Shown here one piece after another: positions 1 to 64,000 of a stretch of 64,000 nucleotides of DNA (within the stretch, counting starts at the first letter, position 1; each line of letters starts with the position of its first letter). The notes below the pieces were generated by a model. The model had not been told where the DNA came from. It did no database searches and was given only the letters and a program-made list of their open reading frames with translations. The position numbers and the translations under genes are program-made. The stretch is from Anaerolineae bacterium. GTDB taxonomy: Bacteria; Chloroflexota; Anaerolineae; Caldilineales; Caldilineaceae. The DNA is taken from NCBI GenBank assembly GCA_030432295.1, contig JAUIHI010000032.1, forward strand, positions 1-64,000, written 5' to 3'.

Positions 1-460
1 GGCGGAGACGGCGTGCCTGCCATCGGGCGTCACCGCCACCGACCGCACAGATGCCTCGTGACCGGTCAGCACCCGTTCTTCTGCGCCGGTCTGCAAATCC
101 CAGATGCGCAGGGTGCGGTCATAAGAGGCGGAGACGGCGCGCCTGCCATCGGGCGTCACCGCCACCGCATTCACATATCCCGCGTGACCGGAGAGCACCC
201 GTTCTTCTGCGCCGGTCTGCAAATCCCAGATGCGCAGGGTGCGGTCATCCGAGGCGGAGACGGCGCGCCTGCCATCGGGCGTCACCGCCACCGACAGCAC
301 AGATGCCTCGTGACCGGAGAGCACCCGTTCTTCTGCGCCGGTCTGCAAATCCCAGATGCGCAGGGTGCGGTCATCCGAGGCGGAGACGGCGCGCCTGCCA
401 TCGGGCGTCACCGCCACCGACAGCACATATCCCTCGTGACCGGAGAGCACCCGGATCAGC
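1..460 (-). repeat. 126-bp tandem repeats encoding WD40 blades
   Basis: The unit GGCGGAGACGGC recurs at 1, 127, 253 and 379, an exact 126-bp (42-codon) period. Copies are nearly identical; amino-acid changes cluster right after the Gly-His of each blade (E-A-S-V-R-S, A-G-Y-V-N-A, E-A-S-V-L-S, E-G-Y-V-L-S). The array continues past the left edge. Confidence 0.95.
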
Positions 461-2127
461 TCGGGACTGGTGCGGGTTGTGCCCCAGGCCAACAACAGAT
501 ATCTGCGCGAAAGTTCGGCCAGCCGGGCCGCGGCCTCGACCATTAGTTGATGTTCCTGGCCGAGCACGGCCCGGTAGTGCAGTTGTTGGGCAAAGAAGAC
601 AGGATGCAGTTCAGCCTCCCGATGGCGCAGTGTGTGGGACTCCCATTCAAGGATGCGTAACAGAGACACAAGAGATTGGGAGACTGGAGATTGGGGATCA
701 AGGAACAGGTCGATAGCTGCGCGTAGGTCATTCTCCAGCCTGCTGACGCCACGACGAGCGCAGTGACTTTCCAGCGTCACAAAATCGCTGTAGGCCCTAT
801 GCAGATTCTCGGCACAGGCGACGCAGAATGCCTCCCGCTCGTCGGCAAGCGTCTGCCCCGCGGCGAACTCCCGCACCAGTGGGTGCAGACGCAATTCGTC
901 GCCGCTCAGTTCTTCCACCAGCGAAAGGGCATCCAACCGGCGCAGGGCACGAGCCAGACGGCTGGGGCGTCCGGGCCGTTCCTCGCCGTCCAGCCCGGCC
1001 AGCAGCCCCAGGCGGTCGGTGGGAATCTGGGCGGCTTCGGGCAGTTGACCGGCGATGCGCAGGAGCAGGCGGGCATTCTCGTCGTCCAGGGTGGCCCATT
1101 GGGTCGCCAGCACCGCACCGACAGCCTGCTGGTGGATGGCGGGTAGATTGGCCGGGGCCAGTTCACCCCATTCTTCATCGACTGTGACCAGCGCCCCTTC
1201 CCCTTCCAGCCGTTGCCGAAATTCGGCCAGCCCGATATCCGGCCATTCGCCCAGAAAGGCCCCGGCGATCTCCAGCGCCAGGGGCAGGTATCCCAAGCGG
1301 CGGCAGATGCGCCGGGCCTCGGCGTGCTGGGGGTGGCCGGGCTTCTGACCGGGCTGGCGGGTCTCGTGGCGCAGGAGGAGGGAGAGCGCGGCTGTTTCGG
1401 GCAGGACGGTCACTTCCACCGGCCTGCAGCGGGCGGGCAGCTCCCGGCGGCGGGTGGTGAAGAGTACCTGGCAAGCCAGTTCTGTGGGGATCAGCCCGGT
1501 GGCTACCGGGCGGGCGAGAATGGCCGGCTCTTCCACATTGTCCAGCACCAGCAGGGCGTCGGGATGACTGTTCAGATAGCGGGCCGCGGCGTCAATCTGG
1601 CGGGGGATGGGTCGGTCGAAGTTGGCCGGGTCGATGACGCAGCCCAGTGCGGCAAAGCCCTGGGGCAGGGGTTCGGCAGCGTTGACCCAAAAGACGCCGC
1701 CGGGATTGTCGTCCCGGTGGCGGTGGCAATACTCCACGACCAGAGCCGTCTTGCCCATCCCGCCCTGGCCGGTCAGCCCCGCGGGCGCGTCAGACCTGCC
1801 AGGTTTCGGAAAACCTGGCAGGTCTTGGCCGCTGGCAGAACGGATTCCCACCGGATCGCCGCTGTTGAGCGTTGTGTGTAGAAGTTCCAGGTCCGTGTCC
1901 CGGCCTACAAAGTCGGTGTTGCGGGGGAAGGGGACGGTGAAGAAGTGGCGCGGCTGAGCATCCGGAGATGGAGCCGCTCCGTTCTGGTAGGTGACCGGTC
2001 CGTAGTAGACGTTGCCGATCTGTCCTGCGTTGCCGCCCACCACCGGACCAGTCACGTGTCCGCTGATGTTCTGCTGGTTGCCTTCTATGGATTGGCTGGG
2101 GGGTGGGTTCTGGCTTTTGTCTGCCAT
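1..2127 (-). CDS. NB-ARC STAND ATPase with C-terminal WD40 repeats (3' end outside window)
   Basis: Read right to left from ATG 2127 (MADKSQNP...), open to the window edge, at least 709 residues, so the C-terminus is missing. A short glycine-rich N-terminal stretch is followed by an NB-ARC-type P-loop (GQGGMGKT), a Walker B-like LLVLDNVEE, and RxxELPARC/GYLPLALEIAGA typical of STAND ATPases. A helical linker follows, then 42-residue WD40 repeats (VLSGHEASVLSVAVTPDGR ... LRIWDLQTG). Three full repeats and the start of the first are visible, almost identical at DNA level. STAND proteins are signal-responsive switches, in many bacteria tied to regulation or defence. A palindrome adds about 12 residues just before the P-loop strand. 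No partner gene is visible. Specific function unknown. Confidence 0.88.
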   Translation of the reverse strand, partial: MADKSQNPPPSQSIEGNQQNISGHVTGPVVGGNAGQIGNVYYGPVTYQNGAAPSPDAQPRHFFTVPFPRNTDFVGRDTDLELLHTTLNSGDPVGIRSASGQDLPGFPKPGRSDAPAGLTGQGGMGKTALVVEYCHRHRDDNPGGVFWVNAAEPLPQGFAALGCVIDPANFDRPIPRQIDAAARYLNSHPDALLVLDNVEEPAILARPVATGLIPTELACQVLFTTRRRELPARCRPVEVTVLPETAALSLLLRHETRQPGQKPGHPQHAEARRICRRLGYLPLALEIAGAFLGEWPDIGLAEFRQRLEGEGALVTVDEEWGELAPANLPAIHQQAVGAVLATQWATLDDENARLLLRIAGQLPEAAQIPTDRLGLLAGLDGEERPGRPSRLARALRRLDALSLVEELSGDELRLHPLVREFAAGQTLADEREAFCVACAENLHRAYSDFVTLESHCARRGVSRLENDLRAAIDLFLDPQSPVSQSLVSLLRILEWESHTLRHREAELHPVFFAQQLHYRAVLGQEHQLMVEAAARLAELSRRYLLLAWGTTRTSPELIRVLSGHEGYVLSVAVTPDGRRAVSASDDRTLRIWDLQTGAEERVLSGHEASVLSVAVTPDGRRAVSASDDRTLRIWDLQTGAEERVLSGHAGYVNAVAVTPDGRRAVSASYDRTLRIWDLQTGAEERVLTGHEASVRSVAVTPDGRHAVSA
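1792..1825. repeat. 34-bp palindrome in frame inside the NB-ARC gene
   Basis: Two 15-nt arms (1792-1806 and 1811-1825) around a 4-nt loop form a perfect inverted repeat beginning AGACCTGCCAGGTTT. It lies inside the STAND coding region, keeps the frame open and encodes roughly D-L-P-G-F-P-K-P-G-R-S-D, 10 residues before the P-loop. A second copy lies at 2156-2189. Confidence 0.9.
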
Positions 2128-2155
2128 TGGCTGATGCCTTCACTGCTGTAGGCGA

Positions 2156-2189
2156 AGACCTGCCGGGTTTCAGAAAACCCGGCAGGTCT
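2156..2189. repeat. 34-bp palindrome, second copy, in the leader of the NB-ARC gene
   Basis: Arms 2156-2170 and 2175-2189 (AGACCTGCCGGGTTT and its complement) with a 4-nt loop. It differs from the 1792 copy by a paired A-T to G-C change in the stem, so the hairpin is preserved. It sits between the predicted transcription start (about 2202) and the start codon at 2127 and would form a leader hairpin. Confidence 0.88.
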
Positions 2190-2208
2190 GGCGTGGAATG
2201 TCACCTGC

Positions 2209-2237
2209 ATTGTAAATCGGGCCGTCAGGTGTGTCAA
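2209..2237 (-). promoter_or_regulatory. Sigma70-type promoter of the NB-ARC/WD40 gene
   Basis: On the minus strand TTGACA (2232-2237) and TACAAT (2209-2214) are separated by exactly 17 bp. Transcription would begin near 2202, giving a leader of about 75 nt that contains the 2156-2189 hairpin. Confidence 0.7.
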
Positions 2238-2249
2238 TTGACGCGGAAG

Positions 2250-2731
2250 CCCTCACCCCCCCCCTCCTCTCCCAGTGATGGCGCTGGCTCGCCTGTGCTG
2301 TTGGCTGCTCTGGGAGAGGAGGGGGCGTCCCTGCTCATCCGAACTTCCCGTCAACAGCTAGGGGGTGGTGAGGGGAGATATCCCCCGACGATTTTGGCAA
2401 CGAAGCCCCGCCAATCGTCGGTACACACGCACCAATCACCGACCTTCCCCTGCCTCTCCCAGAGCAACCAACGCCATCACTGGGAGAGGAGGGGGCGTCC
2501 CTGCTCATCCGAACTTCCCGTCAACAGCTAGGGGGCGGTGAGGGTAGACACCCCCGACAATTTCTGCGACGAAGCCCCACCAATCGTCGACACGAACGCA
2601 CCAATCGCCGACCTTCCCCCGCCTCTCCCAGAGCAGCCAACGCCACCGACGAACCAGCGCCATCACTGGGAGAGGAGGGTGCGTCCCTGCTCATCCGAAT
2701 TTCCCGTCAACAGCCAGGGGGTGGTGAGGGG
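2250..2731. repeat. Non-coding tandem repeat field (170 and 186 bp units plus partial)
   Basis: A block starting TGGGAGAGGAGGG recurs at 2311, 2481 and 2667. Units of 170 and 186 bp are followed by a partial third. Each contains TGCTCATCCGAA, CAACAGC and a GGTGAGGG end; the first two also share a GACGAAGCC-like segment. An inverted piece of the same sequence (CTCTCCCAGTGATGGCGCTGG) lies at about 2268-2290. No convincing gene was found between 2238 and 2769; long plus-strand open frames there simply read through the repeats. Confidence 0.85.
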
Positions 2732-2769
2732 CACAAACCGCCCGCGGTCTGCCGTCCGCCGTCTCCCCA

Positions 2770-4227
2770 TCACATCGGCCCAATCCGCTCCGTCCCCATA
2801 TCCGCGGCCGCGGCCAACCCGTCAAAACTCTCGATCAGCATCTCCATCTTCACCGCCTGATGGCTGGGATCGTCCCACAGATTCACAAACTCGCTGGGGT
2901 CTGCCTGCAAATCGTACAACTCGCCCAAGCCGTGGCCATGATAGACCACCAGTTTGTAACGCCGGTTGCGCAGCATTGAGGCCCGGCTGTGATCCGTGTG
3001 ATCCAACGCATCGAAGTATTCGCTGCGCACACTGGGTCGGTGTTCGTCGGGAGAAGCGTTGCCGCTCAGAATCGGCAGCAGCGACCTGCCCTGCATATGG
3101 GCCGGGACCGCTTCGCCAGCCAGTTCCAGCAGCGTCGGCGCTTTGTCCGTCAGTTCTACCAGCCCGTCGCTCACCACCCCCGCGGGGAAGTGCCCCGGCC
3201 AGGACCAGATCAGCGGGACCCGCACCAGCCCTTCGTAGAAGCGGCAGCCCTTCTGGATCAGCCCGTGATCGCCCAGCGTCTCGCCGTGATCGCTGGTGAA
3301 AATGATGACAGTATTCTCCCGCTGGCCTGTTTCTTCCAGCGCGGCCAGCATCGACCCCACCGCGTCGTCCACCAGCGCAATCATCGCATAGTACGCGGCC
3401 TGTAACGTGCGCGCATCCCGCTGGCCAGGGGCTTCCGAATCCAGCCAGTCCGCGTTCAGGGGCGAACGGGCCACAATCGGGCTTTTGATGTCTAGATCAT
3501 TCGGGTGGCGCACCTGACACTGAAAATCGATAGCAGCCAGTGCCTCCTGCTGGGCGATGTCGCTCTCCCGGAAGAGCGCGCCGGGCATCTGGGCCGGGTC
3601 GAATCTGGCCCGATAGGCCGCGGGTGGATTGAAAGGCGGATGCGGATCGTAGATATTCACCGACGCCAGCCAGGGCTGATCGCCCCGATCCTCTCGCAGG
3701 AATTCGATTGTCTTCTCCGCGCACCAGGTGGTCTGGTGCAGTTCCGCGGGCACACCGTCCAAACTCTGGCTCAATTCCTTCAGGCTGAAGCCCTTGGCCC
3801 GCACCCAATCCGCGTAGTCGTGGCCCACAGGCCAGTCGTCCCGGGGCGCGTGGCTGTACTGCCAGTAGCGATAGCCGTCGTCCGTGCGCCGCTCAATGCG
3901 CCGGTACGCGCTGCTTAGATGCAGCTTGCCGATCAGTCCACAGTCATAGCCTGCGTCGGCCAGTAGCTTCGTCACGAGGGGCGGATGACCCGGGGCCATC
4001 GCATCGTTGCCGTTGCGTGTAGTCCGCGTGCGGGTAGGATGGGTTCCAGTCAGAAAGCTGGCCCGGCTGGGCGTGCAGATCGGGCTTTGGCAATAGGTGT
4101 GGGTAAAAGCCACGCCTTCGGCTACAAGCCGGTCGATATTCGGCGTCTGCACATGCGGATTGTTGAGTGCGCCAATCGTGTCGTAGCGCTGCTGGTCCGT
4201 ACAAATCCAAAGAATGTTGGGTCGCAT
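2770..4227 (-). CDS. Sulfatase (arylsulfatase-type, Cys formylglycine)
   Basis: 485 residues, a normal length for type I sulfatases. The N-terminus [13 protein letters not shown] carries the first metal-binding Asp. The signature C51-T-P-S-R supplies the Cys that a formylglycine-generating enzyme would oxidise. [13 protein letters not shown] near residue 315 is the second metal and substrate motif. There is no signal peptide, so it may act in the cytoplasm on imported sulfated sugars or be exported by another route. RBS GGAG precedes ATG 4227. It is divergent from the SDR at 4435. The neighbouring SDR, HAD and aldose-epimerase-like genes suggest carbohydrate use, which is an inference. The substrate cannot be told from sequence. 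Confidence 0.93.
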
Positions 4228-4434
4228 AGGAAAGCTCCGGGGTGGGTGGTATACTGGGTGTGGTGCGTGGGGCGTTGTGGGTGAACTGGTAGTGTTGTTG
4301 GTTTCTCACTGCAAACATTCCGCGCAGCCAAAGACGACTTATCAAAACAACACAAAATCTTGTGATACGCGCAGTAGTGCCCACATTTGTTCACGCACCA
4401 CGCATTACGTATCACTCTCTCCGGAGTATACCCG
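4228..4434. promoter_or_regulatory. Divergent intergenic region between sulfatase and SDR
   Basis: 207 bp without a credible gene. A near-palindromic GGTATACT lies at 4248-4254 and could serve as a -10 for the sulfatase (minus), with a short leader. The SDR start at 4435 is preceded by CCGGAG at 4421. No clear operator was recognised. Confidence 0.4.
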
Positions 4435-5214
4435 ATGGGAACGAGATTGCAAGGCAAAGTAGCGATTGTCACCGGCGCCGGGTCGGGGATTGGTCGGGCC
4501 TGTGTGCTGCGCTTTTTGGAAGAAGGCGCGAGTGTTGTCGCCACGGACATTCACCCCTCCGCCCTGGAAAAACTGGCACGCGAGGCAGCCGAAGCCGGTG
4601 GGAAGATTGTCACGGTTGCGGGCGACGTCACCCGCCGGGAAGATGTGGCCCGAATCGTTCAGGCTGCCCTCTCCGCCTACGGGCGTCTGGACGTGCTGGT
4701 CAACTCAGCGGGTATCACCCCCCGCACAGTGCGGGCCGAGGCCGACTTCGAGGAGCGCTGGGAGGCGGTGATGGCGGTGAATGTGAAGGGGACACTGCTT
4801 ATGTGCCACGCCGCGGTGGAGGCTATGCGCGCCAGCGGCGGCGGCTCGATTGTCAACCTGGCCTCTGTGATGGGAACCGTCGGCTACCCCACCCATCTGC
4901 CCTTCTCCGACGGCTTCAACGCCTATCCCCAGAGCAAAGGCGCTGTCGTGCAGATGACCCGGGATATGGGGGTGCGCTTGGCTGCCGAGGGGATTCGGGT
5001 CAACGCCGTCTGCCCCGGTTTCGTCTACACAGCGCTGACCGAAAACGTCACTGGCAACCCGGAAATCCACGAGTTGATGAAGAAATCTCACCCCATCGGG
5101 CGCCTGGGCACAGCCGAAGAAGTGGCCAACGTCATCGCCTTCCTCGCTTCCGACGAAGCCTCCTTCGTCGCCGGCGCAATCTGGGCCGTGGACGGCGGCT
5201 ATACTGCCCAATAG
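4435..5214 (+). CDS. Short-chain dehydrogenase/reductase (SDR)
   Basis: 259 residues. The NAD(P) motif TGAGSGIG is at residues 13-20. VNSAG follows at about 90, replacing the usual NNAG. The catalytic triad is S144, Y164 and K168 (Y-P-Q-S-K). The C-terminal [14 protein letters not shown] is the usual classical SDR ending. Start ATG 4435 was chosen over an upstream in-frame ATG (4387) because GGAG lies 8 nt before it. It probably oxidises or reduces a sugar or hydroxy acid. It converges with the HAD gene and is divergent from the sulfatase. Confidence 0.9.
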
Positions 5215-5220
5215 AATGAG

Positions 5221-5308
5221 ATAGAACGCGGATGACGCGGATTAAGCAGATTTGCGCGGATGTTCTTATCCGCATCTATCCGCCCGATCCGCGTCATCCG
5301 CGTTCTAT
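5221..5308. repeat. Palindromic intergenic element with 22-bp perfect arms
   Basis: ATAGAACGCGGATGACGCGGAT (22 nt; arms 5221-5242 and 5287-5308) is perfectly inverted, and the interior also contains GCGGAT/ATCCGC pairs. It lies between the convergent SDR and HAD genes and may act as a bidirectional terminator. Confidence 0.88.
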
Positions 5309-5328
5309 TCTTCATTCCTCTTCCAGAC

Positions 5329-6033
5329 TCACATTGCCCGTAGCTGTTCTGCCAGGTCCACAAAATCCTTCGCCATCCAGTCAAACTTCTCGTCCGGCCA
5401 GGGCTTGGGATTGCGTGAGCCGTACTCGTGCGGGCGATGGACATAGGCCGTGCGCATTCCCACTCCAGCCGCAGCCCGCAGATCGCCTTCGTGCGCGGCC
5501 ACCATCAGCACCTGCTCCGGCGGCAGATCGAGCAGACGGCAGGCGGTCAAATAGGCTTCCGGGTCCGGTTTGTAGTGGTGGGCCAGTTCTGCCGAGAGGA
5601 TGCAGTCCCAGGGCAGGCCCCCGTTCTTCGCCATATTCGTCAGCAACGAGACATTGCCGTTGGAGAGGGTGGCAATGACGTATTTCTGCTTGAGTAGCGT
5701 CAGCCCTTCCACAGCATCCGGCCAGGGGCGCAGCCGATGCCAGACCCGGTTGAGGTGAACCAGTTTCTCCTCGCTCAGCCCAGTCAGGCCGAAGTCGGGC
5801 AGCAGATCGTCGAGGATCATCCGGTGCAGATCGTCGATGCGGGTCCAGCCCAGTTCGCCGGAGCGCACCCGGGCCATCGCCGGTTGATAGCCTGCCCGCC
5901 AGGCGTCGGCCAGCCCAGCCCAGTCCAGGTCGATCTCCCAGCGATTGCCCTCTTCGATAATTGTCCCTCGCCAGTCGACGACAGTGCCGAAGACATCGAA
6001 GGTGAGGGCGCGGATGGAAGTTGGATGCGGCAT
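5329..6033 (-). CDS. HAD-superfamily hydrolase, 2-haloacid dehalogenase type II-like
   Basis: 234 residues. HAD motif I is FDVFGT (nucleophile D13, T17). Motif II is TLSNGN, motif III is the Lys of YKPDP, and motif IV is AAHEGDLRAA. The overall pattern matches the haloacid dehalogenase type II group. The Ser/Asn pair of well-studied L-2-haloacid dehalogenases is replaced by Ala/His (AAHEGD), a variation common in this group, so the real substrate may be a phosphate ester or other acid. It follows the DUF4432 gene on the same strand, separated by a 29-bp inverted repeat. Confidence 0.85.
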   Translation of the reverse strand: MPHPTSIRALTFDVFGTVVDWRGTIIEEGNRWEIDLDWAGLADAWRAGYQPAMARVRSGELGWTRIDDLHRMILDDLLPDFGLTGLSEEKLVHLNRVWHRLRPWPDAVEGLTLLKQKYVIATLSNGNVSLLTNMAKNGGLPWDCILSAELAHHYKPDPEAYLTACRLLDLPPEQVLMVAAHEGDLRAAAGVGMRTAYVHRPHEYGSRNPKPWPDEKFDWMAKDFVDLAEQLRAM

Positions 6034-6057
6034 TGGGTACTCCTCTTGCTTTGCTCA

Positions 6058-6126
6058 GACGATAGACGACGGACGAAAGACGAACCGGCGGCGAATTGGT
6101 TCGTCTTTCGTCCGTCGTCTATCGTC
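6058..6126. repeat. 29-bp perfect inverted repeat
   Basis: Arms 6058-6086 and 6098-6126 (starting GACGATAGACGACGGACG) are perfectly complementary around an 11-nt loop. The element fills most of the gap between the DUF4432 stop and the HAD start, both minus strand, and could attenuate or process their shared transcript. Confidence 0.92.
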
Positions 6127-6135
6127 ATAGATTGC

Positions 6136-7224
6136 TCATCCCTGCACAATTGCATCGATCCGCTCGGCCATTCGCTCCGCTTCGTCTGCCCCCAGCGCGC
6201 CCATCACATACTCGCAGCGCCATTCCGCCCCGCCCGCCAACTCTTTCACATAGCCTTTGGCCTTCTCCGCTGTGTAGCCTTCCGGCTCGGCAGTGGCGGG
6301 CAGGCTGATCCCTGCCGCGTCCTGATCCGGCGTGCGGCAGATCCAGCGCACGCCCACGGGGAGCTGCTGCGGGCGGTGGCGGATGTAGTCCGCGCCCCCA
6401 TTTGGGTGGAGTTGGAGTGTGTGCGCCCAGCCGTCCGCGTCCGCGTTGTAGTCGATGCCAAAGACGATCTCCGGGTCGAAGGAGAGGCCGGGTGTTAGCT
6501 GGTGGTGCAGTTCTGGCTTCTCGCCCAGCGCGTTGAGAAAATCCAGATAGTCGGGGTTGACCTTTACGTGGCTGGGGATGCTGCGCCGCACCCGCACAGT
6601 TTCGGGCGTCACCTCCGCGCTGTAGAGCAGGCGGCTGTTGTCCACCGGGCGGAAGTTGACGTGGGCCAGATACATATATTCCATCGGCGTCTGCTTCAGA
6701 TTGCGGCAGACGAGGCTGACGTGGATAAGGGAGGAATCCGCGTAGAGTTTCACCAGCGGCTCGGCGGCGTAGTTGTAGCTGAAGGCGATGGTGTGCTGGT
6801 AGCGCCCGCCCAGGCCGATGTACGCGCCGTGCTCGTCCTCGCCCAGCACAATCCACGCCTGCTGATAGGCCGCGTTGGGCAGTTCGCCGTGGAGCGGATG
6901 ATCGTCGGTTTCTGTGGGCACACCCATTGCCGTAAAGCCGCAGTGGATCAGAAAGCCGCCGTAGGTGGAGAGATAGTCGCTGGTGTTGCGGGGTTCGTCG
7001 AACATCGAGCGCATCGTCAGGTCGCGCCCGCCAAATGTGGCCGACCAGATTTGCTGGCCCTGAAAAGGCAGCATCACCAGTTCGCCCAGCCCGTTGGAGA
7101 GGCGCAGGGCCGCCACGCCGCTGTCGTAGCGAAAGGCCGATGCGGTCAGGCCGCCGCTTTCCACCAGCAGACGTTCTTTGCCATCGAAAAATTCTGGTCG
7201 TAGATGAATCGTACTCTCTGCCAT
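6136..7224 (-). CDS. DUF4432 aldose 1-epimerase-like protein
   Basis: 362 residues. The sequence resembles the galactose-mutarotase-like fold of DUF4432 proteins: HCGFTAMGVP, HGELPNAAYQ and YMYLAHVNF contain the conserved His and acidic residues of the beta-sandwich active site. Start ATG 7224 was chosen because a GGAG lies 8 nt upstream; an upstream in-frame start at 7320 would overlap the terminator of the preceding operon. Probably a cytoplasmic sugar-binding epimerase or mutarotase. Exact substrate unknown. It is co-directional with the HAD gene downstream. Confidence 0.82.
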   Translation of the reverse strand: MAESTIHLRPEFFDGKERLLVESGGLTASAFRYDSGVAALRLSNGLGELVMLPFQGQQIWSATFGGRDLTMRSMFDEPRNTSDYLSTYGGFLIHCGFTAMGVPTETDDHPLHGELPNAAYQQAWIVLGEDEHGAYIGLGGRYQHTIAFSYNYAAEPLVKLYADSSLIHVSLVCRNLKQTPMEYMYLAHVNFRPVDNSRLLYSAEVTPETVRVRRSIPSHVKVNPDYLDFLNALGEKPELHHQLTPGLSFDPEIVFGIDYNADADGWAHTLQLHPNGGADYIRHRPQQLPVGVRWICRTPDQDAAGISLPATAEPEGYTAEKAKGYVKELAGGAEWRCEYVMGALGADEAERMAERIDAIVQG

Positions 7225-7296
7225 TGTATGCTCCACGGGAGGGGTTGGGGAATCCGATGTCCTGATCCTACCAGTCTTTTCTGCTTTGCGCCAATG

Positions 7297-7334
7297 AAAA
7301 ACGGGACCGGCAGAGTTCACCGGTCCCGTTTTTT
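7297..7334 (-). terminator. Rho-independent terminator of the ABC operon
   Basis: AAACGGGACCGG pairs with CCGGTCCCGTTT around a 10-nt loop; poly-A and poly-T flanks make it functional in both directions. On the minus strand it follows the substrate-binding protein gene. Confidence 0.9.
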
Positions 7335-7337
7335 ACT

Positions 7338-7443
7338 GGGTATTAGATATTGGATATTGCGGGTGTATCCGTGCTGTGCACCGACATTTCAGATTTCTGG
7401 TCAAAGTCCGCGCCAGCCAACGAAATACCCAATATCCAATATC
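7338..7443. repeat. Palindromic repeat, TATTGG/CGAAATA family, copy 1
   Basis: GGGTATTAGATATTGGATATT (7338) is imperfectly complementary to GAAATACCCAATATCCAAT (about 7422-7443). Related copies occur at 9350, 43728, 45976 and 60643. Confidence 0.8.
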
Positions 7444-7444
7444 T

Positions 7445-9298
7445 TTATTCTCCCGCGCCGTGCAACTGACCGGTCAGAATCTGAATGACCACAAAGGAGT
7501 CGGCGTAGGGGCTGTTGATGTAGATGGGGTCGCCCTCTGGCAGCCAGCCCGCGGCAAAGCGGCTGGGGACCGGGTTGTTGCCATAGCGTTCCCACAGGGG
7601 AATCTGGGGCAGCAACTCGTTGTAGGCCTGGGCAATCGTGTCGAAAGCTTCAATCTGGGCCGCGGCGTCGCCACCGATCCCGGATTCTTTGGTCAACGCC
7701 CACAGGTCCACATCGCCCACGCTGTCGGTGGAAACGTTCAGATCGAAGGCCATGCCGGGCTTATCGACACTGCCACTTTCTGCCGCTCCAACACCTGTCG
7801 CCGCCGCATTGTGATAGCTAAAATCAAGCTCGTAGGAGAAGGAGGGGTGCGGATTGCCTGTGCCCCAGCCACGGATCGCCATTTGGAAGTTGCCGTCGTT
7901 GATGTCGATGGGGTGCTGCTGGAAGTTGACACCGCGGAAGGCGGTCTTGATGCCAAAGGCGGTCAACTGTTCGGCAGTGTTCTCCGCCGCGGCTGACCAG
8001 TCGGCGTACTCAGCCGGCGCGCTCAGTTCAAATTCCATGCGTGCGCCCGTGTCGTCCAGCCAGACGCCATCGCTGTCCCGGGTGAAGCCCAGGCCAGTCA
8101 GAATTTCTTCGGCCTTGGCTACGTCGTACTCATAGGGATTCAGGGCCGCGGAGACTTCTTCACTCAGCCAGAGCGGTGTCAGGTTGTCGGAGAAGCCACA
8201 CATGCAGACCTGGCGCTTGGCCGATTCGCCCAAGGCGATGTAGCCATTCTCGTCTTTGTTGATGGCGTAGGCCAGGGCCTGGCGGAATTCCTTCATCTCA
8301 AACGGGTGAATGGTGTGATTGAAGTAGAGGGCCGGGCCGCTGTAGATTGGGGCACGGATGATGCGGTAGCCCAGATTGATGTACTCGCGCTCGGTGGCAG
8401 GCGGGAAGCCGTGGGTGGCGTAGTCCACATCGCCAGAGAGGACGAGGGGGGTGACCACTGGTGTCTCGCCGTTGTAGTTGACCAGACGGTCAAACTGTAC
8501 AGTGTCGGCCCAGTAGGAGGTCTCAACTTTGTTCAGAATCATCTGAGATTCGGTGATGCTGGCCGGATCGATCTTGTAGGGGCCAAGCACAACCATATCG
8601 TCCGGGCGGAACTCGTTGAATTCCTGGAGCAGATTCTTCCACTCGTCGTCGTCTTTGGTCTTGCCGTCGGCTACCAGATCAAGCACTCGCTGGGCAAATT
8701 CGCCGTAGACCGACGAGGCGTGGATGGCTTCTTCACGCAGGACGCGGCGGGGTACGGTTGTAGAGGGCTCGGTCAGCACGAAATCGACTGTCATGTCGTC
8801 CACTGCCACTACATCAGCCAGGTATGTCCAAACTGTGCGGCTGAGCAGACGGGCGATGGCGAAGCTGTTGACCACATCGGCGGAGGTGAAGTCACTGCCG
8901 TCGCTCCACTTGGCGCCCTGGATCAGATTCACACGCAGGGTGACATCATCGGCCCACTCCCAGGACTCGCCAGCCACAGGCATCCAACTGCCGTCGGCCC
9001 ACATATACATAAAGAGGGACGGCTCCATAAGCATCTGGTAGATGCCCAGGGTGAAGCCGTTGGTCACGTAGCTGTTAAAGTGACCGGTGGGTGGGGGGGA
9101 ATAAGGATAGGCCGGGTGGAACTCGGCCAGCATAGCTTCGGCGGGTGCTTCTGCCGGAGCTTCTGCAGCAGGAGCTTCCGCCGCTGCCGGGGCTGCCGCT
9201 TCGCCGCTACTGGGGGCGGCTGCGGGTTGGGCTGGTGCGCCGCAAGCGCTGAGCACAAGCGCGGCCACCATCAACAGTGCAAACAACTTACTCTTCAT
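7445..9298 (-). CDS. ABC transporter substrate-binding lipoprotein (SBP family 5)
   Basis: 617 residues. It starts MKSKLFALLMVAALVLSACG, a lipoprotein signal peptide with lipobox LSAC. An Ala/Pro/Glu-rich linker to about residue 60 tethers the solute-binding domain outside the membrane. Features of family-5 oligopeptide/dipeptide-binding proteins include WADDVTLRVNLIQGAKWSDGSDFTSADVVNSF and FRQALAYAINKDE. ATG 9298 was preferred over 9394 because AGGAGG precedes it and the signal peptide then starts cleanly. Last gene of a minus-strand operon with two permeases and two ATPases; ends in a strong terminator. The ligand could be a peptide or an oligosaccharide. Confidence 0.92.
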   Translation of the reverse strand: MKSKLFALLMVAALVLSACGAPAQPAAAPSSGEAAAPAAAEAPAAEAPAEAPAEAMLAEFHPAYPYSPPPTGHFNSYVTNGFTLGIYQMLMEPSLFMYMWADGSWMPVAGESWEWADDVTLRVNLIQGAKWSDGSDFTSADVVNSFAIARLLSRTVWTYLADVVAVDDMTVDFVLTEPSTTVPRRVLREEAIHASSVYGEFAQRVLDLVADGKTKDDDEWKNLLQEFNEFRPDDMVVLGPYKIDPASITESQMILNKVETSYWADTVQFDRLVNYNGETPVVTPLVLSGDVDYATHGFPPATEREYINLGYRIIRAPIYSGPALYFNHTIHPFEMKEFRQALAYAINKDENGYIALGESAKRQVCMCGFSDNLTPLWLSEEVSAALNPYEYDVAKAEEILTGLGFTRDSDGVWLDDTGARMEFELSAPAEYADWSAAAENTAEQLTAFGIKTAFRGVNFQQHPIDINDGNFQMAIRGWGTGNPHPSFSYELDFSYHNAAATGVGAAESGSVDKPGMAFDLNVSTDSVGDVDLWALTKESGIGGDAAAQIEAFDTIAQAYNELLPQIPLWERYGNNPVPSRFAAGWLPEGDPIYINSPYADSFVVIQILTGQLHGAGE

Positions 9299-9349
9299 AC
9301 GGTTCCTCCTGTGGATTGAGAAAGATACTGCCAGACGAACTTGCGGTCG

Positions 9350-9417
9350 TTGGGTATTGGATAGTAGATATTTCGTGATGGCATCAGCACACAAAATATC
9401 TACTATCCAATACCCAA
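9350..9417. repeat. Palindromic repeat, TATTGG/CGAAATA family, copy 2 (24-bp perfect arms)
   Basis: Arms 9350-9373 and 9394-9417 (TTGGGTATTGGATAGTAG...) are perfectly inverted. It sits just before the lipoprotein gene inside the operon and could act as a processing or stability hairpin. Confidence 0.9.
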
Positions 9418-9419
9418 TA

Positions 9420-9608
9420 TCAGTTTTTTCTGCGCCAGCGGACCAGAATCGCTACGACTATCACAAAGAACAGACCAACGCCAAACGTAATCTGTGTGAT
9501 CGCATATTCGGGCGTCTGCTTTTCCAGAAAGAAGAGCAGGATACCCGCGGTGAAGGCCACGTAGAAGCCCAGATGAAAGGCCGCTTTGCCCAGCCAGGGA
9601 TCAATCAT
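9420..9608 (-). CDS. Small two-helix membrane protein of the ABC operon
   Basis: 62 residues from ATG 9608 (MIDPWLGKAAFHLG...), or 73 from a TTG at 9641; neither has a clear RBS. The TTG version would have its first codons made from a palindromic repeat, so ATG is preferred. Two hydrophobic stretches (FYVAFTAGILLFFL and ITFGVGLFFVIVVAIL) and a basic C-terminus RWRRKN give a small inner-membrane protein. Its position between the OppF-type ATPase and the lipoprotein suggests an accessory role for the importer. Family not recognised. Confidence 0.6.
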   Translation of the reverse strand: MIDPWLGKAAFHLGFYVAFTAGILLFFLEKQTPEYAITQITFGVGLFFVIVVAILVRWRRKN

Positions 9609-9618
9609 ACGCCGAGTG

Positions 9619-9705
9619 AAAAAACCGAGTTTTTTGCGCAAGGCAATTCAATTGCCCGCACTCCGATTGTGCCGGTATCGTCGGGTCTCAAAAACTCGGT
9701 TTTTT
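9619..9705. repeat. Palindromic repeat, AAAAACCGAG/CTCGGTTTTT family, copy 1
   Basis: AAAAAACCGAGTTTTTT (9619-9635) is inverted against AAAAACTCGGTTTTTT (9690-9705). It lies just upstream of the small membrane protein gene. A second copy is at 22773-22841. Confidence 0.85.
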
Positions 9706-9726
9706 GCCTTTCTGTCGTGAAGTCGT

Positions 9727-10728
9727 TCATGCGGCCAACAACTCAATCGTTTCGGATTTGCGCACAGGACAGGCCACACTGCCCCCTTCTGGGATGCGTT
9801 CCAGCCGGGGAACGTTGACGTCGCACTCGCCGGGCACAAAGTAGGGGCAGCGGGGATGAAAGGTGCAGCCATTGGGCAGAGCTAGCAGGCTGGGAATCTC
9901 CGCGCTGCGCAGTTCCATATGGCGTTTTTTGTGGGCCAGTTCCGGGTCGGCTTCGGGCACAGCGGCCAGCAGGGCCTGGGTGTAGGGGTGGCGGGGGTCG
10001 GCGATGACCCGGCTGGTCGGCCCCTCTTCCACAATGCGGCCCAGATACATCACTGTAATGCGCCCACCTTCCCAGGAAAAATATTTGGCCAGGGCCAGGT
10101 CGTGGGTGATGAAAAGAAAAGTGACATCAAATTCGGACTTGAGCCGGGAGAGCATATTGAGCAGGCTGACCCGGATGGAGACATCCACCATCGAGACGGC
10201 TTCGTCGGCCACAATAAATTTCGGCTCCACCGTCAAGGCGCGGGCGACCGAGACCCGCTGGCGCTGGCCGCCACTCAGTTGGTGGGGGTATTTGTTGAGA
10301 AAGTCGGAGACCGGAGTCAGGTCCACAATTTCCAATAATTCCGCGGCCCGACGCTCCGCATCCGCGTTGCTGGTCGCTTTCTTGTGGCGCAGCAGAGGGA
10401 CAGTGATCATCTGGCGCACGGTCTGGGTCGGGTTGAGGGAAGCGTAGGGGTCCTGGTGGATGATCTGCACGGCCCGACGATAGGCTGTGTAGTCGCTGCG
10501 GGACATCTGGCGCACATCCTGGCCCCGATAGAGCAGCTTGCCCTGGGACGGTTTGAGCAGGTCCACCACCATTCGACCAGTGGTGCTTTTGCCGCAGCCA
10601 CTTTCGCCCACCAGACAGACGATCTCCCCGTGTTCAATCGCCAGGGAAATGTCATCGACGGCGGTGACCTCTTCTTTGTTCTTGCCGAAAAAACGGCTGA
10701 CATTCTGAAGTTCAATAATCGGAGCCAT
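9727..10728 (-). CDS. Oligopeptide-type ABC transporter ATPase (OppF/DppF-like)
   Basis: 333 residues. Walker A GESGCGKST at about 41, Q-loop IIHQDPYASLNP, signature LSGGQRQR, Walker B FIVADEAVSMVD, and switch His in FITHD. The D-loop region reads DEAVSMVD rather than the usual DEPTSALD. The C-terminal oligopeptide/dipeptide extension carries the CTFHPRCPY ... C Cys cluster. It forms a heterodimer with the OppD-like product of the preceding gene and energises import. Cytoplasmic face of the membrane. Confidence 0.93.
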   Translation of the reverse strand: MAPIIELQNVSRFFGKNKEEVTAVDDISLAIEHGEIVCLVGESGCGKSTTGRMVVDLLKPSQGKLLYRGQDVRQMSRSDYTAYRRAVQIIHQDPYASLNPTQTVRQMITVPLLRHKKATSNADAERRAAELLEIVDLTPVSDFLNKYPHQLSGGQRQRVSVARALTVEPKFIVADEAVSMVDVSIRVSLLNMLSRLKSEFDVTFLFITHDLALAKYFSWEGGRITVMYLGRIVEEGPTSRVIADPRHPYTQALLAAVPEADPELAHKKRHMELRSAEIPSLLALPNGCTFHPRCPYFVPGECDVNVPRLERIPEGGSVACPVRKSETIELLAA

Positions 10729-10763
10729 ACAATTTGCCCGTCTCGTAGCTGGAGTATTCGGAA

Positions 10764-11831
10764 TTATTTCTTGCGCAAACGCAGGCCATTGGCCGCAATG
10801 TCTGCCTCAACCGCGTCTGTATGCCAACAGGCCGCCTCGTGCTTGTCGCCCACTTTGACCAGCCCCGGCTCTTCCTTCTCGCAGCGCTCCGTGGCGTAGG
10901 GGCAGCGGGGATGGAATTTGCAGCCTGTGGGCAGATTGATCAGGTCCGGCGGCGAACCGGGAATGGAGGAAAGGGCCTCGAAGCCGCCGGTGACGGTAGG
11001 CACGGCCCGAATCAGCCCCAGTGTATAGGGGTGGCGGGGTTTGTAAAAGATATTGCGTACCGGGCCGAGTTCCACAATCTGGCCCGCGTACATTGTCGCC
11101 ACCCGGTCGGCCAGCTCCGCGGCAATCGCCAGGTCGTGGGAGATGAAAATCATCGTGAAGTGCTGCTCTTCCTTCAGCTTGCGCAGCAGATCGATGATTG
11201 TGCGTTGGGTCAGAATGTCCAGGGCAGTGGTCGGCTCATCCAGAATCAGAATCTGTGGGTCCAGCAGCAGGGAGATGGCGAGGAGCGTGCGCTGGCGCAT
11301 CCCGCCGCTCAGCTCGTGGGGATAGGAATCGATCACCCGGTCCGGGTCCAACTGGACGAAACGCAGCAGGTCCAGAAAGCGCGCTCTCACCGCCTTGCGG
11401 TCGTTCCAGTTGTGGGCTTTGGCCGTGTCCAGCACCTGATCCCAGATTTTCAGCACGGGATTGAAGGCGTTGAGCGCGGACTGAAAGACCATTGCACAGT
11501 CCCGCCAGCGGAACTCGCGCAGGGGGCCGCTTTTCAGCCCCAGCACATCCACCTCTTCGCCGTTGCGCCGATAGATGATCTCTCCCGGCTCCACGCTGGC
11601 CGTGTCTGCCAGCAGCCGCACAACGCCTAGCCCCAGTGTCGTCTTGCCCGATCCACTCTCGCCGATCAGCGCCAGGCTCTCGCCGGAGTAGAGGTCCAGA
11701 TCGATCCCGCGCACAGCCTGCACATTGCCCTTGCGGGTGTGATAGTTGATGTAGACATTGCGCAGGGTCAGGGGTATCTCTGCCGTGCGTGAGGTGTCGT
11801 GCTTCCAGTTGATCTGTGTGTTGACGGTCAT
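10764..11831 (-). CDS. Oligopeptide-type ABC transporter ATPase (OppD/DppD-like)
   Basis: 355 residues from ATG 11831 (MTVNTQINW...), chosen because the longer frame from 11900 overlaps a palindromic repeat. Walker A GESGSGKTT, signature LSGGMRQR, Walker B LDEPTTALD and switch FISHD are intact. The C-terminal CKFHPRCPYATERC Cys motif is typical of the Dpp/Opp family. Partner of the OppF-like ATPase 36 bp downstream. Confidence 0.93.
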   Translation of the reverse strand: MTVNTQINWKHDTSRTAEIPLTLRNVYINYHTRKGNVQAVRGIDLDLYSGESLALIGESGSGKTTLGLGVVRLLADTASVEPGEIIYRRNGEEVDVLGLKSGPLREFRWRDCAMVFQSALNAFNPVLKIWDQVLDTAKAHNWNDRKAVRARFLDLLRFVQLDPDRVIDSYPHELSGGMRQRTLLAISLLLDPQILILDEPTTALDILTQRTIIDLLRKLKEEQHFTMIFISHDLAIAAELADRVATMYAGQIVELGPVRNIFYKPRHPYTLGLIRAVPTVTGGFEALSSIPGSPPDLINLPTGCKFHPRCPYATERCEKEEPGLVKVGDKHEAACWHTDAVEADIAANGLRLRKK

Positions 11832-11873
11832 TGGGTGTCCAGGCGTTTGGGATGCTCTATTTCTGAAAAATTG

Positions 11874-11944
11874 TTTGTATACACGGATTGAAAGAAACAC
11901 GGATCAGCCGGAAATCTGCGTTCTTTTCGATCCGTGTATACAAA
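11874..11944. repeat. Palindromic repeat, TTTGTATACACGGAT family, copy 1
   Basis: TTTGTATACACGGAT (11874-11888) and ATCCGTGTATACAAA (11930-11944) are perfectly inverted 15-bp arms around about 41 bp. It fills the gap between the OppC and OppD genes. Confidence 0.92.
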
Positions 11945-11951
11945 ATTTCTT

Positions 11952-12848
11952 TTACTCGTTACTGCGCAGCCGGGGATTGAAGACCAGTTCGAGAGAGCGG
12001 GTCATTGTAATCAGGGCCAATTGGAAGAGCGCAATGGCCAGAATCGGGGCCATAATGTACCAGACGCTGTCCTTAAAGAAGATGGCGCCCCGCACCCAGG
12101 CCAGTTGGATCATCACACTCCAGTTGCCACCGGAGATGGGAACCAGCCCCAGGAAGACCAGCCCGGCCTGCTGATAGACTGCGCTCGTCATGCCCAGGGT
12201 GAAGCTGACGATAATATAGGGCATCATATTGGGAACCATCTCCCGGAAGACGATATGCCAGGTGCCCAGGTCCAGGGCGCGGGCCGCCTCGATAAAGTCC
12301 CGCTGTTTCAGGGATAGGGCCTGGGAGCGGATAGCCCGCAAAAGGGCAGGCCAGTTGAGTAGCCCCATCAGAACGCCCAGAAAGGTCAGACTGTTGAGCG
12401 AAACAAAGGCAGCCAGCACCGCCAGCAGGGGAAATTGGGGGATCGTCAAAATAATGTCGGTCAAGGACATTATCAGATTGTCGATCCAGCCGCCCACAAA
12501 CGCGCTGAGCGTGCCAAAGCTGACAGCGATGATTGTGGAGATCAGCGCGGCCAGGAAGGCCACGTAAATCACATCTTTGCCGCCATTGACAATCTGCGAC
12601 CAGATGTCTCGGCCCTGGTGATCCGTGCCCAGAATGTGGCTCGCGGAAGGGGTCTGGTAAATCTGGTCGATCTTCGTTTTTGTGTCCAGGGGAATGACCA
12701 GCGGTCCCAGATAGGAGATAAGGACAATCGCGACCACCGCCAGAAAGCCGATAAAGCCGACCCGGTTGTAGGTGAGCAGGCGCAAACTTGTGCCAATGGA
12801 TCGCAGAATTTTTACCGCTAGATTGGGAGAAGAAATCTGTGTCGTCAA
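11952..12848 (-). CDS. ABC transporter permease (OppC/DppC-like)
   Basis: 298 residues, inner membrane, about six TM helices. The N-terminal cytoplasmic tail precedes TM1 (VGFIGFLAVVAIVLISYLG). HILGTDHQGRDIWSQ is the conserved OppC loop. The EAA coupling loop EAARALDLGTWHIVFREMVPN contacts the ATPase. The start is TTG at 12848, preceded by a purine-rich GGCAGGTG 4 nt away; a later ATG would cut TM1. Forms the channel with the OppB-like permease. Confidence 0.92.
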   Translation of the reverse strand: MTTQISSPNLAVKILRSIGTSLRLLTYNRVGFIGFLAVVAIVLISYLGPLVIPLDTKTKIDQIYQTPSASHILGTDHQGRDIWSQIVNGGKDVIYVAFLAALISTIIAVSFGTLSAFVGGWIDNLIMSLTDIILTIPQFPLLAVLAAFVSLNSLTFLGVLMGLLNWPALLRAIRSQALSLKQRDFIEAARALDLGTWHIVFREMVPNMMPYIIVSFTLGMTSAVYQQAGLVFLGLVPISGGNWSVMIQLAWVRGAIFFKDSVWYIMAPILAIALFQLALITMTRSLELVFNPRLRSNE

Positions 12849-12876
12849 AGTACACCTGCCTGAAAGTGGATTTCAA

Positions 12877-12955
12877 AAACGAAGGCCAAAAAACACAAAG
12901 AAGGGAAGACAAACTTTCTTTGCAGTTCTTTGTGACTTCGTGTCTTGGTGGTTCT
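12877..12955. repeat. Imperfect palindrome, CACAAAG/CTTTGTG family, copy 1
   Basis: ACGAAGGCCAAAAAACACAAAGAA and the later TTCTTTGTGACTTCGTGTCTT are imperfectly complementary. It occupies the gap between OppB and OppC. Related elements lie at 16201, 23938 and 56705. Confidence 0.65.
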
Positions 12956-14039
12956 ACTCCTGCGCGCCCAGTTTGATGCGCGGGTCCAGCCAGCCGTAGA
13001 GGATATCGGCAAAGAAGTTGGCGGTGATCACCGAAAATGTGATGACCAGAAAGATGCCCTGCATCAGCGTATAGTCCCGCTGGCCGATGGCCTGGCCCAG
13101 CATTCGTCCGATGCCCGCATACTCAAAAATTTGCTCTACCAGCAGGGAACCGCCCACCACAAAGCCGATACGAATCGTCAGAATCGTAAACATCGGCAGC
13201 ATCGCATTGCGCCCCACATAGGCAGAGGTAATGCGGGATTCCTTCAGCCCCCGGGCTTTGGCAACGGTCACATAATCCTCGCCCAGCGCGCTGATGGTGT
13301 TGCTCTTCATACTCAGCATCCAAAAGCCCACACTGGTCAGGATGTATGTAGAGACCGGCAGCGCGGCGTGGAAAAAGGCATCTTTGACAAAAGCAAAGTT
13401 CAGCCCCGGCTGCATCCCCGACGAATAGGCGCCGCGCATGGCGGCAATCGGTAGTATCTTCCACTGCACGCCCAGCCAGACCACCAGCAGCAGACCGATG
13501 AGAAAATCGGGCACAGAACTCATCACGGAACTGAAGACGGTCAGCCCGTGATCGAGCAGACTGTCCCGTCGGTAGGCCATCATCACGCCCAGGGTGATAC
13601 CGATCACAAAGCTGATGAGCAGCCCCATCCCCACACTGAAGAGGGTCCAGGGCAAGAAGCGGATGATCACCTCTGTCACGCTTGTCCCCGGCGACAGCAC
13701 GGACATGCCCAGATTGCCTTGCACCAAATTCCTCAGATAGGAGACGTATTGGAGGAGGACAGGCTGGTCCAGGTCTATGGCGAAGAGCGCGGCGGCCTGA
13801 TCCAGCGCTTCGTGATAGGGAATGCCATAGGTGACGACAAGCTGGTTGACGTAAATTTCAATTGGGTTGCCGGGCAGCAGACGGATGAGGAAAAAAATGA
13901 TGGTTGTGACGACGAAGATCGTCAGAATGGTCCGAAGTAGCTTGCGGAAGACATAGGAATCCCAAATCAGGCGTACTATCCCGCGTTCGTCGACACGAGT
14001 AGTCGGTTGGTTGGGAGAAACCCCGGCCGCTGTTGTCAT
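12954..14039 (-). CDS. ABC transporter permease (OppB/DppB-like)
   Basis: 361 residues from ATG 14039 (MTTAAGVSPNQP), with GGAG 8 nt upstream; the longer in-frame start at 14069 is less likely. TM1 is LLRTILTIFVVTTIIFFLI, followed by the family LLPGNPIEIY loop. The EAA loop ALGEDYVTVAKARGLKESRITSAYVGRNAMLP and the ending DILYGWLDPRI are typical. First gene of the minus-strand importer operon (OppB-C-D-F, small protein, lipoprotein). Confidence 0.93.
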   Translation of the reverse strand: MTTAAGVSPNQPTTRVDERGIVRLIWDSYVFRKLLRTILTIFVVTTIIFFLIRLLPGNPIEIYVNQLVVTYGIPYHEALDQAAALFAIDLDQPVLLQYVSYLRNLVQGNLGMSVLSPGTSVTEVIIRFLPWTLFSVGMGLLISFVIGITLGVMMAYRRDSLLDHGLTVFSSVMSSVPDFLIGLLLVVWLGVQWKILPIAAMRGAYSSGMQPGLNFAFVKDAFFHAALPVSTYILTSVGFWMLSMKSNTISALGEDYVTVAKARGLKESRITSAYVGRNAMLPMFTILTIRIGFVVGGSLLVEQIFEYAGIGRMLGQAIGQRDYTLMQGIFLVITFSVITANFFADILYGWLDPRIKLGAQE

Positions 14040-14135
14040 AAACAATTCTCCGGCGGATTGGATGTGCAATTGCGCCTGTCGGCGGATTGGATTCTCTGTA
14101 AACAGATGCCCACTGAGGAAGGGGCTACTTTGCGA

Positions 14136-14195
14136 AATCAGATCGTAGCAGCAGGTGGAAGGCTTTTGACTGCTGGAGAATGGTACGATCTGATT
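14136..14195. repeat. 12-bp inverted repeat in the OppB leader/MocA upstream region
   Basis: AATCAGATCGTA (14136-14147) and TACGATCTGATT (14184-14195) are perfect complements; an inner GCAGCAG/CTGCTG pair extends the hairpin. Possible leader hairpin or operator for the divergent genes. Confidence 0.75.
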
Positions 14196-14234
14196 GTCAA
14201 GCTCTGACTGTCAAGCTGATGTGTTTGCCACGTC

Positions 14235-14240
14235 AGTATA
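14235..14240 (-). promoter_or_regulatory. Possible -10 box of the ABC operon
   Basis: Minus-strand CTGG-TATACT resembles the extended -10 boxes seen elsewhere in the window. It would give a leader of about 190 nt carrying the 14136-14195 inverted repeat. No matching -35 was found. Confidence 0.35.
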
Positions 14241-14313
14241 CCAGTTGACCCAATCGTGTCAAAACCGCGAATACCTGGAATGCCCGGTCGGCGTGGACGC
14301 CCCGCACTTGTGG

Positions 14314-14319
14314 TATACT
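14314..14319 (+). promoter_or_regulatory. Extended -10 box of a leaderless transcript (MocA-like gene)
   Basis: TTGTGG-TATACT is followed after 6 nt by ATG 14326, so transcription would begin at or beside the start codon. No RBS is present. Same layout as at 46865 and 59101. Confidence 0.6.
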
Positions 14320-14325
14320 TGAGGC

Positions 14326-14943
14326 ATGGAAACTTCGCCTTCTTTTGCCCTGGCCGCAGTCATTGCCGCGGCTGGATTCAGCCGTCGGATGGGCCGTTTT
14401 AAGCAGCTATTGCCCTGGGGCAACAGCACTGTGATCCGCACAGTTGTGGACAATTTGCACGAGGCCGGTGCTTCCCCGGTTCTCTGTGTCACCGGCCACC
14501 GGGCGGACGAAGTGGCCGCTGCATTGGAAGGCAGCCCTGCGTTGCCACTGCCCAACCCGCACTACGTGGCCAGCGAAATGCTCACGTCGTACCAGGCAGG
14601 TATCGCTGCCCTCGACAATTCACAATTTTCCGGCTCTCTCTTGGCTTTGGCCGACCAGCCCCACATTCCAGTGGATGTGATCCGGCAGGTCATCGAACAG
14701 GCGCGCAATGCTCCGGATCGGGTTGTGATCCCCAGCCATCAGATGCGTCGGGGCCATCCGATTTACCTGCCCCGCGGCCTGTGGGGCGAGCTGCTGGCTC
14801 TCCCCACGGACGCTTCCCTGCGCGATCTGCTCAACCGGCACAGCGCAGAGATCGTCTATGTGGATGTGGATACCGACGCCATCCGTCGGGATATGGACGA
14901 GTGGGCGGAGTACGAGCGGTTGCGGGGCGAATTTAATGGATAA
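14326..14943 (+). CDS. MocA-like molybdenum cofactor nucleotidyltransferase
   Basis: 205 residues. The N-terminus LAAVIAAAGFSRRMGRFKQL matches the nucleotide-binding signature (LAAGxSxRMGxxK) of the MobA/MocA NTP-transferase fold. LLALADQPHIP holds the conserved Asp for metal binding, and RRGHPIYLPR is a MocA-type substrate motif. It would attach CMP to molybdopterin to make MCD for xanthine dehydrogenase-type enzymes. The XdhC-like genes that follow fit this. No molybdoenzyme gene is in the window. Confidence 0.87.
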   Translation: METSPSFALAAVIAAAGFSRRMGRFKQLLPWGNSTVIRTVVDNLHEAGASPVLCVTGHRADEVAAALEGSPALPLPNPHYVASEMLTSYQAGIAALDNSQFSGSLLALADQPHIPVDVIRQVIEQARNAPDRVVIPSHQMRRGHPIYLPRGLWGELLALPTDASLRDLLNRHSAEIVYVDVDTDAIRRDMDEWAEYERLRGEFNG

Positions 14944-15024
14944 GGAAGCGTAAAACGTAAGATCGCTCGAATGCTCTCACGCTAAACCCAGCACGCTTCT
15001 TCAACCCAATGGGAGAAAAAAATT

Positions 15025-15348
15025 ATGTCTACCATCTACCACCAACTACAAAAACTGGTTGCCGAGGGCGAAAATGTGGCCCTGGCGACAATCGTCTCGG
15101 CCAAAGGCTCGGTGCCCAGAGAGGTGGGGGCGAAAATGATTATCCACCCCCTAGGCCGCCATGTGGGCACAGTGGGCGGCGGCTGCGGTGAGGGCGATGT
15201 GATCCGCACGGCCCTGGATGTGATCCAGGACGGCACACCCCGCACGGTTCACGTGGACCTGACCGAAGACATTTCCATGCAGAGCCTGGGCGTCTGCGGC
15301 GGGGTGATGGATGTGTTTATCGAAAAATGGACGCAAGAAGAAGGATAG
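15025..15348 (+). CDS. XdhC/CoxI-domain protein (short, N-terminal domain only)
   Basis: 107 residues, equivalent to the XdhC_CoxI domain alone. GSVPREVGAKMIIHPLGRHV followed by GTVGGGC-GEGDV is the family signature. RBS GGGAGA precedes ATG 15025. XdhC proteins bind Mo cofactor, help sulfurate it and insert it into xanthine dehydrogenase or CO dehydrogenase. The Rossmann half is missing here and is supplied by the separate gene at 16339, so the two may work as a split pair. Confidence 0.88.
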   Translation: MSTIYHQLQKLVAEGENVALATIVSAKGSVPREVGAKMIIHPLGRHVGTVGGGCGEGDVIRTALDVIQDGTPRTVHVDLTEDISMQSLGVCGGVMDVFIEKWTQEEG

Positions 15349-15350
15349 AA

Positions 15351-15407
15351 GGCAGACCGCAGACGGCAAGAAAGTGGGTACTCGTCGTCGGCGGTCTGCG
15401 GTCTGCT
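15351..15407. repeat. Palindrome GCAGACCGCAGAC/GTCTGCGGTCTGC
   Basis: GCAGACCGCAGACGGC (about 15352-15367) and GGCGGTCTGCGGTCTGC (about 15390-15406) are nearly perfect inverted arms between the convergent XdhC-like and TerC genes, a likely bidirectional terminator or repeat. Confidence 0.8.
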
Positions 15408-15415
15408 ATCAGTTA

Positions 15416-16186
15416 TCAGTCATCGCCGCCCACTGCTGCGGCTGGGGGACGATTTTTCAGCGTCACTGGCTGGTTGCTCTTGCGCAGGCGCAGGTTGATC
15501 AGTTCAACGGCGAAGGAGAAGGCCATCGCGAAGTAGGCATAATTCTTCAGGTGGAGTTCTTCGACCGCGTGGCCCAGCCAACCTTCCAGCACTAGCAAGA
15601 AGCCGATCAGAATCAGAAAAGCCAGAGCCAGGATTTTCATTGTGGGGTGCTTCTCTACAAAGCCACTGATCGGACCCGCAAAGAAGAGCATCACCCCAGC
15701 CGCAATCACTACCGCGGGGACCATCACCCACAGATTCCCGGAGATGCCCACAGCCGTAATCACCGAGTCCAGGGAGAAGACAATATCCACAAGAATAATC
15801 TGGAAGATCACCGACGCAAAAGAGGCGACCACCACAGCCGTGCTGGTGTGCTCTATCGATTCCAGCTTTTCGTGGATTTCAAAGGTGCTCTTGCCGATTA
15901 GAAAGAGACCCCCCACCAGCAAGATCAGGTCCCGGCCGGAGATGCCGTGGCCAGCCAGCGAAAAGAGTGGCTCCGTCAACCGCATAATCCAGGTGATGCT
16001 GAAGAGCAGGATAATGCGGGTGATGACGGCCAGGCTGATGCCGGTGGAACGGGCACGGGCCTGCTGATGCTTGGGCAGTTTGCCGCTCAGAATGGCGATA
16101 AAAATCACATTGTCGATGCCGAGGACGATCTCCAGCATCAGCAATGTGAGCAGAGCAACCAGATTTTCTGCACTTAGAAGTTCCAT
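15416..16186 (-). CDS. TerC-family integral membrane protein
   Basis: 256 residues with about seven to eight TM helices. Two conserved acidic TM motifs are present: EIVLGIDNVIFI in helix 1 and FSLDSVITAVG in the middle. These are the metal-site helices of TerC/Alx/YkoY proteins, which export manganese or other metals. AAGGAAG precedes ATG 16186. It is antisense-placed between the two XdhC-like genes. The metal is an inference. Confidence 0.9.
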   Translation of the reverse strand: MELLSAENLVALLTLLMLEIVLGIDNVIFIAILSGKLPKHQQARARSTGISLAVITRIILLFSITWIMRLTEPLFSLAGHGISGRDLILLVGGLFLIGKSTFEIHEKLESIEHTSTAVVVASFASVIFQIILVDIVFSLDSVITAVGISGNLWVMVPAVVIAAGVMLFFAGPISGFVEKHPTMKILALAFLILIGFLLVLEGWLGHAVEELHLKNYAYFAMAFSFAVELINLRLRKSNQPVTLKNRPPAAAVGGDD

Positions 16187-16200
16187 ATCTGCTTCCTTAA

Positions 16201-16275
16201 TTCTTTGGAAACCGCAAAGCGTTGAAGGCCCAAAGAAGAAAAAAATCTTTGTGGCTTCGTGACTTTGTGGTCAGG
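16201..16275. repeat. Imperfect palindrome, CTTTG-rich family, copy 2
   Basis: AACCGCAAAGCGTTGAAGGCCCAAAGAAG and ATCTTTGTGGCTTCGTGACTTTGTGGT are loosely complementary, placed between the divergent TerC and XdhC-like genes. Related to 12877, 23938 and 56705. Confidence 0.55.
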
Positions 16276-16338
16276 ATGAAATGATAGCCCTTATTGTAGC
16301 AGGACAACTGCGAAACGCAACCCCTAGCGAGTACGTAT

Positions 16339-17199
16339 ATGCACACTGAAATTCTCTCTGCTTTGACCGATTCGATTGATCGCCGGGAATCGGTGGCGCT
16401 GGTGACAATCACCGGGGCTGACGGCGACTTTGCCCCCGCGCTGGGCCAGGACGCGGTCGTCTGGCCCCAGCCAGAACGTCCGCCGGTCGGCTCTCTCCAT
16501 CTGGGCGACTTGACCGACCGGGCGATGGCCGACATCCGCCAGGCCATCGCCGCCAAGCAGCCCCGCCAACTCCGTTACGCAGAAGCCAACGGAACGGTTT
16601 CGCTCTTTGTCGATGTGCAGCAGCGCCCGCCCCACCTGATCGTCGTGGGCGCGGGCCATATCGCCGTGCCCCTGGCTGCCATGGCAAAGCTCTGTGAATT
16701 TCAGGTCACAGTGCTGGACGACCGGCCCCAATTCGCCAACACAGCCCGTTTTCCTACCGCCGACGAAGTGATCGCTGGCCCTTTCCGGCCCGAACTGGAC
16801 CGACTGCGCCAGGGCAAAGCGGCCTTTGACGACGACACGTACATTGTGCTGGTCACCCGGGGCCACCAGTACGACGTGGAGTCACTGCTGGAAGTGCTGG
16901 ACGATCCCCTGGCCTATATCGGGATGATCGGCAGCCGGCGGCGTATCCGGGCTGTCTTTGAACTGTTGGAAACCGAGCAGGGCATCCCCGCGGCCAAATT
17001 CGATCGGGTATACGCGCCCATCGGCCTGAATATCGGCGCAATTACGCCTGCCGAAATTTCCGTCTGTATAATGGCCGAGATTATAAACGTCATGCGGGGC
17101 GGTCCGGCCCTGGGGATGGGCGAGGAGATTCAGCGGGAGCGGCTGGCGCGGCGCGAGAATGCAGTCGGAAAACTGAGAACAGGCACCACGACCGGCTGA
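16339..17199 (+). CDS. XdhC-family protein with Rossmann domain
   Basis: 286 residues. A degenerate XdhC_CoxI region (about 1-95) is followed by the XdhC Rossmann domain, HLIVVGAGHIAVPLAAMAKL, then VTVLDDRPQFANTARFP. AYIGMIGSRRR and APIGLNIGAITPAEI are the usual C-terminal motifs. The role is Mo-cofactor storage or insertion with the short XdhC at 15025 and MocA at 14326. No RBS is obvious before ATG 16339. Confidence 0.9.
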   Translation: MHTEILSALTDSIDRRESVALVTITGADGDFAPALGQDAVVWPQPERPPVGSLHLGDLTDRAMADIRQAIAAKQPRQLRYAEANGTVSLFVDVQQRPPHLIVVGAGHIAVPLAAMAKLCEFQVTVLDDRPQFANTARFPTADEVIAGPFRPELDRLRQGKAAFDDDTYIVLVTRGHQYDVESLLEVLDDPLAYIGMIGSRRRIRAVFELLETEQGIPAAKFDRVYAPIGLNIGAITPAEISVCIMAEIINVMRGGPALGMGEEIQRERLARRENAVGKLRTGTTTG

Positions 17200-17212
17200 C
17201 ACCGATAACAAC

Positions 17213-17302
17213 GAAAATCAGAACGCAGATTACACAGATTATACAGATTGCGCAGATTTTCGCAGAAGAAATCCGTGTTCTTTTTGATCCGTGTATACAA
17301 AA
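17213..17302. repeat. TTTGTATACACGGAT family, degraded copy 2, with CGCAGATT repeats
   Basis: ATCCGTGTATACAAAA at 17287-17302 matches the arm of the 11874 element. The left side is a run of ACGCAGATTACACAGATT-like units instead of a full arm. Intergenic, upstream of the beta-helix gene. Confidence 0.7.
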
Positions 17303-17363
17303 CTATTTTCAGCACTGAGGCGTAGGCGACATCTGCCTTTCTCCATACCAAAGGAAGAATCCA

Positions 17364-18857
17364 ATGACTTTGACCGGTAAATTTGTCACCTACGAAGCCT
17401 TCGGCGCGACCGGCGACGGTGTGGCCGACGATCTGCCCGCCATCTGTGCGGCCCACGAATACGCCAATGCCAATGGACTTCCCGTGCGTACCCGGCACGA
17501 TGCCATCTACCATCTGGGCCGCCAGGCTCTCACCGCCATCATTGCCACAGATACGGACTGGAATACCTCCCGTTTTACCATCGACGATACAGAAGTCGAT
17601 GACCACAAAGCGCCTCTTTTTGAAGTGCGCTCACTGCTGGAATCGGAGGAAGTGCAGATTGACCGGCTCGTCCGGGACCAGCGACAGGTGGATGCCCGAC
17701 CCGGCCAGGACTGTCACGTGCTGGTGGAGAACGCCCACAAGCGGCTCTACATCCGCCGAGGACTCAACCAGAACAACGGCGACCCCCAGCACGACTGCTT
17801 CATCCTGCGCCGGGACGGTTCGATTGAGGGGGACATCGACTGGGACTACGACACCATCACCCGCATCGAGACCCGTCCGATTGACCAGACGCCTTTGCGG
17901 GTGGCGGGCGGTATCTTCACGACTTTTGCCAACCGGATGGTGCAGCCGGTTGGCTACAACTATTGGGCCAGAAATATCGTCATCACCCGCCCCAACACGG
18001 AGATCGACGGCCTTACCCACTACGTCGTCGGCGAGACAGCAGTGGGCCATCCCTACCGGGGCTTCCTCAGCGCGGAACAGTGTGCCAATATCACCTTCCG
18101 CAACTGTTTCGCCACTCCCCACAAAATCTATTCGACAATTGGCGCGGCCGGCCTGCCGGTCAATATGGGTTCGTATGATATGCACGCCAACAATGTGGTG
18201 AACTTCCAGATGTTCAACTGCCGGATGAACCACATCCTCGACCGCACCCACTGGGGGGTCATCGCCACCAACTTCTGCAAGAACATTCTGCTGGAGGACT
18301 GCACCCTCTCCCGGATGGATACCCATATGGGTGTGTCGGGGAGCTACACCTTCCGCCGCTGTACTCTTGGCCATATGGGGCTGAATGCGATTGGGCGGGG
18401 CGTGCTGACTGTCGAAGATTCCACACTTTACGGCAATGCGCTGATCAGCTTCCGCAGCGACTACGGCAGCACCTGGGAAGGGGAGGTCTTTGTTCGCAAC
18501 TGCCGCTGGACGCCCGCCTGTGGCGAGACGGTCTGGCCCTACATTTTCAACGTGCGCAACGACGGAACCCACGACTTCGGCTATCCCTGCACAATGCCCA
18601 GCGAGATTACTATCGACGGGCTGTTCATCGATGAAAACAACCACCCGGACGACTACGACGGCCCCTACCTCTTCACCGATCCGGATGTGGGGCAGGCGGA
18701 GATCGAAAGTCTGCCGCCGGTGGGGGAGCGGCCTTTCCCCTATGGACTGTGCCAACAGGTGCGGGTGCGGGGAGTGACAACCGCCAGCGGGAAGAGTGTG
18801 CAGCTTTCACCGAATGGGCAGATTCAGCAACAGACAGTCGTGATTGAGGAGGAATGA
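17364..18857 (+). CDS. Right-handed beta-helix (pectate lyase superfamily-like) protein
   Basis: 497 residues. The start GKFVTYEAFGATGDGVADDLPAICAAHEYAN is the N-terminal cap of GH28/pectate-lyase-superfamily helices. Later strands such as ANITFRNCFA, KNILLEDCTL, YTFRRCTLGHMG and GVLTVEDSTL are repetitive beta-helix rungs. No signal peptide, so it acts in the cytoplasm unless exported otherwise. AAGGAAG precedes ATG 17364. The enolase-superfamily gene 55 bp downstream suggests both act on one uronate or polysaccharide-derived compound. Catalytic residues were not assigned. Confidence 0.75.
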   Translation: MTLTGKFVTYEAFGATGDGVADDLPAICAAHEYANANGLPVRTRHDAIYHLGRQALTAIIATDTDWNTSRFTIDDTEVDDHKAPLFEVRSLLESEEVQIDRLVRDQRQVDARPGQDCHVLVENAHKRLYIRRGLNQNNGDPQHDCFILRRDGSIEGDIDWDYDTITRIETRPIDQTPLRVAGGIFTTFANRMVQPVGYNYWARNIVITRPNTEIDGLTHYVVGETAVGHPYRGFLSAEQCANITFRNCFATPHKIYSTIGAAGLPVNMGSYDMHANNVVNFQMFNCRMNHILDRTHWGVIATNFCKNILLEDCTLSRMDTHMGVSGSYTFRRCTLGHMGLNAIGRGVLTVEDSTLYGNALISFRSDYGSTWEGEVFVRNCRWTPACGETVWPYIFNVRNDGTHDFGYPCTMPSEITIDGLFIDENNHPDDYDGPYLFTDPDVGQAEIESLPPVGERPFPYGLCQQVRVRGVTTASGKSVQLSPNGQIQQQTVVIEEE

Positions 18858-18912
18858 CTCCTCTTCTCCATCGGATGACCCTTATACACAACCCAGGACG
18901 AGGAGAAAAGCT

Positions 18913-19992
18913 GTGAAGATCACCGGGCTGCAAGTACACACACTGGAATGGGATCGCAAGCCTTATCAATGGCGTGATGGCCTGCCGCCAGGTGGCCCAA
19001 AGGCGCGTGAGACGTTGCTGCGCATTATGACCGATGAGGGTGTCGAAGGCTATAGCACCCACTGGGGCGGTGCCAATATCGAAGAGGTGAAGTGGAAATT
19101 GCTGGGCAGGGACCCCCTGCGCATCGAGGAGATTTGGCAAGACCTCTGGCGCAACCTGCGCACTTCTACCTTTGGCAGCGCTATCGATGCGGTGGATGTC
19201 GCGCTCTGGGACCTGATGGGGAAGGTCACCGGCCAGCCCGTCTATCGGCTGCTCGGCGGGGCCAAGAACCGGATTCCCGGCTATGCCAGTACCCTTACCC
19301 TCGACTCCATCGGCGAGTTTCTCGACCTGGCCGATGACTGTCTGGCCCGGGGCTACAAAGCCATCAAACTGCACGCCTGGGGCCGGGTGCAGGAGGAAGA
19401 GGCACTCTTTCGTGCCCTGCGCAAACACGTGGGCGATGAAATTGTGCTTATGTACGACGCATCCAGCTACTTCAACTTCGAGGATGCGCTCTATCTGGGC
19501 CACGTATTGGAAGACCTCAACTACTACTGGTACGAGGAGCCGATGGATCATCTGAATCTGACGGCCCTGGCCCGACTGCGGAATGAACTGAAGATTCCCC
19601 TGGCAGTGGCAGAAGCCAGCGTCGGTGGACCGTTCAACGCCCTGGATCACATCGTCGCCGGCGCGGCGGACATTATTATTACCGATCCGCTGATCAAAAT
19701 GAAGGGTGGCTTTACGGGGGTGATGAAGACCGCGCACATCTGCGAGGCCTATGGCATCCAGTGCGCACTGCACGGCTGGCAGATCCCCAGCCTCCACGCG
19801 GCCCTGGCGATTCAAAACTGCCGCTACTTTGAATCACTTCAGCCTGAAGGCTTCTTCATTCCGCCGGGCATTCACGTGGCATCCACAGAAGTAGACGCCG
19901 ACGGCTACTTCGCGGCCTGGGAAAAACCCGGCCTGGGCATGGAGATCGATTGGGAGTGGATTGAATCCCATACCGTAAAAACCGATCGGTAG
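18913..19992 (+). CDS. Mandelate racemase/muconate lactonizing enzyme family (acid-sugar dehydratase-like)
   Basis: 359 residues from GTG 18913 (VKITGLQVHTLEW), with AGGAGA 8 nt upstream; the longer frame from 18844 overlaps the preceding gene's end. Enolase-superfamily signs: a K-L-H motif in YKAIKLHAWG, metal ligands in LMYDAS, WYEEPMD and VAEAS, and a late His in ALHGW. This pattern is seen in acid-sugar dehydratases and racemases of the MR group. It would abstract an alpha-proton from a carboxylate, forming an enolate held by Mg2+. Likely partner of the beta-helix protein. Confidence 0.88.
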   Translation: MKITGLQVHTLEWDRKPYQWRDGLPPGGPKARETLLRIMTDEGVEGYSTHWGGANIEEVKWKLLGRDPLRIEEIWQDLWRNLRTSTFGSAIDAVDVALWDLMGKVTGQPVYRLLGGAKNRIPGYASTLTLDSIGEFLDLADDCLARGYKAIKLHAWGRVQEEEALFRALRKHVGDEIVLMYDASSYFNFEDALYLGHVLEDLNYYWYEEPMDHLNLTALARLRNELKIPLAVAEASVGGPFNALDHIVAGAADIIITDPLIKMKGGFTGVMKTAHICEAYGIQCALHGWQIPSLHAALAIQNCRYFESLQPEGFFIPPGIHVASTEVDADGYFAAWEKPGLGMEIDWEWIESHTVKTDR

Positions 19993-20052
19993 GGTCTGCA
20001 TTGTTTCGCAACAGCCTTTGACTGACTGTCAACAATCTACGAGGAGACTGGG

Positions 20053-21504
20053 TTGGGCAACAAAATACGGCAGTTCACATTGATTCAACAAAACGACACA
20101 CACGCTTATATGGAAAGCCACTGGGAGCATTTCTGGCGCAATGGCAGATCTGAGTATAGACGTGCGGGAGGCTATGCCCGCGCTGCGGCGGTTGTCCGCC
20201 AGATCAAAGATGCGACAGGCGGAAAGTGCCTCGTCGTCGATTGTGGTGACGCTATTCATGGGACTGGACCTGCCGTATGGACAAAGGGTGCGGTAATCGT
20301 ACCCGCGCTCAATGCCATGGGCGTGGAGCTGATGACCCCCGGCAATTGGGAGTTTGGCTATGGGCCTGAAGTTCTGCGCGACCGTATCGCCGAGATGGGC
20401 TTTCCGGTAATCGCCTGCAACGTAGAGCGGGCGGCCACCGGCGAGCGTGAGTTCCCCGCGAGCGAAGTCCGCGAAATCGACGGCGTGCGCGTCGGCTTTA
20501 TCGGCATCACCTCGCCCATTGTCACCCAGACTATGCCAAAGAAGTTTGGCGAAGGGCTGCGCTTTTCTGATGGGGCAGAGTCTCTGCCCCATTGCATTGA
20601 CAAATTGCGCCGGGAGGAGCAGGTCGAATTGGTGGTGGTGGTTTCCCATCTGGGCTTTCCCCAGGAGGTCAAGCTGGTCAAGGAGGTCGAAGGGATTGAC
20701 GTACTCCTGAGCGCCCATACGCACGATCGTCTGGCTGCACCGGTGCGGGTGGGCAAGACGCTAATCATTCAATCGGGCTTTGATGGCTCGTTCCTGGGGC
20801 AGCTCAATTTGGAAATCGCCAACGGACAGGTCTGTGACTTCCGGCATCGGCTGATTGAGATCGCTGAGTCAATCGTTCCCGATGCCGCCACCGAGAGAGT
20901 CGTCAACGAGCAACTGGCTCCCTTTCGAGAACGCTTGAATGAAGTTGTGGGGCAGACCCGTACGGCACTCAACCGCATGACAGTACTCGAAGCTACAATG
21001 GACAATCTGATCACCGACGCCTATCTTGAGGTGACAGGCGCGGATATTGCCTTCTCTCACGGCTGGCGTTACGGCGCGCCTCTCCCACCGGGTGATGTGA
21101 CGGTGGGCGATCTGTGGCAGATCATTCCGACCAATCCGGAACTATTTGTGGTTGAGATGACGGGCGCGGAGATCCGCGAGAAGCTGGAAATGAGTCTGGA
21201 GAGCGTCTATGCGTCTGATGCCTTCAGCCAAAAAGGAGGGTATGTCATTCGCGTTTCGGGTTTGAATGCCATTGTGCGTCTGAATAATCCTAAAGGGACA
21301 CGCGTCCAGCATCTGGATATTGCGGGCGCACCATTCCAGGCAGCCCGTCGCTACAAAGTAGCCGCGGCAGGGGAGCAGGATGTAAAGTCGGGTGAACAGA
21401 GCGAGCAGACCGGAATGAATGCCATCGACGCGCTGCGCGAATACTTCCAGCGGCATTCTCCGGTTGAGGCGGAACTGACCCACGCCAAGTTCGTCGCCGT
21501 TTGA
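20053..21504 (+). CDS. 5'-nucleotidase/metallophosphoesterase (UshA/SoxB-like)
   Basis: 483 residues. Metallophosphoesterase motifs are present in order: QQNDTHAY, VVDCGD, GNWEF, VVSHLG, and SAHTHDR. The usual GNHE box reads GNWE here. The C-terminal 5'-nucleotidase domain starts near 300 (DNLITDAYLEVTGADIAFSHG). Start TTG 20053 is supported by GAGGAG 6 nt before it and by the absence of a nearby ATG. No signal peptide, unlike periplasmic UshA. The family hydrolyses phosphate esters; SoxB relatives act on sulfur-bound carriers. The preceding two genes are in the same direction. Confidence 0.83.
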   Translation: MGNKIRQFTLIQQNDTHAYMESHWEHFWRNGRSEYRRAGGYARAAAVVRQIKDATGGKCLVVDCGDAIHGTGPAVWTKGAVIVPALNAMGVELMTPGNWEFGYGPEVLRDRIAEMGFPVIACNVERAATGEREFPASEVREIDGVRVGFIGITSPIVTQTMPKKFGEGLRFSDGAESLPHCIDKLRREEQVELVVVVSHLGFPQEVKLVKEVEGIDVLLSAHTHDRLAAPVRVGKTLIIQSGFDGSFLGQLNLEIANGQVCDFRHRLIEIAESIVPDAATERVVNEQLAPFRERLNEVVGQTRTALNRMTVLEATMDNLITDAYLEVTGADIAFSHGWRYGAPLPPGDVTVGDLWQIIPTNPELFVVEMTGAEIREKLEMSLESVYASDAFSQKGGYVIRVSGLNAIVRLNNPKGTRVQHLDIAGAPFQAARRYKVAAAGEQDVKSGEQSEQTGMNAIDALREYFQRHSPVEAELTHAKFVAV

Positions 21505-21569
21505 ATCAGGGCACGTCCAGGGCGATAGGATAGACACTGAGTGCTATGCCCCTTCTCGTCTCCAGTGAG

Positions 21570-22610
21570 CTATGCAGTCACCGGTCTGCTGCCCGCATAA
21601 GCAGGCGACGGGCTGGGAAGCTCCGGCACAAATTGATAGGTGGGGTCTGCCTTCTGCTTTTGCAAAATGGGGATAATCTGTTTCCAGGTTTCGTATAGCC
21701 CCACTGTGGGGCGGGGCAGGTCGTGGGCGATGGCCCGGTGCAGTTCAGCCAGATGATAGCAGGGCACAGCCGCGTACATGTGGTGCTCTGTGTGGAAGTT
21801 CATGTGCCAGTAGAGAAACTGGACAAAGGGGTGCAGGCGGATGGTGCGGGTACACAGGCGAAAGTCGGGCACGTAATCCTGCAAGCCCACGTGCTGGGTG
21901 TTGTTGCAGAGATAGAGGAGCCAGCCGCCGTAGAAGGGGGCCAGTGTGATCAGCACGGGCAGTTGCCAGAGGCCCAGCGAAAGGGACACCCCAGTCAGCA
22001 GCCCGTGGCCCACCAGCAATACCCGTGCCCAATTGATCAGCCGACGGCGCGACTCCGGCTTCGATTCGGGAAAGAGAATTTCGTCCCACTTTCCTTCAAT
22101 GCGCCCGCTGCTCAGCCGGATGACTCCCTTCCAGCGCTGGAAGAAGCCCCAGGGGTTGACGACCGCCACTTTGAGGAAACTTTCCAGCGTCAGTTCGACG
22201 GGCAGCACCACCTCCAAATCGTCCGGTGGGTGCAGTGTATATTTGTGGTGTTCCTGATGGCTGGCCCAGAAGAAGACCGGATTGTAGCCGCCCAGAAAGC
22301 TGAAAAGGTAGAGGAAGAAGCTGTTCAGCCACTTCGACTTGAAGACCGAACTGTGGCAAAGTTCGTGGAAGCCGTTGAGCAGGAAAGCGTAGAAAGTGCC
22401 GTGCAGAAAGAGGACGGCGGCAAAGAGCAGCCATAGCCCCTGCACCGACGCATACCAGGCCCCGGCCCCGGTCAGGAGCAACAGGCCCAGATGGCCCAAC
22501 GCCTGCAACAGCCCCTTGCCGTCGCTGCGCTGGTTGAGCGCGGCCAGCAGTTCACGTTTCACCGGCGAGCGATACCAGTTGATCTTGCGCAGTTTGGGGC
22601 CGTCTTCCAT
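21570..22610 (-). CDS. Fatty acid desaturase family membrane protein
   Basis: 346 residues from ATG 22610; GGAGG sits 5 nt upstream, whereas TTG 22634 lacks this. Histidine boxes HELCHSS, HQEHH and HTEHH, plus CNNTQHVG, are the diiron ligands of membrane desaturases. About four TM helices. It would introduce double bonds into acyl chains or hydroxylate a lipid or carotenoid. It is separated by a terminator from the YceI/DoxX/VOC genes further right. Confidence 0.88.
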   Translation of the reverse strand: MEDGPKLRKINWYRSPVKRELLAALNQRSDGKGLLQALGHLGLLLLTGAGAWYASVQGLWLLFAAVLFLHGTFYAFLLNGFHELCHSSVFKSKWLNSFFLYLFSFLGGYNPVFFWASHQEHHKYTLHPPDDLEVVLPVELTLESFLKVAVVNPWGFFQRWKGVIRLSSGRIEGKWDEILFPESKPESRRRLINWARVLLVGHGLLTGVSLSLGLWQLPVLITLAPFYGGWLLYLCNNTQHVGLQDYVPDFRLCTRTIRLHPFVQFLYWHMNFHTEHHMYAAVPCYHLAELHRAIAHDLPRPTVGLYETWKQIIPILQKQKADPTYQFVPELPSPSPAYAGSRPVTA

Positions 22611-22706
22611 CTTTCCCTCCGGGGGTGTTGCCAAAATCCGGGCGATTCAGCACTACAGTCCGCCCGCGACTATACCCCAAATGATCTCCGATAACAAACT
22701 GAGAAA

Positions 22707-22742
22707 ACAAAGACCTGTGGACATTTGCCCACAGGTCTTTGT
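22707..22742 (-). terminator. Rho-independent terminator-like hairpin, 14-bp stem
   Basis: ACAAAGACCTGTGG pairs perfectly with CCACAGGTCTTTGT around an 8-nt loop. It lies between the YceI gene and the desaturase gene. No long T-run, but A/T ends on both sides. Confidence 0.75.
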
Positions 22743-22772
22743 CTTGATATATGACTCCACTGCAAAAGGGCT

Positions 22773-22841
22773 AAAAACCGAGTTTTTGAGACCGAATCAC
22801 TCCTGAAAACCCGGGCGATCTGCACAAAAAACTCGGTTTTT
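22773..22841. repeat. Palindromic repeat, AAAAACCGAG/CTCGGTTTTT family, copy 2
   Basis: AAAAACCGAGTTTTTGAGACC and AAAAAACTCGGTTTTT flank about 35 bp. Same arms as 9619-9705. Confidence 0.85.
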
Positions 22842-22888
22842 GTAGTAGACTCGATATATGCTTGCCGGAATTCCTCGACTTTGGCGAG

Positions 22889-23416
22889 TTACCCTTCCTG
22901 CTTGACCAGTTCCAATTCGATGTTCACCTCCACTTTGTCGCCGACGAGAATGCCGCCGGTCTCCAGGGCCTGGTTCCAGCCCAGCCCCCAATCCTTGCGG
23001 TCAAAGCTGGTGGTGGCAGAAAAGCCCGCGCTGGTTGTGCCCCAGGGACTCTTGGCCGTACCGCTGAATTCCGCATCCAGCACCACTTCCCGGCTGATGT
23101 CGCGGATGGTCAGTTCGCCGTAGATGCGCCCTTTTTTCTCGCCCACTACTTCCACCCGGTTGCTTTTGAAGCGCAGGGCCGGATATTCCTCCACATTCAG
23201 GAAGTCGGGGGACTTTAGATGGCCGTCGCGGCCTTCGTCCCGGGTACTGATGCTGCTGGCGTCGATGGTCACGTCCACAGACGAGGCCGCGGGATTTTCT
23301 TCGTTGAAGTCAACTTCGCCGCTGAACGAACCAAAATGGCCGCGCACTTTGCTGACCATCATATGGCGCACGGACAACTGAATTTCGGAGTGGGAAGGAT
23401 CGATTTTCCAAGACAT
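22889..23416 (-). CDS. YceI-family lipocalin-like protein
   Basis: 175 residues, the usual YceI length. The start SWKIDPSHSEIQLSVRHMMVSKVRGHF and the middle DGHLKSPDFLNVEEYP are the family signatures. The YceI barrel binds polyisoprenoid-type lipids. No signal peptide, so cytoplasmic. AAGGAA before ATG 23416. DoxX follows upstream on the same strand, a common pairing in stress loci. Confidence 0.95.
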   Translation of the reverse strand: MSWKIDPSHSEIQLSVRHMMVSKVRGHFGSFSGEVDFNEENPAASSVDVTIDASSISTRDEGRDGHLKSPDFLNVEEYPALRFKSNRVEVVGEKKGRIYGELTIRDISREVVLDAEFSGTAKSPWGTTSAGFSATTSFDRKDWGLGWNQALETGGILVGDKVEVNIELELVKQEG

Positions 23417-23475
23417 TGATAGTGTTCCTTTTGGTGTCTACTCGATGGATAAACTTAGGTGATCGTAGATAAATG

Positions 23476-23850
23476 TTAGAGCGGAAACAGCACAAAGCGG
23501 CCATAGGCCACAAAGAGCGCCAGGGCAAAGAGAACCACATTGCCGATCATCTTTTGCGTCTCATTCTCCCGACGCAGATGGGCTAGAAACGCGCCGACCA
23601 TTGTCAAGCTGAGACCAGCGGCGGCCAGGGGTGTCAGAGTCGGGAGTATCCCCGTGAGAGCTGGAAGAAGTAGGCCGAGCGCGCCCAGCACCTCCAGGAT
23701 GCCGATGGCACGAATTTGGCCTTGGCTGAAATCCTCCACCCAGCCCATTTGGCTGGCCAACTTTTCCCGCGATTGGGTTGCCTTCATTAGACCGGCCATA
23801 AGAAAGACCAAAGCCAGCAGGCCTTGTAATACCCATAGTGTGATGTTCAT
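23476..23850 (-). CDS. DoxX-like membrane protein
   Basis: 124 residues with four TM helices (LWVLQGLLALVFLMAGLMKA at the start, IRAIGILEVLGALGLLLPAL in the middle). It matches the DoxX/DoxD-like small membrane family. It lies 59 bp upstream of YceI on the same strand and may share its transcript. Function in the family is poorly defined, with proposed roles in redox or sulfur stress. Confidence 0.87.
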   Translation of the reverse strand: MNITLWVLQGLLALVFLMAGLMKATQSREKLASQMGWVEDFSQGQIRAIGILEVLGALGLLLPALTGILPTLTPLAAAGLSLTMVGAFLAHLRRENETQKMIGNVVLFALALFVAYGRFVLFPL

Positions 23851-23937
23851 AATCCTGAATCCTTTGGTGATGAAAATGCAAAAATAAATGCCAAAAAAGG
23901 CGATAGATTGTAGTAGTCAAGAAGATGGTGGGATTTT

Positions 23938-24018
23938 CAACGCAATGACGCAAAGGAGCAGAGACGCAAAGAAATCACTTTTCTCTCTGGGCCTTTGCCT
24001 CTTTGCATCTTTGCGTTA
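23938..24018. repeat. Palindrome CGCAAAG/CTTTGCG family, copy 3
   Basis: AACGCAATGACGCAAAGGAG...GACGCAAAG and CTTTGCCTCTTTGCATCTTTGCGTT face each other. Intergenic between DoxX and the VOC dioxygenase. Confidence 0.8.
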
Positions 24019-24099
24019 AGAAATAGCCATTCCACCATCCCGTTGACCAGTACAAAAAAGGCGATAGATCAAGCAAAGACGGAGTGGGTCGCCAGGCCC

Positions 24100-24948
24100 T
24101 TAGGCTCCTGCGCGCAACAGAATGCCGTTGCCAGACGGGTCGCGTACGAAATAGCCGTCATCCCGTTCGGCTATGGATATGCCCGCTGCCTCCACCCCTG
24201 TCCGAACATCCGAGATGGCTTGCATTCCTGGCACTTCGATAGTAAAGTGAGACAGCCCCCAGGCATTTGCTGGCGCAATCGGCGCACCCACCCCGGCCCA
24301 GGTATTGGCGCCGATGTGGTGGTGGTAGGCTCCTGCCGAAAGGAAAGTGGCGCTGGGGCCGTAACGGGTGATCAGATCGAAGCCCAGTATGTCCCGATAG
24401 AAGCCTTCGGTGGCGTCGATGCTGCCCACGTGCAGATGAATGTGGCCGATGGCCGTGCCAGCGGGAAACCCGTTCCATTCCGTTGAATCCGCATCCCCAG
24501 CGGCCAGGACGCCTGCTACGTCGAAGGGCGCTGTGTTGATGAGCAGTGTGCCATCGGGATAAGTCCACTCGCTGCGGGGACGGTCCCGGTAGACTTCGAT
24601 GCCGTTGCCCTCTGGATCGGTTAAGTAGAGTGCTTCGCTCACCGCGTGATCCGAGGCACCGCCCACCGGGATGGCCGATTGGCTAAAGTGGCGCAAGGCA
24701 CGTCCCAGGTCGGCACGGGAAGGCAGCAGAATCGCGAAGTGATAGAGACCGCTGGTCCCACGCACCCGTTGGCCGTCGGGGTGCTCGTCCAGAACCAGCA
24801 GTTCTGTCGTCCCGTCGCCCAGAACCGCCTGGCGATTCTGGCGCTGGTGCAGGTGCAGCCCCAGTGTCGTGTAGTAGTTGACCAGATTGCTCAGGTCTGC
24901 CACCCGCAGGTGAACCGGGCCGAGTCGGGTCTGGGGATGAATTGTCAT
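24100..24948 (-). CDS. VOC-family ring-cleavage dioxygenase-like protein (CatE/glyoxalase type)
   Basis: 282 residues from ATG 24948, with AGGAGA upstream; a longer frame from 24978 overlaps the operator. Two vicinal-oxygen-chelate domains: LGPVHLRVADLSNLVNYY and LYHFAILL/NGIEVYRDRP in the first, HIHLHVGSIDATEGFY and HHHIGANTW in the second. The pattern matches two-domain CatE-like catechol 2,3-dioxygenases. The last VOC strand reads GNGILLRA without the usual Glu. Expressed from a strong promoter with an overlapping operator, divergent from the TetR gene, its probable regulator. Confidence 0.82.
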   Translation of the reverse strand: MTIHPQTRLGPVHLRVADLSNLVNYYTTLGLHLHQRQNRQAVLGDGTTELLVLDEHPDGQRVRGTSGLYHFAILLPSRADLGRALRHFSQSAIPVGGASDHAVSEALYLTDPEGNGIEVYRDRPRSEWTYPDGTLLINTAPFDVAGVLAAGDADSTEWNGFPAGTAIGHIHLHVGSIDATEGFYRDILGFDLITRYGPSATFLSAGAYHHHIGANTWAGVGAPIAPANAWGLSHFTIEVPGMQAISDVRTGVEAAGISIAERDDGYFVRDPSGNGILLRAGA

Positions 24949-24978
24949 TCGATCTCCTTTGTGCAACAATTGGTCCAA

Positions 24979-24996
24979 AGTGGACCGCGGTCCGCT
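24979..24996. promoter_or_regulatory. Palindromic operator, probable TetR site
   Basis: AAGTGGACCGCGGTCCGCTT (core GGACCGCGGTCC, 24982-24993) is a near-perfect palindrome of TetR-operator size. It lies just downstream of the VOC transcription start, so a bound repressor would block elongation. It is about 80 bp from the TetR start. Confidence 0.65.
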
Positions 24997-25008
24997 TGCG
25001 TGTAAGTC

Positions 25009-25037
25009 ACTATAGCAGAATCGATTTTGTGTGTCAA
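25009..25037 (-). promoter_or_regulatory. Strong sigma70-type promoter of the VOC gene
   Basis: Minus-strand TTGACA (25032-25037) and TATAGT (25009-25014) are 17 bp apart. The start of transcription would be near 25002, immediately before the 24982-24993 palindrome. Confidence 0.75.
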
Positions 25038-25061
25038 ATTTGAATTGTTCAATATCGAACT

Positions 25062-25718
25062 ATGTCTGAAGCAATACGTCTGATCGACGACAATGAAAGT
25101 GAGTGGGCTGACATTCTGCACCCGTCCCACGAACGTCGGGATGCCACCAAAAACCGGGAGCGGCTGGTGGCCGCGGCCCGCGCGCTCTTTGCGGAGCGGG
25201 GTGTGGGGCAGGTGACAATGGCGGAGATCGCCCAGGCCGCAGGGGTGGGCAAAGGGACGCTCTATCGCCGTTTTGCCAACAAAGGCGAGCTCTGCCTGCT
25301 GCTGCTCGACGAGAATCTGCGTAGCCACGAGCAGGAGATGCTGGCTCTGTTACATCGAATGTCCGCCGAGGGTGCGTCCTATTTGGCGCGACTGGCGGAG
25401 TTTTTGGGCCATGTGGCCGCTTTCACAGAGCACCACATGGCCCTGCTTTCGGAGGTGCAGCAGGCGGGAATTACACCTGCCCTGGCTGAAATCGACCCGC
25501 CCTATTTTCGCTTCCAGCACATGACCGTCGGCGGACTGCTGCGCGCCGCCCAGTCTACAGGGGCGATTGACACGGCCGTTGATGTGGAGATGCTGGTCGA
25601 TCTGCTGCTGGCGCCTCTCACACCGCCCTATTTCCGCTACTTACGGGAACGGCGGGGCTATTCTGTGGAACGGATCGGCGGGTTTCTGGGGCAACTTGTA
25701 CGTCAGATCGGTCAATAG
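25062..25718 (+). CDS. TetR/AcrR-family transcriptional regulator
   Basis: 218 residues. The helix-turn-helix occupies about residues 45-67: VTMAEIAQAAGVGKGTLYRRFANKGEL. The C-terminal ligand domain is variable. An imperfect palindrome GTTCAATATCGAAC (25047-25060) touches the start codon, leaving no RBS, so the mRNA may be leaderless. It probably represses the divergent VOC gene and itself through the GGACCGCGGTCC operator. The inducer, perhaps an aromatic compound, is unknown. Confidence 0.9.
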   Translation: MSEAIRLIDDNESEWADILHPSHERRDATKNRERLVAAARALFAERGVGQVTMAEIAQAAGVGKGTLYRRFANKGELCLLLLDENLRSHEQEMLALLHRMSAEGASYLARLAEFLGHVAAFTEHHMALLSEVQQAGITPALAEIDPPYFRFQHMTVGGLLRAAQSTGAIDTAVDVEMLVDLLLAPLTPPYFRYLRERRGYSVERIGGFLGQLVRQIGQ

Positions 25719-25827
25719 ATCGGTCAATCCGAATGGTGACTGTTGGCGTAGCGATTGATCTGGTATTTATCTGTAGATTTTGTCAATCTTAAAAATATAA
25801 CTGCTGGGGGTTCAACGAAAAAATGCC

Positions 25828-26820
25828 ATGAAGAATTTTCGACAGTATGGCTATGGGCTGGTTCTGTGTATCCTGATCGGAATCGTTTCGCTGTTTTTGG
25901 GTGGCTATACGCCGCTGGGTGCTGTGACCATCGCCATTGTTTTGGGCATTGGGGTGGGGAATCTTGCTAAACTGGGGGACAGGTTTGAGAAGGGAATAAA
26001 GTTTAGCGAAAAACAGGTTCTGCCCCTGTCCATCGCGCTGATGGGTGTGAATCTAAACTATCTGATTTTGAAGGAACTTGGCTATCAATCCCTCCTGCTC
26101 GTCATTGCAGGGATTGTCGTAACCCTGGCCGTCTCTGTCTTTTTGGCGAAAATATTCGCCTTCGACCAGAAAGTGGCGCTGCTGCTGGGCATCGGCAATG
26201 GCATTTGTGGAAGTTCAGCGATTGCGGCAACCGAACAGATTATTGGCGTCAAAAAGCAGGATGTGGGACTCTCCATCGCCATTGTGAATTTTCTGGGCAC
26301 GATTGGTATGTTCTTGCTGCCCATCATTGCCACCCTGTTTCTGAAGTTTGACAACCTCAATTCTGGCCTGTTGATTGGCAACACATTGCAGGCCGTCGGG
26401 AACGTAGTCGCGGCCGGGTTTTCTGTCAGCCCTCTTTCCGGGCAAACTGCGACGATTGTCAAGATGGCAAGAATTTTGATGTTGACGCCAGTAATCTTTG
26501 GCCTGCTTTTTGTGTTTACAAACAAGACTACGCCTGAAGCGAACACAAAAAATGCAAAGTTCTACAAAGTTCCAGCATTCATCATTGGATTCATCGTCTT
26601 CTCATTGATTCCTACACTTTCCTTGCTGCCCGAAGCATACATCGACGTCATCAGTACCGCCAGCCATTATCTGCTGGTGGTGGCTATGGCCGGGATCGGT
26701 CTGAAAACGACTATTGCCAGCATCATCAAAGATGGGAAGTCGGCGCTCCTGATTGGGAGTCTGACATTTGTGGTGCAGATCGTATTTAGCACTGGTGTGA
26801 TCTTTCTCTTTATGCGATAG
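25828..26820 (+). CDS. YeiH/UPF0324-family putative sulfate exporter membrane protein
   Basis: 330 residues, about ten TM helices. The signature GNGICGSSAIAATEQIIG (about residues 117-134) and SIALMGVNL near the start are typical of the YeiH/UPF0324 family. Base composition is visibly poorer in G+C than the neighbours (many AAA, TTT and ATT codons), which suggests recent transfer. The upstream 110 bp are AT-rich. Substrate not proven; family members are annotated as sulfate exporters. Confidence 0.88.
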   Translation: MKNFRQYGYGLVLCILIGIVSLFLGGYTPLGAVTIAIVLGIGVGNLAKLGDRFEKGIKFSEKQVLPLSIALMGVNLNYLILKELGYQSLLLVIAGIVVTLAVSVFLAKIFAFDQKVALLLGIGNGICGSSAIAATEQIIGVKKQDVGLSIAIVNFLGTIGMFLLPIIATLFLKFDNLNSGLLIGNTLQAVGNVVAAGFSVSPLSGQTATIVKMARILMLTPVIFGLLFVFTNKTTPEANTKNAKFYKVPAFIIGFIVFSLIPTLSLLPEAYIDVISTASHYLLVVAMAGIGLKTTIASIIKDGKSALLIGSLTFVVQIVFSTGVIFLFMR

Positions 26821-26905
26821 GAAACTCCGCAAGAGTAGTCCACAACGATAGCCCCGTCTACCACCTATTCCAGCTTCTTTCAACCACACGAGAAACCTCA
26901 GCCCT

Positions 26906-27940
26906 ATGCAAAAAGCAATCATTGCCGGAGTCCGCCAGGGCAGTGTGGTCGATGTGCCTACACCCCAGGCCAAAGAGAATTGGGTCGTCGTGAAGGTCCA
27001 CACCGCGCCTATGTGTACCGAATACAAGAGCTTCCTGGCTGGCACGCCCAGCCAGCAGTTGGGCCACGAAGCCGCGGGCGAAGTGGTGGAGGTCGCCCAG
27101 CCGGGCCGCTGGCAGGTCGGCGATCGGGTGGTGGTGATGCCCCAGAATCCCTGTGGCGTCTGTCCCCTCTGCCTGGCCGGGGAATACATCCACTGCCAGG
27201 ATGTGGCCGACTTTGCCGCCATCCACGGCAGCCGGGACGGTAGCGCCACAATGGCCCAATATCTGCTCAAACAGAGCCACCAACTGGTCCCCATCCCTGA
27301 CGGCATGAGCTACGACCACGCGTCCATGGCCTGTTGCGGGTTGGGGCCGACCTTTGGCGCACTGGAACGGGTGGACGCGGGCGTGGTGGATACGGTTCTC
27401 ATCACCGGGCTGGGACCCGTGGGGCTGGGCGGGGTGATCAACGCCAGCTTCCGGGGCGCGCGGGTGATCGGCGTGGAGGGCAATCCCTGGCGGGCGGCAC
27501 GCGCGTTGGAACTGGGCGCAGAAGCCGTCATTGACCCGACCGGGGACGACGCCCTGGCCCAGATTCGCGCTTTGACCCACGACGGGCGGGGCGTGGACCA
27601 CGCCATCGACTGCTCTGGCGTGGCGGCCGCGCACCGGCTCTGCATTGACGCGGCGCGGCGCAAAGGGACGGTCTCGTTTGTGGGCGAGTCCGGGCGCAAC
27701 CCGACGGAACTTTTCATCAGCGACGATATGATCCGCAAAGGGCTGACCCTCCACGGCTCCTGGCACTACAATCTTGCCCTCACGCCCAAAATCCTGCGGG
27801 TGATCGCGGCCAACAGCGACAAAATCGACCGGCTGATCAGCCATCGCTTCGCCCTGACAGATGTGCAGGCCGCGTGGGAGACGCAGGTGAGCGGCCAGTC
27901 TGCAAAGGTGCTGCTGAAACCCTGGGCCGACGCGGCGTAG
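26906..27940 (+). CDS. Zinc-binding alcohol dehydrogenase family protein (MDR)
   Basis: 344 residues. Catalytic zinc ligands are C37 and H54-E55 (GHEAAGEV). A structural zinc site is formed by C83, C86, C89 and C97. The Rossmann motif GLGPVGLGG lies near 168. The family oxidises sugars, polyols or alcohols with NAD(P). No clear RBS before ATG 26906. Neighbours do not define the substrate. Confidence 0.9.
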   Translation: MQKAIIAGVRQGSVVDVPTPQAKENWVVVKVHTAPMCTEYKSFLAGTPSQQLGHEAAGEVVEVAQPGRWQVGDRVVVMPQNPCGVCPLCLAGEYIHCQDVADFAAIHGSRDGSATMAQYLLKQSHQLVPIPDGMSYDHASMACCGLGPTFGALERVDAGVVDTVLITGLGPVGLGGVINASFRGARVIGVEGNPWRAARALELGAEAVIDPTGDDALAQIRALTHDGRGVDHAIDCSGVAAAHRLCIDAARRKGTVSFVGESGRNPTELFISDDMIRKGLTLHGSWHYNLALTPKILRVIAANSDKIDRLISHRFALTDVQAAWETQVSGQSAKVLLKPWADAA

Positions 27941-28145
27941 AACAACCCGTCTATCTTCACAATCTCGATTGGGCCGCCGCTTTGGACTGCCCCCAAAAGT
28001 TGACAGAAAGCCCGCTACCCCCCATACTTCCTCCTTGGCGAATACTGTTTCGCCGTGAAATTGGTGTGGACGGCTCTGCCTTCCCCGCCCCGTATCATTA
28101 GGGCTAAGAGTGCGACTTGGCTCAATGGAGTCAAGGAGTACTTCT

Positions 28146-29474
28146 ATGAATTTTGCTGATTTTTCTCTCGACGCGCGCCTAAACAGCGCCATCGAAGCTG
28201 TAGGCTACGAAACCCCCACCCCCATCCAGCAGCAGGCTATCCCGCTGGTCCTCTCTGGGAGGGATGTGCTGGGTCTGGCCCAGACAGGCACAGGCAAGAC
28301 CGCTGCCTTTGCCCTGCCCATCCTCCAGCGGCTGACCAGCGGCCCCCTGCGCAAAGTGCGGGTGCTGGTTGTGGCCCCCACCCGTGAACTGGCCGAACAG
28401 ATCCACCAGACCTTTACCGATCTGGGCAAGAATCTGCGAGTGCGCAGCACGCCCATCTATGGCGGCGTGAGCAAACGCCCCCAGTTGGCCGCGCTGCGCA
28501 GTGGCGCGGAGATCGTCGTGGCCTGTCCGGGCCGTCTGCTCGACCACATCGGAGAGGGCGACATCGACCTCTCGAATGTGGAGGTGCTGGTGCTGGACGA
28601 GGCCGACCGCATGTGTGATATGGGCTTCCTGCCCGACATCCGACGCATCCTCAAGCATCTGCCCAGCCAGCGCCAGACCCTCTTCTTCTCGGCCACAATG
28701 CCCGACGACATCCGCTCGCTTTCCGCCGAGATTCTGGACAACCCGGCCACTGTGCAGATCGGGATGATTGCCCCGGCAGAGACGGTCTCCCACGCCATCT
28801 ATCCCACCACCGACAAGCTGAAGAATCGATTGCTGTTGGCGATGTTGAAGCAGACGTCTACGGGCCGGGTGCTGGTCTTCACCCGCACCAAACGGCGGGC
28901 GCGCAATCTGGCCCTGCTCCTCACAAACGAGGGCTACAACGCTTCGGCCTTGCAGGGGAATATGGCCCAGAACCGGCGTCAGGAGTCCATTGACGGCTTC
29001 CGGGACGGCAAATATGACATTATGGTGGCGACGGACATCGCCTCTCGGGGCATTGATGTGACCGAAATCTCCCACGTCATCAACTTCGATATCCCCGACA
29101 CTGTGGACGCTTATACCCACCGCATCGGGCGCACGGGCCGGGCCGAGCAGAGTGGCGACGCCTTTACGTTTGTGACGGAGAGCGACGAGTCGATGGTGCG
29201 TGACATCGAAAAGGTGTTGGGCGTCCCCCTGGAACGGCGGCGACTGCCCGACTTTGACTACGGGGACTTTGTGCCCGAACGTCAGACTGCGATTGCCGCG
29301 GCCCACTCGAACCGGCCTGCACCGAGCAGCCGTCGGTCGGGCGGGCGCAATCGACGGGGCGGCAACGGCAATCGGCCAACTCGTGCTGGTGGGAACCCGA
29401 CCAGTGGCGGTCGCCAGAGTACCTGGAACAACCCTCGCCCTCAGCGTTCACCGGGAACCCGGCGTTCGGGATAA
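28146..29474 (+). CDS. rhlE: DEAD-box RNA helicase (RhlE-like)
   Basis: 442 residues from ATG 28146, with AAGGAG 7 nt upstream. Motifs: Q motif F-x-x-F...TPIQQQAIP, AQTGTGKT (I), PTRELAEQ, VVACPGRLLD, VLDEADRM (II), SATMP (III), and HRIGRTGRAEQ (VI). The C-terminal tail is Arg/Gly/Asn-rich (about 395-442), a typical RNA-binding extension. It remodels RNA, often for cold adaptation or ribosome assembly. Ends before a strong terminator. Confidence 0.93.
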   Translation: MNFADFSLDARLNSAIEAVGYETPTPIQQQAIPLVLSGRDVLGLAQTGTGKTAAFALPILQRLTSGPLRKVRVLVVAPTRELAEQIHQTFTDLGKNLRVRSTPIYGGVSKRPQLAALRSGAEIVVACPGRLLDHIGEGDIDLSNVEVLVLDEADRMCDMGFLPDIRRILKHLPSQRQTLFFSATMPDDIRSLSAEILDNPATVQIGMIAPAETVSHAIYPTTDKLKNRLLLAMLKQTSTGRVLVFTRTKRRARNLALLLTNEGYNASALQGNMAQNRRQESIDGFRDGKYDIMVATDIASRGIDVTEISHVINFDIPDTVDAYTHRIGRTGRAEQSGDAFTFVTESDESMVRDIEKVLGVPLERRRLPDFDYGDFVPERQTAIAAAHSNRPAPSSRRSGGRNRRGGNGNRPTRAGGNPTSGGRQSTWNNPRPQRSPGTRRSG

Positions 29475-29516
29475 GGGCATACAGCCAGGGCCAGCGTTCT
29501 CTATGCTGACAGGCTG

Positions 29517-29562
29517 AAAAGAGAGGGGTGGGATCGGTCATCGATCCCACCCCTCTCTTTTT
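29517..29562. terminator. Bidirectional terminator, 20-bp perfect stem
   Basis: AAAAGAGAGGGGTGGGATCG (29517-29536) and its complement (29542-29561) around a 5-nt loop, with T-runs on both sides. It separates the convergent rhlE-like and GGDEF genes. Confidence 0.95.
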
Positions 29563-29564
29563 GT

Positions 29565-31157
29565 CTACTCGTGGACCACCACCTGATTCCGCCCCCGATG
29601 CTTGGCGGCATAGAGCGCCTGATCCGCACAGTGGAGCAGTTCGCTGGCTGTGCTGGCGTGGATGGGATAGACGGCGACACCTGCGGAAATGGTGATACGG
29701 AGGTGGGTGTCCCGATGGACAACGGGCCTTTTCTCCAGAGAACGACGCAGTTCTTCTCCCCGTTGGGCTGCCTGCTCAATCCCCGCACCGGGCATCACCA
29801 CTACAAACTCCTCCCCGCCATACCGGCAGGCAATCTCCCCTGCCTGTGTCGTTTCCTCCAATAGTCCAGCCAGGTGCTGCAAAATCAGATCCCCGGCGCC
29901 ATGGCCGTGGGTATCGTTGAAATCTTTGAAATGATCGATGTCCAGCATCAGCAAAGGCAGATGCACGCCCTGGCTTTCGGCGTGGGACAATTCGCGCGCC
30001 AGTGTCTCTTCCAGACAGCGCCGATTGTACAGACCCGTCAACCCGTCGCGGAGGGCCTGCTCCTGGAGTTGGGTACGCAGTTGTTCAATCTGGTCGATGC
30101 GGTCGAGCAATTCCGCGTTGGCCTGGCGCATCTTCTGCTCTGTGTGCTTCAGGCGGCTGATGTCCCGCAGGACAAGCAATCGTCCGGTATAGAATCCTGC
30201 CCCGTCGTGGAGGGGCGCAATCAGCAGATCGACAAAAAGCGCCGGGTTCTCCGCAATCTGCACCTCAAACTGTCCCTCGCGAATCTCCCGAAAGCGTTCG
30301 ACCAGATTCTGCCAGTGGGCCAATAGCGGTTCGATGGGCTGGCCGATAGGGGGATGGCCGCCTGCCCGCAACATCCATTGCCCCGTCGGGTTGATGTCCA
30401 CCAGCCGGTCCTGCGCGTCCAGCACAATGACCCCGTCGGTCATCTTCTCGATGAGCGTATCCCGGGCCACGGGAATAATATCGAGCAGGCGGTAGTTGCG
30501 CGCGCCAATGGCAAAGGCCAGACCGGTGAGGGTGAATGCGATAGGCGTCAGGTCCAGGCCGGGCAGGGGGTCGAAGCCAGCGAACATCAGCGCGTTGACG
30601 GCCCAGGGCAAGAGAGCGCCAGTCAAAATCACCCGTGCCTGGCCTTTGTAGATGTGGGTGGCGCGGCGGTAGGCCTGGGCAAGCAGAATCACAGAGATGA
30701 GCATCAACCCGTAGGAATAGATTACATTGACCCAAAACCAGGGGCCTCCATTGAAGAGCGGATTGCCGTCCCTGGGCAGCCCCCCAAAGAAGAGTCCGTG
30801 GTATCTGTCTGTCCAAAGCAGAAGGAGGGTGAGGGTGGGTTCGATGGGAAAGAGAATCAGCCAACGACGGGTAAACCAGGCGTCGCGCCCGGTGTAGCGC
30901 AGGGTGAAAGCAAAGAAAGCGGTAGGAATCGTCACAACGCCCACGTATGTCGCTTCCAGCCAAAAGGACGGATAGGGGCGAGGCATAGGGGACCAGTGCA
31001 GGGCATAGGTCACACACCACCAGACCATCCCCAGCAGGAATGCGGTTATCGAGCGCGTGATAGTTGTGGGGCGACGCCAGACTGTGACCGCGTGCCAAAG
31101 GGAGATGGCCGCGGCCAGGAGAAGGGCCGTACTGTAGAAGTCTTGGGGGATATTCAC
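29565..31157 (-). CDS. Membrane diguanylate cyclase (7TM-like N-terminus, PAS, GGDEF)
   Basis: 530 residues from GTG 31157. The N-terminal third has about seven hydrophobic helices (histidine-kinase N-terminal 7TM type). A PAS domain (about 235-350) and a coiled coil follow. The C-terminal GGDEF domain has DGLTGLYNRR and RYGGEEF, the active-site form. The I-site RxxD is absent (QAGE), so product inhibition may be missing. It makes cyclic di-GMP. Convergent with rhlE. Confidence 0.92.
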   Translation of the reverse strand: MNIPQDFYSTALLLAAAISLWHAVTVWRRPTTITRSITAFLLGMVWWCVTYALHWSPMPRPYPSFWLEATYVGVVTIPTAFFAFTLRYTGRDAWFTRRWLILFPIEPTLTLLLLWTDRYHGLFFGGLPRDGNPLFNGGPWFWVNVIYSYGLMLISVILLAQAYRRATHIYKGQARVILTGALLPWAVNALMFAGFDPLPGLDLTPIAFTLTGLAFAIGARNYRLLDIIPVARDTLIEKMTDGVIVLDAQDRLVDINPTGQWMLRAGGHPPIGQPIEPLLAHWQNLVERFREIREGQFEVQIAENPALFVDLLIAPLHDGAGFYTGRLLVLRDISRLKHTEQKMRQANAELLDRIDQIEQLRTQLQEQALRDGLTGLYNRRCLEETLARELSHAESQGVHLPLLMLDIDHFKDFNDTHGHGAGDLILQHLAGLLEETTQAGEIACRYGGEEFVVVMPGAGIEQAAQRGEELRRSLEKRPVVHRDTHLRITISAGVAVYPIHASTASELLHCADQALYAAKHRGRNQVVVHE

Positions 31158-31274
31158 AGGACAGGTCGGCTTCTTTGCGCGATGGGTGTAGCGTAGTGGG
31201 TAGAGGGACGTGGGCAGTGGGTGAATGGCTATGCAAACCGCCCACCGCCCACTCTGCTAGGATTGGCAATCAAA

Positions 31275-31380
31275 TAAATTGACGATTTGGACCTTCCGGG
31301 AAGAGGCCAAACCTTCTGCCGCACCCTCTGATTTCGTAGCCTCTTCCCGGAAGGCTGTCGCGCAATATTAAATCGTCGTT
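31275..31380. repeat. Inverted repeat CCTTCCGGGAAGAGGC
   Basis: CCTTCCGGGAAGAGGC (31292-31307) and GCCTCTTCCCGGAAGG (31339-31354) are perfect 16-bp arms. Outside them ACGATTT and AAATCGT continue the pairing. Intergenic; the 31158-31412 gap contains nothing else recognisable. Confidence 0.9.
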
Positions 31381-31412
31381 CCTAAACGCAGGCAAGCATA
31401 CGCAGGGACGCG

Positions 31413-32720
31413 CTATTTTACCTTCTCTGCCTGTGCACGGAAGGCGGCCATATCGATCACCTGATGGCTGAGCCGGGCCTCCTCCGCGGCGAAGGCGAGC
31501 AGGTGGCTTTCCAGCGACGTGCGCACATCGGTCAGGGCTTTCTCCTCGCCCCGCAGCACCCGCAAAAAGCTGCTGAATGTGCCCCAGTCGCCCCCGCCGT
31601 GGCCGCTGGTTGCCGCAGGAATCTCTACCACTTCTTCTTCGCCCCCGTGATTATAGATGACAATCTCCGGATGCTGTCCAAAGCAGGCGCGCAGGCTGGC
31701 CTTTGTGCCGTCGAAGCGCATAGAGCGGTATTCCTCGTAGGAGTGGCCGTGCATCACCAGTGTGACGGACGTGCCGCTGGCCGTCTCCATCAGCACTGTC
31801 TGGTGGTCCACCACATCGTTGTCGCAGCGGTAGACGCAGCGCCCGTAGGGGCCTGTCTTCAGTGCCTGCAAACGCCCTTCCCAGCTCAGGTCGTCGGTCA
31901 TCGTCATAAAGGGCCAGGCATAGGGCGCGGTCTCCCCTTCGGCCAGGGCGCGGGGACCGGGCAACAGCCGGGCGTCCATATAGATGCCCAGCGCGGAGAA
32001 GGGGCATTCGCTCTCAATCGGGCAGCCGTCGGTGCAGCGCAGGGGAATCTCCGGGCCGACGCTCTCCGCTGTGTAGTGGATCAGACTGCCGACGGAGGAA
32101 AGGCGCACCACCGGGTCGTCCAGATTCCAGACCAGCAGGTCCAGGTCGTGGCAGCATTTGGCCAGGATCATCGGCGTGGACAACTCTTTGTTGCGCCAGT
32201 TGCCCCGCACAAAGCTGTGGGCCATATGCCACCAGGCCACATTCTCCCGGTGTTCGACGGTGACAATCCGCCCCAGCCGCCCGCTGGCCAGAATGCCGTG
32301 GAGCGTCTGCCAGAAGGGGGTGTAGCGCAGGACGTGGCAGATTTGCAGGCTGCGTCCCGTGCGCTCGGCGGCCTGGACCAGACGCACACAGCCTTCCAGC
32401 GAATCGGCCATCGGCTTTTCCAGCAGGACGTCGTAGCCCGCTTCCAGCGCGGCGATTGTCGGCTCCACGTGCATCTGGTCCTGGGTGGTGATGAGCGCAC
32501 CGTCGGCCAGCTTGCCCGCGGCGATCAGTTCCTCCCAACTTCCAAATGTCTGGCTCTCGTCCAGGTCGTGCTCGTCGGCAAAGCGGCGGCGACGCACCGG
32601 GTCTGGCTCGGCCACAGCTACAAAGCGCACTTCGTCCGGGTGGGTAAAGGCGTAGGATGCATAGGCGTGCGCGCCCCGCGCGCCTGCGCCCATCAGCACC
32701 AGTTCAAGGGGTCGTGTCAT
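31413..32720 (-). CDS. Gfo/Idh/MocA-family oxidoreductase
   Basis: 435 residues. The N-terminal Rossmann fold MGAGARGAHAYASYAFTHP is an NAD(P)-binding motif, and LLEKPMADSLEGC contains the EKP motif with the family's active-site Lys. HDLDLLVWNL holds the usual catalytic His. The family oxidises or reduces sugars and sugar-like ring substrates. Divergent from the PIG-L gene. Substrate unknown. Confidence 0.9.
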   Translation of the reverse strand: MTRPLELVLMGAGARGAHAYASYAFTHPDEVRFVAVAEPDPVRRRRFADEHDLDESQTFGSWEELIAAGKLADGALITTQDQMHVEPTIAALEAGYDVLLEKPMADSLEGCVRLVQAAERTGRSLQICHVLRYTPFWQTLHGILASGRLGRIVTVEHRENVAWWHMAHSFVRGNWRNKELSTPMILAKCCHDLDLLVWNLDDPVVRLSSVGSLIHYTAESVGPEIPLRCTDGCPIESECPFSALGIYMDARLLPGPRALAEGETAPYAWPFMTMTDDLSWEGRLQALKTGPYGRCVYRCDNDVVDHQTVLMETASGTSVTLVMHGHSYEEYRSMRFDGTKASLRACFGQHPEIVIYNHGGEEEVVEIPAATSGHGGGDWGTFSSFLRVLRGEEKALTDVRTSLESHLLAFAAEEARLSHQVIDMAAFRAQAEKVK

Positions 32721-32937
32721 TGGGTTGTCTCCCGTTGTTGGGGTTGCTTAGATGCGGAAACCGATTTTTCCATTGTAGCAGACCCGGCTGGAAAGTACAC
32801 GCCCGCAGAGATGTGGTGGGGCTGTGGATTGCTGCTGTTTTACAGGTCTTCTCGAACCGTGTATGATCAGCAAAGGACAGCCACTGGGGCTGGAAACGAA
32901 TTGCTCAACGACACCCCCCAACAGGAGAATGATTGCA

Positions 32938-33759
32938 ATGACTTCCCTCCGTCTTCTTATCATCGGCGCACACCCGGACGACCCAGACTTTGGCGCGGGC
33001 GGGCTGGCTGCGCTTTACAGCCGTCTGGGCCACACAGTCAAAATGGTCAGTGTGACCAACGGCGATGCCGGCCACCACGAAATGGGCGGTGGTCCATTGG
33101 CCCAGCGGCGGCGCATCGAAGCAGCCAACGCGGGCCGCTGTGTGGGCGCAGAGTACATCACACTGGACAATCACGACGGCGCACTACTGCCCAGCCTGGA
33201 AGTTCGTCACCAGCTCATCGCCCTCATCCGGGAGTTCCAGCCGGACCTGATGACCACCCACCGGCCCAACGACTACCACCCAGACCACCGCTACACCTCC
33301 CAACTGGTGCAGGACGCCTCCTATCTGCTGACTGTGCCCAACGTCGTCTCCCATGTGCCCCATCTGATGACAATGCCGGTGATCGTCTACACCTGGGATC
33401 ACTTCCAGCGCCCCTATCCCTTTGCCCCGGATGTGGTGGTGGGCATCGACGAAGTATACGAGCAGAAGATCGACGCGCTGCATTGCCACGTCTCCCAGAT
33501 GTACGAATGGCTGGCCTACAACGGCGGCTATCTGGCCGAAGTGCCGGATGAACCCAGCGCGCGGCGGGCCTGGCTGCGGGAGTTCCGCGCGCCCCGTTTC
33601 CGCCGGGCCGCAGAGTTGTATCGGGAGATGCTGATCGCCGATTACGGGGAAGAGAAAGGGCAGAACATCGAGTTCGCCGAAGCCTTTGAAGCCTGTGAGT
33701 ACGGCGCGCCGTTGACCGCGGAAAAGCGTGCCACCCTTTTCCCCTTTGTCAGCCGCTGA
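32938..33759 (+). CDS. PIG-L family deacetylase
   Basis: 273 residues. The zinc motif GAHPDDPDFG at about residues 10-18 and the His pair in NDYHPDHRY complete the metal site of LmbE/PIG-L deacetylases of N-acetylglucosaminyl compounds. ATG 32938 was preferred because AGGAG (32923-32927) is 10 nt upstream; ATG 32929 is too close. It may remove an acetyl group from a GlcNAc-containing sugar or thiol-like metabolite. Confidence 0.9.
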   Translation: MTSLRLLIIGAHPDDPDFGAGGLAALYSRLGHTVKMVSVTNGDAGHHEMGGGPLAQRRRIEAANAGRCVGAEYITLDNHDGALLPSLEVRHQLIALIREFQPDLMTTHRPNDYHPDHRYTSQLVQDASYLLTVPNVVSHVPHLMTMPVIVYTWDHFQRPYPFAPDVVVGIDEVYEQKIDALHCHVSQMYEWLAYNGGYLAEVPDEPSARRAWLREFRAPRFRRAAELYREMLIADYGEEKGQNIEFAEAFEACEYGAPLTAEKRATLFPFVSR

Positions 33760-33930
33760 GAGGCATCTCTCTTTTCTGGAGGGTGTGGCGGGATGCCACC
33801 TGTTTTGTGTGATTGCCCTTCACTGGGGGGAAGTGGTATTCTGATAGGCAGACGAGCAGATGCATAATTCAGCCTGGGGACGCCCCCTGATCGCCCGAAT
33901 GTATCTGTCTGGATTGGAGCATCTGAGCGA

Positions 33931-36900
33931 ATGGAACCTTTCCCCCTTTTTGCCATCCAAGTCGCCATCTATGCGGTTTTTCCTCTGGCACTCGCCACCC
34001 TCCGCGCCCCACTGCGAACTGTTGCTCTCTATGTCTACCTGGGCATTCTCCTGGCATTGGGCGGTTTTCTTGGTTCGGTCTATTCCCTGCCCATCACCCC
34101 TACTGCAAACATTTCGGGCGGCAATCTGGCCTACGGCGCATTTCTCTATACCGCCGTCCTCCTTCTGATCATTCAGCGGAATGTATCGATTCTGCGGGAT
34201 GTCATCTGGCTGGTTGTCCTGGTCAACCTTTTCAAATTGTTGATCTTTGACTCGGTTGTCTTCATTCTGGAAAGCCAGCAGGCACTCAATCCCTACACCA
34301 CCAGCCCCGATGTCTTCACCTCCTCTGCCTACATTCTCCTTCTGGGCGGCGGGCTGATTGTGCTGGAACTCCTGCTGCTGATTCTACTCTTCGAACGGGC
34401 CAAGCGGCACATTTCGAATCCGGCATTTCTCACAGTTGTCTACCCCCTCTCCTTCGTTGCCGTACTGATGCTGGACGGAGTTCTCTTCCCCGCCCTGGCC
34501 CTGGGCTACGATCCGCGCCTGGTTGGGATTGTGCTCGGCAACGTTCAGGGAAAGCTGTGGCTGGCCCTGGCCTACAGCATTCCTCTGCTCCTCTTTCTGG
34601 TCGCCTTCCGTGCGCGTTTGCAAGATTACGCCGGGACACCCCTCTCCCTGAGAGACCTGCGCTTTGTCCCGGAGGAGAACCTGTTGCAAGAGATCGCAGA
34701 GCGCAGACAGCAACTGGCTGAAAGTGAACAGCGTTTTCGACAGGTCTGGGAGATAACTTCCGACGCGATGGCCCTGTCTGACCCGGAGGGTATTGTGCTG
34801 GCCGCGAACCCGGCCTATTTTGATCTGTATGGGTACACAGCGGAGCAGGTAATCGGTCACAGCTTTGCCCTTATCTTTCCTGCGGAGGAGCAGGAATCGG
34901 CTGTGGCCCAATACAAGACGATCTTTGCCAGTAAGAGCATCCCTCCTCCTTTTGAATCTGTTATCCAACGGGCGGACGGTACAGAACGGGTGGTTGATTC
35001 CCGATCCACTTTTCTTACCAGCGCAGGCAGACGCACGGCTATGCTCTCTACCATTCGCGATATCACAGCGCGCAAAAGAGATGAGGAAGCCCTGCAGGAA
35101 TACGAGGAGTTTCTAAGCAACCTGCTGGAGAATGCGCCGGTCTCCATCTATACCACAAGTGTGGATGGGCAATTACGTCTTGCCAATCGACAGTGGGAGA
35201 AGGATACGGGCAAATCGCGTGCGGATGCGATAGGCTCTTCGCTTGATGAGATTTTCCCCGCCGAACAGGCACAGGCCTTTCTCGCAGACAACCGCGCGGT
35301 GATCGAGACTGGTATACCGCAAACCTTTGAAGAATCGGTTGGTCCCCAGCAGCTTTTGACTGTCAAATTTCCCCTGCACGATCGGCTTGGGAAGCTGACC
35401 TCTGTGGGCGGAATCTCGCTTGACATTTCTGTGCGCAAGCAGGCAGAAGCAGCGCTGCGTGCAAGCGAAGAACGTTTTCGCGCCTGGATTGAAAATGCCT
35501 CGGATCTTATCACTGTTATCGGAGAGGATGGCACGATTCAGTATGCAAGCCCATCCTATGAGGCTATGCTGGGATATAAGCCAGCAGAGTTGATCGGCAC
35601 CAGCGCGTTCGATCTGTTGCATCCCGATGACTTCGTGCAGGTTGAGAGTATCTTCAGGTCAAGTATCCAAGAGGCAGAGAGCAGTGCTACGGCTGAGTTC
35701 AGGTATCGCCACAAGGACGGCTCGTGGCGGATGTTTGAAGCGATAGGGAACTCCTATACAGATGAGCGCGGACAGATGGTCGGGCTGATCAACTCACGCG
35801 ATATCACCGAGCGCAAGCGGGCGGAGGAAGCCCTGGAAGAACAGCGGAACCTTCTGCGCACAGTGATCGACAACCTGCCCGATGCGATCTATGTCAAGGA
35901 TAGGGAGACGCGTAAAATCCTGGCAAACCGAGCCGATCTGGAATATATTGGCAGGCCGGAGGCTGAAGTTCTGGGCGCGACAGTTTGGGATATATACTCG
36001 CCAGAGAACGCAGCCGTTCTCGACGCCAATGATCAGTCCGTTTTGCAGGGGGGTCAATCGCTGATCAACCAGGAAGAGCGTCTGGTCACGCCCACTGGTG
36101 AGGAGCGTTGGATGCTCACTTCTAAAATACCCCTGCGCGATAGCCACGGGAATATTACCGGTATGGTGGGCATCGGCCGGGACATCACCCAACGGAAACA
36201 GATGGAAGATGACCTGCGCGATAGCCGGGCACAGGTGGCCGGAATAATCAGTTCGGCCATGGATGCCATCATATCTGTCGACAGCTCCCAACGAATTATC
36301 CTGTTCAACCCCGCGGCCGAAGCGATGTTTGGTCGCGCCCAGGCAGATGCCATCGGTCAGCCCCTGGAGGATTTCCTTCCCCAGCGCTTCCGGGCCAGCC
36401 ACGCCCGGCACATTCAACATTTTTCCCAGACAGGTGTCAGCAGCCGGGCTATGGGCCATCTGGGCACCATCTACGGCTTGCGCAGTAACGGCGAGGAGTT
36501 CCCCATTGAGGCATCCATCTCGCAAACCCGGACCGAAAAACAGGAATTGTACACCGTCATTTTGCGGGATGTCACCCAGCGCAAGCAGGCGGAAGATACG
36601 CTGCGTCAGCGATTGACCGAACTTGAAGCGCTGCATACCGTTTCGGCGGCACTGCGCACAGCCGAAAAACGGGAACAGGTATTGCCCATTCTGCTCAACG
36701 AAACCCTGGCCGCCTTGGGTCTTGTCAGCGGCACTATCTGGTTCTATCACACCAGGCAAGAGGAATTGAGCGCTGATTACTCCTGTGGGGGAGCCACAGA
36801 GATCAGTCAAACCCCGGTGAAAGCGGGTGAGGGTATAGTAGGCCACGTGTTTGCCAGTGGACAGGTCTACCGTTCCCACGAAATTCGTACTGATCCACTG

Positions 36901-39123
36901 GCACGGCCCCATATCCGCGCCGAAGTGCCGCCGGATTGGGGCGGGGTTTACTTGCCCATTCGTGCCGGTTCGCTTGTCACCGGTGTCTTCTTTGTGGCCG
37001 TGCCTTCCGCACGTCCGCTGACCCAGGAGCAGATGAGGCTGCTCGAATCTCTGGTCGAGATGAGTGGGGCGGCCCTGTACCGTCTGCGTTTGCACGAAGC
37101 GACTGTGCGCCGTCTGGCCCAGATGCAGGCTCTGCATGCCATCGACAGCGCCATCACCAGCACCCGGGACCTGATGCAAGTGCTGGATTTGGTGCTGGAA
37201 CAGACAATCGCCCAACTGGAGGTGGATGCCGCCTGTATTCTGCTCTTCGACCAAACTGCCCAACTCTTTTCCTATGCAGCCGGACGGGGGTTTTCTACAC
37301 CCGACGTTCAAGAGGGAACCATCCGTTTGGGCCGCGGCTTTGCAGGCAGCGCGCTTCAGGAGGGACGGGCACTCTTTGTGGACGATGCTGCTCTTCTGTC
37401 GAACAGCCCCCGGCTTGCCAAACTCTGGGCTGACGAGGGCTTTGTGGCCTATCACGGAATCCCTCTGATCGCCAGAGATCGCATCATCGGTCACTTGGAA
37501 GTCTTCCGTCGCTCACCCCACAGGAGCGATGACGAGTGGCGGGCTTTTCTGGACACTCTGGCCGGCCAGGCCGCCATTGCCGTGGAGAACGCCACACTCT
37601 TTGCCGAAACCCAGCGGCTGCTGGAAGAGGCCCTGGCCCAGGCTCAGCTTACCCAGGAGATCATCGACAGCGCTCCCGAAGGGATGCTGGTGTTGGACAG
37701 CCAGCATCGACTGGTGCTGGCCAATCCGGCGGCCCGTTCCTATCTGCCCATACTCTCCGAAATGAGTGTCGGCGAGACGCTTGCGAAGCTGGGTGGGCAA
37801 CCCCTCTCCACTTTTCTGCGCTCCTTTGCCAATGATCAGCCCTGGAGCGAAGTGACTTGGGGCCAACCCCCGCGTGTCTACGAAGTGGCCTCCCAGCCCC
37901 TCAGCGCGGGTCAGCAGGCCGGCGGTTGGGTGCTGGTGCTGCGGGATGTGACCGTAGAGCGAGAGCGGCAACGCTATCAGGAGATGCGGGAACGGCTGGC
38001 CACTGTAGGCCAGTTGGCTGCGGGCATTGCCCACGACTTCAACAACATTATGGGCAGCATCACCCTTTACACCCAATTGCTGCGTACCGGCCCCAATCTC
38101 TCCGCCAAACACGAACAGTATCTGGCTATCATCCATGGCCAATCCCGCCACGCCGCCGATCTGATTCGGCAGATATTGGACTTTAGTCGCAGTGCGCCTA
38201 TGGAGAAGACAGCGCTGGATATTGCGCCGCTGGTCAAAGAGTTGATCAGGCTTCTGGAACGCACACTTCCCGAAAATCTCTATATGGAATTGGGCTATGA
38301 CCGCAATCAGTACGTAATCTATGGGGACCCTACGCGCTTGCAGCAGTTGTTGATGAATCTGGCGGTCAACGCCCGGGATGCCATGCCTCTCGGTGGCACC
38401 CTCTCTTTCCAGCTTGTCGCACTGGCTTTGACGCCTGGGCAGACGCCTCCCCTGCCTGATATGGCCCCCGGCAAATGGCTTCGGTTGGACGTTCGCGATA
38501 CGGGAACAGGTATCGATCCGGAACATCTGCCCCATATCTTCGAGCCGTTTTTTACCACAAAAGAGCAGGGGCAGGGCACCGGGTTGGGCCTGGCCCAGGT
38601 CTATGGCATTGTCAAACAGCACGATGGCTCGATTGGTGTGGAGAGTCAGCCCGGCCAGGGCACCACTTTCACTGTCTATCTCCCTCTTCACAGCGAGCCT
38701 CCATCCCCAATTGATTCTTCTGCCACCAATGAGGCCGCGCTCCCTGGCGATGGCACGACGATTCTGCTGGTGGAGGACAACCTGGCTCTGCGGATGGCGG
38801 TGAGCGATTCGTTGGAAGGATTGGGCTACCGGATTTACACGGCTGCCGATGGCATAGAGGCCCTGGAAATCTTGGATCAGCAGGCAAACACCATTTCTTT
38901 GATGCTCAGCGATCTGGTCATGCCACGCATGGGCGGTGTTGAACTTGCCCAGGCCGCGCGTCGTCGCCATCCCACACTGAAAATTGTAATGATGACAGGC
39001 CACCCCCTGCGCGAGAGCGAAGTCGAATTGCGCCTGGCTGGGATCGAGGGATGGGTGCGCAAGCCATTTTCCATCGGCGAATTGGCCGACCAGGTGCGGG
39101 CTGTGTTGGGCGCGCGCCCATAG
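33931..39123 (+). CDS. Hybrid sensor histidine kinase with multiple PAS and GAF domains
   Basis: 1730 residues. About 230 residues of N-terminal TM helices. Then PAS domains at about 265-385, 391-510, 511-635, 637-760 and 766-885, GAF at 898-1050 and 1064-1225, and a sixth PAS at 1240-1345. HisKA carries H1368 ([14 protein letters not shown]). HATPase has [24 protein letters not shown]-terminal receiver carries D1661 ([13 protein letters not shown]). GGAG lies 11 nt before ATG 33931, and a TATTCT box is at 33837. No response regulator or output gene is next to it; the attached receiver suggests a phosphorelay. Signals unknown. Confidence 0.93.
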
Positions 39124-39146
39124 GCGTCAATCCGAATCGCAACTAC

Positions 39147-39176
39147 CCGATTGAGCAAAGTTTTGGCCTCAATCGG
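39147..39176. terminator. Hairpin after the histidine kinase gene
   Basis: CCGATTGAG and CTCAATCGG (9-bp arms, 12-nt loop) follow the kinase gene; no clear T-run. Within the 39124-39442 gap, which otherwise holds only the promoter-like site below. Confidence 0.45.
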
Positions 39177-39208
39177 ATGATTGTGAAAAAGGGGGGCTTC
39201 CGTATTCT

Positions 39209-39236
39209 TTGACTTTCGGCGTAAGTAGGGTAGTAT
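39209..39236 (+). promoter_or_regulatory. Candidate promoter of the second ABC operon
   Basis: TTGACT (39209-39214) and TAGTAT (39231-39236) are 16 bp apart. The leader to 39443 would be about 200 nt. No riboswitch pattern was recognised in it. Confidence 0.45.
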
Positions 39237-39442
39237 AGCACTGGATCCCATCAGTCGGAAAGGAGAGGATGCTCCTTACAAGTATTTCAGGCTGTCTCTG
39301 ATTGATTTGTTCAGGCGTTGCATTGATGGTATTCTGCTGTTGTATCTACCCGCTAGTTCCCCTCCGTCGCAAATCGCAATCCTCTCTATGCTTGGCGGTT
39401 GGAAACTGGCCAAATATTCTTTGCCGAAAGGAAGAATACCCT

Positions 39443-41152
39443 ATGTCGAATTCTGAAAGAATTCACCCACTTGTCTTGCAAGCCCAGGATAAACTCGCTG
39501 CTGGTCGTATCGATCGCCGGGAATTCCTGCGCTACGCTACATTGCTTGGCACATCCCTGACCGCGGCCACTGTGCTGGCTGCCTGTGGACAGACTGCCGA
39601 TGCACCCGCTGCGGAAACAGCGGCAGAACCCGCCGCTCCCGCCGAAGAATCCGCTGCTGCCGACGCACCCACGGAGGCTCCTGCCGGTGGTATCGTCCGG
39701 GGTGGCACTCTGCGTCGGGCCATGACTCTGCCGCTGATCGACCACCCGGCCCGTTTCTCCTGGACCCAACAGGCCAATGTGGCCCGGCAGATCGGCGAAT
39801 ACCTGACCCTTACCGGCCCGGACAACATCACCCACCCCTATCTGCTCGAAAGTTGGGAAGCCAGCGACGACGTAAAGACCTGGACACTCAACCTGCGCCA
39901 GGGCATCAAATTCAACAACGGCGACGAACTGACCGCGGACGATGTGATGTTCACCTTCGGCCAGTGGTTGGATGAGAGCGTCGGCTCTTCGATGCTCGGT
40001 CTGCTCTCCTATCTGGGCGGCATTGACAATGTGGAGAAGGTGGACGACTACACCATCCGCCTCAATCTGGAAAGCGCCAACATCGGCGTGCCGGAGCATC
40101 TCTTCCACTATCCCGCCATTATCCTGCACCGGGACTTTGAGGGCGACTACATCAAACAGCCCATCGGCACCGGCGCATTTACTCTGGAAGAATACGCGGA
40201 AGGCGAGCGGGCTGTGTTGAAGGCTCGCAGCGACTACTGGCAGATGGGCGAAGATGGCAGCCCGCTGCCCTATCTGGACGAGATTATCTATGTGGCGTTG
40301 GACAAGGATGCTTCGGTGGCTGCACTCCAGTCCGGCCAGGTTGACAGTATGTTCCAGCCCCGTCCGGTGGACTGGCAGGCCCTGAGCGCCTTCCCTGGCG
40401 TCACAGTGAAGGCGGCCAGCACGGCCCAGTGTTTCATCCTGCGTGTGCGGGTGGACCTGGAACCCTGGGATGACAATCGGGTGCGGACGGCCCTGAAGAT
40501 GTGCCAGGATCGGGAGAAGATTCTGCAACTCTCCTACTACGGCGAGGGCGATCTCTCCATCGACGCGCATGTGGCGCCTGTCCATCCAGCCTATGCCGAG
40601 AAGCCGATTCCTGCCTACGATCCCGAAGGTGCGATGGCCCTGCTGGAAGAGTATGCAGCGGAAAAGGGTGTCGAATTGCCCCTGAAGGTGACGCTGGCGA
40701 CAAAGAATGACGAATCCGAGCCGGAGATTGCCGCGGCCCTGAAAGAGCTGGCCCTGCCGGGTGGCTTCGACATCACCCTGGACATCACCGAGCCGGGCGG
40801 CTACTGGGATCGCTGGACCGAAGTGGACCTGGGCATCACCTCCTGGACCCACCGGGCGTTGGACACAATGGTTTTGCCCCTGGCCTATTCGGAAGAGGCA
40901 ATCGGCGCCTGGAACGAAACCCGCTGGGTGGATGAGGAATTTGACACACTGGTGCGCCAGGCCGAAGGTACGCTGGATGTGGAAGCCCGCCGGGAGCTAA
41001 TGTCCCAGATTGAGGATATTATGCAGGATCGGGGACCGATTGGGAACAGCTATTGGAAGCGGGTCTGGAATATTACCTCCACCGCCTTCCACGGCATCGA
41101 AGCCCATCCGACCGATTTTGACCTTCTGTATGAAGTTTGGCGGGACGCCTAG
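39443..41152 (+). CDS. ABC transporter substrate-binding protein, Tat-type lipoprotein (SBP family 5)
   Basis: 569 residues from ATG 39443, with AAGGAAG 8 nt before it. The N-terminus holds IDRREFLRYATLLGTSL (twin arginine) ahead of VLAACG (lipobox), so it is exported folded and lipidated. An Ala/Glu/Pro spacer follows. Mature features match family-5 peptide-binding proteins: WTLNLRQGIKFNNGDELTADDVMFTF and ARRELMSQIEDIMQDRGP. First gene of a plus-strand importer operon with two permeases and a fused ATPase. Confidence 0.93.
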   Translation: MSNSERIHPLVLQAQDKLAAGRIDRREFLRYATLLGTSLTAATVLAACGQTADAPAAETAAEPAAPAEESAAADAPTEAPAGGIVRGGTLRRAMTLPLIDHPARFSWTQQANVARQIGEYLTLTGPDNITHPYLLESWEASDDVKTWTLNLRQGIKFNNGDELTADDVMFTFGQWLDESVGSSMLGLLSYLGGIDNVEKVDDYTIRLNLESANIGVPEHLFHYPAIILHRDFEGDYIKQPIGTGAFTLEEYAEGERAVLKARSDYWQMGEDGSPLPYLDEIIYVALDKDASVAALQSGQVDSMFQPRPVDWQALSAFPGVTVKAASTAQCFILRVRVDLEPWDDNRVRTALKMCQDREKILQLSYYGEGDLSIDAHVAPVHPAYAEKPIPAYDPEGAMALLEEYAAEKGVELPLKVTLATKNDESEPEIAAALKELALPGGFDITLDITEPGGYWDRWTEVDLGITSWTHRALDTMVLPLAYSEEAIGAWNETRWVDEEFDTLVRQAEGTLDVEARRELMSQIEDIMQDRGPIGNSYWKRVWNITSTAFHGIEAHPTDFDLLYEVWRDA

Positions 41153-41163
41153 TTTGTAGTGAA

Positions 41164-41224
41164 CGGTGGACAGTAATCGGTAATCGGCGGGTTATCCCTA
41201 CGATCTACTGGTTGCTGTCCACCG
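41164..41224. repeat. Inverted repeat CGGTGGACAG/CTGTCCACCG
   Basis: 10-bp perfect arms at 41164-41173 and 41215-41224 enclose AGTAATCGGTAATCGG. Intergenic between the binding protein and the first permease. Confidence 0.75.
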
Positions 41225-41286
41225 CTGACTGAGCACTTCTTTTCCCCACTCGCCGACGGCACAGACCCGCACACAGGGAGCCGCTC

Positions 41287-42588
41287 ATGGCACGTTTTTT
41301 ACTTCGTAGTATCATTTCCACATTCGTCACTGTCCTGCTCGTCTCCATCGCTCTCTTTTTTCTGCTGGAAGTCGGCAGCGGCGATATTACTGTTAAAATC
41401 CTTGGCGTCTTTTCGACTGAGGAGCAGCGAGCCTCCTATCGCGCCCAATTGGGATTGGATGCACCACCCTGGCAGCGCTATGCGGACTGGCTGATTGGCA
41501 ACGACTGGCGGGCAGCGAGCTACACCGGTTTCCCGCTGGTCACCGAGGACAATCTGCAAACTGGGGAAGCCGAGTGGTGGGCGGATGTCAACGGCGAATT
41601 GGCCCGTTGGACAATGGAGGATGGCGAGCTTTTTATGCTGACCCGCCAGCCTGATGGCAGTAGCAATCAGGAACCCGCGGCCGCGGATGTCTGGCAAATC
41701 GGCGAGAATGGCGAAGAGCTTTTTTGGGGCGTCGATACAAAGGGCAACGCAGTCAAATGGGTGCGGGGCGCGGGCGAGCCGGTCTGGGTATTGACCAAAG
41801 CCGGTCTGCGCCAGGAAGGCGACGGCCCCCGCCAGTACATTCCCCTGCGCAAGGGGCTGGTCCGGTTGGATCCGGGCAAATCCCTGCAAACCTCCCGCCC
41901 GGTGGCAGTGACCCTCTTCCCCCGGGTGCGCAATACGCTGATTTTGGCCGGGGTGGCCTTTCTGGTGGTGATGCCGTTGGCGCTGCTGCTGGGAATTATC
42001 GCCGGCATCAACGAAGGCAAGTGGATCGATCGGGTCATCTCGATCACCAGCCTGGGCGCAACCGCCACCCCGGAATTTGTGACCGGCGTCTTTCTGATCC
42101 TCGTCTTTGGCATCTGGCTGAAATGGCTGCCAGCGGTATCGGTCTTTCTCAGTTCGGACGCAATTTTTCAAGACCCCAAACTGATCGCGCTCCCGGTTCT
42201 GACGCTGACTGCGGTAGAGTTGGGCTACGTCGCCCGCATGACCCGTGCGTCGATGGTGGAGGTGATGGACTCGGCCTACATTCGCACGGCGATTATCAAA
42301 GGAATGCCCTACAGCCGGGTTGTCCTGCGCCACGCGGTGCGCAACGCGCTGATGGCCCCCATCACAATTATTATGCTGCACGTGAACTGGCTGATCGGTG
42401 GGGTGGTCGTCGTTGAAGTCCTCTTCGGCTTTCCGGGCCTGGGCAAATACATCTACGACGCGGCCATCTTTGGCGACTTCAACGCGGTGGAAGCGGCGGC
42501 AATGCTTACCGTCACCATCGCCATTGCCACCCGGCTCGTCGGTGACCTGGCCTATACCTTCCTGAATCCACGCATTCGTTATGCGTAG
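41287..42588 (+). CDS. ABC transporter permease (DppB-like) with a large periplasmic-loop insertion
   Basis: 433 residues versus about 310-340 for usual DppB/OppB. TM1 is at 8-28. The loop RASYRAQLGLDAPPWQRYADWL is the usual family segment, but about 120 residues (about 76-196) follow before TM2 (NTLILAGVAFLVVMPLALLL). The insert contains two similar units, WWADVNGELARW...FMLTR and FWGVDTKGNAVKW...VWVLT. The C-terminal half has the EAA loop SAYIRTAIIKGMPYSRVVLRHAVRNALM and the ending YTFLNPRIRY. ATG 41287 begins TM1 directly. Confidence 0.92.
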   Translation: MARFLLRSIISTFVTVLLVSIALFFLLEVGSGDITVKILGVFSTEEQRASYRAQLGLDAPPWQRYADWLIGNDWRAASYTGFPLVTEDNLQTGEAEWWADVNGELARWTMEDGELFMLTRQPDGSSNQEPAAADVWQIGENGEELFWGVDTKGNAVKWVRGAGEPVWVLTKAGLRQEGDGPRQYIPLRKGLVRLDPGKSLQTSRPVAVTLFPRVRNTLILAGVAFLVVMPLALLLGIIAGINEGKWIDRVISITSLGATATPEFVTGVFLILVFGIWLKWLPAVSVFLSSDAIFQDPKLIALPVLTLTAVELGYVARMTRASMVEVMDSAYIRTAIIKGMPYSRVVLRHAVRNALMAPITIIMLHVNWLIGGVVVVEVLFGFPGLGKYIYDAAIFGDFNAVEAAAMLTVTIAIATRLVGDLAYTFLNPRIRYA

Positions 42589-42611
42589 AACCGGTCCAGT
42601 AGACTAGCGCC

Positions 42612-42746
42612 GGTTGAGTAGGCTGGGGCTGTTTCCAGCCGTATCGAAACCAAGCGGGTAAACTCAATTATTTCGTTTACCCGTTCGCTTGATTCCGATA
42701 TGACTCGAAGACGCAGAATCCGGAGGATTCTGACGGCTACTCAATC
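42612..42746. repeat. Cloverleaf-like structured intergenic element between permease genes
   Basis: About 135 bp that can fold into a closing stem (GGTTGAGTAG against CTACTCAAT/C) containing three hairpins: GGCTGG/CCAGCC, TATCG...GGGTAAAC/GTTTACCC...CGATA, and CAGAATCC/GGATTCTG. It could be a structured RNA or a mobile palindromic element. Confidence 0.6.
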
Positions 42747-42786
42747 AGCGCTCACTAATCTGTTACCTCTAACTGGAGTGCTCTCT

Positions 42787-43716
42787 ATGTCCGTTGTTTC
42801 ATCCACTGCCAACCTGCGCACCAATCGCCCGTCTCGCCTGCAAAGCTGGTGGAGCGGTGTTTCGATTGTCTTTGAATCCCGCATTGCGACGGTCGGCCTG
42901 GCGATGGTGGCTTTCTGGTTCATTGTGGGGATCGTCTCCCTGTTCTGGACCCCCTATCCACCCAACGCCAACGAATTTACCCAAAACCTCTCGCCCAACA
43001 GCATCAATATTCTGGGCACAGACCACCTGGGCCGGGATATTCTCTCCCGGTTGATGACGGGTACGCAGGTAATTCTGCTCAAGACCCGGCTGCCCGGCGA
43101 CGCGGGCATTGACATTCCTGGCGGTGTGGCCCTGTGGGGGGTTTTCTTCTCCCTGCTGGTCGGGGCCGTGCTGGGACTCAACGCTGGCTATCGGGGCGGC
43201 TGGTGGGACCAGTCGATTATGCAGGTGCTGGACGCGATGATCGCCTTCCCCAGTATCGTCCTCTATCTGGTCATCATTGCCGCGCTGGGCCAGGGCGATC
43301 TGGTGGTGATCGTCGCCATCGCTGTCACTGGCGCACCCGGTGTGGCCCGGCTCGTGCGCAGCCTGACCCTGGATATTAAGACCCGGGACTATATCCGGGC
43401 TGCAGAAACCCGAGGCGAGAGCGTCAACTTCATTCTCTTTAAGGAGATTTTGCCCAACGCCCGCGGCCCGATTCTGGTGGACGCGATGTTGCGGGTGGGC
43501 TATGCCATCTTCGCCATCGGCACGCTGGGCTTCCTGGGCATTGGCCTGCCCCCGCCCGATCCCGACTGGGGCAATATGGTGAACGAGGCCCGACGCACGA
43601 TTTTCGTCAACCAGTGGGCTGTTGTCTGGCCTGCCGTTGCCATCGCCACCCTCGTCATCGGCCTCAATCTCTTCGCCGACGGTCTGCGCGAAGAGTTGAC
43701 CCGTTTTCAAAAATAA
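42787..43716 (+). CDS. ABC transporter permease (DppC-like)
   Basis: 309 residues from ATG 42787, with GGAG 8 nt upstream. The N-terminal TM is GLAMVAFWFIVGIVSLFW. NILGTDHLGRDILSRL is the OppC loop. The EAA loop RAAETRGESVNFILFKEILPNARGP contacts the ATPase. A somewhat longer first loop (LLKTRLPGDAGIDIPGG) precedes TM2. Works with the DppB-like permease. Confidence 0.92.
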   Translation: MSVVSSTANLRTNRPSRLQSWWSGVSIVFESRIATVGLAMVAFWFIVGIVSLFWTPYPPNANEFTQNLSPNSINILGTDHLGRDILSRLMTGTQVILLKTRLPGDAGIDIPGGVALWGVFFSLLVGAVLGLNAGYRGGWWDQSIMQVLDAMIAFPSIVLYLVIIAALGQGDLVVIVAIAVTGAPGVARLVRSLTLDIKTRDYIRAAETRGESVNFILFKEILPNARGPILVDAMLRVGYAIFAIGTLGFLGIGLPPPDPDWGNMVNEARRTIFVNQWAVVWPAVAIATLVIGLNLFADGLREELTRFQK

Positions 43717-43727
43717 CCGATAGCAGA

Positions 43728-43804
43728 TATTAGGTATTGGGTATTGGATATTTCGTTGTCACGATCTACCCGACGAAATACCTACTATCCAATACCCAAT
43801 ACCC
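43728..43804. repeat. Palindromic repeat, TATTGG/CGAAATA family, copy 3
   Basis: Left arm AGATATTAGGTATTGGGTATTGG... and right arm ACGAAATACCTACTATCCAATACCC. Directly before the fused ATPase start. Same family as 9350 and 60643. Confidence 0.85.
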
Positions 43805-43814
43805 GGAGTTCCCT

Positions 43815-45974
43815 GTGTCAACGATTGCTGAACGAAAGAGTCCGACCGAAGGTATCCGCCGACCCGATGAAATGCCAGTTCTGCGCGTGGATGATCTCTC
43901 CGTCGCCTATAAAGTGCGCGACGGCGAAGTGGAGGCCGTGCAGGATGTCTCCTTCGAAATTTACCGGGGCGAGAGCTTCGGCGTTGTGGGGGAGTCTGGC
44001 TGTGGCAAGAGCACTGTGGCCTGGTCGATTGTCAATTTTCTGGGTGCCAATGGCTACGTGAAACGGGGACGCATTCTCTTTCAGGGCCAGGGGCTGGTCG
44101 GCAAGGACCCGGAGGAACTGCGTCGGCTGCGGGGCGATCAGATCGCAATGGTCTATCAGGACCCAATGCAGGCCCTCAACCCGTCTATGCGCCTGGGCGA
44201 CCAGATGGCCGAAGTGCTGACCGTCCACCGGGGCATCAGCCGGAGCGAGGCAGACAAACGCTGTGTCCAGATGCTGGAGCGGGTCTATATGCCCGACCCG
44301 AAGGATGTGATGGGGCGCTATCCCCACCAGATTTCCGGCGGGCAGCAACAGCGGGTGGTCATCGCCATGGCCCTGCTCAACAACCCGGCCCTGCTGATTA
44401 TGGACGAGCCCACCACTGCCCTGGACGTGACTGTCGAGGCGGCAGTGTTGGACCTGATCGACGAACTGCGCCACGAGTTTGACACGGCCATCCTCTTTAT
44501 CAGCCACAATCTGGGCGTTGTCGCTCGTGTCTGCAACCGGGTAGGCGTGATGTATGCGGGCGAAATGGTGGAACGCGCGCCGGTGACCGAAATTTTCGCC
44601 AATCCCAGCCATCCGTATACCCAGGGGCTGATCCGCTGCGTGCCCAAACTGGGCGCGGACAAATCGAGCAGCGTTCTCTATCCCATTCGCGGCCGGGTTC
44701 CCGCGCCGGACAAGCGACCCTCTGGCTGTGGCTTCAGCCCTCGCTGTGACTACATTGAAGAACGTTGTCGGGCAGAAAAGCCCAAACTGCGCCCTCTGGG
44801 CGATGCGCTGCTGGCCGATCTCCATTCTGTGCGCTGCCACTTTGCCGAAGAGATCGACCCCGGCGCGTGGACGCCGCCAGAGGATATGGAAATTCCATTG
44901 CTCAATGGGGAAAAGCGGGCCGCGGAAACCGCCGCAGCCGAGACAATTCTACAGCTAGATGGGCTGTCCAAGTTCTATCCGGTCAGCGGCAGTTCGCTGA
45001 AGGATATGCTGGGGGTGGGTGAGAAGCGCCAGGTGAAGGCGGTCAACGGCGTTTCGTTTGATGTGCCCAAAGGCAGCACACTGGGCATTGTGGGCGAATC
45101 GGGCTGTGGCAAATCAACCCTCATCCGCACGATTATTGGGCTGGAAGAGAGCAGCGGCGGCCAGGCCCAATTCCTGGGCGTGGACATCACCGATGATCTG
45201 GCCGATCGCAGCAGTGAGATTATCGAAGAGTTGCAGATGGTCTTCCAGAACCCCGACTCCACAATGAACCCCTCTTACACTGTCGGCCAGCAAATTGGCC
45301 GCCCTCTGCGCCGTTTCAACAAAGTCAACAGCCGGGCCGAGGAGCAGGCCGAAGTCATCCGCCTGCTCAATGCCGTGCGACTGGACGGCAGCTACTACGA
45401 CCGCCTGCCCCGGCAACTGAGCGGTGGCGAGAAGCAGCGGGTGGGCATTGCCCGTGCCCTGGCCTCCCGACCCGAACTTGTGTTGTGCGACGAACCGGTG
45501 AGCGCGCTGGATGTCTCTGTGCAGGCCGCTGTGCTCAATCTGTTGATGGAAGTGCAGGCCGAATACGGCACGACAATGCTCTTTATCGCCCACGATTTGA
45601 GTGTGGTTCGCTTCTTCTCCGACAGTGTGGCGGTGATGTATTTGGGCCAGGTGATGGAGATCGGACCCGCCGAGGCCATCTACGCACCGCCCTATCACCC
45701 CTACACCGAAGCCCTGCTCTCGGCTGTGCCCATCCCAGACCCCAGCGCAAAGCAGGCACACATTCGGCTGGAAGGCAATGTGCCCAGCCCGCTCAACCCG
45801 CCCGGCGGTTGTCCTTTCCACACCCGCTGCCCCCGCCGAAATCTGCTGCCCGACAACGGCGCTATCTGCGCCCAGGAGGTTCCTCCCTGGCAGCAGGCCG
45901 CCGAAGGCCACCGCATCTTCTGCCATATCCCGCTGGAGACATTGGCGGAATTTGAGCCAGTGATTCAACAATAG
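43815..45974 (+). CDS. Fused double-ATPase of peptide-type ABC transporter (DppD-DppF)
   Basis: 719 residues from GTG 43815, with GGAG 6 nt upstream. Two complete ATPase domains sit in one chain. Domain 1 has GESGCGKST, ISGGQQQR, MDEPTTALD, then CGFSPRCDYIEERC. Domain 2 starts near 380 with GESGCGKST, LSGGEKQR, CDEPVSALD, then CPFHTRCPRRN. Each half ends with the Opp/Dpp Cys-rich C-terminal motif, so this is a fusion of DppD and DppF rather than a duplicate of one. It powers the importer encoded just upstream. Confidence 0.95.
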   Translation: MSTIAERKSPTEGIRRPDEMPVLRVDDLSVAYKVRDGEVEAVQDVSFEIYRGESFGVVGESGCGKSTVAWSIVNFLGANGYVKRGRILFQGQGLVGKDPEELRRLRGDQIAMVYQDPMQALNPSMRLGDQMAEVLTVHRGISRSEADKRCVQMLERVYMPDPKDVMGRYPHQISGGQQQRVVIAMALLNNPALLIMDEPTTALDVTVEAAVLDLIDELRHEFDTAILFISHNLGVVARVCNRVGVMYAGEMVERAPVTEIFANPSHPYTQGLIRCVPKLGADKSSSVLYPIRGRVPAPDKRPSGCGFSPRCDYIEERCRAEKPKLRPLGDALLADLHSVRCHFAEEIDPGAWTPPEDMEIPLLNGEKRAAETAAAETILQLDGLSKFYPVSGSSLKDMLGVGEKRQVKAVNGVSFDVPKGSTLGIVGESGCGKSTLIRTIIGLEESSGGQAQFLGVDITDDLADRSSEIIEELQMVFQNPDSTMNPSYTVGQQIGRPLRRFNKVNSRAEEQAEVIRLLNAVRLDGSYYDRLPRQLSGGEKQRVGIARALASRPELVLCDEPVSALDVSVQAAVLNLLMEVQAEYGTTMLFIAHDLSVVRFFSDSVAVMYLGQVMEIGPAEAIYAPPYHPYTEALLSAVPIPDPSAKQAHIRLEGNVPSPLNPPGGCPFHTRCPRRNLLPDNGAICAQEVPPWQQAAEGHRIFCHIPLETLAEFEPVIQQ

Positions 45975-45975
45975 T

Positions 45976-46056
45976 GGGCATTGGATAGTAGGTATTGGAT
46001 GTTTGTAAGTCAAAGCCATCCCTACGAAATACCCAATATCTAATCCCCAATACCCC
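45976..46056. repeat. Palindromic repeat, TATTGG/CGAAATA family, copy 4 (imperfect)
   Basis: GGGCATTGGATAGTAGGTATTGG faces TACGAAATACCCAATATCTAATCCCC. Between the ATPase and the CBS-ACT gene. Confidence 0.75.
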
Positions 46057-46080
46057 ATTTCTTTGCCCAGGAGAATTCCT

Positions 46081-46740
46081 ATGCTCGTCCGTGACTGCAT
46101 GACCCGCCACCCCATTCTCATCTCCCCCAACTGGTCCGCGTCCGAGGCCGAGCGGCTGATGTCGGAGAATCGCATCCGCCATCTACCGGTGGTAGAGGAC
46201 GGCAAGCGGCTGGTAGGGCTGATCACCCGCCAGCGCCTTTCGATGAAGCCGGAGATGCTGGGCAGCCTGAATGTCTGGGAAATCTCCCGCTATCTGGCCG
46301 ATCTGAAGGTCAAGCAGATTATGATCAAGCGCAAGTCGCTTGTCACTGTGGAGGAGGATCGCAGTGTGGAGCGGGCCGCTTCTCTGATGAGTGAAAACAG
46401 AATCGGCTGCCTGCCTGTGGTGGACGACGACGACGCGGTGGTCGGCGTCGTCACCGAAGTGGATATTTCCCGGGCCTTCCAGGAGATGCTGGGCCTGCCC
46501 GTGGATGGGCTGCGGATTACTGTGCGTATGCCCAACCGGCCCGGCGAATTTGCCAAATTGACCCGTGTCATCGCCGACCGGGGCTGGGGTGTGATGGGCA
46601 TCGGTACTTTCCCCTCCCGGCGCAACCCGGGCTTCTTCGATGCTGTGTTGAAAATCCCCAATGTGACCGAAGAAGAAGTGCGTGCTGAATTGAGCAAAAT
46701 CGAAGAACAGAAGGTGATAGACGTTCGTTCGATTGTCTGA
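46081..46740 (+). CDS. CBS-pair and ACT domain protein (AcuB-like)
   Basis: 219 residues from ATG 46081, AGGAG 7 nt before. Two CBS motifs (MTRHPILISPNWSASEAERLMSENRIRHLPVVE and SVERAASLMSENRIGCLPVVDDD) are followed by an ACT domain (GLRITVRMPNRPGEFAKLTRVIADRG). CBS pairs bind adenine nucleotides and ACT domains bind amino acids, so a ligand-sensing regulator is likely. It may share a transcript with the S41 proteases, although those have their own -10 boxes. Confidence 0.88.
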   Translation: MLVRDCMTRHPILISPNWSASEAERLMSENRIRHLPVVEDGKRLVGLITRQRLSMKPEMLGSLNVWEISRYLADLKVKQIMIKRKSLVTVEEDRSVERAASLMSENRIGCLPVVDDDDAVVGVVTEVDISRAFQEMLGLPVDGLRITVRMPNRPGEFAKLTRVIADRGWGVMGIGTFPSRRNPGFFDAVLKIPNVTEEEVRAELSKIEEQKVIDVRSIV

Positions 46741-46761
46741 TAACTCCGCTGCTTTGCCGTG

Positions 46762-46792
46762 GCAGTGCGTCGGTTTGCCACCGGCGCACTGC
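46762..46792. repeat. Hairpin GCAGTGCG/CGCACTGC
   Basis: 8-bp arms with an inner CGG/CCG pair between the CBS-ACT gene and the first S41 protease; possible weak terminator. Confidence 0.45.
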
Positions 46793-46864
46793 TGCTCCGC
46801 ACTCCCACTCCCACATTCCGCATTTCTGGTACGCTGCTTGCTTTTCCCCCTCTTTCCCCTGTGG

Positions 46865-46870
46865 TACAAT
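46865..46870 (+). promoter_or_regulatory. Extended -10 box before a leaderless GTG start
   Basis: CTGTGG-TACAAT followed after 6 nt by GTG 46877. Same spacing as at 14314 and 59101. Confidence 0.55.
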
Positions 46871-46876
46871 CCTCAA

Positions 46877-48121
46877 GTGAAATCGTTTGCTCGCGCCCTT
46901 CTGTATACGTTCTCTGCCCTCTTTCTTTTGACCGCGGCCTTTGCTGGCGGTTATTGGCTGCGGGGCGAAAGCGATCCGTTGCGGGTGGGCGAATCGGTGA
47001 GTGTGATGGCTGGGAATGTAGAGACGGGCGTGCCCGACGACGCCACCGCCGTCTGGAACGGGGAACTCTTCCGCCAGGTCTGGCTGCTGCTGGAGCAGGA
47101 TTATTACGGCGTAGATCCCAGCCTGACCCAGCGCACCTACGCCAGCGTGCGGGGATTGACCGATTCCTACGGCGACGCCTACACCCGCTTTCTGGAACCC
47201 CGGCCCCGGGAACTGGAGCGGGATCAGTTGCGGGGACGCTTTGGTGGCATCGGCGCGTGGATTGAAAGTGTCGAAGGCGGTGATACCGGCGGCTATGCCC
47301 TGCGTCCTATGCCTGGCAATCCGGCAGAAGCAGCCGGTGTGCTGGCCGGGGATCGGCTGGTGGGCATTGACGACACACCGGTCACCGCCGAGACCAGCAT
47401 CGACACAATCACAGCGTTGATCCGCGGGCCAGTGGATACAGAAGTCTGCCTGGACCTGTTGCGGGGTGAGCCTGGGGAGAATGTGCGCATCTGCGTTGTG
47501 CGGGCCGAGATCGAGACGCCCAGTGTGGAGTGGCGTCTGCTGGACGACACCCCTGACAGTACTGGGATTGGCTACCTGAAATTGAGCGTCTTCAGTGAGC
47601 GCTCGGCGGCTGAGATGGCCCAGGCTCTGGATGAATTGAGGGCTGATAGCGCGACCCGCTTTGTGCTGGACCTGCGGGGCAATCCCGGCGGACTGGTCAG
47701 CGCCGCGGTGGATGTGGCGGACATTTGGCTGGACGGCGGTGTGGTTTTCTATGAAGAGAAGGCCGATGGCAGCGAAAAGAGCTACCAGGCCGCAACGGGT
47801 GACAGGTCGGGCGGCGCGCCACTGGTGGTGATTGTGGATGGCGGCTCGGCCAGCGCCAGCGAGATTTTGGCGGGTGCTCTGCAGGACAGAGGACGGGCTA
47901 CGCTTCTGGGCGAAACCACTTTCGGCAAAGGCAGCGTCCAACTGGTCCACGAACTGGTGGACGGCAGCAGCCTCCACGTGACCAGCGCCCACTGGTTCAC
48001 CCCTAATCACCACGCGATCGAAGGGGTGGGGCTGACACCGGATTTAGTTATCGAAACAGGCAGCGATCCGTTGCCCCAGGCCGTGGAAGCGGTGATGGGG
48101 GTAGGGATCGGTGAAAAGTGA
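46877..48121 (+). CDS. S41 carboxyl-terminal processing protease (CtpA-like), first copy
   Basis: 414 residues from GTG 46877, which begins the signal anchor (VKSFARALLYTFSALFLLTAAFAGGYWL). Longer frames lack a leader. PDZ domain at about 130-210. The catalytic Ser is S326 in GSASASE and the Lys K351 in FGKGS. The family cleaves proteins at the C-terminal end outside the membrane, in photosystem or cell-wall maturation and quality control. A paralogue follows at 48223, and smpB, the trans-translation factor, follows that. Confidence 0.92.
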   Translation: MKSFARALLYTFSALFLLTAAFAGGYWLRGESDPLRVGESVSVMAGNVETGVPDDATAVWNGELFRQVWLLLEQDYYGVDPSLTQRTYASVRGLTDSYGDAYTRFLEPRPRELERDQLRGRFGGIGAWIESVEGGDTGGYALRPMPGNPAEAAGVLAGDRLVGIDDTPVTAETSIDTITALIRGPVDTEVCLDLLRGEPGENVRICVVRAEIETPSVEWRLLDDTPDSTGIGYLKLSVFSERSAAEMAQALDELRADSATRFVLDLRGNPGGLVSAAVDVADIWLDGGVVFYEEKADGSEKSYQAATGDRSGGAPLVVIVDGGSASASEILAGALQDRGRATLLGETTFGKGSVQLVHELVDGSSLHVTSAHWFTPNHHAIEGVGLTPDLVIETGSDPLPQAVEAVMGVGIGEK

Positions 48122-48222
48122 CCAATAATGAGTGGGTATAGGCAGGGCTTCGCCAGACATTCCATACCGGACACAGGACACTCCTTATCAAAGCGAGTGA
48201 AGGATAAAGGACAGCGAAACGT

Positions 48223-49530
48223 ATGAGCACTTCAGAGACACCCAACAAGCCCACGCGGGCGGATGGCAACGGCCTGTTGCTGCGCTATATTGCCATTGGC
48301 TGCGGGCTGCTGTTGGTGGTAGCCATTGCCTTTTCTGTCGGCACAGGGGTAGGTTTTGCCTTTGGCCGCTTCACCGGTGATGGCCCGCAGAACGCCTCGG
48401 CCCCTGTGGTTTCGACTGGTGACAATGGCCCGGCTGCCCCGGAGCGTGACCTGAGCGCGCAGGATATGGAGATATTCTGGGAGGCGATGGGTCTGTTGGA
48501 GCGGGATTTCTACGGCGATCTGCCTGGGGGCCAGGAACGCAGCTACGGCGCGATCCGGGGTGTGCTCGGCCTGCTCGACGATCCCAACACCAGCTTTATG
48601 GCTCCGGATCAGGCCAAGAGCTTCCTGGAAAGTATGGACGGCAGCTTCGAGGGCATCGGCGCAACTGTCGAATGGGTGGAAGAGCGGGGCGCGGTGCGTC
48701 TGGTGGAGCCTTTCGAGAATCAACCTGCCTGGAATGCGGGTCTGCGTCGCAACGATCTGGTCATTGCCATCGACGGTGCGCCCGTTTCAGAAATGGCCGA
48801 TCTGAATGTGGCTATCAGCAAAATCAAAGGACCGAAGGGTTCTTCGGTGGTGCTGACGATTGAGCGCCCCAGCACCGATGAGACCTTCGATGTCACTGTT
48901 GTGCGGGATGTGATTCAGATTCCCATCGTCTTCACCGACACCTACGGCCAGGACGACGACATCGCCTACATTCGCCTCAGCCGTTTCTCCGATGATTCCG
49001 GGCGGCGGGTGCGGGATGCGGTGGAGGAAGCGACCCGCAATAATCTGCGTGGGCTGATCTTTGATCTGCGGGGCAATCCCGGCGGTCTTCTGCGCGAAGC
49101 CGTGCGGGTTTCCAGCGTCTTCCTGGAGGACGAGCAGGTGTTGATCGAGCGCTTTAGCGACGGCTCCCAACAGATATACGACACAGAAGGGCAGGCGGCA
49201 GTGGATGCTGCCCTGCCGATTGTTCTGCTGGTGGATGAAGGCAGCGCCAGCGCCAGCGAGATTGTGGCCGGCGCATTGCAGGATGCAGGCCGGGCTGTGC
49301 TGATCGGCACAACCACCTTTGGCAAAGGCAGTGTGCAACTGCCACACACCCTCAGCGATGGCAGTATGATGCGGGTGACAATTGCCCGCTGGTACACACC
49401 CGCCGATCGTTCGATCGACAAGACCGGCCTGGACCCGGACATCGTTGTGGAGCTTACCGACGAACAGATCGAGGCCGATGAGGATCCCCAGTTGGATCGG
49501 GCTGTCGAACTATTGGAAACTGGACAATAA
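48223..49530 (+). CDS. S41 carboxyl-terminal processing protease (CtpA-like), second copy
   Basis: 435 residues from ATG 48223. N-terminal TM segment LLLRYIAIGCGLLLVVAIAFSVG. PDZ core GAVRLVEPFENQPAWNAGLRRNDLVIAIDG at about 155-185. Catalytic S343 (GSASASE) and K368 (FGKGS) are spaced 25 apart as in the first copy. It ends in TAATGG, overlapping the smpB start by one base, so translation is coupled. The pair may differ in substrate. Confidence 0.93.
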   Translation: MSTSETPNKPTRADGNGLLLRYIAIGCGLLLVVAIAFSVGTGVGFAFGRFTGDGPQNASAPVVSTGDNGPAAPERDLSAQDMEIFWEAMGLLERDFYGDLPGGQERSYGAIRGVLGLLDDPNTSFMAPDQAKSFLESMDGSFEGIGATVEWVEERGAVRLVEPFENQPAWNAGLRRNDLVIAIDGAPVSEMADLNVAISKIKGPKGSSVVLTIERPSTDETFDVTVVRDVIQIPIVFTDTYGQDDDIAYIRLSRFSDDSGRRVRDAVEEATRNNLRGLIFDLRGNPGGLLREAVRVSSVFLEDEQVLIERFSDGSQQIYDTEGQAAVDAALPIVLLVDEGSASASEIVAGALQDAGRAVLIGTTTFGKGSVQLPHTLSDGSMMRVTIARWYTPADRSIDKTGLDPDIVVELTDEQIEADEDPQLDRAVELLETGQ

Positions 49531-50018
49531 TGGCGAAGAAGAGCGACAAAGATACCCAAAAGCAAGGCCCGCGTACGGTTGCCACCAACCGCAAGGCGCG
49601 CCACGATTATCATATCGAAGAGACCTTTGAGGCGGGTCTTATGCTGACCGGCACGGAAATTAAGTCCGTGCGTATGGGGCAGGTGAACCTGCGGGATGGC
49701 TTTGTCCTGGTGCGGGGCGGCGAAGCCTGGCTGATGAATGTTCACATCGCCCACTATACCCAGGGCAACCGGGAGAATCACGACGAGACCCGCCGCCGCA
49801 AGCTGCTATTGCATCGCCGGGAGATCGACCAACTTCACGCCGAAGCCACCCAGCGCAACTGGACGATTGTGCCACTGCGTCTCTACATCAATGAGGCTGG
49901 CCGGGCAAAAGTGGAGATCGCCCTGGCCCGGGGCAAGCAAGCCTTTGACAAGCGCCAGGACATTGCCAGCCGGGACGCCAAACGCGATATCCAGCGCGCG
50001 TTGAAGGCCGCCTATTAG
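49530..50018 (+). CDS. smpB: SsrA-binding protein SmpB
   Basis: 162 residues. The N-terminal TVATNRKARHDYHIEETFEAGLML-TGTEIKSVR is the SmpB core, and HIAHYTQGNRENHDETRRRKLLLH is the tmRNA-binding surface. The basic C-terminal tail (GKQAFDKRQDIASRDAKRDIQRALK) follows. It delivers tmRNA to stalled ribosomes. ATG 49530 overlaps the stop of the S41 gene. No tmRNA gene was recognised nearby. Confidence 0.97.
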   Translation: MAKKSDKDTQKQGPRTVATNRKARHDYHIEETFEAGLMLTGTEIKSVRMGQVNLRDGFVLVRGGEAWLMNVHIAHYTQGNRENHDETRRRKLLLHRREIDQLHAEATQRNWTIVPLRLYINEAGRAKVEIALARGKQAFDKRQDIASRDAKRDIQRALKAAY

Positions 50019-50066
50019 CAACGGACCGGTGAAATCCTTTTTATTTGTGCGGGAAGGCGCGAATTT

Positions 50067-50125
50067 TTTGTATACACGGATTAAAAGGAACACGGATGGC
50101 TTTATACCTTATCCGTGTATACAAA
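50067..50125. repeat. Palindromic repeat, TTTGTATACACGGAT family, copy 3
   Basis: TTTGTATACACGGAT (50067-50081) and ATCCGTGTATACAAA (50111-50125) are perfectly inverted 15-bp arms. The right arm ends 7 nt before the methyltransferase ATG, so TGTATACA in it could supply a -10. Confidence 0.92.
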
Positions 50126-50132
50126 TCTAACT

Positions 50133-50933
50133 ATGACTACTCCCCTCCAGGCTGTTGTCGAAGCCGTCCAGACCAGCCGCAAATATCAGGCGATTGATCC
50201 CGGTTTGGTGGCGGCTGTGGCCGGGGTTGAACTGGGCAAAGGACGCAGCCATAAAGAGGCTGTGAAGGCGACCAAAAACCAGCTTCACCAGAGCGCGGCG
50301 GTCTACCAGAGCGGGCGTATGGCCTATGACCGTTGGCTTGACGAATTTCACGACGCCTGGCCGGACGAAAGCGCGCGGCGGCCTCTGCTGCGCCAGGTGA
50401 TGTCGGCCCATAGCTCCACCAACGAACGCCTGCCGATCCTCGACGATTTTTATACGCGCATCTTTGCTCTGCTTCCTCCCATCCATTCTGTGCTGGACAT
50501 CGCCTGCGGTCTCAACCCCCTGGCCCTGCCCTGGATGCCCCTGGCCCCGGACGCCTCCTATCTGGCCGTAGACATTTTTATGGATCAGGTGGCCTTTCTC
50601 AACGGATTCTTTCAACTGGCCGATGTGGCTGGCCGGGCAGAGACCCGCAACGTCCTCACCGATTGTCCAACCGTGCCGGTCGATCTGGCGCTGATTCTCA
50701 AGACGATTCCCTGTCTGGAGCAGATGGAAAAGGACGCGGGTCGCCGTCTGCTGGACGAGGTGCAGGCGCGTCATCTGGTTATCTCTTTCCCCAGCCGCAG
50801 CCTGGGCGGACGGCAGAAGGGGATGGCGTCCACCTATAGCGCACGCTTTGCAGAGCTAACCAGCGGCTGGGATGCCAAAGTGACCCGGCTGGATTTTTCC
50901 AATGAACTGGTCTTTGTGGTCGAGCGGGGCTGA
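50133..50933 (+). CDS. 16S rRNA (guanine-1405-N7) methyltransferase family (FmrO/Rmt type)
   Basis: 266 residues, close to Rmt/ArmA length. The family segments are all present: SSTNERLPILDDFYTRIF (92-110), the SAM-binding LDIACGLNPLALPW (121-134), and KTIPCLEQM (190-198). HLVISFPSRSLGGRQKGM (214-231) completes the set, and all match the aminoglycoside-resistance m7G1405 methyltransferases (Pfam FmrO). These methylate the 30S subunit and block binding of 4,6-disubstituted deoxystreptamines. ATG 50133 was chosen because the frame upstream is the palindrome; no RBS. It lies just after smpB in a chromosome-like context. Confidence 0.9.
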   Translation: MTTPLQAVVEAVQTSRKYQAIDPGLVAAVAGVELGKGRSHKEAVKATKNQLHQSAAVYQSGRMAYDRWLDEFHDAWPDESARRPLLRQVMSAHSSTNERLPILDDFYTRIFALLPPIHSVLDIACGLNPLALPWMPLAPDASYLAVDIFMDQVAFLNGFFQLADVAGRAETRNVLTDCPTVPVDLALILKTIPCLEQMEKDAGRRLLDEVQARHLVISFPSRSLGGRQKGMASTYSARFAELTSGWDAKVTRLDFSNELVFVVERG

Positions 50934-50960
50934 TCGACAACGCGCTATCGACAGAGCAGA

Positions 50961-51008
50961 GGAGCAAAGAGAAGGGGCTGGCAAACGCCAGCCCCTTCTC
51001 TTTGCTCC
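50961..51008. terminator. Bidirectional terminator, 22-bp perfect stem
   Basis: GGAGCAAAGAGAAGGGGCTGGC, loop AAAC, and its exact complement (50987-51008). Separates the convergent methyltransferase and SdrD_B-like genes. Confidence 0.93.
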
Positions 51009-51039
51009 TGTATTTTAAGTTCTGTGGACCGTTGTTCGT

Positions 51040-51489
51040 TTAGCGGGTAACGAAGGGGAGCAGGACGCCATAGCTCACGGATGTGGAGTAGATGATCGGT
51101 GCACCAATCTCCCTGACTTGAACGGAGAGTGTGCCATTGCTGCGGACAAGATAGCCTGCGGGTGGAAAAATATCCAGTTGGTAGGTGTCTACGTCCAGAT
51201 TGGCAAAGACGTAATAGCCTTCGCCGTCGGTGGTTGTCTCCGCCACAAACTGCCCAGCCGTCGTGGAGAGCACAATTCTGGCCCCCTGAATCCCACTTTC
51301 CAACGGCTCTCGGACAGCGTTGAGGTTGCCGTCCATAAAGACTTCACCACCAATCGAAGCGGCGGCCCGTTGGGTATTCTCTGCGGCAGCCAAAACTGTA
51401 GAGAAGAGTGATGTTTGTATACAAATGGCGAGGATCAAGAGAAGCGTTACAGTCTGTATAATCCGATTTTTTGCACTGGTGCGTTTCAT
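51040..51489 (-). CDS. Secreted protein with SdrD_B-like domain
   Basis: 149 residues from ATG 51489, preferred over ATG 51540 because it starts a clean signal peptide (NRIIQTVTLLLILAICIQTSLF). The mature part has one Ig-like beta domain: GGEVFMDGNLNAVREPLESGIQGARIVL ... GYYVFANLDVDTYQLDIFPPAGY, as in SdrD_B/Cna-B-like domains. Likely an exported surface protein. Function unknown. Confidence 0.78.
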   Translation of the reverse strand: MKRTSAKNRIIQTVTLLLILAICIQTSLFSTVLAAAENTQRAAASIGGEVFMDGNLNAVREPLESGIQGARIVLSTTAGQFVAETTTDGEGYYVFANLDVDTYQLDIFPPAGYLVRSNGTLSVQVREIGAPIIYSTSVSYGVLLPFVTR

Positions 51490-51636
51490 TGAGGCTGCCC
51501 TTCGGCTTATTTGGCAAATAAAAAGGAAGTAACGTTTCATTGGTAAAACAGTACTTCGTGTCTATTAGTATAATGCCAAAGCAGTCAGAGGGCACTGACA
51601 ATCTGCTGATAAGTCTACGTAATTTGGCTTATTAAG

Positions 51637-52548
51637 CTAGACTGACTCCCAGGGAATGGGGCTGACATCGTCGTGGCGCAGTCGGCGCTGCTCTGTCCGG
51701 TCCACTCGCATCAGCAATTTACAGGCTGGGTCCGGGCAGACGGCCCAGCTATCGGTCTCCATCCAGTCGGCTGGGTGGTTCTGGCGCTGCTTGGCAGGGA
51801 GGAGGGGGAGCACAGCTTGCAGGGCGTAGACGCAGAAGTGGCCGCCGGGTGGGAGCGAGAGGCTGCTGCTGTTGCGCAGATAGAAACTGTCGCCCACCCG
51901 CATATCACAGGTGCAATTGCCATCAATGGCTTCGACCACCACCGCCAGATCGTAGAGGGTGAAGTTGCCGTCTGCGTTGCTCTTTTTCTCTACCGTCGGA
52001 TGAACTGGCTGTCGATTCTTGCGCCAATGCAAAAAGTGATTGCTGGCCGCATAGAGCTGAAAACCGTTCTTTTGCAGAACCCGGGCCGAGGCGATATTCG
52101 TGTAGTTGGTCTCGGCAGTGACAGCGGTTACAGCCGGTTCCTCAAAAGCCCATTCGGTCATTGCCTGCACAGCTTCGGTCGCCAATCCCCGATTGCGGTA
52201 GGGCACGTCAAAACCGTAGCCCAACTCCACTTCACCCTCTGCATTGGCTGGCCCTTTGAAGCCAATCCCGCCCACAAATGTGGAATCCTCTTCCAATACA
52301 GCCGCCCAAAAGGTGTTCCAGATCGCATCGTTTGGTTCCTGGAGCATATAGTCCATGCCACGGGCGACATTCCTGTGCATCTCTTTTTCCAGCCGGTTGC
52401 CTGTGACTCTGGCCCCCAGCGAGCGTTCCAGCCCCGGGTAGTCGTCCAGTTGCATCTGCATCTGGGCCAAAGTGAGGGGAACCAGGCGCATCCGTTCGGT
52501 GTGCAGGGGGGCGTAGTTCTCCAGATGGGCCAGAATGTGTGCGATCAT
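51637..52548 (-). CDS. GNAT N-acetyltransferase fused to a TIGR04076-type domain
   Basis: 303 residues. ATG 52548 has GGGAGAGAG upstream and its start overlaps the TGA of the preceding gene (ATGA). The N-terminal half has GNAT features: VELGYGFDVPYRNRGLATEAVQAM (acetyl-CoA loop R-x-x-G-L-A) and VTAETNYTNIASARVLQKNGFQ. After residue about 190, YDLAVVVEAIDGNCTCDMRVGDSFYLRN with its downstream WMETDSWAVCPDPAC matches the TIGR04076 uncharacterised family. A fusion of an acetyltransferase with a cysteine-rich domain. Function unknown. Confidence 0.82.
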   Translation of the reverse strand: MIAHILAHLENYAPLHTERMRLVPLTLAQMQMQLDDYPGLERSLGARVTGNRLEKEMHRNVARGMDYMLQEPNDAIWNTFWAAVLEEDSTFVGGIGFKGPANAEGEVELGYGFDVPYRNRGLATEAVQAMTEWAFEEPAVTAVTAETNYTNIASARVLQKNGFQLYAASNHFLHWRKNRQPVHPTVEKKSNADGNFTLYDLAVVVEAIDGNCTCDMRVGDSFYLRNSSSLSLPPGGHFCVYALQAVLPLLPAKQRQNHPADWMETDSWAVCPDPACKLLMRVDRTEQRRLRHDDVSPIPWESV

Positions 52549-53129
52549 TGGCTCTCTCCCCAGGGACGTACAAAGCTTTCCGGTTTCACGCCCAGCCCGT
52601 TGGCGATGCGGGTGATGTAATTGAAATAGGCAATGACTTGGGTTGCGTCGTGGATGGCAACGTCGTCGAAGCCGTGGCCACGCAGAATGTCCAAATCTGC
52701 CGGAGAGACGTCGTGCTGGTGGCGGGTGAGCTTGACCGCGTGGCTGCACAGAGCGCGGTCAGCGTCGGTGAGCGCGGCTGTGCGCCAGTCCGCGGCGATG
52801 TTTTCCACCCAGGCGTCGGCTTCGTCAGGCGTGGCAAAGAGTGTCTCGACCTCGGCACGGAGGTCGTGGGCGTGGGCACGTCGTCAGTAGACGCAGCCCA
52901 ACTCCGCCGCCACAACCGTTGCCCGCATCTCTCGCTGGGCGCGGCTGAGGGGCGATCTGCCGTGCATAATCGAGCCGTACAGTTCCATACTGGTTTTCAG
53001 CGTGCGGGCGTTGAGGGACATAATCTGGACGATGCCCCAGACCCGCCCGGCCCGCTTGACGGCCTTGTCCAACTCAGATTTGAGCAGGCCCGTCGCCTGC
53101 TCCGGCAGAATCTGTGGAATCCACGGCAT
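52545..53129 (-). CDS. Peroxidase-related AhpD-like protein, probable selenoprotein (internal TGA = Sec82)
   Basis: 194 residues if the TGA at 52884-52886 is read as selenocysteine. ATG 53129 (MPWIPQILPEQATG) follows GAGGGA at 9 nt spacing. The family core PLSRAQREMRATVVAAELGC precedes C79-V80-Y81-U82-x-x-x-H86, which is the AhpD redox motif C-x-x-C-x-x-x-H with Cys replaced by TGA. The frame continues intact through ADRALCSHAVKLTR, AYFNYITRIANGLGV and ends at TGA 52545-52547. A hairpin (52847-52866) follows the TGA. The protein would act as an alkylhydroperoxidase-like redox enzyme. A nonsense mutation is the alternative. Confidence 0.88.
52847..52866 (-). promoter_or_regulatory. Candidate bacterial SECIS hairpin
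   Basis: In the mRNA, CGACCTC and GAGGTCG form a 7-bp perfect stem with the loop CGTGCC. The stem starts 17 nt after the TGA, and the loop's second base is G followed by U. Distance and loop resemble bacterial SECIS requirements. Confidence 0.6.
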
Positions 53130-53160
53130 GGCTGACATTCCCTCGCGCTTGGGGATGGGT

Positions 53161-53198
53161 GGGTCGGATGTGCCGTTGTAAAGCCGCACACCCGACCC
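53161..53198 (-). promoter_or_regulatory. Leader hairpin upstream of the selenoprotein-type gene
   Basis: GGGTCGG plus TGTGC pair with GCACA plus CCGACCC (12 bp, one mismatch) around a 12-nt loop, between the SDR stop and the ATG at 53129. No T-run, so an attenuator or processing element is more likely than a terminator. Confidence 0.5.
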
Positions 53199-53207
53199 AA
53201 TGCAAAG

Positions 53208-53945
53208 TTATCCTACACTCACATCTGTCGGGTAGAGGTCGATGCGCTCCACATTGGCCCGCTGGGGTAGGCTGGCCGCAAAGACGACGGTCATCGCCAC
53301 ATCCTCTGCCTGCATCATTTTGGCCCGATCCTCGGCGGACGGGGGCTTGGGTCGCAGGTCCAGAATCGGGGTTGCGCCCACGCCGGGATTGATCGTGCAG
53401 GCCCGTACCATATGGGGGTTGCCCTCTTCGTTGGTGACGCGGGTGAGCGCGTGCATCCCCAGTTTGGACGCGCTGTAGGCCACACCTGCCAGCAGGCTGG
53501 GGTAGTTGGCCGCCTTGGAGCCGATATTGACGATTGTGCCGTCCCGCCGCTCTACCATCTCTGGCATGACAATTTTGGTGAAGAGCCAGGCGCTGGTCAG
53601 GTTGACGTTGATGATCTGATCCCACTCTTCGGTGGTGGTGGCGTCGATGCGCCGATGGGAGACATTCATCCCCGCGTTGTTGACCAGCACGTCGATGCGT
53701 CCCAATCCGGTGCGGGCCGCGGCGACTGTGGCTTCGATCTGGGCCTGCTCGCCCACATCACACGGGCAGACAATCGCTGTGCGCCCCATACTGCGGATGC
53801 GATTGGCCAGTGCTTCCAGTTTGTCCGCGCGCCGGGCCACCAGGGCCACATCTGCGCCTTCCTGAGCACAGGCCAGGGCAATAGCTTCGCCAAAGCCGCT
53901 GCTGGCTCCGGTGACAACAATCTTTTTGTTTTCCAGTCGATTCAT
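53208..53945 (-). CDS. Short-chain dehydrogenase/reductase (SDR)
   Basis: 245 residues. NAD(P) motif TGASSGFG at 12-19, NNAG at 89-92, S143, Y157 and K161 (Y-S-A-S-K) complete the catalytic site. AAAGGAT precedes ATG 53945. First gene of a likely minus-strand operon (SDR, AhpD-like protein, GNAT fusion). A classical oxidoreductase; substrate unknown. Confidence 0.9.
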   Translation of the reverse strand: MNRLENKKIVVTGASSGFGEAIALACAQEGADVALVARRADKLEALANRIRSMGRTAIVCPCDVGEQAQIEATVAAARTGLGRIDVLVNNAGMNVSHRRIDATTTEEWDQIINVNLTSAWLFTKIVMPEMVERRDGTIVNIGSKAANYPSLLAGVAYSASKLGMHALTRVTNEEGNPHMVRACTINPGVGATPILDLRPKPPSAEDRAKMMQAEDVAMTVVFAASLPQRANVERIDLYPTDVSVG

Positions 53946-53995
53946 GGGAGCAATCCTTTTGGGGTGTGAATAAAACAGTCTGATATAGCCGGGCG

Positions 53996-54057
53996 GTATA
54001 CACGGATGAAAGGAAACACAAATTCAATCTGTGAAAGCCTGTTCTATCCGTGCATAC
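53996..54057. repeat. TTTGTATACACGGAT family, diverged copy 4
   Basis: GTATACACGGAT (53996-54007) faces ATCCGTGCATAC (54046-54057), one mismatch. Intergenic upstream of the SDR. Confidence 0.78.
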
Positions 54058-54119
54058 TTTTTGTCATTGTCGATGCCAGCCGGTCGTGTTGCCTGATGGG
54101 AAGAGCCAGATGGATGATG

Positions 54120-55787
54120 CTACTCGAAGTGCATTCCCCATTGGTCATCATTGTCGGTCGATGGCTCGAAGCGCAGGAAAAGCTCCCGGCTGGCTCCCTC
54201 GGCCATCTCAAAGTTGGCGTTGCCCGATCCGTTGCGCCAGGCTGTGCTGGCCGAGAACTGCACCCGCCCGGCCCGGATGATAAAGCGCAGGCTCTGGCCC
54301 GGCTCCAAATCATATTCTGAGGGTGAACCTTCGGGCAGGCCGTGCTGAGATGCATCCAAGGTGAAGCGAATCGTATGATCGAAAGCGTTGGTGGCGATCA
54401 GCAATGCCTGGTTTAGTCCTGGCTCGCCGGGTGCAGCCGCCGATGACTCCGCAGATTCATCTGTGGCCGGCTCGTCCTCCGTCGCTGTCTCTTGCACTGG
54501 GGAAGGGGTGGGTGTGGCTAGCGGCGCTGGCTGGGCGAGGACCGGGGCTGGTGTGGGCACACTCTCGCCCCCCTCGGCAACCACCGGCAGAGCGTCCGTG
54601 TCGCCTTCGCAGACGATCCACTGGGCCACATTCGCCACCCATCCACCCTCGGCAAAACGGGGATCGACGGCCAGCCATTCGCTGTTGGCCGTGCGCCCCA
54701 CAGCCATCACCTGGCCCCGGTTTTCTTCGGCAGGCCGCAATTTAGCGATCACCGCAAAGCTGGTTCCCGGACCGCCGCGCACGTTGAGCGACGGGATTTG
54801 GGTCTGGCATTGAATCCCTACTGGCTCCGGTGCGGGCGTTGGCGTGGGCGTCATCAGTACCTCTTGCACCAGCAGCGGATTGAGACGGCCCTGCACGATT
54901 GTGACACCGTTGATTCCGGCTGGGCCGCGCTCTTCGCTCAGTGTATAGTAGATGCCACCCTGTAAAGGCGTGGGCAGCCATTCGCAGATGCGCTGGCTGT
55001 TGGTTTGCAGACAACGGGGCAGGCTGACGAGACCGCCGGTCTCATCCAAACCGTCCAACACTAGCGTGCTGGTGTTGGCAATTACCAGTACCTCATCCTC
55101 CCGCACAATTGTGCTCTCCGCGCCGGTTCGGTTCTGGATTTGGGCAACATCCAACGGCGGTGGACTTGCCAGGGCCAATCGCAGATTGGCCTGTCCTGGC
55201 ACGGCTGCATCCGCACTGATTTCATATAGTGCCGAACGCCGGATGGGATAGGAGACCCAATCACAGGTCGGGTCTTCGGTCACTTCGGCTGCGCAGGAAA
55301 AGAGGGTCAGCGCGGCCAGGGGGCGTGCCATAGCCAGACCGACCCCGCGATTGGGCGGAAGCTGGTAGAGATCATTGTCGAGAAAGAAGAAGACCGATAC
55401 GTCGCTGCGATTGTGTACGACTGTGCCGGTCAGTACTTCATCGGGCTGGAGTTCGACAATCGGGAGTTGGCTGGCTGGTGTGGGTGTCGCGGTCAGCGGG
55501 GCTGCGGTCACCGTCACGCCAGTGGTCGGGGTGATCTGCCCCGTGGCTGTGACTGGGGGCTGGGCCTGGACAGGAGTCAACAGCGTCCCACTTACTGGCT
55601 GAGTGGTTCCAGTCAGAGGCTGGGTAGCGGTCACACTGCTTTGGGCCAGTAGGCTGGCTGGCTCCACCCGTGGAGGCGCGGCCGGGGCTGCGCTTGCCAC
55701 ATCTATCTGATTGATGCTGAACAGCAGCGCCAAACTGACCAGCAGCCCGAATAGAATGCTATAAGGAATTACTTTCATCCGAACCAT
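54120..55787 (-). CDS. Exported SH3-domain protein with Pro/Thr-rich linkers
   Basis: 555 residues from ATG 55787 (MVRMKVIPYSILFGLL), with GGGAGG 6 nt upstream. A signal peptide or anchor (about 5-25) is followed by a Thr/Pro/Val-rich linker to about 110. Middle segments include a beta-rich region and IPSLNVRGGPGTSFAVIAKLR, the core of a bacterial SH3 domain. A second Pro/Glu-rich linker leads to a C-terminal beta domain ending FEPSTDNDDQWGMHFE. Probably anchored on the outside and involved in cell-wall or surface interaction. The open frame continues upstream only by chance through the next gene. Confidence 0.75.
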   Translation of the reverse strand: MVRMKVIPYSILFGLLVSLALLFSINQIDVASAAPAAPPRVEPASLLAQSSVTATQPLTGTTQPVSGTLLTPVQAQPPVTATGQITPTTGVTVTAAPLTATPTPASQLPIVELQPDEVLTGTVVHNRSDVSVFFFLDNDLYQLPPNRGVGLAMARPLAALTLFSCAAEVTEDPTCDWVSYPIRRSALYEISADAAVPGQANLRLALASPPPLDVAQIQNRTGAESTIVREDEVLVIANTSTLVLDGLDETGGLVSLPRCLQTNSQRICEWLPTPLQGGIYYTLSEERGPAGINGVTIVQGRLNPLLVQEVLMTPTPTPAPEPVGIQCQTQIPSLNVRGGPGTSFAVIAKLRPAEENRGQVMAVGRTANSEWLAVDPRFAEGGWVANVAQWIVCEGDTDALPVVAEGGESVPTPAPVLAQPAPLATPTPSPVQETATEDEPATDESAESSAAAPGEPGLNQALLIATNAFDHTIRFTLDASQHGLPEGSPSEYDLEPGQSLRFIIRAGRVQFSASTAWRNGSGNANFEMAEGASRELFLRFEPSTDNDDQWGMHFE

Positions 55788-55894
55788 CGAAGACCTCCCA
55801 CTACCCATAAACCATACAAAACCATCCGGCAACAGGCCGCTGCCTGCTGTTTGTCGTCCGTTGATTATACCCCCAACCTTTCCGGGGGGCGAAC

Positions 55895-56677
55895 TCACAC
55901 AGCTTTCTCCCACTCTTCCCGCAGCAGAGCCACCGAAGCCAGCAGCCAGCGGCGATCCCCAAAGACCTCGACGGTAATCGTGCCGTCGTAGCGAAAGGAG
56001 CGCAACACGCGCAGATTGGCGGCCAGGTCCATGCCGCCCCGGATGGCCGCGCCGAAGGGGAGATGCAAATCCCCAACGCCGTTGTTGTCGCTGATGTGGA
56101 TGTGGGCCAGCCGGTCGTTGAGGGAGAAAAGATATTCCCGGGTCATCGTTTTGGAGGTTGCCAGATGGCCGTGGCCGATGTCGAAGAGCAATTTCAGATC
56201 GGGGACCCGTTGGAAAATCTGTTGAAAGTATTTGTGCTGGTGGCGGTTGTCCGGGCTGTTTTCCATTGCCACATCCACGCCCCGCTCCTGGCCGTGGCGC
56301 ACCAGAATCTCCAGCATCTGTTGGTAGAACGCATAGCCCTGGGCTTCGCTCAGATAGGACGGCCAGCCCATAAAGTGCATTGTACACAGCTTTGCACCGA
56401 CAATCTGGGCCACATCGATGGAGCGGCGCAGTTCGTCCACCGCGGCCCGGCGCACCAGCGGCGATGGATTGTTGATGGGCAGATAGGGCGCTGTGTGGCA
56501 GACGACCCCCAGCCCGGACTGCTTGATGGCGGTGGCAACCGCTTGCCAATCTGTACTTTCCGGGGCCGCGCCGGGAGCTTCGACAGTCAGGTCGATATAA
56601 TCAAAACTGTTAGCGGCGAACCACTCGATTTCGCCAAAAAGCTGGCGGTTGGGATCGTTCATCGCGCCGATCTGCAT
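55895..56677 (-). CDS. Sugar phosphate isomerase/epimerase (xylose-isomerase-like TIM barrel)
   Basis: 260 residues from ATG 56677, AGGAGC upstream. TIM-barrel features of the AP endonuclease 2/xylose isomerase-like family: GVVCHTAPYLPI, MHFMGWP, VAMENSPDNR, LLFDIGHGHLA, HIHISDNNG and VEVFGDRRWLL. The His, Glu and Asp residues fit a divalent-metal site. It would isomerise or epimerise a sugar or keto-sugar acid. 108 bp from the SH3 gene, same strand. Confidence 0.85.
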   Translation of the reverse strand: MQIGAMNDPNRQLFGEIEWFAANSFDYIDLTVEAPGAAPESTDWQAVATAIKQSGLGVVCHTAPYLPINNPSPLVRRAAVDELRRSIDVAQIVGAKLCTMHFMGWPSYLSEAQGYAFYQQMLEILVRHGQERGVDVAMENSPDNRHQHKYFQQIFQRVPDLKLLFDIGHGHLATSKTMTREYLFSLNDRLAHIHISDNNGVGDLHLPFGAAIRGGMDLAANLRVLRSFRYDGTITVEVFGDRRWLLASVALLREEWEKAV

Positions 56678-56704
56678 CTTCTTGCTCCTTCTGAAAGGGG
56701 TAGT

Positions 56705-56777
56705 AACCACTAAAGTCGCAAAGGCACAAAGAACAGCCGTAAAAGATTTTCCTTTGTGCCTTTGCGTCTTCGTGGTT
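56705..56777. repeat. Palindrome CGCAAAGGCACAAAG/CTTTGTGCCTTTGCG, copy 4
   Basis: 15-bp perfect arms (56717-56731 and 56752-56766) within outer AACCAC/GTGGTT. Between the TIM-barrel gene and the glycosyltransferase. Confidence 0.92.
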
Positions 56778-58915
56778 TAAGGTCTGTCTGCGATTTCGAT
56801 TCTCTCGACCAGGGGCCAGCGCTGACCGACAATCGCTCGCGGGTCGTCGATGGGCAGCGGTTCGCCTGTCGTCGCGTCGTAGACGAGCAGTTCCAGCTGA
56901 TAGCTGCCCTGGGCTGTGTCGGCGGGCAAGGGCAGGGCGAGGGCTGTCCTATGGGTGTTTCGTGTAGTTGAGGTGAGAAATGGCGCTTCATCTTTTTGGG
57001 CGATCAGCAACGGTTCGCCACCGGTCAACCCATACAGCCGTAGACTGGTGCGCAGATTTTCACCCATCACATCTTCGCCGATCTGCCAGCAAAGGGTGGC
57101 GTAGAGTGTGCTGCCCGCCCTGGGCGCGGCGGTATAGCTGGCACCGCGCAACGTCAATTCGTCGCCAAACGTAACTGTCGTTTCGGGGCTTTGCGGACAG
57201 TTCTCCGGGCTGGCAAAGGCGGGCGTCTCGAAAAGCTGCACACGCAAATAATCCCGTCCCGGATAGGGCAGGTCGAGCCGCTGGGTGGTATGGGCATCCA
57301 GCCAGCCCCGCACCAACCCCGCTGGATCGCTCACTGTGTCGTAAAGCCGGTAGTGCCAGATGCGGGTGTAGCGGTCGGCGACAGCTTCCAGCGCGGCAAC
57401 GGTTTCCCCTGCGCTGATGGGGTAGAAGTCGCTTTCGGCCAGTCCCCAGCCCAGGCTGGCCGGGCCATCGACAGACCCGCCCAGTACGAGCAGGGGCGTC
57501 TCGTCGCCGGGATTCGTTTCCTCCAAACTTCTTGCATTCGTGTAGTCAAGCAAGCGAATGCGCTCAGGCTTGTCGGCTGGCTGGATGCCGGAAGTCGTGG
57601 GGGGCGTGGGCCAATAGACGACCAGCGCTGTGTAGGCCCAGCCCGCGTTGACCAGCACCGCGTCGCCGGGTCGCCAGTTGGCCGCCAGTTCCGTCACCGC
57701 GGCCCGGTGGTCGTCGGCCCGATAGAGGGGATTTGTCCAGAATTCGTTCAGGCTCCAACTGCTCAGAAGGACAATGCCCGCCAGTGTGATTGCGTGTAGC
57801 CATCGGTAGCGGCTAGCCATTCTGTCAACCCCAAATGCCAGCAGCAGCGTGCCTGCCGCGGCGTAGGTGAAGAAATAGCGGATGTGATAGAGCGGCGTGA
57901 GAGTCAGGCTGATTCCCACAATCAGCAGCAGTGGTAGGAAAACGAATGCCAGTGCTATCCCCACGCCAGGCTGCCTGGGTCCTGTCAGGGCAATCCCAAT
58001 CAGAATCAGTGCGACTGCGGCCCAGGGCCAGAGTATTTCCAGGGGAGGGGACTGGCCCACCAGCAGCGCGGCCAGACTCTCCTGAATCACAACGCCCACA
58101 TCCAGCGCACCCCGCCAGGGCGGAACCGGCGGATCGGTCATCTGTCGCCAAAAGGTGGGCAGCCAGGGAGACCAGAGGAGGAGCGCAGCCCCGTTGGCCA
58201 GCAGCCAGGGGAGAATGGCGGGGCGGGTGGCGAGGGGCGAGGGGCGAGGGGCGAAGTGTTGCCAGAAGACGAGGAGATTGAGAGCGATGAGGAGAAAGGC
58301 GAAATAGTATAGGGTGTAGAGGCCCGCAGCCGCGGCGATTGCATAAATGAATAGTGAATGGCGAACAGAAAATAGCGAATTGTGGTTCGGGCGTGTGGGC
58401 GACTGGTCACTGGCGACTGATGACCGATACCTGAGCGCTCCCCACAAACACAACAACCCCAGCCCCGCGCCCAGAGTGTACATCCGCACTTCCTGGCTAT
58501 ACCAGATGTGATAGGGGTTGACAGCCGTAAGCCAGAGCGCGACCCAAGCCACTCGCATTGAAAAAAGGCGACGGCCAATCCCGAAGATCAGCGGCAACAG
58601 CAGCATACCCCAGAAGAGGCTGGGCCAGGCGTAGAGAAATTCCAGACCGGTGGTCAGACTGGGCTGAACCAGCCATCCCCAGCCGTGGAGCAGCAGATAG
58701 TAGCCCGGTGGATGGATGTCCCGCGCCGTCTGGGCGATGAGTTCGGGGATGCTCTGTCGGGCCAGAAAGACGCTGACGGTTTCGTCGTACCAGAGCGACT
58801 CGGCCCCCAGCCTGTGCAGGCGCAGAGCAAAGGCCAGCAGAATTCCGCCCAGGGCCATCCAGCGCGCACGGTTCGGTATGGGGGCGGAGTTCAGCGTGTG
58901 AGATAGGCGGGTCAT
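56777..58915 (-). CDS. GT-C membrane glycosyltransferase (GT39/ArnT-like)
   Basis: 712 residues from ATG 58915. Early motif ESLWYDETVSVFLARQS carries the D-E pair of GT-C enzymes that use lipid-phosphate sugars. About ten TM helices, then a soluble C-terminal beta domain from about 430 (PGDAVLVNAGWAYTAL, TLYATLCWQIGEDV). Two low-complexity inserts are visible in frame: RYRSSVASDQSPTRPNHNSL and QHFAPRPSPLATRPAILPW, made from simple DNA repeats. Likely transfers a sugar to a cell-surface polymer or protein. Confidence 0.83.
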   Translation of the reverse strand: MTRLSHTLNSAPIPNRARWMALGGILLAFALRLHRLGAESLWYDETVSVFLARQSIPELIAQTARDIHPPGYYLLLHGWGWLVQPSLTTGLEFLYAWPSLFWGMLLLPLIFGIGRRLFSMRVAWVALWLTAVNPYHIWYSQEVRMYTLGAGLGLLCLWGALRYRSSVASDQSPTRPNHNSLFSVRHSLFIYAIAAAAGLYTLYYFAFLLIALNLLVFWQHFAPRPSPLATRPAILPWLLANGAALLLWSPWLPTFWRQMTDPPVPPWRGALDVGVVIQESLAALLVGQSPPLEILWPWAAVALILIGIALTGPRQPGVGIALAFVFLPLLLIVGISLTLTPLYHIRYFFTYAAAGTLLLAFGVDRMASRYRWLHAITLAGIVLLSSWSLNEFWTNPLYRADDHRAAVTELAANWRPGDAVLVNAGWAYTALVVYWPTPPTTSGIQPADKPERIRLLDYTNARSLEETNPGDETPLLVLGGSVDGPASLGWGLAESDFYPISAGETVAALEAVADRYTRIWHYRLYDTVSDPAGLVRGWLDAHTTQRLDLPYPGRDYLRVQLFETPAFASPENCPQSPETTVTFGDELTLRGASYTAAPRAGSTLYATLCWQIGEDVMGENLRTSLRLYGLTGGEPLLIAQKDEAPFLTSTTRNTHRTALALPLPADTAQGSYQLELLVYDATTGEPLPIDDPRAIVGQRWPLVERIEIADRP

Positions 58916-59100
58916 AGGCTGAAATGCTATCACGGGTCTGGGGTGTGGGCAAAACCGGCGGCGATTCCGGGCTATGCGTCAATCGATAGAAGCGCCCGAT
59001 ACTGTTGGACGATTATATCGACCGATCTTATCCACCGGTTCTATCGTCCGCTTCTATCGTCGCCTTCCGTGCCCTACTTTGCGTTCCCCCGGCTTGTGGG

Positions 59101-59106
59101 TACAAT
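59101..59106 (+). promoter_or_regulatory. Extended -10 box before a leaderless ATG
   Basis: TTGTGGG-TACAAT followed after 7 nt by ATG 59114. No RBS. Matches 14314 and 46865. Confidence 0.55.
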
Positions 59107-59113
59107 AGACGGT

Positions 59114-60640
59114 ATGTCTACCATCAGCCAACCGCTGGAATCTCTCAGCAGGCTCTCCGTCAACCGGTCATTGCTGGCACGGCTGTTAACGGTTGCCCAG
59201 ATCGGGGCTATTTTGTTTGTGCTCTGGTTAGCCTGGAATCTGACCGCCATCCCGGTCGTCGTCACTGTGGACGGCCTGACTGAGCCGGTCTATACCCATC
59301 GGCGCACCCTGGCCCCGCTTCTGGCCGATATGGGTATTGCCCTCGATCCAGCGGATCGACTGACCCCTGCGCCCACAACCCGGCTGCGCTCCGGCCTGAC
59401 TGTCGTGCTGGAGCGCGCCCGGCCTGTGCGTCTGCTGGCCGATGGACGGGATGTGTCCGTGCGTACCTGGGCCACTACCGCACGGGAAGCCCTGACCGCG
59501 GGCGGCATTGCCGTGGATGACTACGACCAGGTGCTGCTGGCTGGCAAGCGCATCGGGCTGGATGCACCCCTGCCCGCCCGGGTGCGGACGGTGACACCGC
59601 CCACCTATGGCCGGGAGTATGAGTGGGAAGGGCTGCGTACCGAATCACTGCAACTACGGGTCTTTCGGGCGATCCCGATTACTGTGGATGACGGCAATGT
59701 GCCCTTTGTCATCCGCACCACAGCCCAGACAGTGGGCGAAGCTCTGCTCGAAGCTGAATTGACAATCTATCTGGGCGACAAAGTGCAGCCGAGCCTGGGC
59801 AGCCCGGTCAGCACAGGGCTGCGGGTCTTTATCCAACGCAGCACGCCGGTCAGCCTGCGCGCGGATGGGCAACTGCTCAAGACCCGCACCCGGGGGCGCA
59901 CGGTGGGCGACGCTCTGACCGAAATGGGGCTGAGTGTGGCCGGTCTGGACCAGATCACACCGCCGCTGGAAAGCGAACTCTATGACAACGCAGAGATTCG
60001 CATTGTGCGGGTGCGGGAAGATGTGGAGGTGGAGGAGGACATTGTGCCCTTCGAAACGGTCTTCCGCCCGGATGCCAATCTGCTGATCGACAATCAACAA
60101 TTGGTGACATCTGGGGCCGAGGGGATTACCCGCAGCCGCTATCGGGTGCGCTATGAGGATGGGGTGGAGGTCGAGCGCATACTGCAGGACAAATGGCAGG
60201 CCCAGCAGCCCGCCCAGCGGGTCATCGCCTATGGCCAGCGCATTGCCCCCCAGACTTTTACCGCGGCCAATGGGCAGGTCTATACCTACTGGCGCAAAAT
60301 ACGCATGTCGGCCTCCAGCTACAGCGCGGGGACAGCCGGCGTCTCGCCCGATGCGCCCTGGTATGGCAAAACACGCACAGGTGATACGATGCGCTTTGGC
60401 ATTGTGGCAGTTGATCCTGCGATTGTACCCCTCCGCTCCCAGGTTTACGTGCCGGGCTATGGGGTTGGCGATGCCCTGGACACTGGCTCGGCTATCCGCT
60501 CCAAGCGCATCGACCTGGGCTACGATGACAGCAATCTGGTGCTTTGGCACAGATGGGTGGATGTCTATCTGCTCTGGCCGCCGCCGCCCACATATCAGAT
60601 CACTTGGGTGGTTCCCAATTGGCCCGTAGAACCCAAATAA
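59114..60640 (+). CDS. DUF348/G5/3D-domain cell-wall protein (YabE/Rpf-like)
   Basis: 508 residues. An N-terminal TM (IGAILFVLWLAWNLTAIPVV) is followed by three DUF348 (ubiquitin-like) domains (repeats of VxVDGLTEPVYTHRRTL-type, DVSVRTWATTAREALTAGG, LLKTRTRGRTVGDALTEMG). Then a G5 region (VEEDIVPFETVFRPDANLL) and a 3D domain (IVAVDPAIVPLRSQVYVPGYG, DTGSAI...RIDLGY), the double-psi barrel of YuiC/Rpf-type lytic enzymes. Acts on peptidoglycan outside the membrane. ATG 59114 is preceded by TACAAT 7 nt upstream, so a leaderless start. Confidence 0.87.
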   Translation: MSTISQPLESLSRLSVNRSLLARLLTVAQIGAILFVLWLAWNLTAIPVVVTVDGLTEPVYTHRRTLAPLLADMGIALDPADRLTPAPTTRLRSGLTVVLERARPVRLLADGRDVSVRTWATTAREALTAGGIAVDDYDQVLLAGKRIGLDAPLPARVRTVTPPTYGREYEWEGLRTESLQLRVFRAIPITVDDGNVPFVIRTTAQTVGEALLEAELTIYLGDKVQPSLGSPVSTGLRVFIQRSTPVSLRADGQLLKTRTRGRTVGDALTEMGLSVAGLDQITPPLESELYDNAEIRIVRVREDVEVEEDIVPFETVFRPDANLLIDNQQLVTSGAEGITRSRYRVRYEDGVEVERILQDKWQAQQPAQRVIAYGQRIAPQTFTAANGQVYTYWRKIRMSASSYSAGTAGVSPDAPWYGKTRTGDTMRFGIVAVDPAIVPLRSQVYVPGYGVGDALDTGSAIRSKRIDLGYDDSNLVLWHRWVDVYLLWPPPPTYQITWVVPNWPVEPK

Positions 60641-60642
60641 CA

Positions 60643-60730
60643 GATATTGGGGATTGGATATTTCGTTATGACGAATGTCCGCCGATCGAAGTCGATTTCG
60701 CACTGACGAAATATCTAATATCCAATACCC
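60643..60730. repeat. Palindromic repeat, TATTGG/CGAAATA family, copy 5
   Basis: GATATTGGGGATTGGATAT-TTCGT (60643) faces ACGAAATATCTAATATCCAA-TACCC (60706-60730). Just before the YYY gene start. Confidence 0.88.
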
Positions 60731-60743
60731 GCTACTTTTTTCA

Positions 60744-63700
60744 ATGACCAACACTGAACGCACATCCTCTCTCGTCTACCTCCTTCTTGGCCTGGTGCTG
60801 CTGGCCGGGTTGACGCTGCGCACCTGGAATGTGCGTTTTGATGAGGGTATGGGCAGCCACCCGGACGAACGCAGCACGGCCTGTTTCTACGCCTCTTCGA
60901 TTGGCTGGCCCAGTAGCTGGGAAGAGTTCAAAGACCCCCAGGCCAGCCCATTGAACCCCCTGTGGGATCGCAACGAGCAGCGGCGGCGCAGCTTTACCTA
61001 CGGCCATTTCCCCCTCTACCTGGGCGTCGCCACCGGCGAGATTCTGCATAAACTGGCCCCTGTGGCCAAAGTGCTGCCGGTGTCGGAGAAGATCGTCACC
61101 CAAATGCGACTGGCCAACAGCGGCTGCGAAGTGGCGGTGGCTGGTCGTCTGCTGATGGCCCTGCTCGATACGCTGACGATCTTTCTGCTCTTTCTCCTGG
61201 GCCGTCGACTCTTCGGCCCGTGGACTGGTCTGCTCACCGCCGCCCTCTACGCCTTCACAGCCCAGGCTATTCAGCTCAGCCACTTTTTCGCAATGGACCC
61301 GGCCAGCACGACCTTTACGGTGCTGGCTGTCTTTGGCGGGGTGCTGATGGTGCAGGATCGCTCCTGGCGGGGCGCGCTTCTGGCAGGCATCGGCGCGGGG
61401 CTGGCCATCTCCTCGAAATTCAGTGCACTGCCGATTCTGGCCGCACCGGTGACAGCCGCGCTGGTTGTGGGCTGGCTGGCGTCGCGCACTCCCTCCCCAG
61501 GAATGGGGGAGCGTCGCGGCGGTGGGGGTGTAGGAAAAGTTCTTGTCGGCGCTGTCCTGGCTCTGCTTCTGGCGGCTGTCACCTTCACAGTCACCAGCCC
61601 CTACGCTGTTCTGGACTGGCAGAATTTCATCCAGGCTACACTTGTGGAACAGGGAGCGATGGTGCGGGGCATCGCCGACTTCCCCTTTACCCGTCAATAC
61701 CGCAACACAACCCCCTATCTCTATTTTGTTGAACAGCAGGTGGTATGGGGGATGGGCCTGCCGTTGGGACTGGTGGCCCTGGCGGGTAGCCTGTGGGCGC
61801 TGGTGCGGCTGGCAATCGGCAAAGCCAGCCCTGGCGAATGGATCGTCTGGAGTTGGGTCGTCCCCTACTTTGGCATAACCGGCGCGTTCCTGGCTAAATT
61901 CAACCGCTATATGAGCCCGGTGCTGCCTTTTGTCGTCCTTTTTGGTGCGGCGCTGGCTGTGTGGCTTGCGGGAAGGCTGAAGTTACCCAACCGTCCAATC
62001 GCCCAATTACCCTTCTCCTTCCTCCGTCCTCTTGGCTGGGTTTTGGCTGCTGTCGCTCTGTTCGGCGGCATCTTCTGGTCCGTGGCCTATGTCAACGGCG
62101 TCTACGGACACGAGCATACGTGGCTGACAGCCAGCCGCTGGGTCTATGCCAATGCGCCTCGGGATTCGATTATTCTGTGGGAATCCTGGGACGATCCCCT
62201 GCCCAAGGATATCCCCGGCGAAGATGGCACGGATATGGGCCGGGCTGGGCTGCGCCACATCGACTGGTCGCCCTATGAGGAGGATACGGCTGAGAAGTAT
62301 GAGATTCTGAAAGAAAAGCTGCGGGAAGCTGATTTTGTCATCTACAGTTCCAAGCGAATTTACGGCAGTGTGGACGAACTGCCCGAACGCTATCCGATGA
62401 CCACCCGCTACTACGATTTGATGTTCGGCGAGCAGTTGGGCTTTGTCCACGCCGCGGAGGTCACGTCCCCGCCCCGGCTCTTCGGCCTCAGCTTTCCCGA
62501 CGGCAGCGCGGACGAAAGCTGGAGTCTCTACGATCATCCCCAGGTTTCCATCTTTCAGAAGACCCGAGACCTGAGCGACGCTGAGTTTGACGCACTGCTC
62601 GGCGGCTCCTGGGAAGGGGCAATTCCCTGGTATCGGGGCAAGGATTCACCCCTCAGCCCTTTGCTGAATCTGGTCGGGCTGGGCAATAGCCCGGAGAGCG
62701 AAAAGTCTGGGCTGATCAACCGGATTGTGGCGCTGATACGGGGCGAAGAGCTGCCTGACTCCCAGCCATCCCTGCCCCCGCTGGAAGAACGGGCTGATCT
62801 CAGCCTGGGCGTGCCTTTGGCCGAATTGCCTCTGGTGGACAACTACCGCTGGAATGTAGCGGCCAGTGAGAGTCCCTGGCTGGCTGTGGGCTGGTGGTGG
62901 CTGGTGCTCTTTCTGCTCGGCCTGGCCAGTTGGCCCATCGCTTTTCTGCTTCTGGGCCGCCTGCGCGATCGGGGCTATCTCTTCAGCAAAGCCCTGGGCT
63001 GGCTGCTCTCTGGCTGGCTGCTCTGGCTCTGCGCCAGTGTCGGGATCGCCCAGAACAGTGTGCTCAACGCCTGGCTGGTGGCGGCTCTGGTCGGGGTGAT
63101 CGGTCTGGCCCTGCTGGTCTGGCAGTGGCGGGAGATGAAAGGGTTTCTGGCCCGGATGTGGCCTCTGCTGCTGGTGGGCGAGGCGATCTTTGCCGTGGCT
63201 TTCGTCTTCTTTGTATTGATCCGTATGCAGAATCCCGACATCTGGCAGCCTTGGTTTGGCGGCGAGAAGTTTATGGAGTTCGCCTTCCTCAACGGCATTT
63301 TGCGCAGCCCGACTTTCCCGCCGGTGGACCCCCACTTTGCCGGGGGTTACATCAATTATTATTATTTCGGCATCTATCTGGTCGCCTATACGATCAAACT
63401 GACCGGCATCTACGCTGAGGTCGCTTTCAACCTGGCGATTCCGTCCCTCTTTGCGCTGACCGTCGTGAATGCCTTTGGGGTGGCCTATTCCGCTGTGGCA
63501 GGGAAGAGGTCAGCAGTTAGCAGTGCCCAATTATCAGTAATCAGTGACCAGTCGGCGGAGCCAGCCGTCCACAATTCGGTGTTGTCCTCTTCGGATGACA
63601 ACACCGAACCCGCGCCCATTGCCGAAGCACCAGCCGCGCCCGTCGATGACATTCTGGACATCGACCTGTCGCGCCCATCGACGACAACCCAATCAACCAG

Positions 63701-64000
63701 TCAACCGGTCGCCCAATCACCCAATCAACCAATCAACCAGCCGCCTTCCCCTCCAATAACCCAATTACCCAATCACCTCCCCTGGCAGACTGGCCTCGCC
63801 TCGGCCCTCCTCGCCCCGCTCTTTGTGGCGCTCCTCGGCAATCTGGACGGCTTCGCGCAGGTCGTCAAGCGTCTGCTGGATTTGAGCCAGAGCAGCTTCG
63901 AGAGTGCGATTCCTGGTGTGCAGGTGGCTGTGCGTGCGGCCAGTGGATTCTGGCGGGTGGTGACGACCGATGCCCAATTGCCCGGCTACGATTTCTGGGC
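60744..64000 (+). CDS. DUF2298 (chloroflexi/archaea YYY) membrane protein with N-terminal GT-C domain (3' end outside window)
   Basis: More than 1085 residues, cut by the window end, from ATG 60744. The N-terminal part is GT-C-like: GMGSHPDERSTACFY with the acidic motif, then TM helices (AGIGAGLAISSKFSALPIL). After a soluble region come more TM helices and GGYINYYYFGIYLVAYTIKLTG (Y872-Y874), the signature of the Chlor_Arch_YYY/DUF2298 family known from Chloroflexi and archaea. A low-complexity Ser/Pro/Gln/Asn-rich stretch (about 920-1015) is made of simple repeats. Probably a large glycosyltransferase. No RBS seen. Confidence 0.85.
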   Translation, partial: MTNTERTSSLVYLLLGLVLLAGLTLRTWNVRFDEGMGSHPDERSTACFYASSIGWPSSWEEFKDPQASPLNPLWDRNEQRRRSFTYGHFPLYLGVATGEILHKLAPVAKVLPVSEKIVTQMRLANSGCEVAVAGRLLMALLDTLTIFLLFLLGRRLFGPWTGLLTAALYAFTAQAIQLSHFFAMDPASTTFTVLAVFGGVLMVQDRSWRGALLAGIGAGLAISSKFSALPILAAPVTAALVVGWLASRTPSPGMGERRGGGGVGKVLVGAVLALLLAAVTFTVTSPYAVLDWQNFIQATLVEQGAMVRGIADFPFTRQYRNTTPYLYFVEQQVVWGMGLPLGLVALAGSLWALVRLAIGKASPGEWIVWSWVVPYFGITGAFLAKFNRYMSPVLPFVVLFGAALAVWLAGRLKLPNRPIAQLPFSFLRPLGWVLAAVALFGGIFWSVAYVNGVYGHEHTWLTASRWVYANAPRDSIILWESWDDPLPKDIPGEDGTDMGRAGLRHIDWSPYEEDTAEKYEILKEKLREADFVIYSSKRIYGSVDELPERYPMTTRYYDLMFGEQLGFVHAAEVTSPPRLFGLSFPDGSADESWSLYDHPQVSIFQKTRDLSDAEFDALLGGSWEGAIPWYRGKDSPLSPLLNLVGLGNSPESEKSGLINRIVALIRGEELPDSQPSLPPLEERADLSLGVPLAELPLVDNYRWNVAASESPWLAVGWWWLVLFLLGLASWPIAFLLLGRLRDRGYLFSKALGWLLSGWLLWLCASVGIAQNSVLNAWLVAALVGVIGLALLVWQWREMKGFLARMWPLLLVGEAIFAVAFVFFVLIRMQNPDIWQPWFGGEKFMEFAFLNGILRSPTFPPVDPHFAGGYINYYYFGIYLVAYTIKLTGIYAEVAFNLAIPSLFALTVVNAFGVAYSAVAGKRSAVSSAQLSVISDQSAEPAVHNSVLSSSDDNTEPAPIAEAPAAPVDDILDIDLSRPSTTTQSTSQPVAQSPNQPINQPPSPPITQLPNHLPWQTGLASALLAPLFVALLGNLDGFAQVVKRLLDLSQSSFESAIPGVQVAVRAASGFWRVVTTDAQLPGYDFW

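Follow-up and report, generated by a model that had tools for sequence, protein, structure and literature searches.

The window described here is a 64,000-nucleotide stretch of contig JAUIHI010000032.1, from a member of the Anaerolineae (Chloroflexota; Caldilineaceae). Its minus strand carries an AhpD-like gene with a TGA codon at one of the two positions of its predicted redox centre, lying between an SDR-family oxidoreductase and a GNAT-type acetyltransferase ORF. The features considered are as follows:

53208..53945, minus strand: SDR-family oxidoreductase, upstream of the AhpD-like gene on the same strand and adjoining it in several congeners.
53129-52545, minus strand: predicted AhpD-like selenoprotein gene, 194 amino acids including selenocysteine (Sec) at residue 82, with a terminal TGA stop at 52547-52545.
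52893..52895, minus strand: TGC codon of Cys79, the putative resolving partner in the CVYU motif, and Cys in every relative checked.
52886-52884, minus strand: in-frame predicted Sec-UGA codon, residue 82, at the second redox Cys position of the CxxC motif.
52866-52847, minus strand: predicted bacterial SECIS hairpin, with a 7-bp stem (CGACCUC/GAGGUCG) and a 6-nt apical loop (CGUGCC, 52859-52854).
51637..52548, minus strand: GNAT-type acetyltransferase ORF, downstream, with an ATG that overlaps the terminal TGA (ATGA) and an arrangement kept in congeners.

Retention of the SDR and GNAT neighbours is confined to the genus, and they therefore carry little information on function. Elsewhere in the window, adjacent plus-strand ORFs at 46733-48121 and 48223-49530 resemble, from inspection of their translations by eye, paralogous secreted PDZ/S41-type peptidases.

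If TGA is read as U, 53129-52545 translates into a continuous product, MPWIPQ...GCVY-U82-RRAHAHDL...GESQ, followed by the terminal TGA. The frame holds one internal TGA and no frameshift, as the original prediction had proposed, and this codon falls exactly where that prediction had placed it, on the second Cys of the C-x-x-C-x-x-x-H motif of the family. The active site accordingly reads C79-V-Y-U82-R-R-A-H86, a CxxU motif with a following His. The final stop codon is likewise TGA, a point absent from the earlier account. An ORF listing made under standard rules breaks the gene into a 101-aa ORF ending at the internal TGA and other overlapping ORFs; confirmation of the gene despite such splitting by standard callers corrects its annotation. 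That same splitting, together with the default meaning of TGA as a stop, is what would favour an ordinary CxxC AhpD-like gene inactivated by a nonsense mutation, or misread through an assembly error.

Comparison with relatives weighs heavily against a pseudogene of this kind. Within the genus, the gene was found in six of seven genomes (the source included), the seventh being an 86%-complete MAG, and each copy has exactly one internal TGA and is otherwise free of stops; the close relatives thus show none of the other disruptions by which decay might have been recognised. At family level, all 14 strong matches (52–99% identity, own genome included) carry one TGA, while weak matches (about 27–42% identity) lack it. 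In GTDB species genomes a scan found 80 loci; its search patterns derived from a version of the protein that has Cys at position 82, and could therefore introduce no bias towards TGA. TGA at column 82 and Cys at 79 were present in 93/93 loci that cover the column, at about 41–99% identity, a set that includes records fetched twice and comprises about 85 members distinct by sequence. The carriers belong to six or more phyla, among them Chloroflexota, Gemmatimonadota, Planctomycetota, Acidobacteriota, Actinomycetota and Myxococcota, and most of the genomes compared are MAGs. The remote homologues found first were all Cys (TGC or TGT) where they cover column 82 (8/8), which answers the proposed check of whether the column is Cys in relatives and TGA is kept in close strains. 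Because the TGA recurs at one column in 93/93 related loci, its origin by chance, which the original prediction had called unlikely, is excluded, and because independent assemblies of other species contain it, sequencing error can be dismissed. With no other stop in the frame and with both flanks conserved, a pseudogene or an error in the sequence was rejected, and we consider it highly improbable; constraint on the downstream hairpin at synonymous positions, set out below, argues in the same direction.

The predicted SECIS hairpin starts 17 nt past the TGA. The published bSECIS model specifies an apical loop of 3–9 nt, an upper stem of 4–16 bp, a G among the first two nucleotides of the loop, 16–37 nt from UGA to loop, and a minimum free energy of −7.5 or lower (PMC13188914). 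The hairpin lies within all of these limits, having a 6-nt loop that begins 24 nt past the UGA, seven base pairs, G at loop position 2, and an energy of −10.5 kcal/mol when folded alone. When 57 nt from the TGA were folded in relatives, most gave the same hairpin, with G at loop position 2 in 82/84 sequences. Among 30 divergent sequences, 98.1% of stem cells were paired, as against 20–43% when the partner strand was slid, and nine double-sided stem changes were observed, as against 2.3 in shuffles; RNAalifold returned the same helix unprompted. The covariation sits mainly in one base pair and the outer pair. Its main component, C-G to U-A, couples a synonymous Asp change (GAC/GAT) with GTC/ATC (Val/Ile), and as the Asp change is synonymous, constraint on the protein offers no easy explanation.

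Codon-level controls show constraint on the hairpin at synonymous sites. Fully paired stems occur in 63/84 sequences, whereas redrawing synonymous codons (500 draws) gave a mean of nine (maximum 21), and permuting synonymous codons within columns gave 51 (maximum 57). A phylogeny-corrected count of independent pair changes found about three that agree, none that oppose and one that is neutral, too few for significance, the test being under-powered because only about four independent changes fall on well-supported branches. A scan of the locus against Rfam gave no SECIS family, the only hits being chance snoRNA matches below the gathering score. A minority of distant relatives have no exact consensus hairpin or have it in a shifted register. 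In five Planctomycetota and Acidobacteriota members (L094, L100, L111, L113 and L115) the consensus hairpin is absent and another hairpin lies nearer the TGA, for example CGGGGAGGAUCUCCG; it is possible that the SECIS register shifts within one family in some members of these phyla.

The source genome (6.7 Mb in 61 contigs, with an estimated completeness of 100%) was searched for each component of the Sec machinery, and the complete set whose presence had been proposed as a check was found. The tRNA-Sec scores 66.9 bits, over its cut-off, and has the anticodon UCA (TCA); SelA scores 577.9 bits, over cut-off; SelB is over cut-off as one intact 640-aa ORF; and SelD is also over cut-off. The SelD gene (L020:1501-2493; contig C47:64444-65436) has one in-frame TGA of its own, in the motif GUASK (...CAG-U-ASK...), which we take to be the usual Sec/Cys site of SelD. 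A ‘UxxK’ entry agrees with this assignment (PMC9312934). Judged from its sequence, SelD is a second selenoprotein gene of this genome, and with the AhpD-like gene it brings to at least two the TGA-containing genes of known selenoprotein families found there. Sixteen genomes of distant TGA carriers, drawn from several phyla, gave selA matches in 14 cases, 13 of them over cut-off.

These findings also bear on whether the codon might have been reassigned, or be generally read through, so that Trp or Cys is incorporated instead of Sec. Recoding of TGA to Trp or Cys exists in other lineages, and this is what can be said for it here. Set against it are the terminal stop of the gene, itself TGA; the co-occurrence in one genome of tRNA-Sec(UCA), SelA, SelB and SelD; and the internal TGA itself, which occupies a redox Cys column and has a SECIS-like hairpin downstream of it. 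Codon reassignment was rejected on these grounds, and its probability is negligible. The preferred reading, to which we give a probability of roughly 97%, is that the gene encodes a 194-residue AhpD-like selenoprotein (CMD fold, TIGR01926) of Caldilineaceae-type Chloroflexota, with UGA read as Sec82 and a probable role in the reduction of peroxide or another substrate. The suggestion of a probable selenoprotein is thus upheld by the Sec machinery, by conservation of the TGA and by the SECIS hairpin that follows it. At the level of sequence, the recoding signal, the machinery, the conservation and the identity of the active-site residue are established, and from them we infer that Sec is actually inserted at residue 82.

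Against TIGR01926 (peroxidase-related enzyme), whose cut-off is 81.8 bits, residues 9–184 of the read-through product score 118.5 bits; the match spans the TGA, which bears out the proposed family match on either side of the codon; a Pfam CMD match covers residues 44–92. All 20 aligned members match the TIGR01926 model. AhpD-like proteins are indeed known bacterial selenoproteins, as the original prediction had stated: the 2005 Sargasso Sea selenoproteome of Zhang et al. included 27 genes for AhpD-like selenoproteins that have a CXXU motif (PMC1088965), and a 2026 review lists an ‘AhpD-like protein, TIGR01926, CxxU, MCB9421940.1’ (PMC13188914). The predicted Anaerolineae product fits this catalogued entry on all features compared, sharing with the AhpD-like CxxU family (TIGR01926 / COG2128) an NCBIfam family above cut-off, a CxxU motif whose second redox position is Sec, and a SECIS directly after the UGA; the likeness to MCB9421940.1 is drawn from such features, and the organism alone differs. 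It is distinct from the AhpD-related (seleno)protein NF041238 (CFYUT; Sargasso Sea ‘hypothetical protein 1’), with which it has in common a homologous domain and the CxxU site: it is about half the length of that model, and in a profile search scored 48.4 bits against a cut-off of 175, and so is not a member. As the AhpD-like TIGR01926 CxxU family is already catalogued, the gene is genuine but unexceptional as a new member of a selenoprotein family known since 2005. It gives this family a well-documented example from the Chloroflexota in which the SECIS is conserved, and leaves the general picture of selenium biology unchanged.

With regard to the active site, Glu67, Cys79, Sec82 and His86 show no variation across 20 divergent members, and together with Tyr81 they provide the five-residue Glu-Cys-His/Tyr-Cys-His relay. 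The corresponding residues are Glu36, Cys48, Tyr50, Cys51 and His55 in PA0269, and Glu118, Cys130, His132, Cys133 and His137 in Mycobacterium tuberculosis AhpD (PMC3141380), a correspondence that places Sec at the second relay Cys. The AlphaFold model is all-helical (pLDDT 89.6), and both the predicted fold and the sequence match the AhpD/peroxidase-related structures 2pfx, 2oyo and 6k40. These Cys-type proteins share the fold and the active-site layout, but have Cys where the Anaerolineae protein has predicted Sec, and are 27–31% identical to it.

A mechanism can be proposed in which the hairpin downstream of the in-frame UGA would recruit SelB carrying Sec-tRNA-Sec to the ribosome, so that Sec would enter at residue 82 in place of termination. 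In the CxxC centre, Sec82 would then stand in for the more C-terminal of the two redox Cys residues; Cys79 would be its resolving partner, and Glu67, Tyr81 and His86 would act as the proton relay. Sec82 would most likely reduce peroxide or another oxidised substrate, the selenolate attacking peroxide and closing with Cys79 to a selenenylsulfide (Se-S) intermediate, which a cellular thiol reductant would re-reduce. The peroxidase activity, the substrate and the reductant are putative assignments. A selenoprotein with a different function, such as a thiol-disulfide reductase, a dehalogenase, or a redox adaptor for a peroxiredoxin, is a less probable alternative that nonetheless deserves attention: the fold family holds other activities, the debrominase Bmp8 was also matched by the AlphaFold model, at a lower score, and in M. 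tuberculosis AhpD serves AhpC as an adaptor (PMC3141380). Annotation of the nearest structures as peroxidase-related or AhpD, and the presence of all five relay residues, favour peroxide reduction by the selenoprotein over these other roles.

The history of the Sec site was followed in two trees. In the tree of 93 rows, a single change separates Sec from Cys forms (support 88); a wider tree that includes remote Chloroflexota homologues requires three Sec/Cys changes, but long branches meet in it, and for this reason no claim of Sec gain or loss is drawn from it. Among the approximately 85 distinct members with identities of 41% and upwards, the Cys form was not found. We tentatively suggest, as a conjecture that may well prove too strong, that this large TIGR01926 clade, spanning at least six phyla, with Sec nearly fixed and a nearly invariant shared SECIS hairpin, represents an old and stably kept Sec enzyme whose chemistry is hard for Cys to perform, unlike the frequent recent Cys/Sec exchanges. 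A Gemmatimonadota copy (L119:3001-3571, 68% identity) aligns in a single frame only from residue 84 onward; sequencing error or decay may thus have shifted the reading frame of its first half. Some genomes contain two TGA-containing AhpD-like copies, including Anaerolineaceae BD1 (L070 and L074) as well as G203, G301 and G446.
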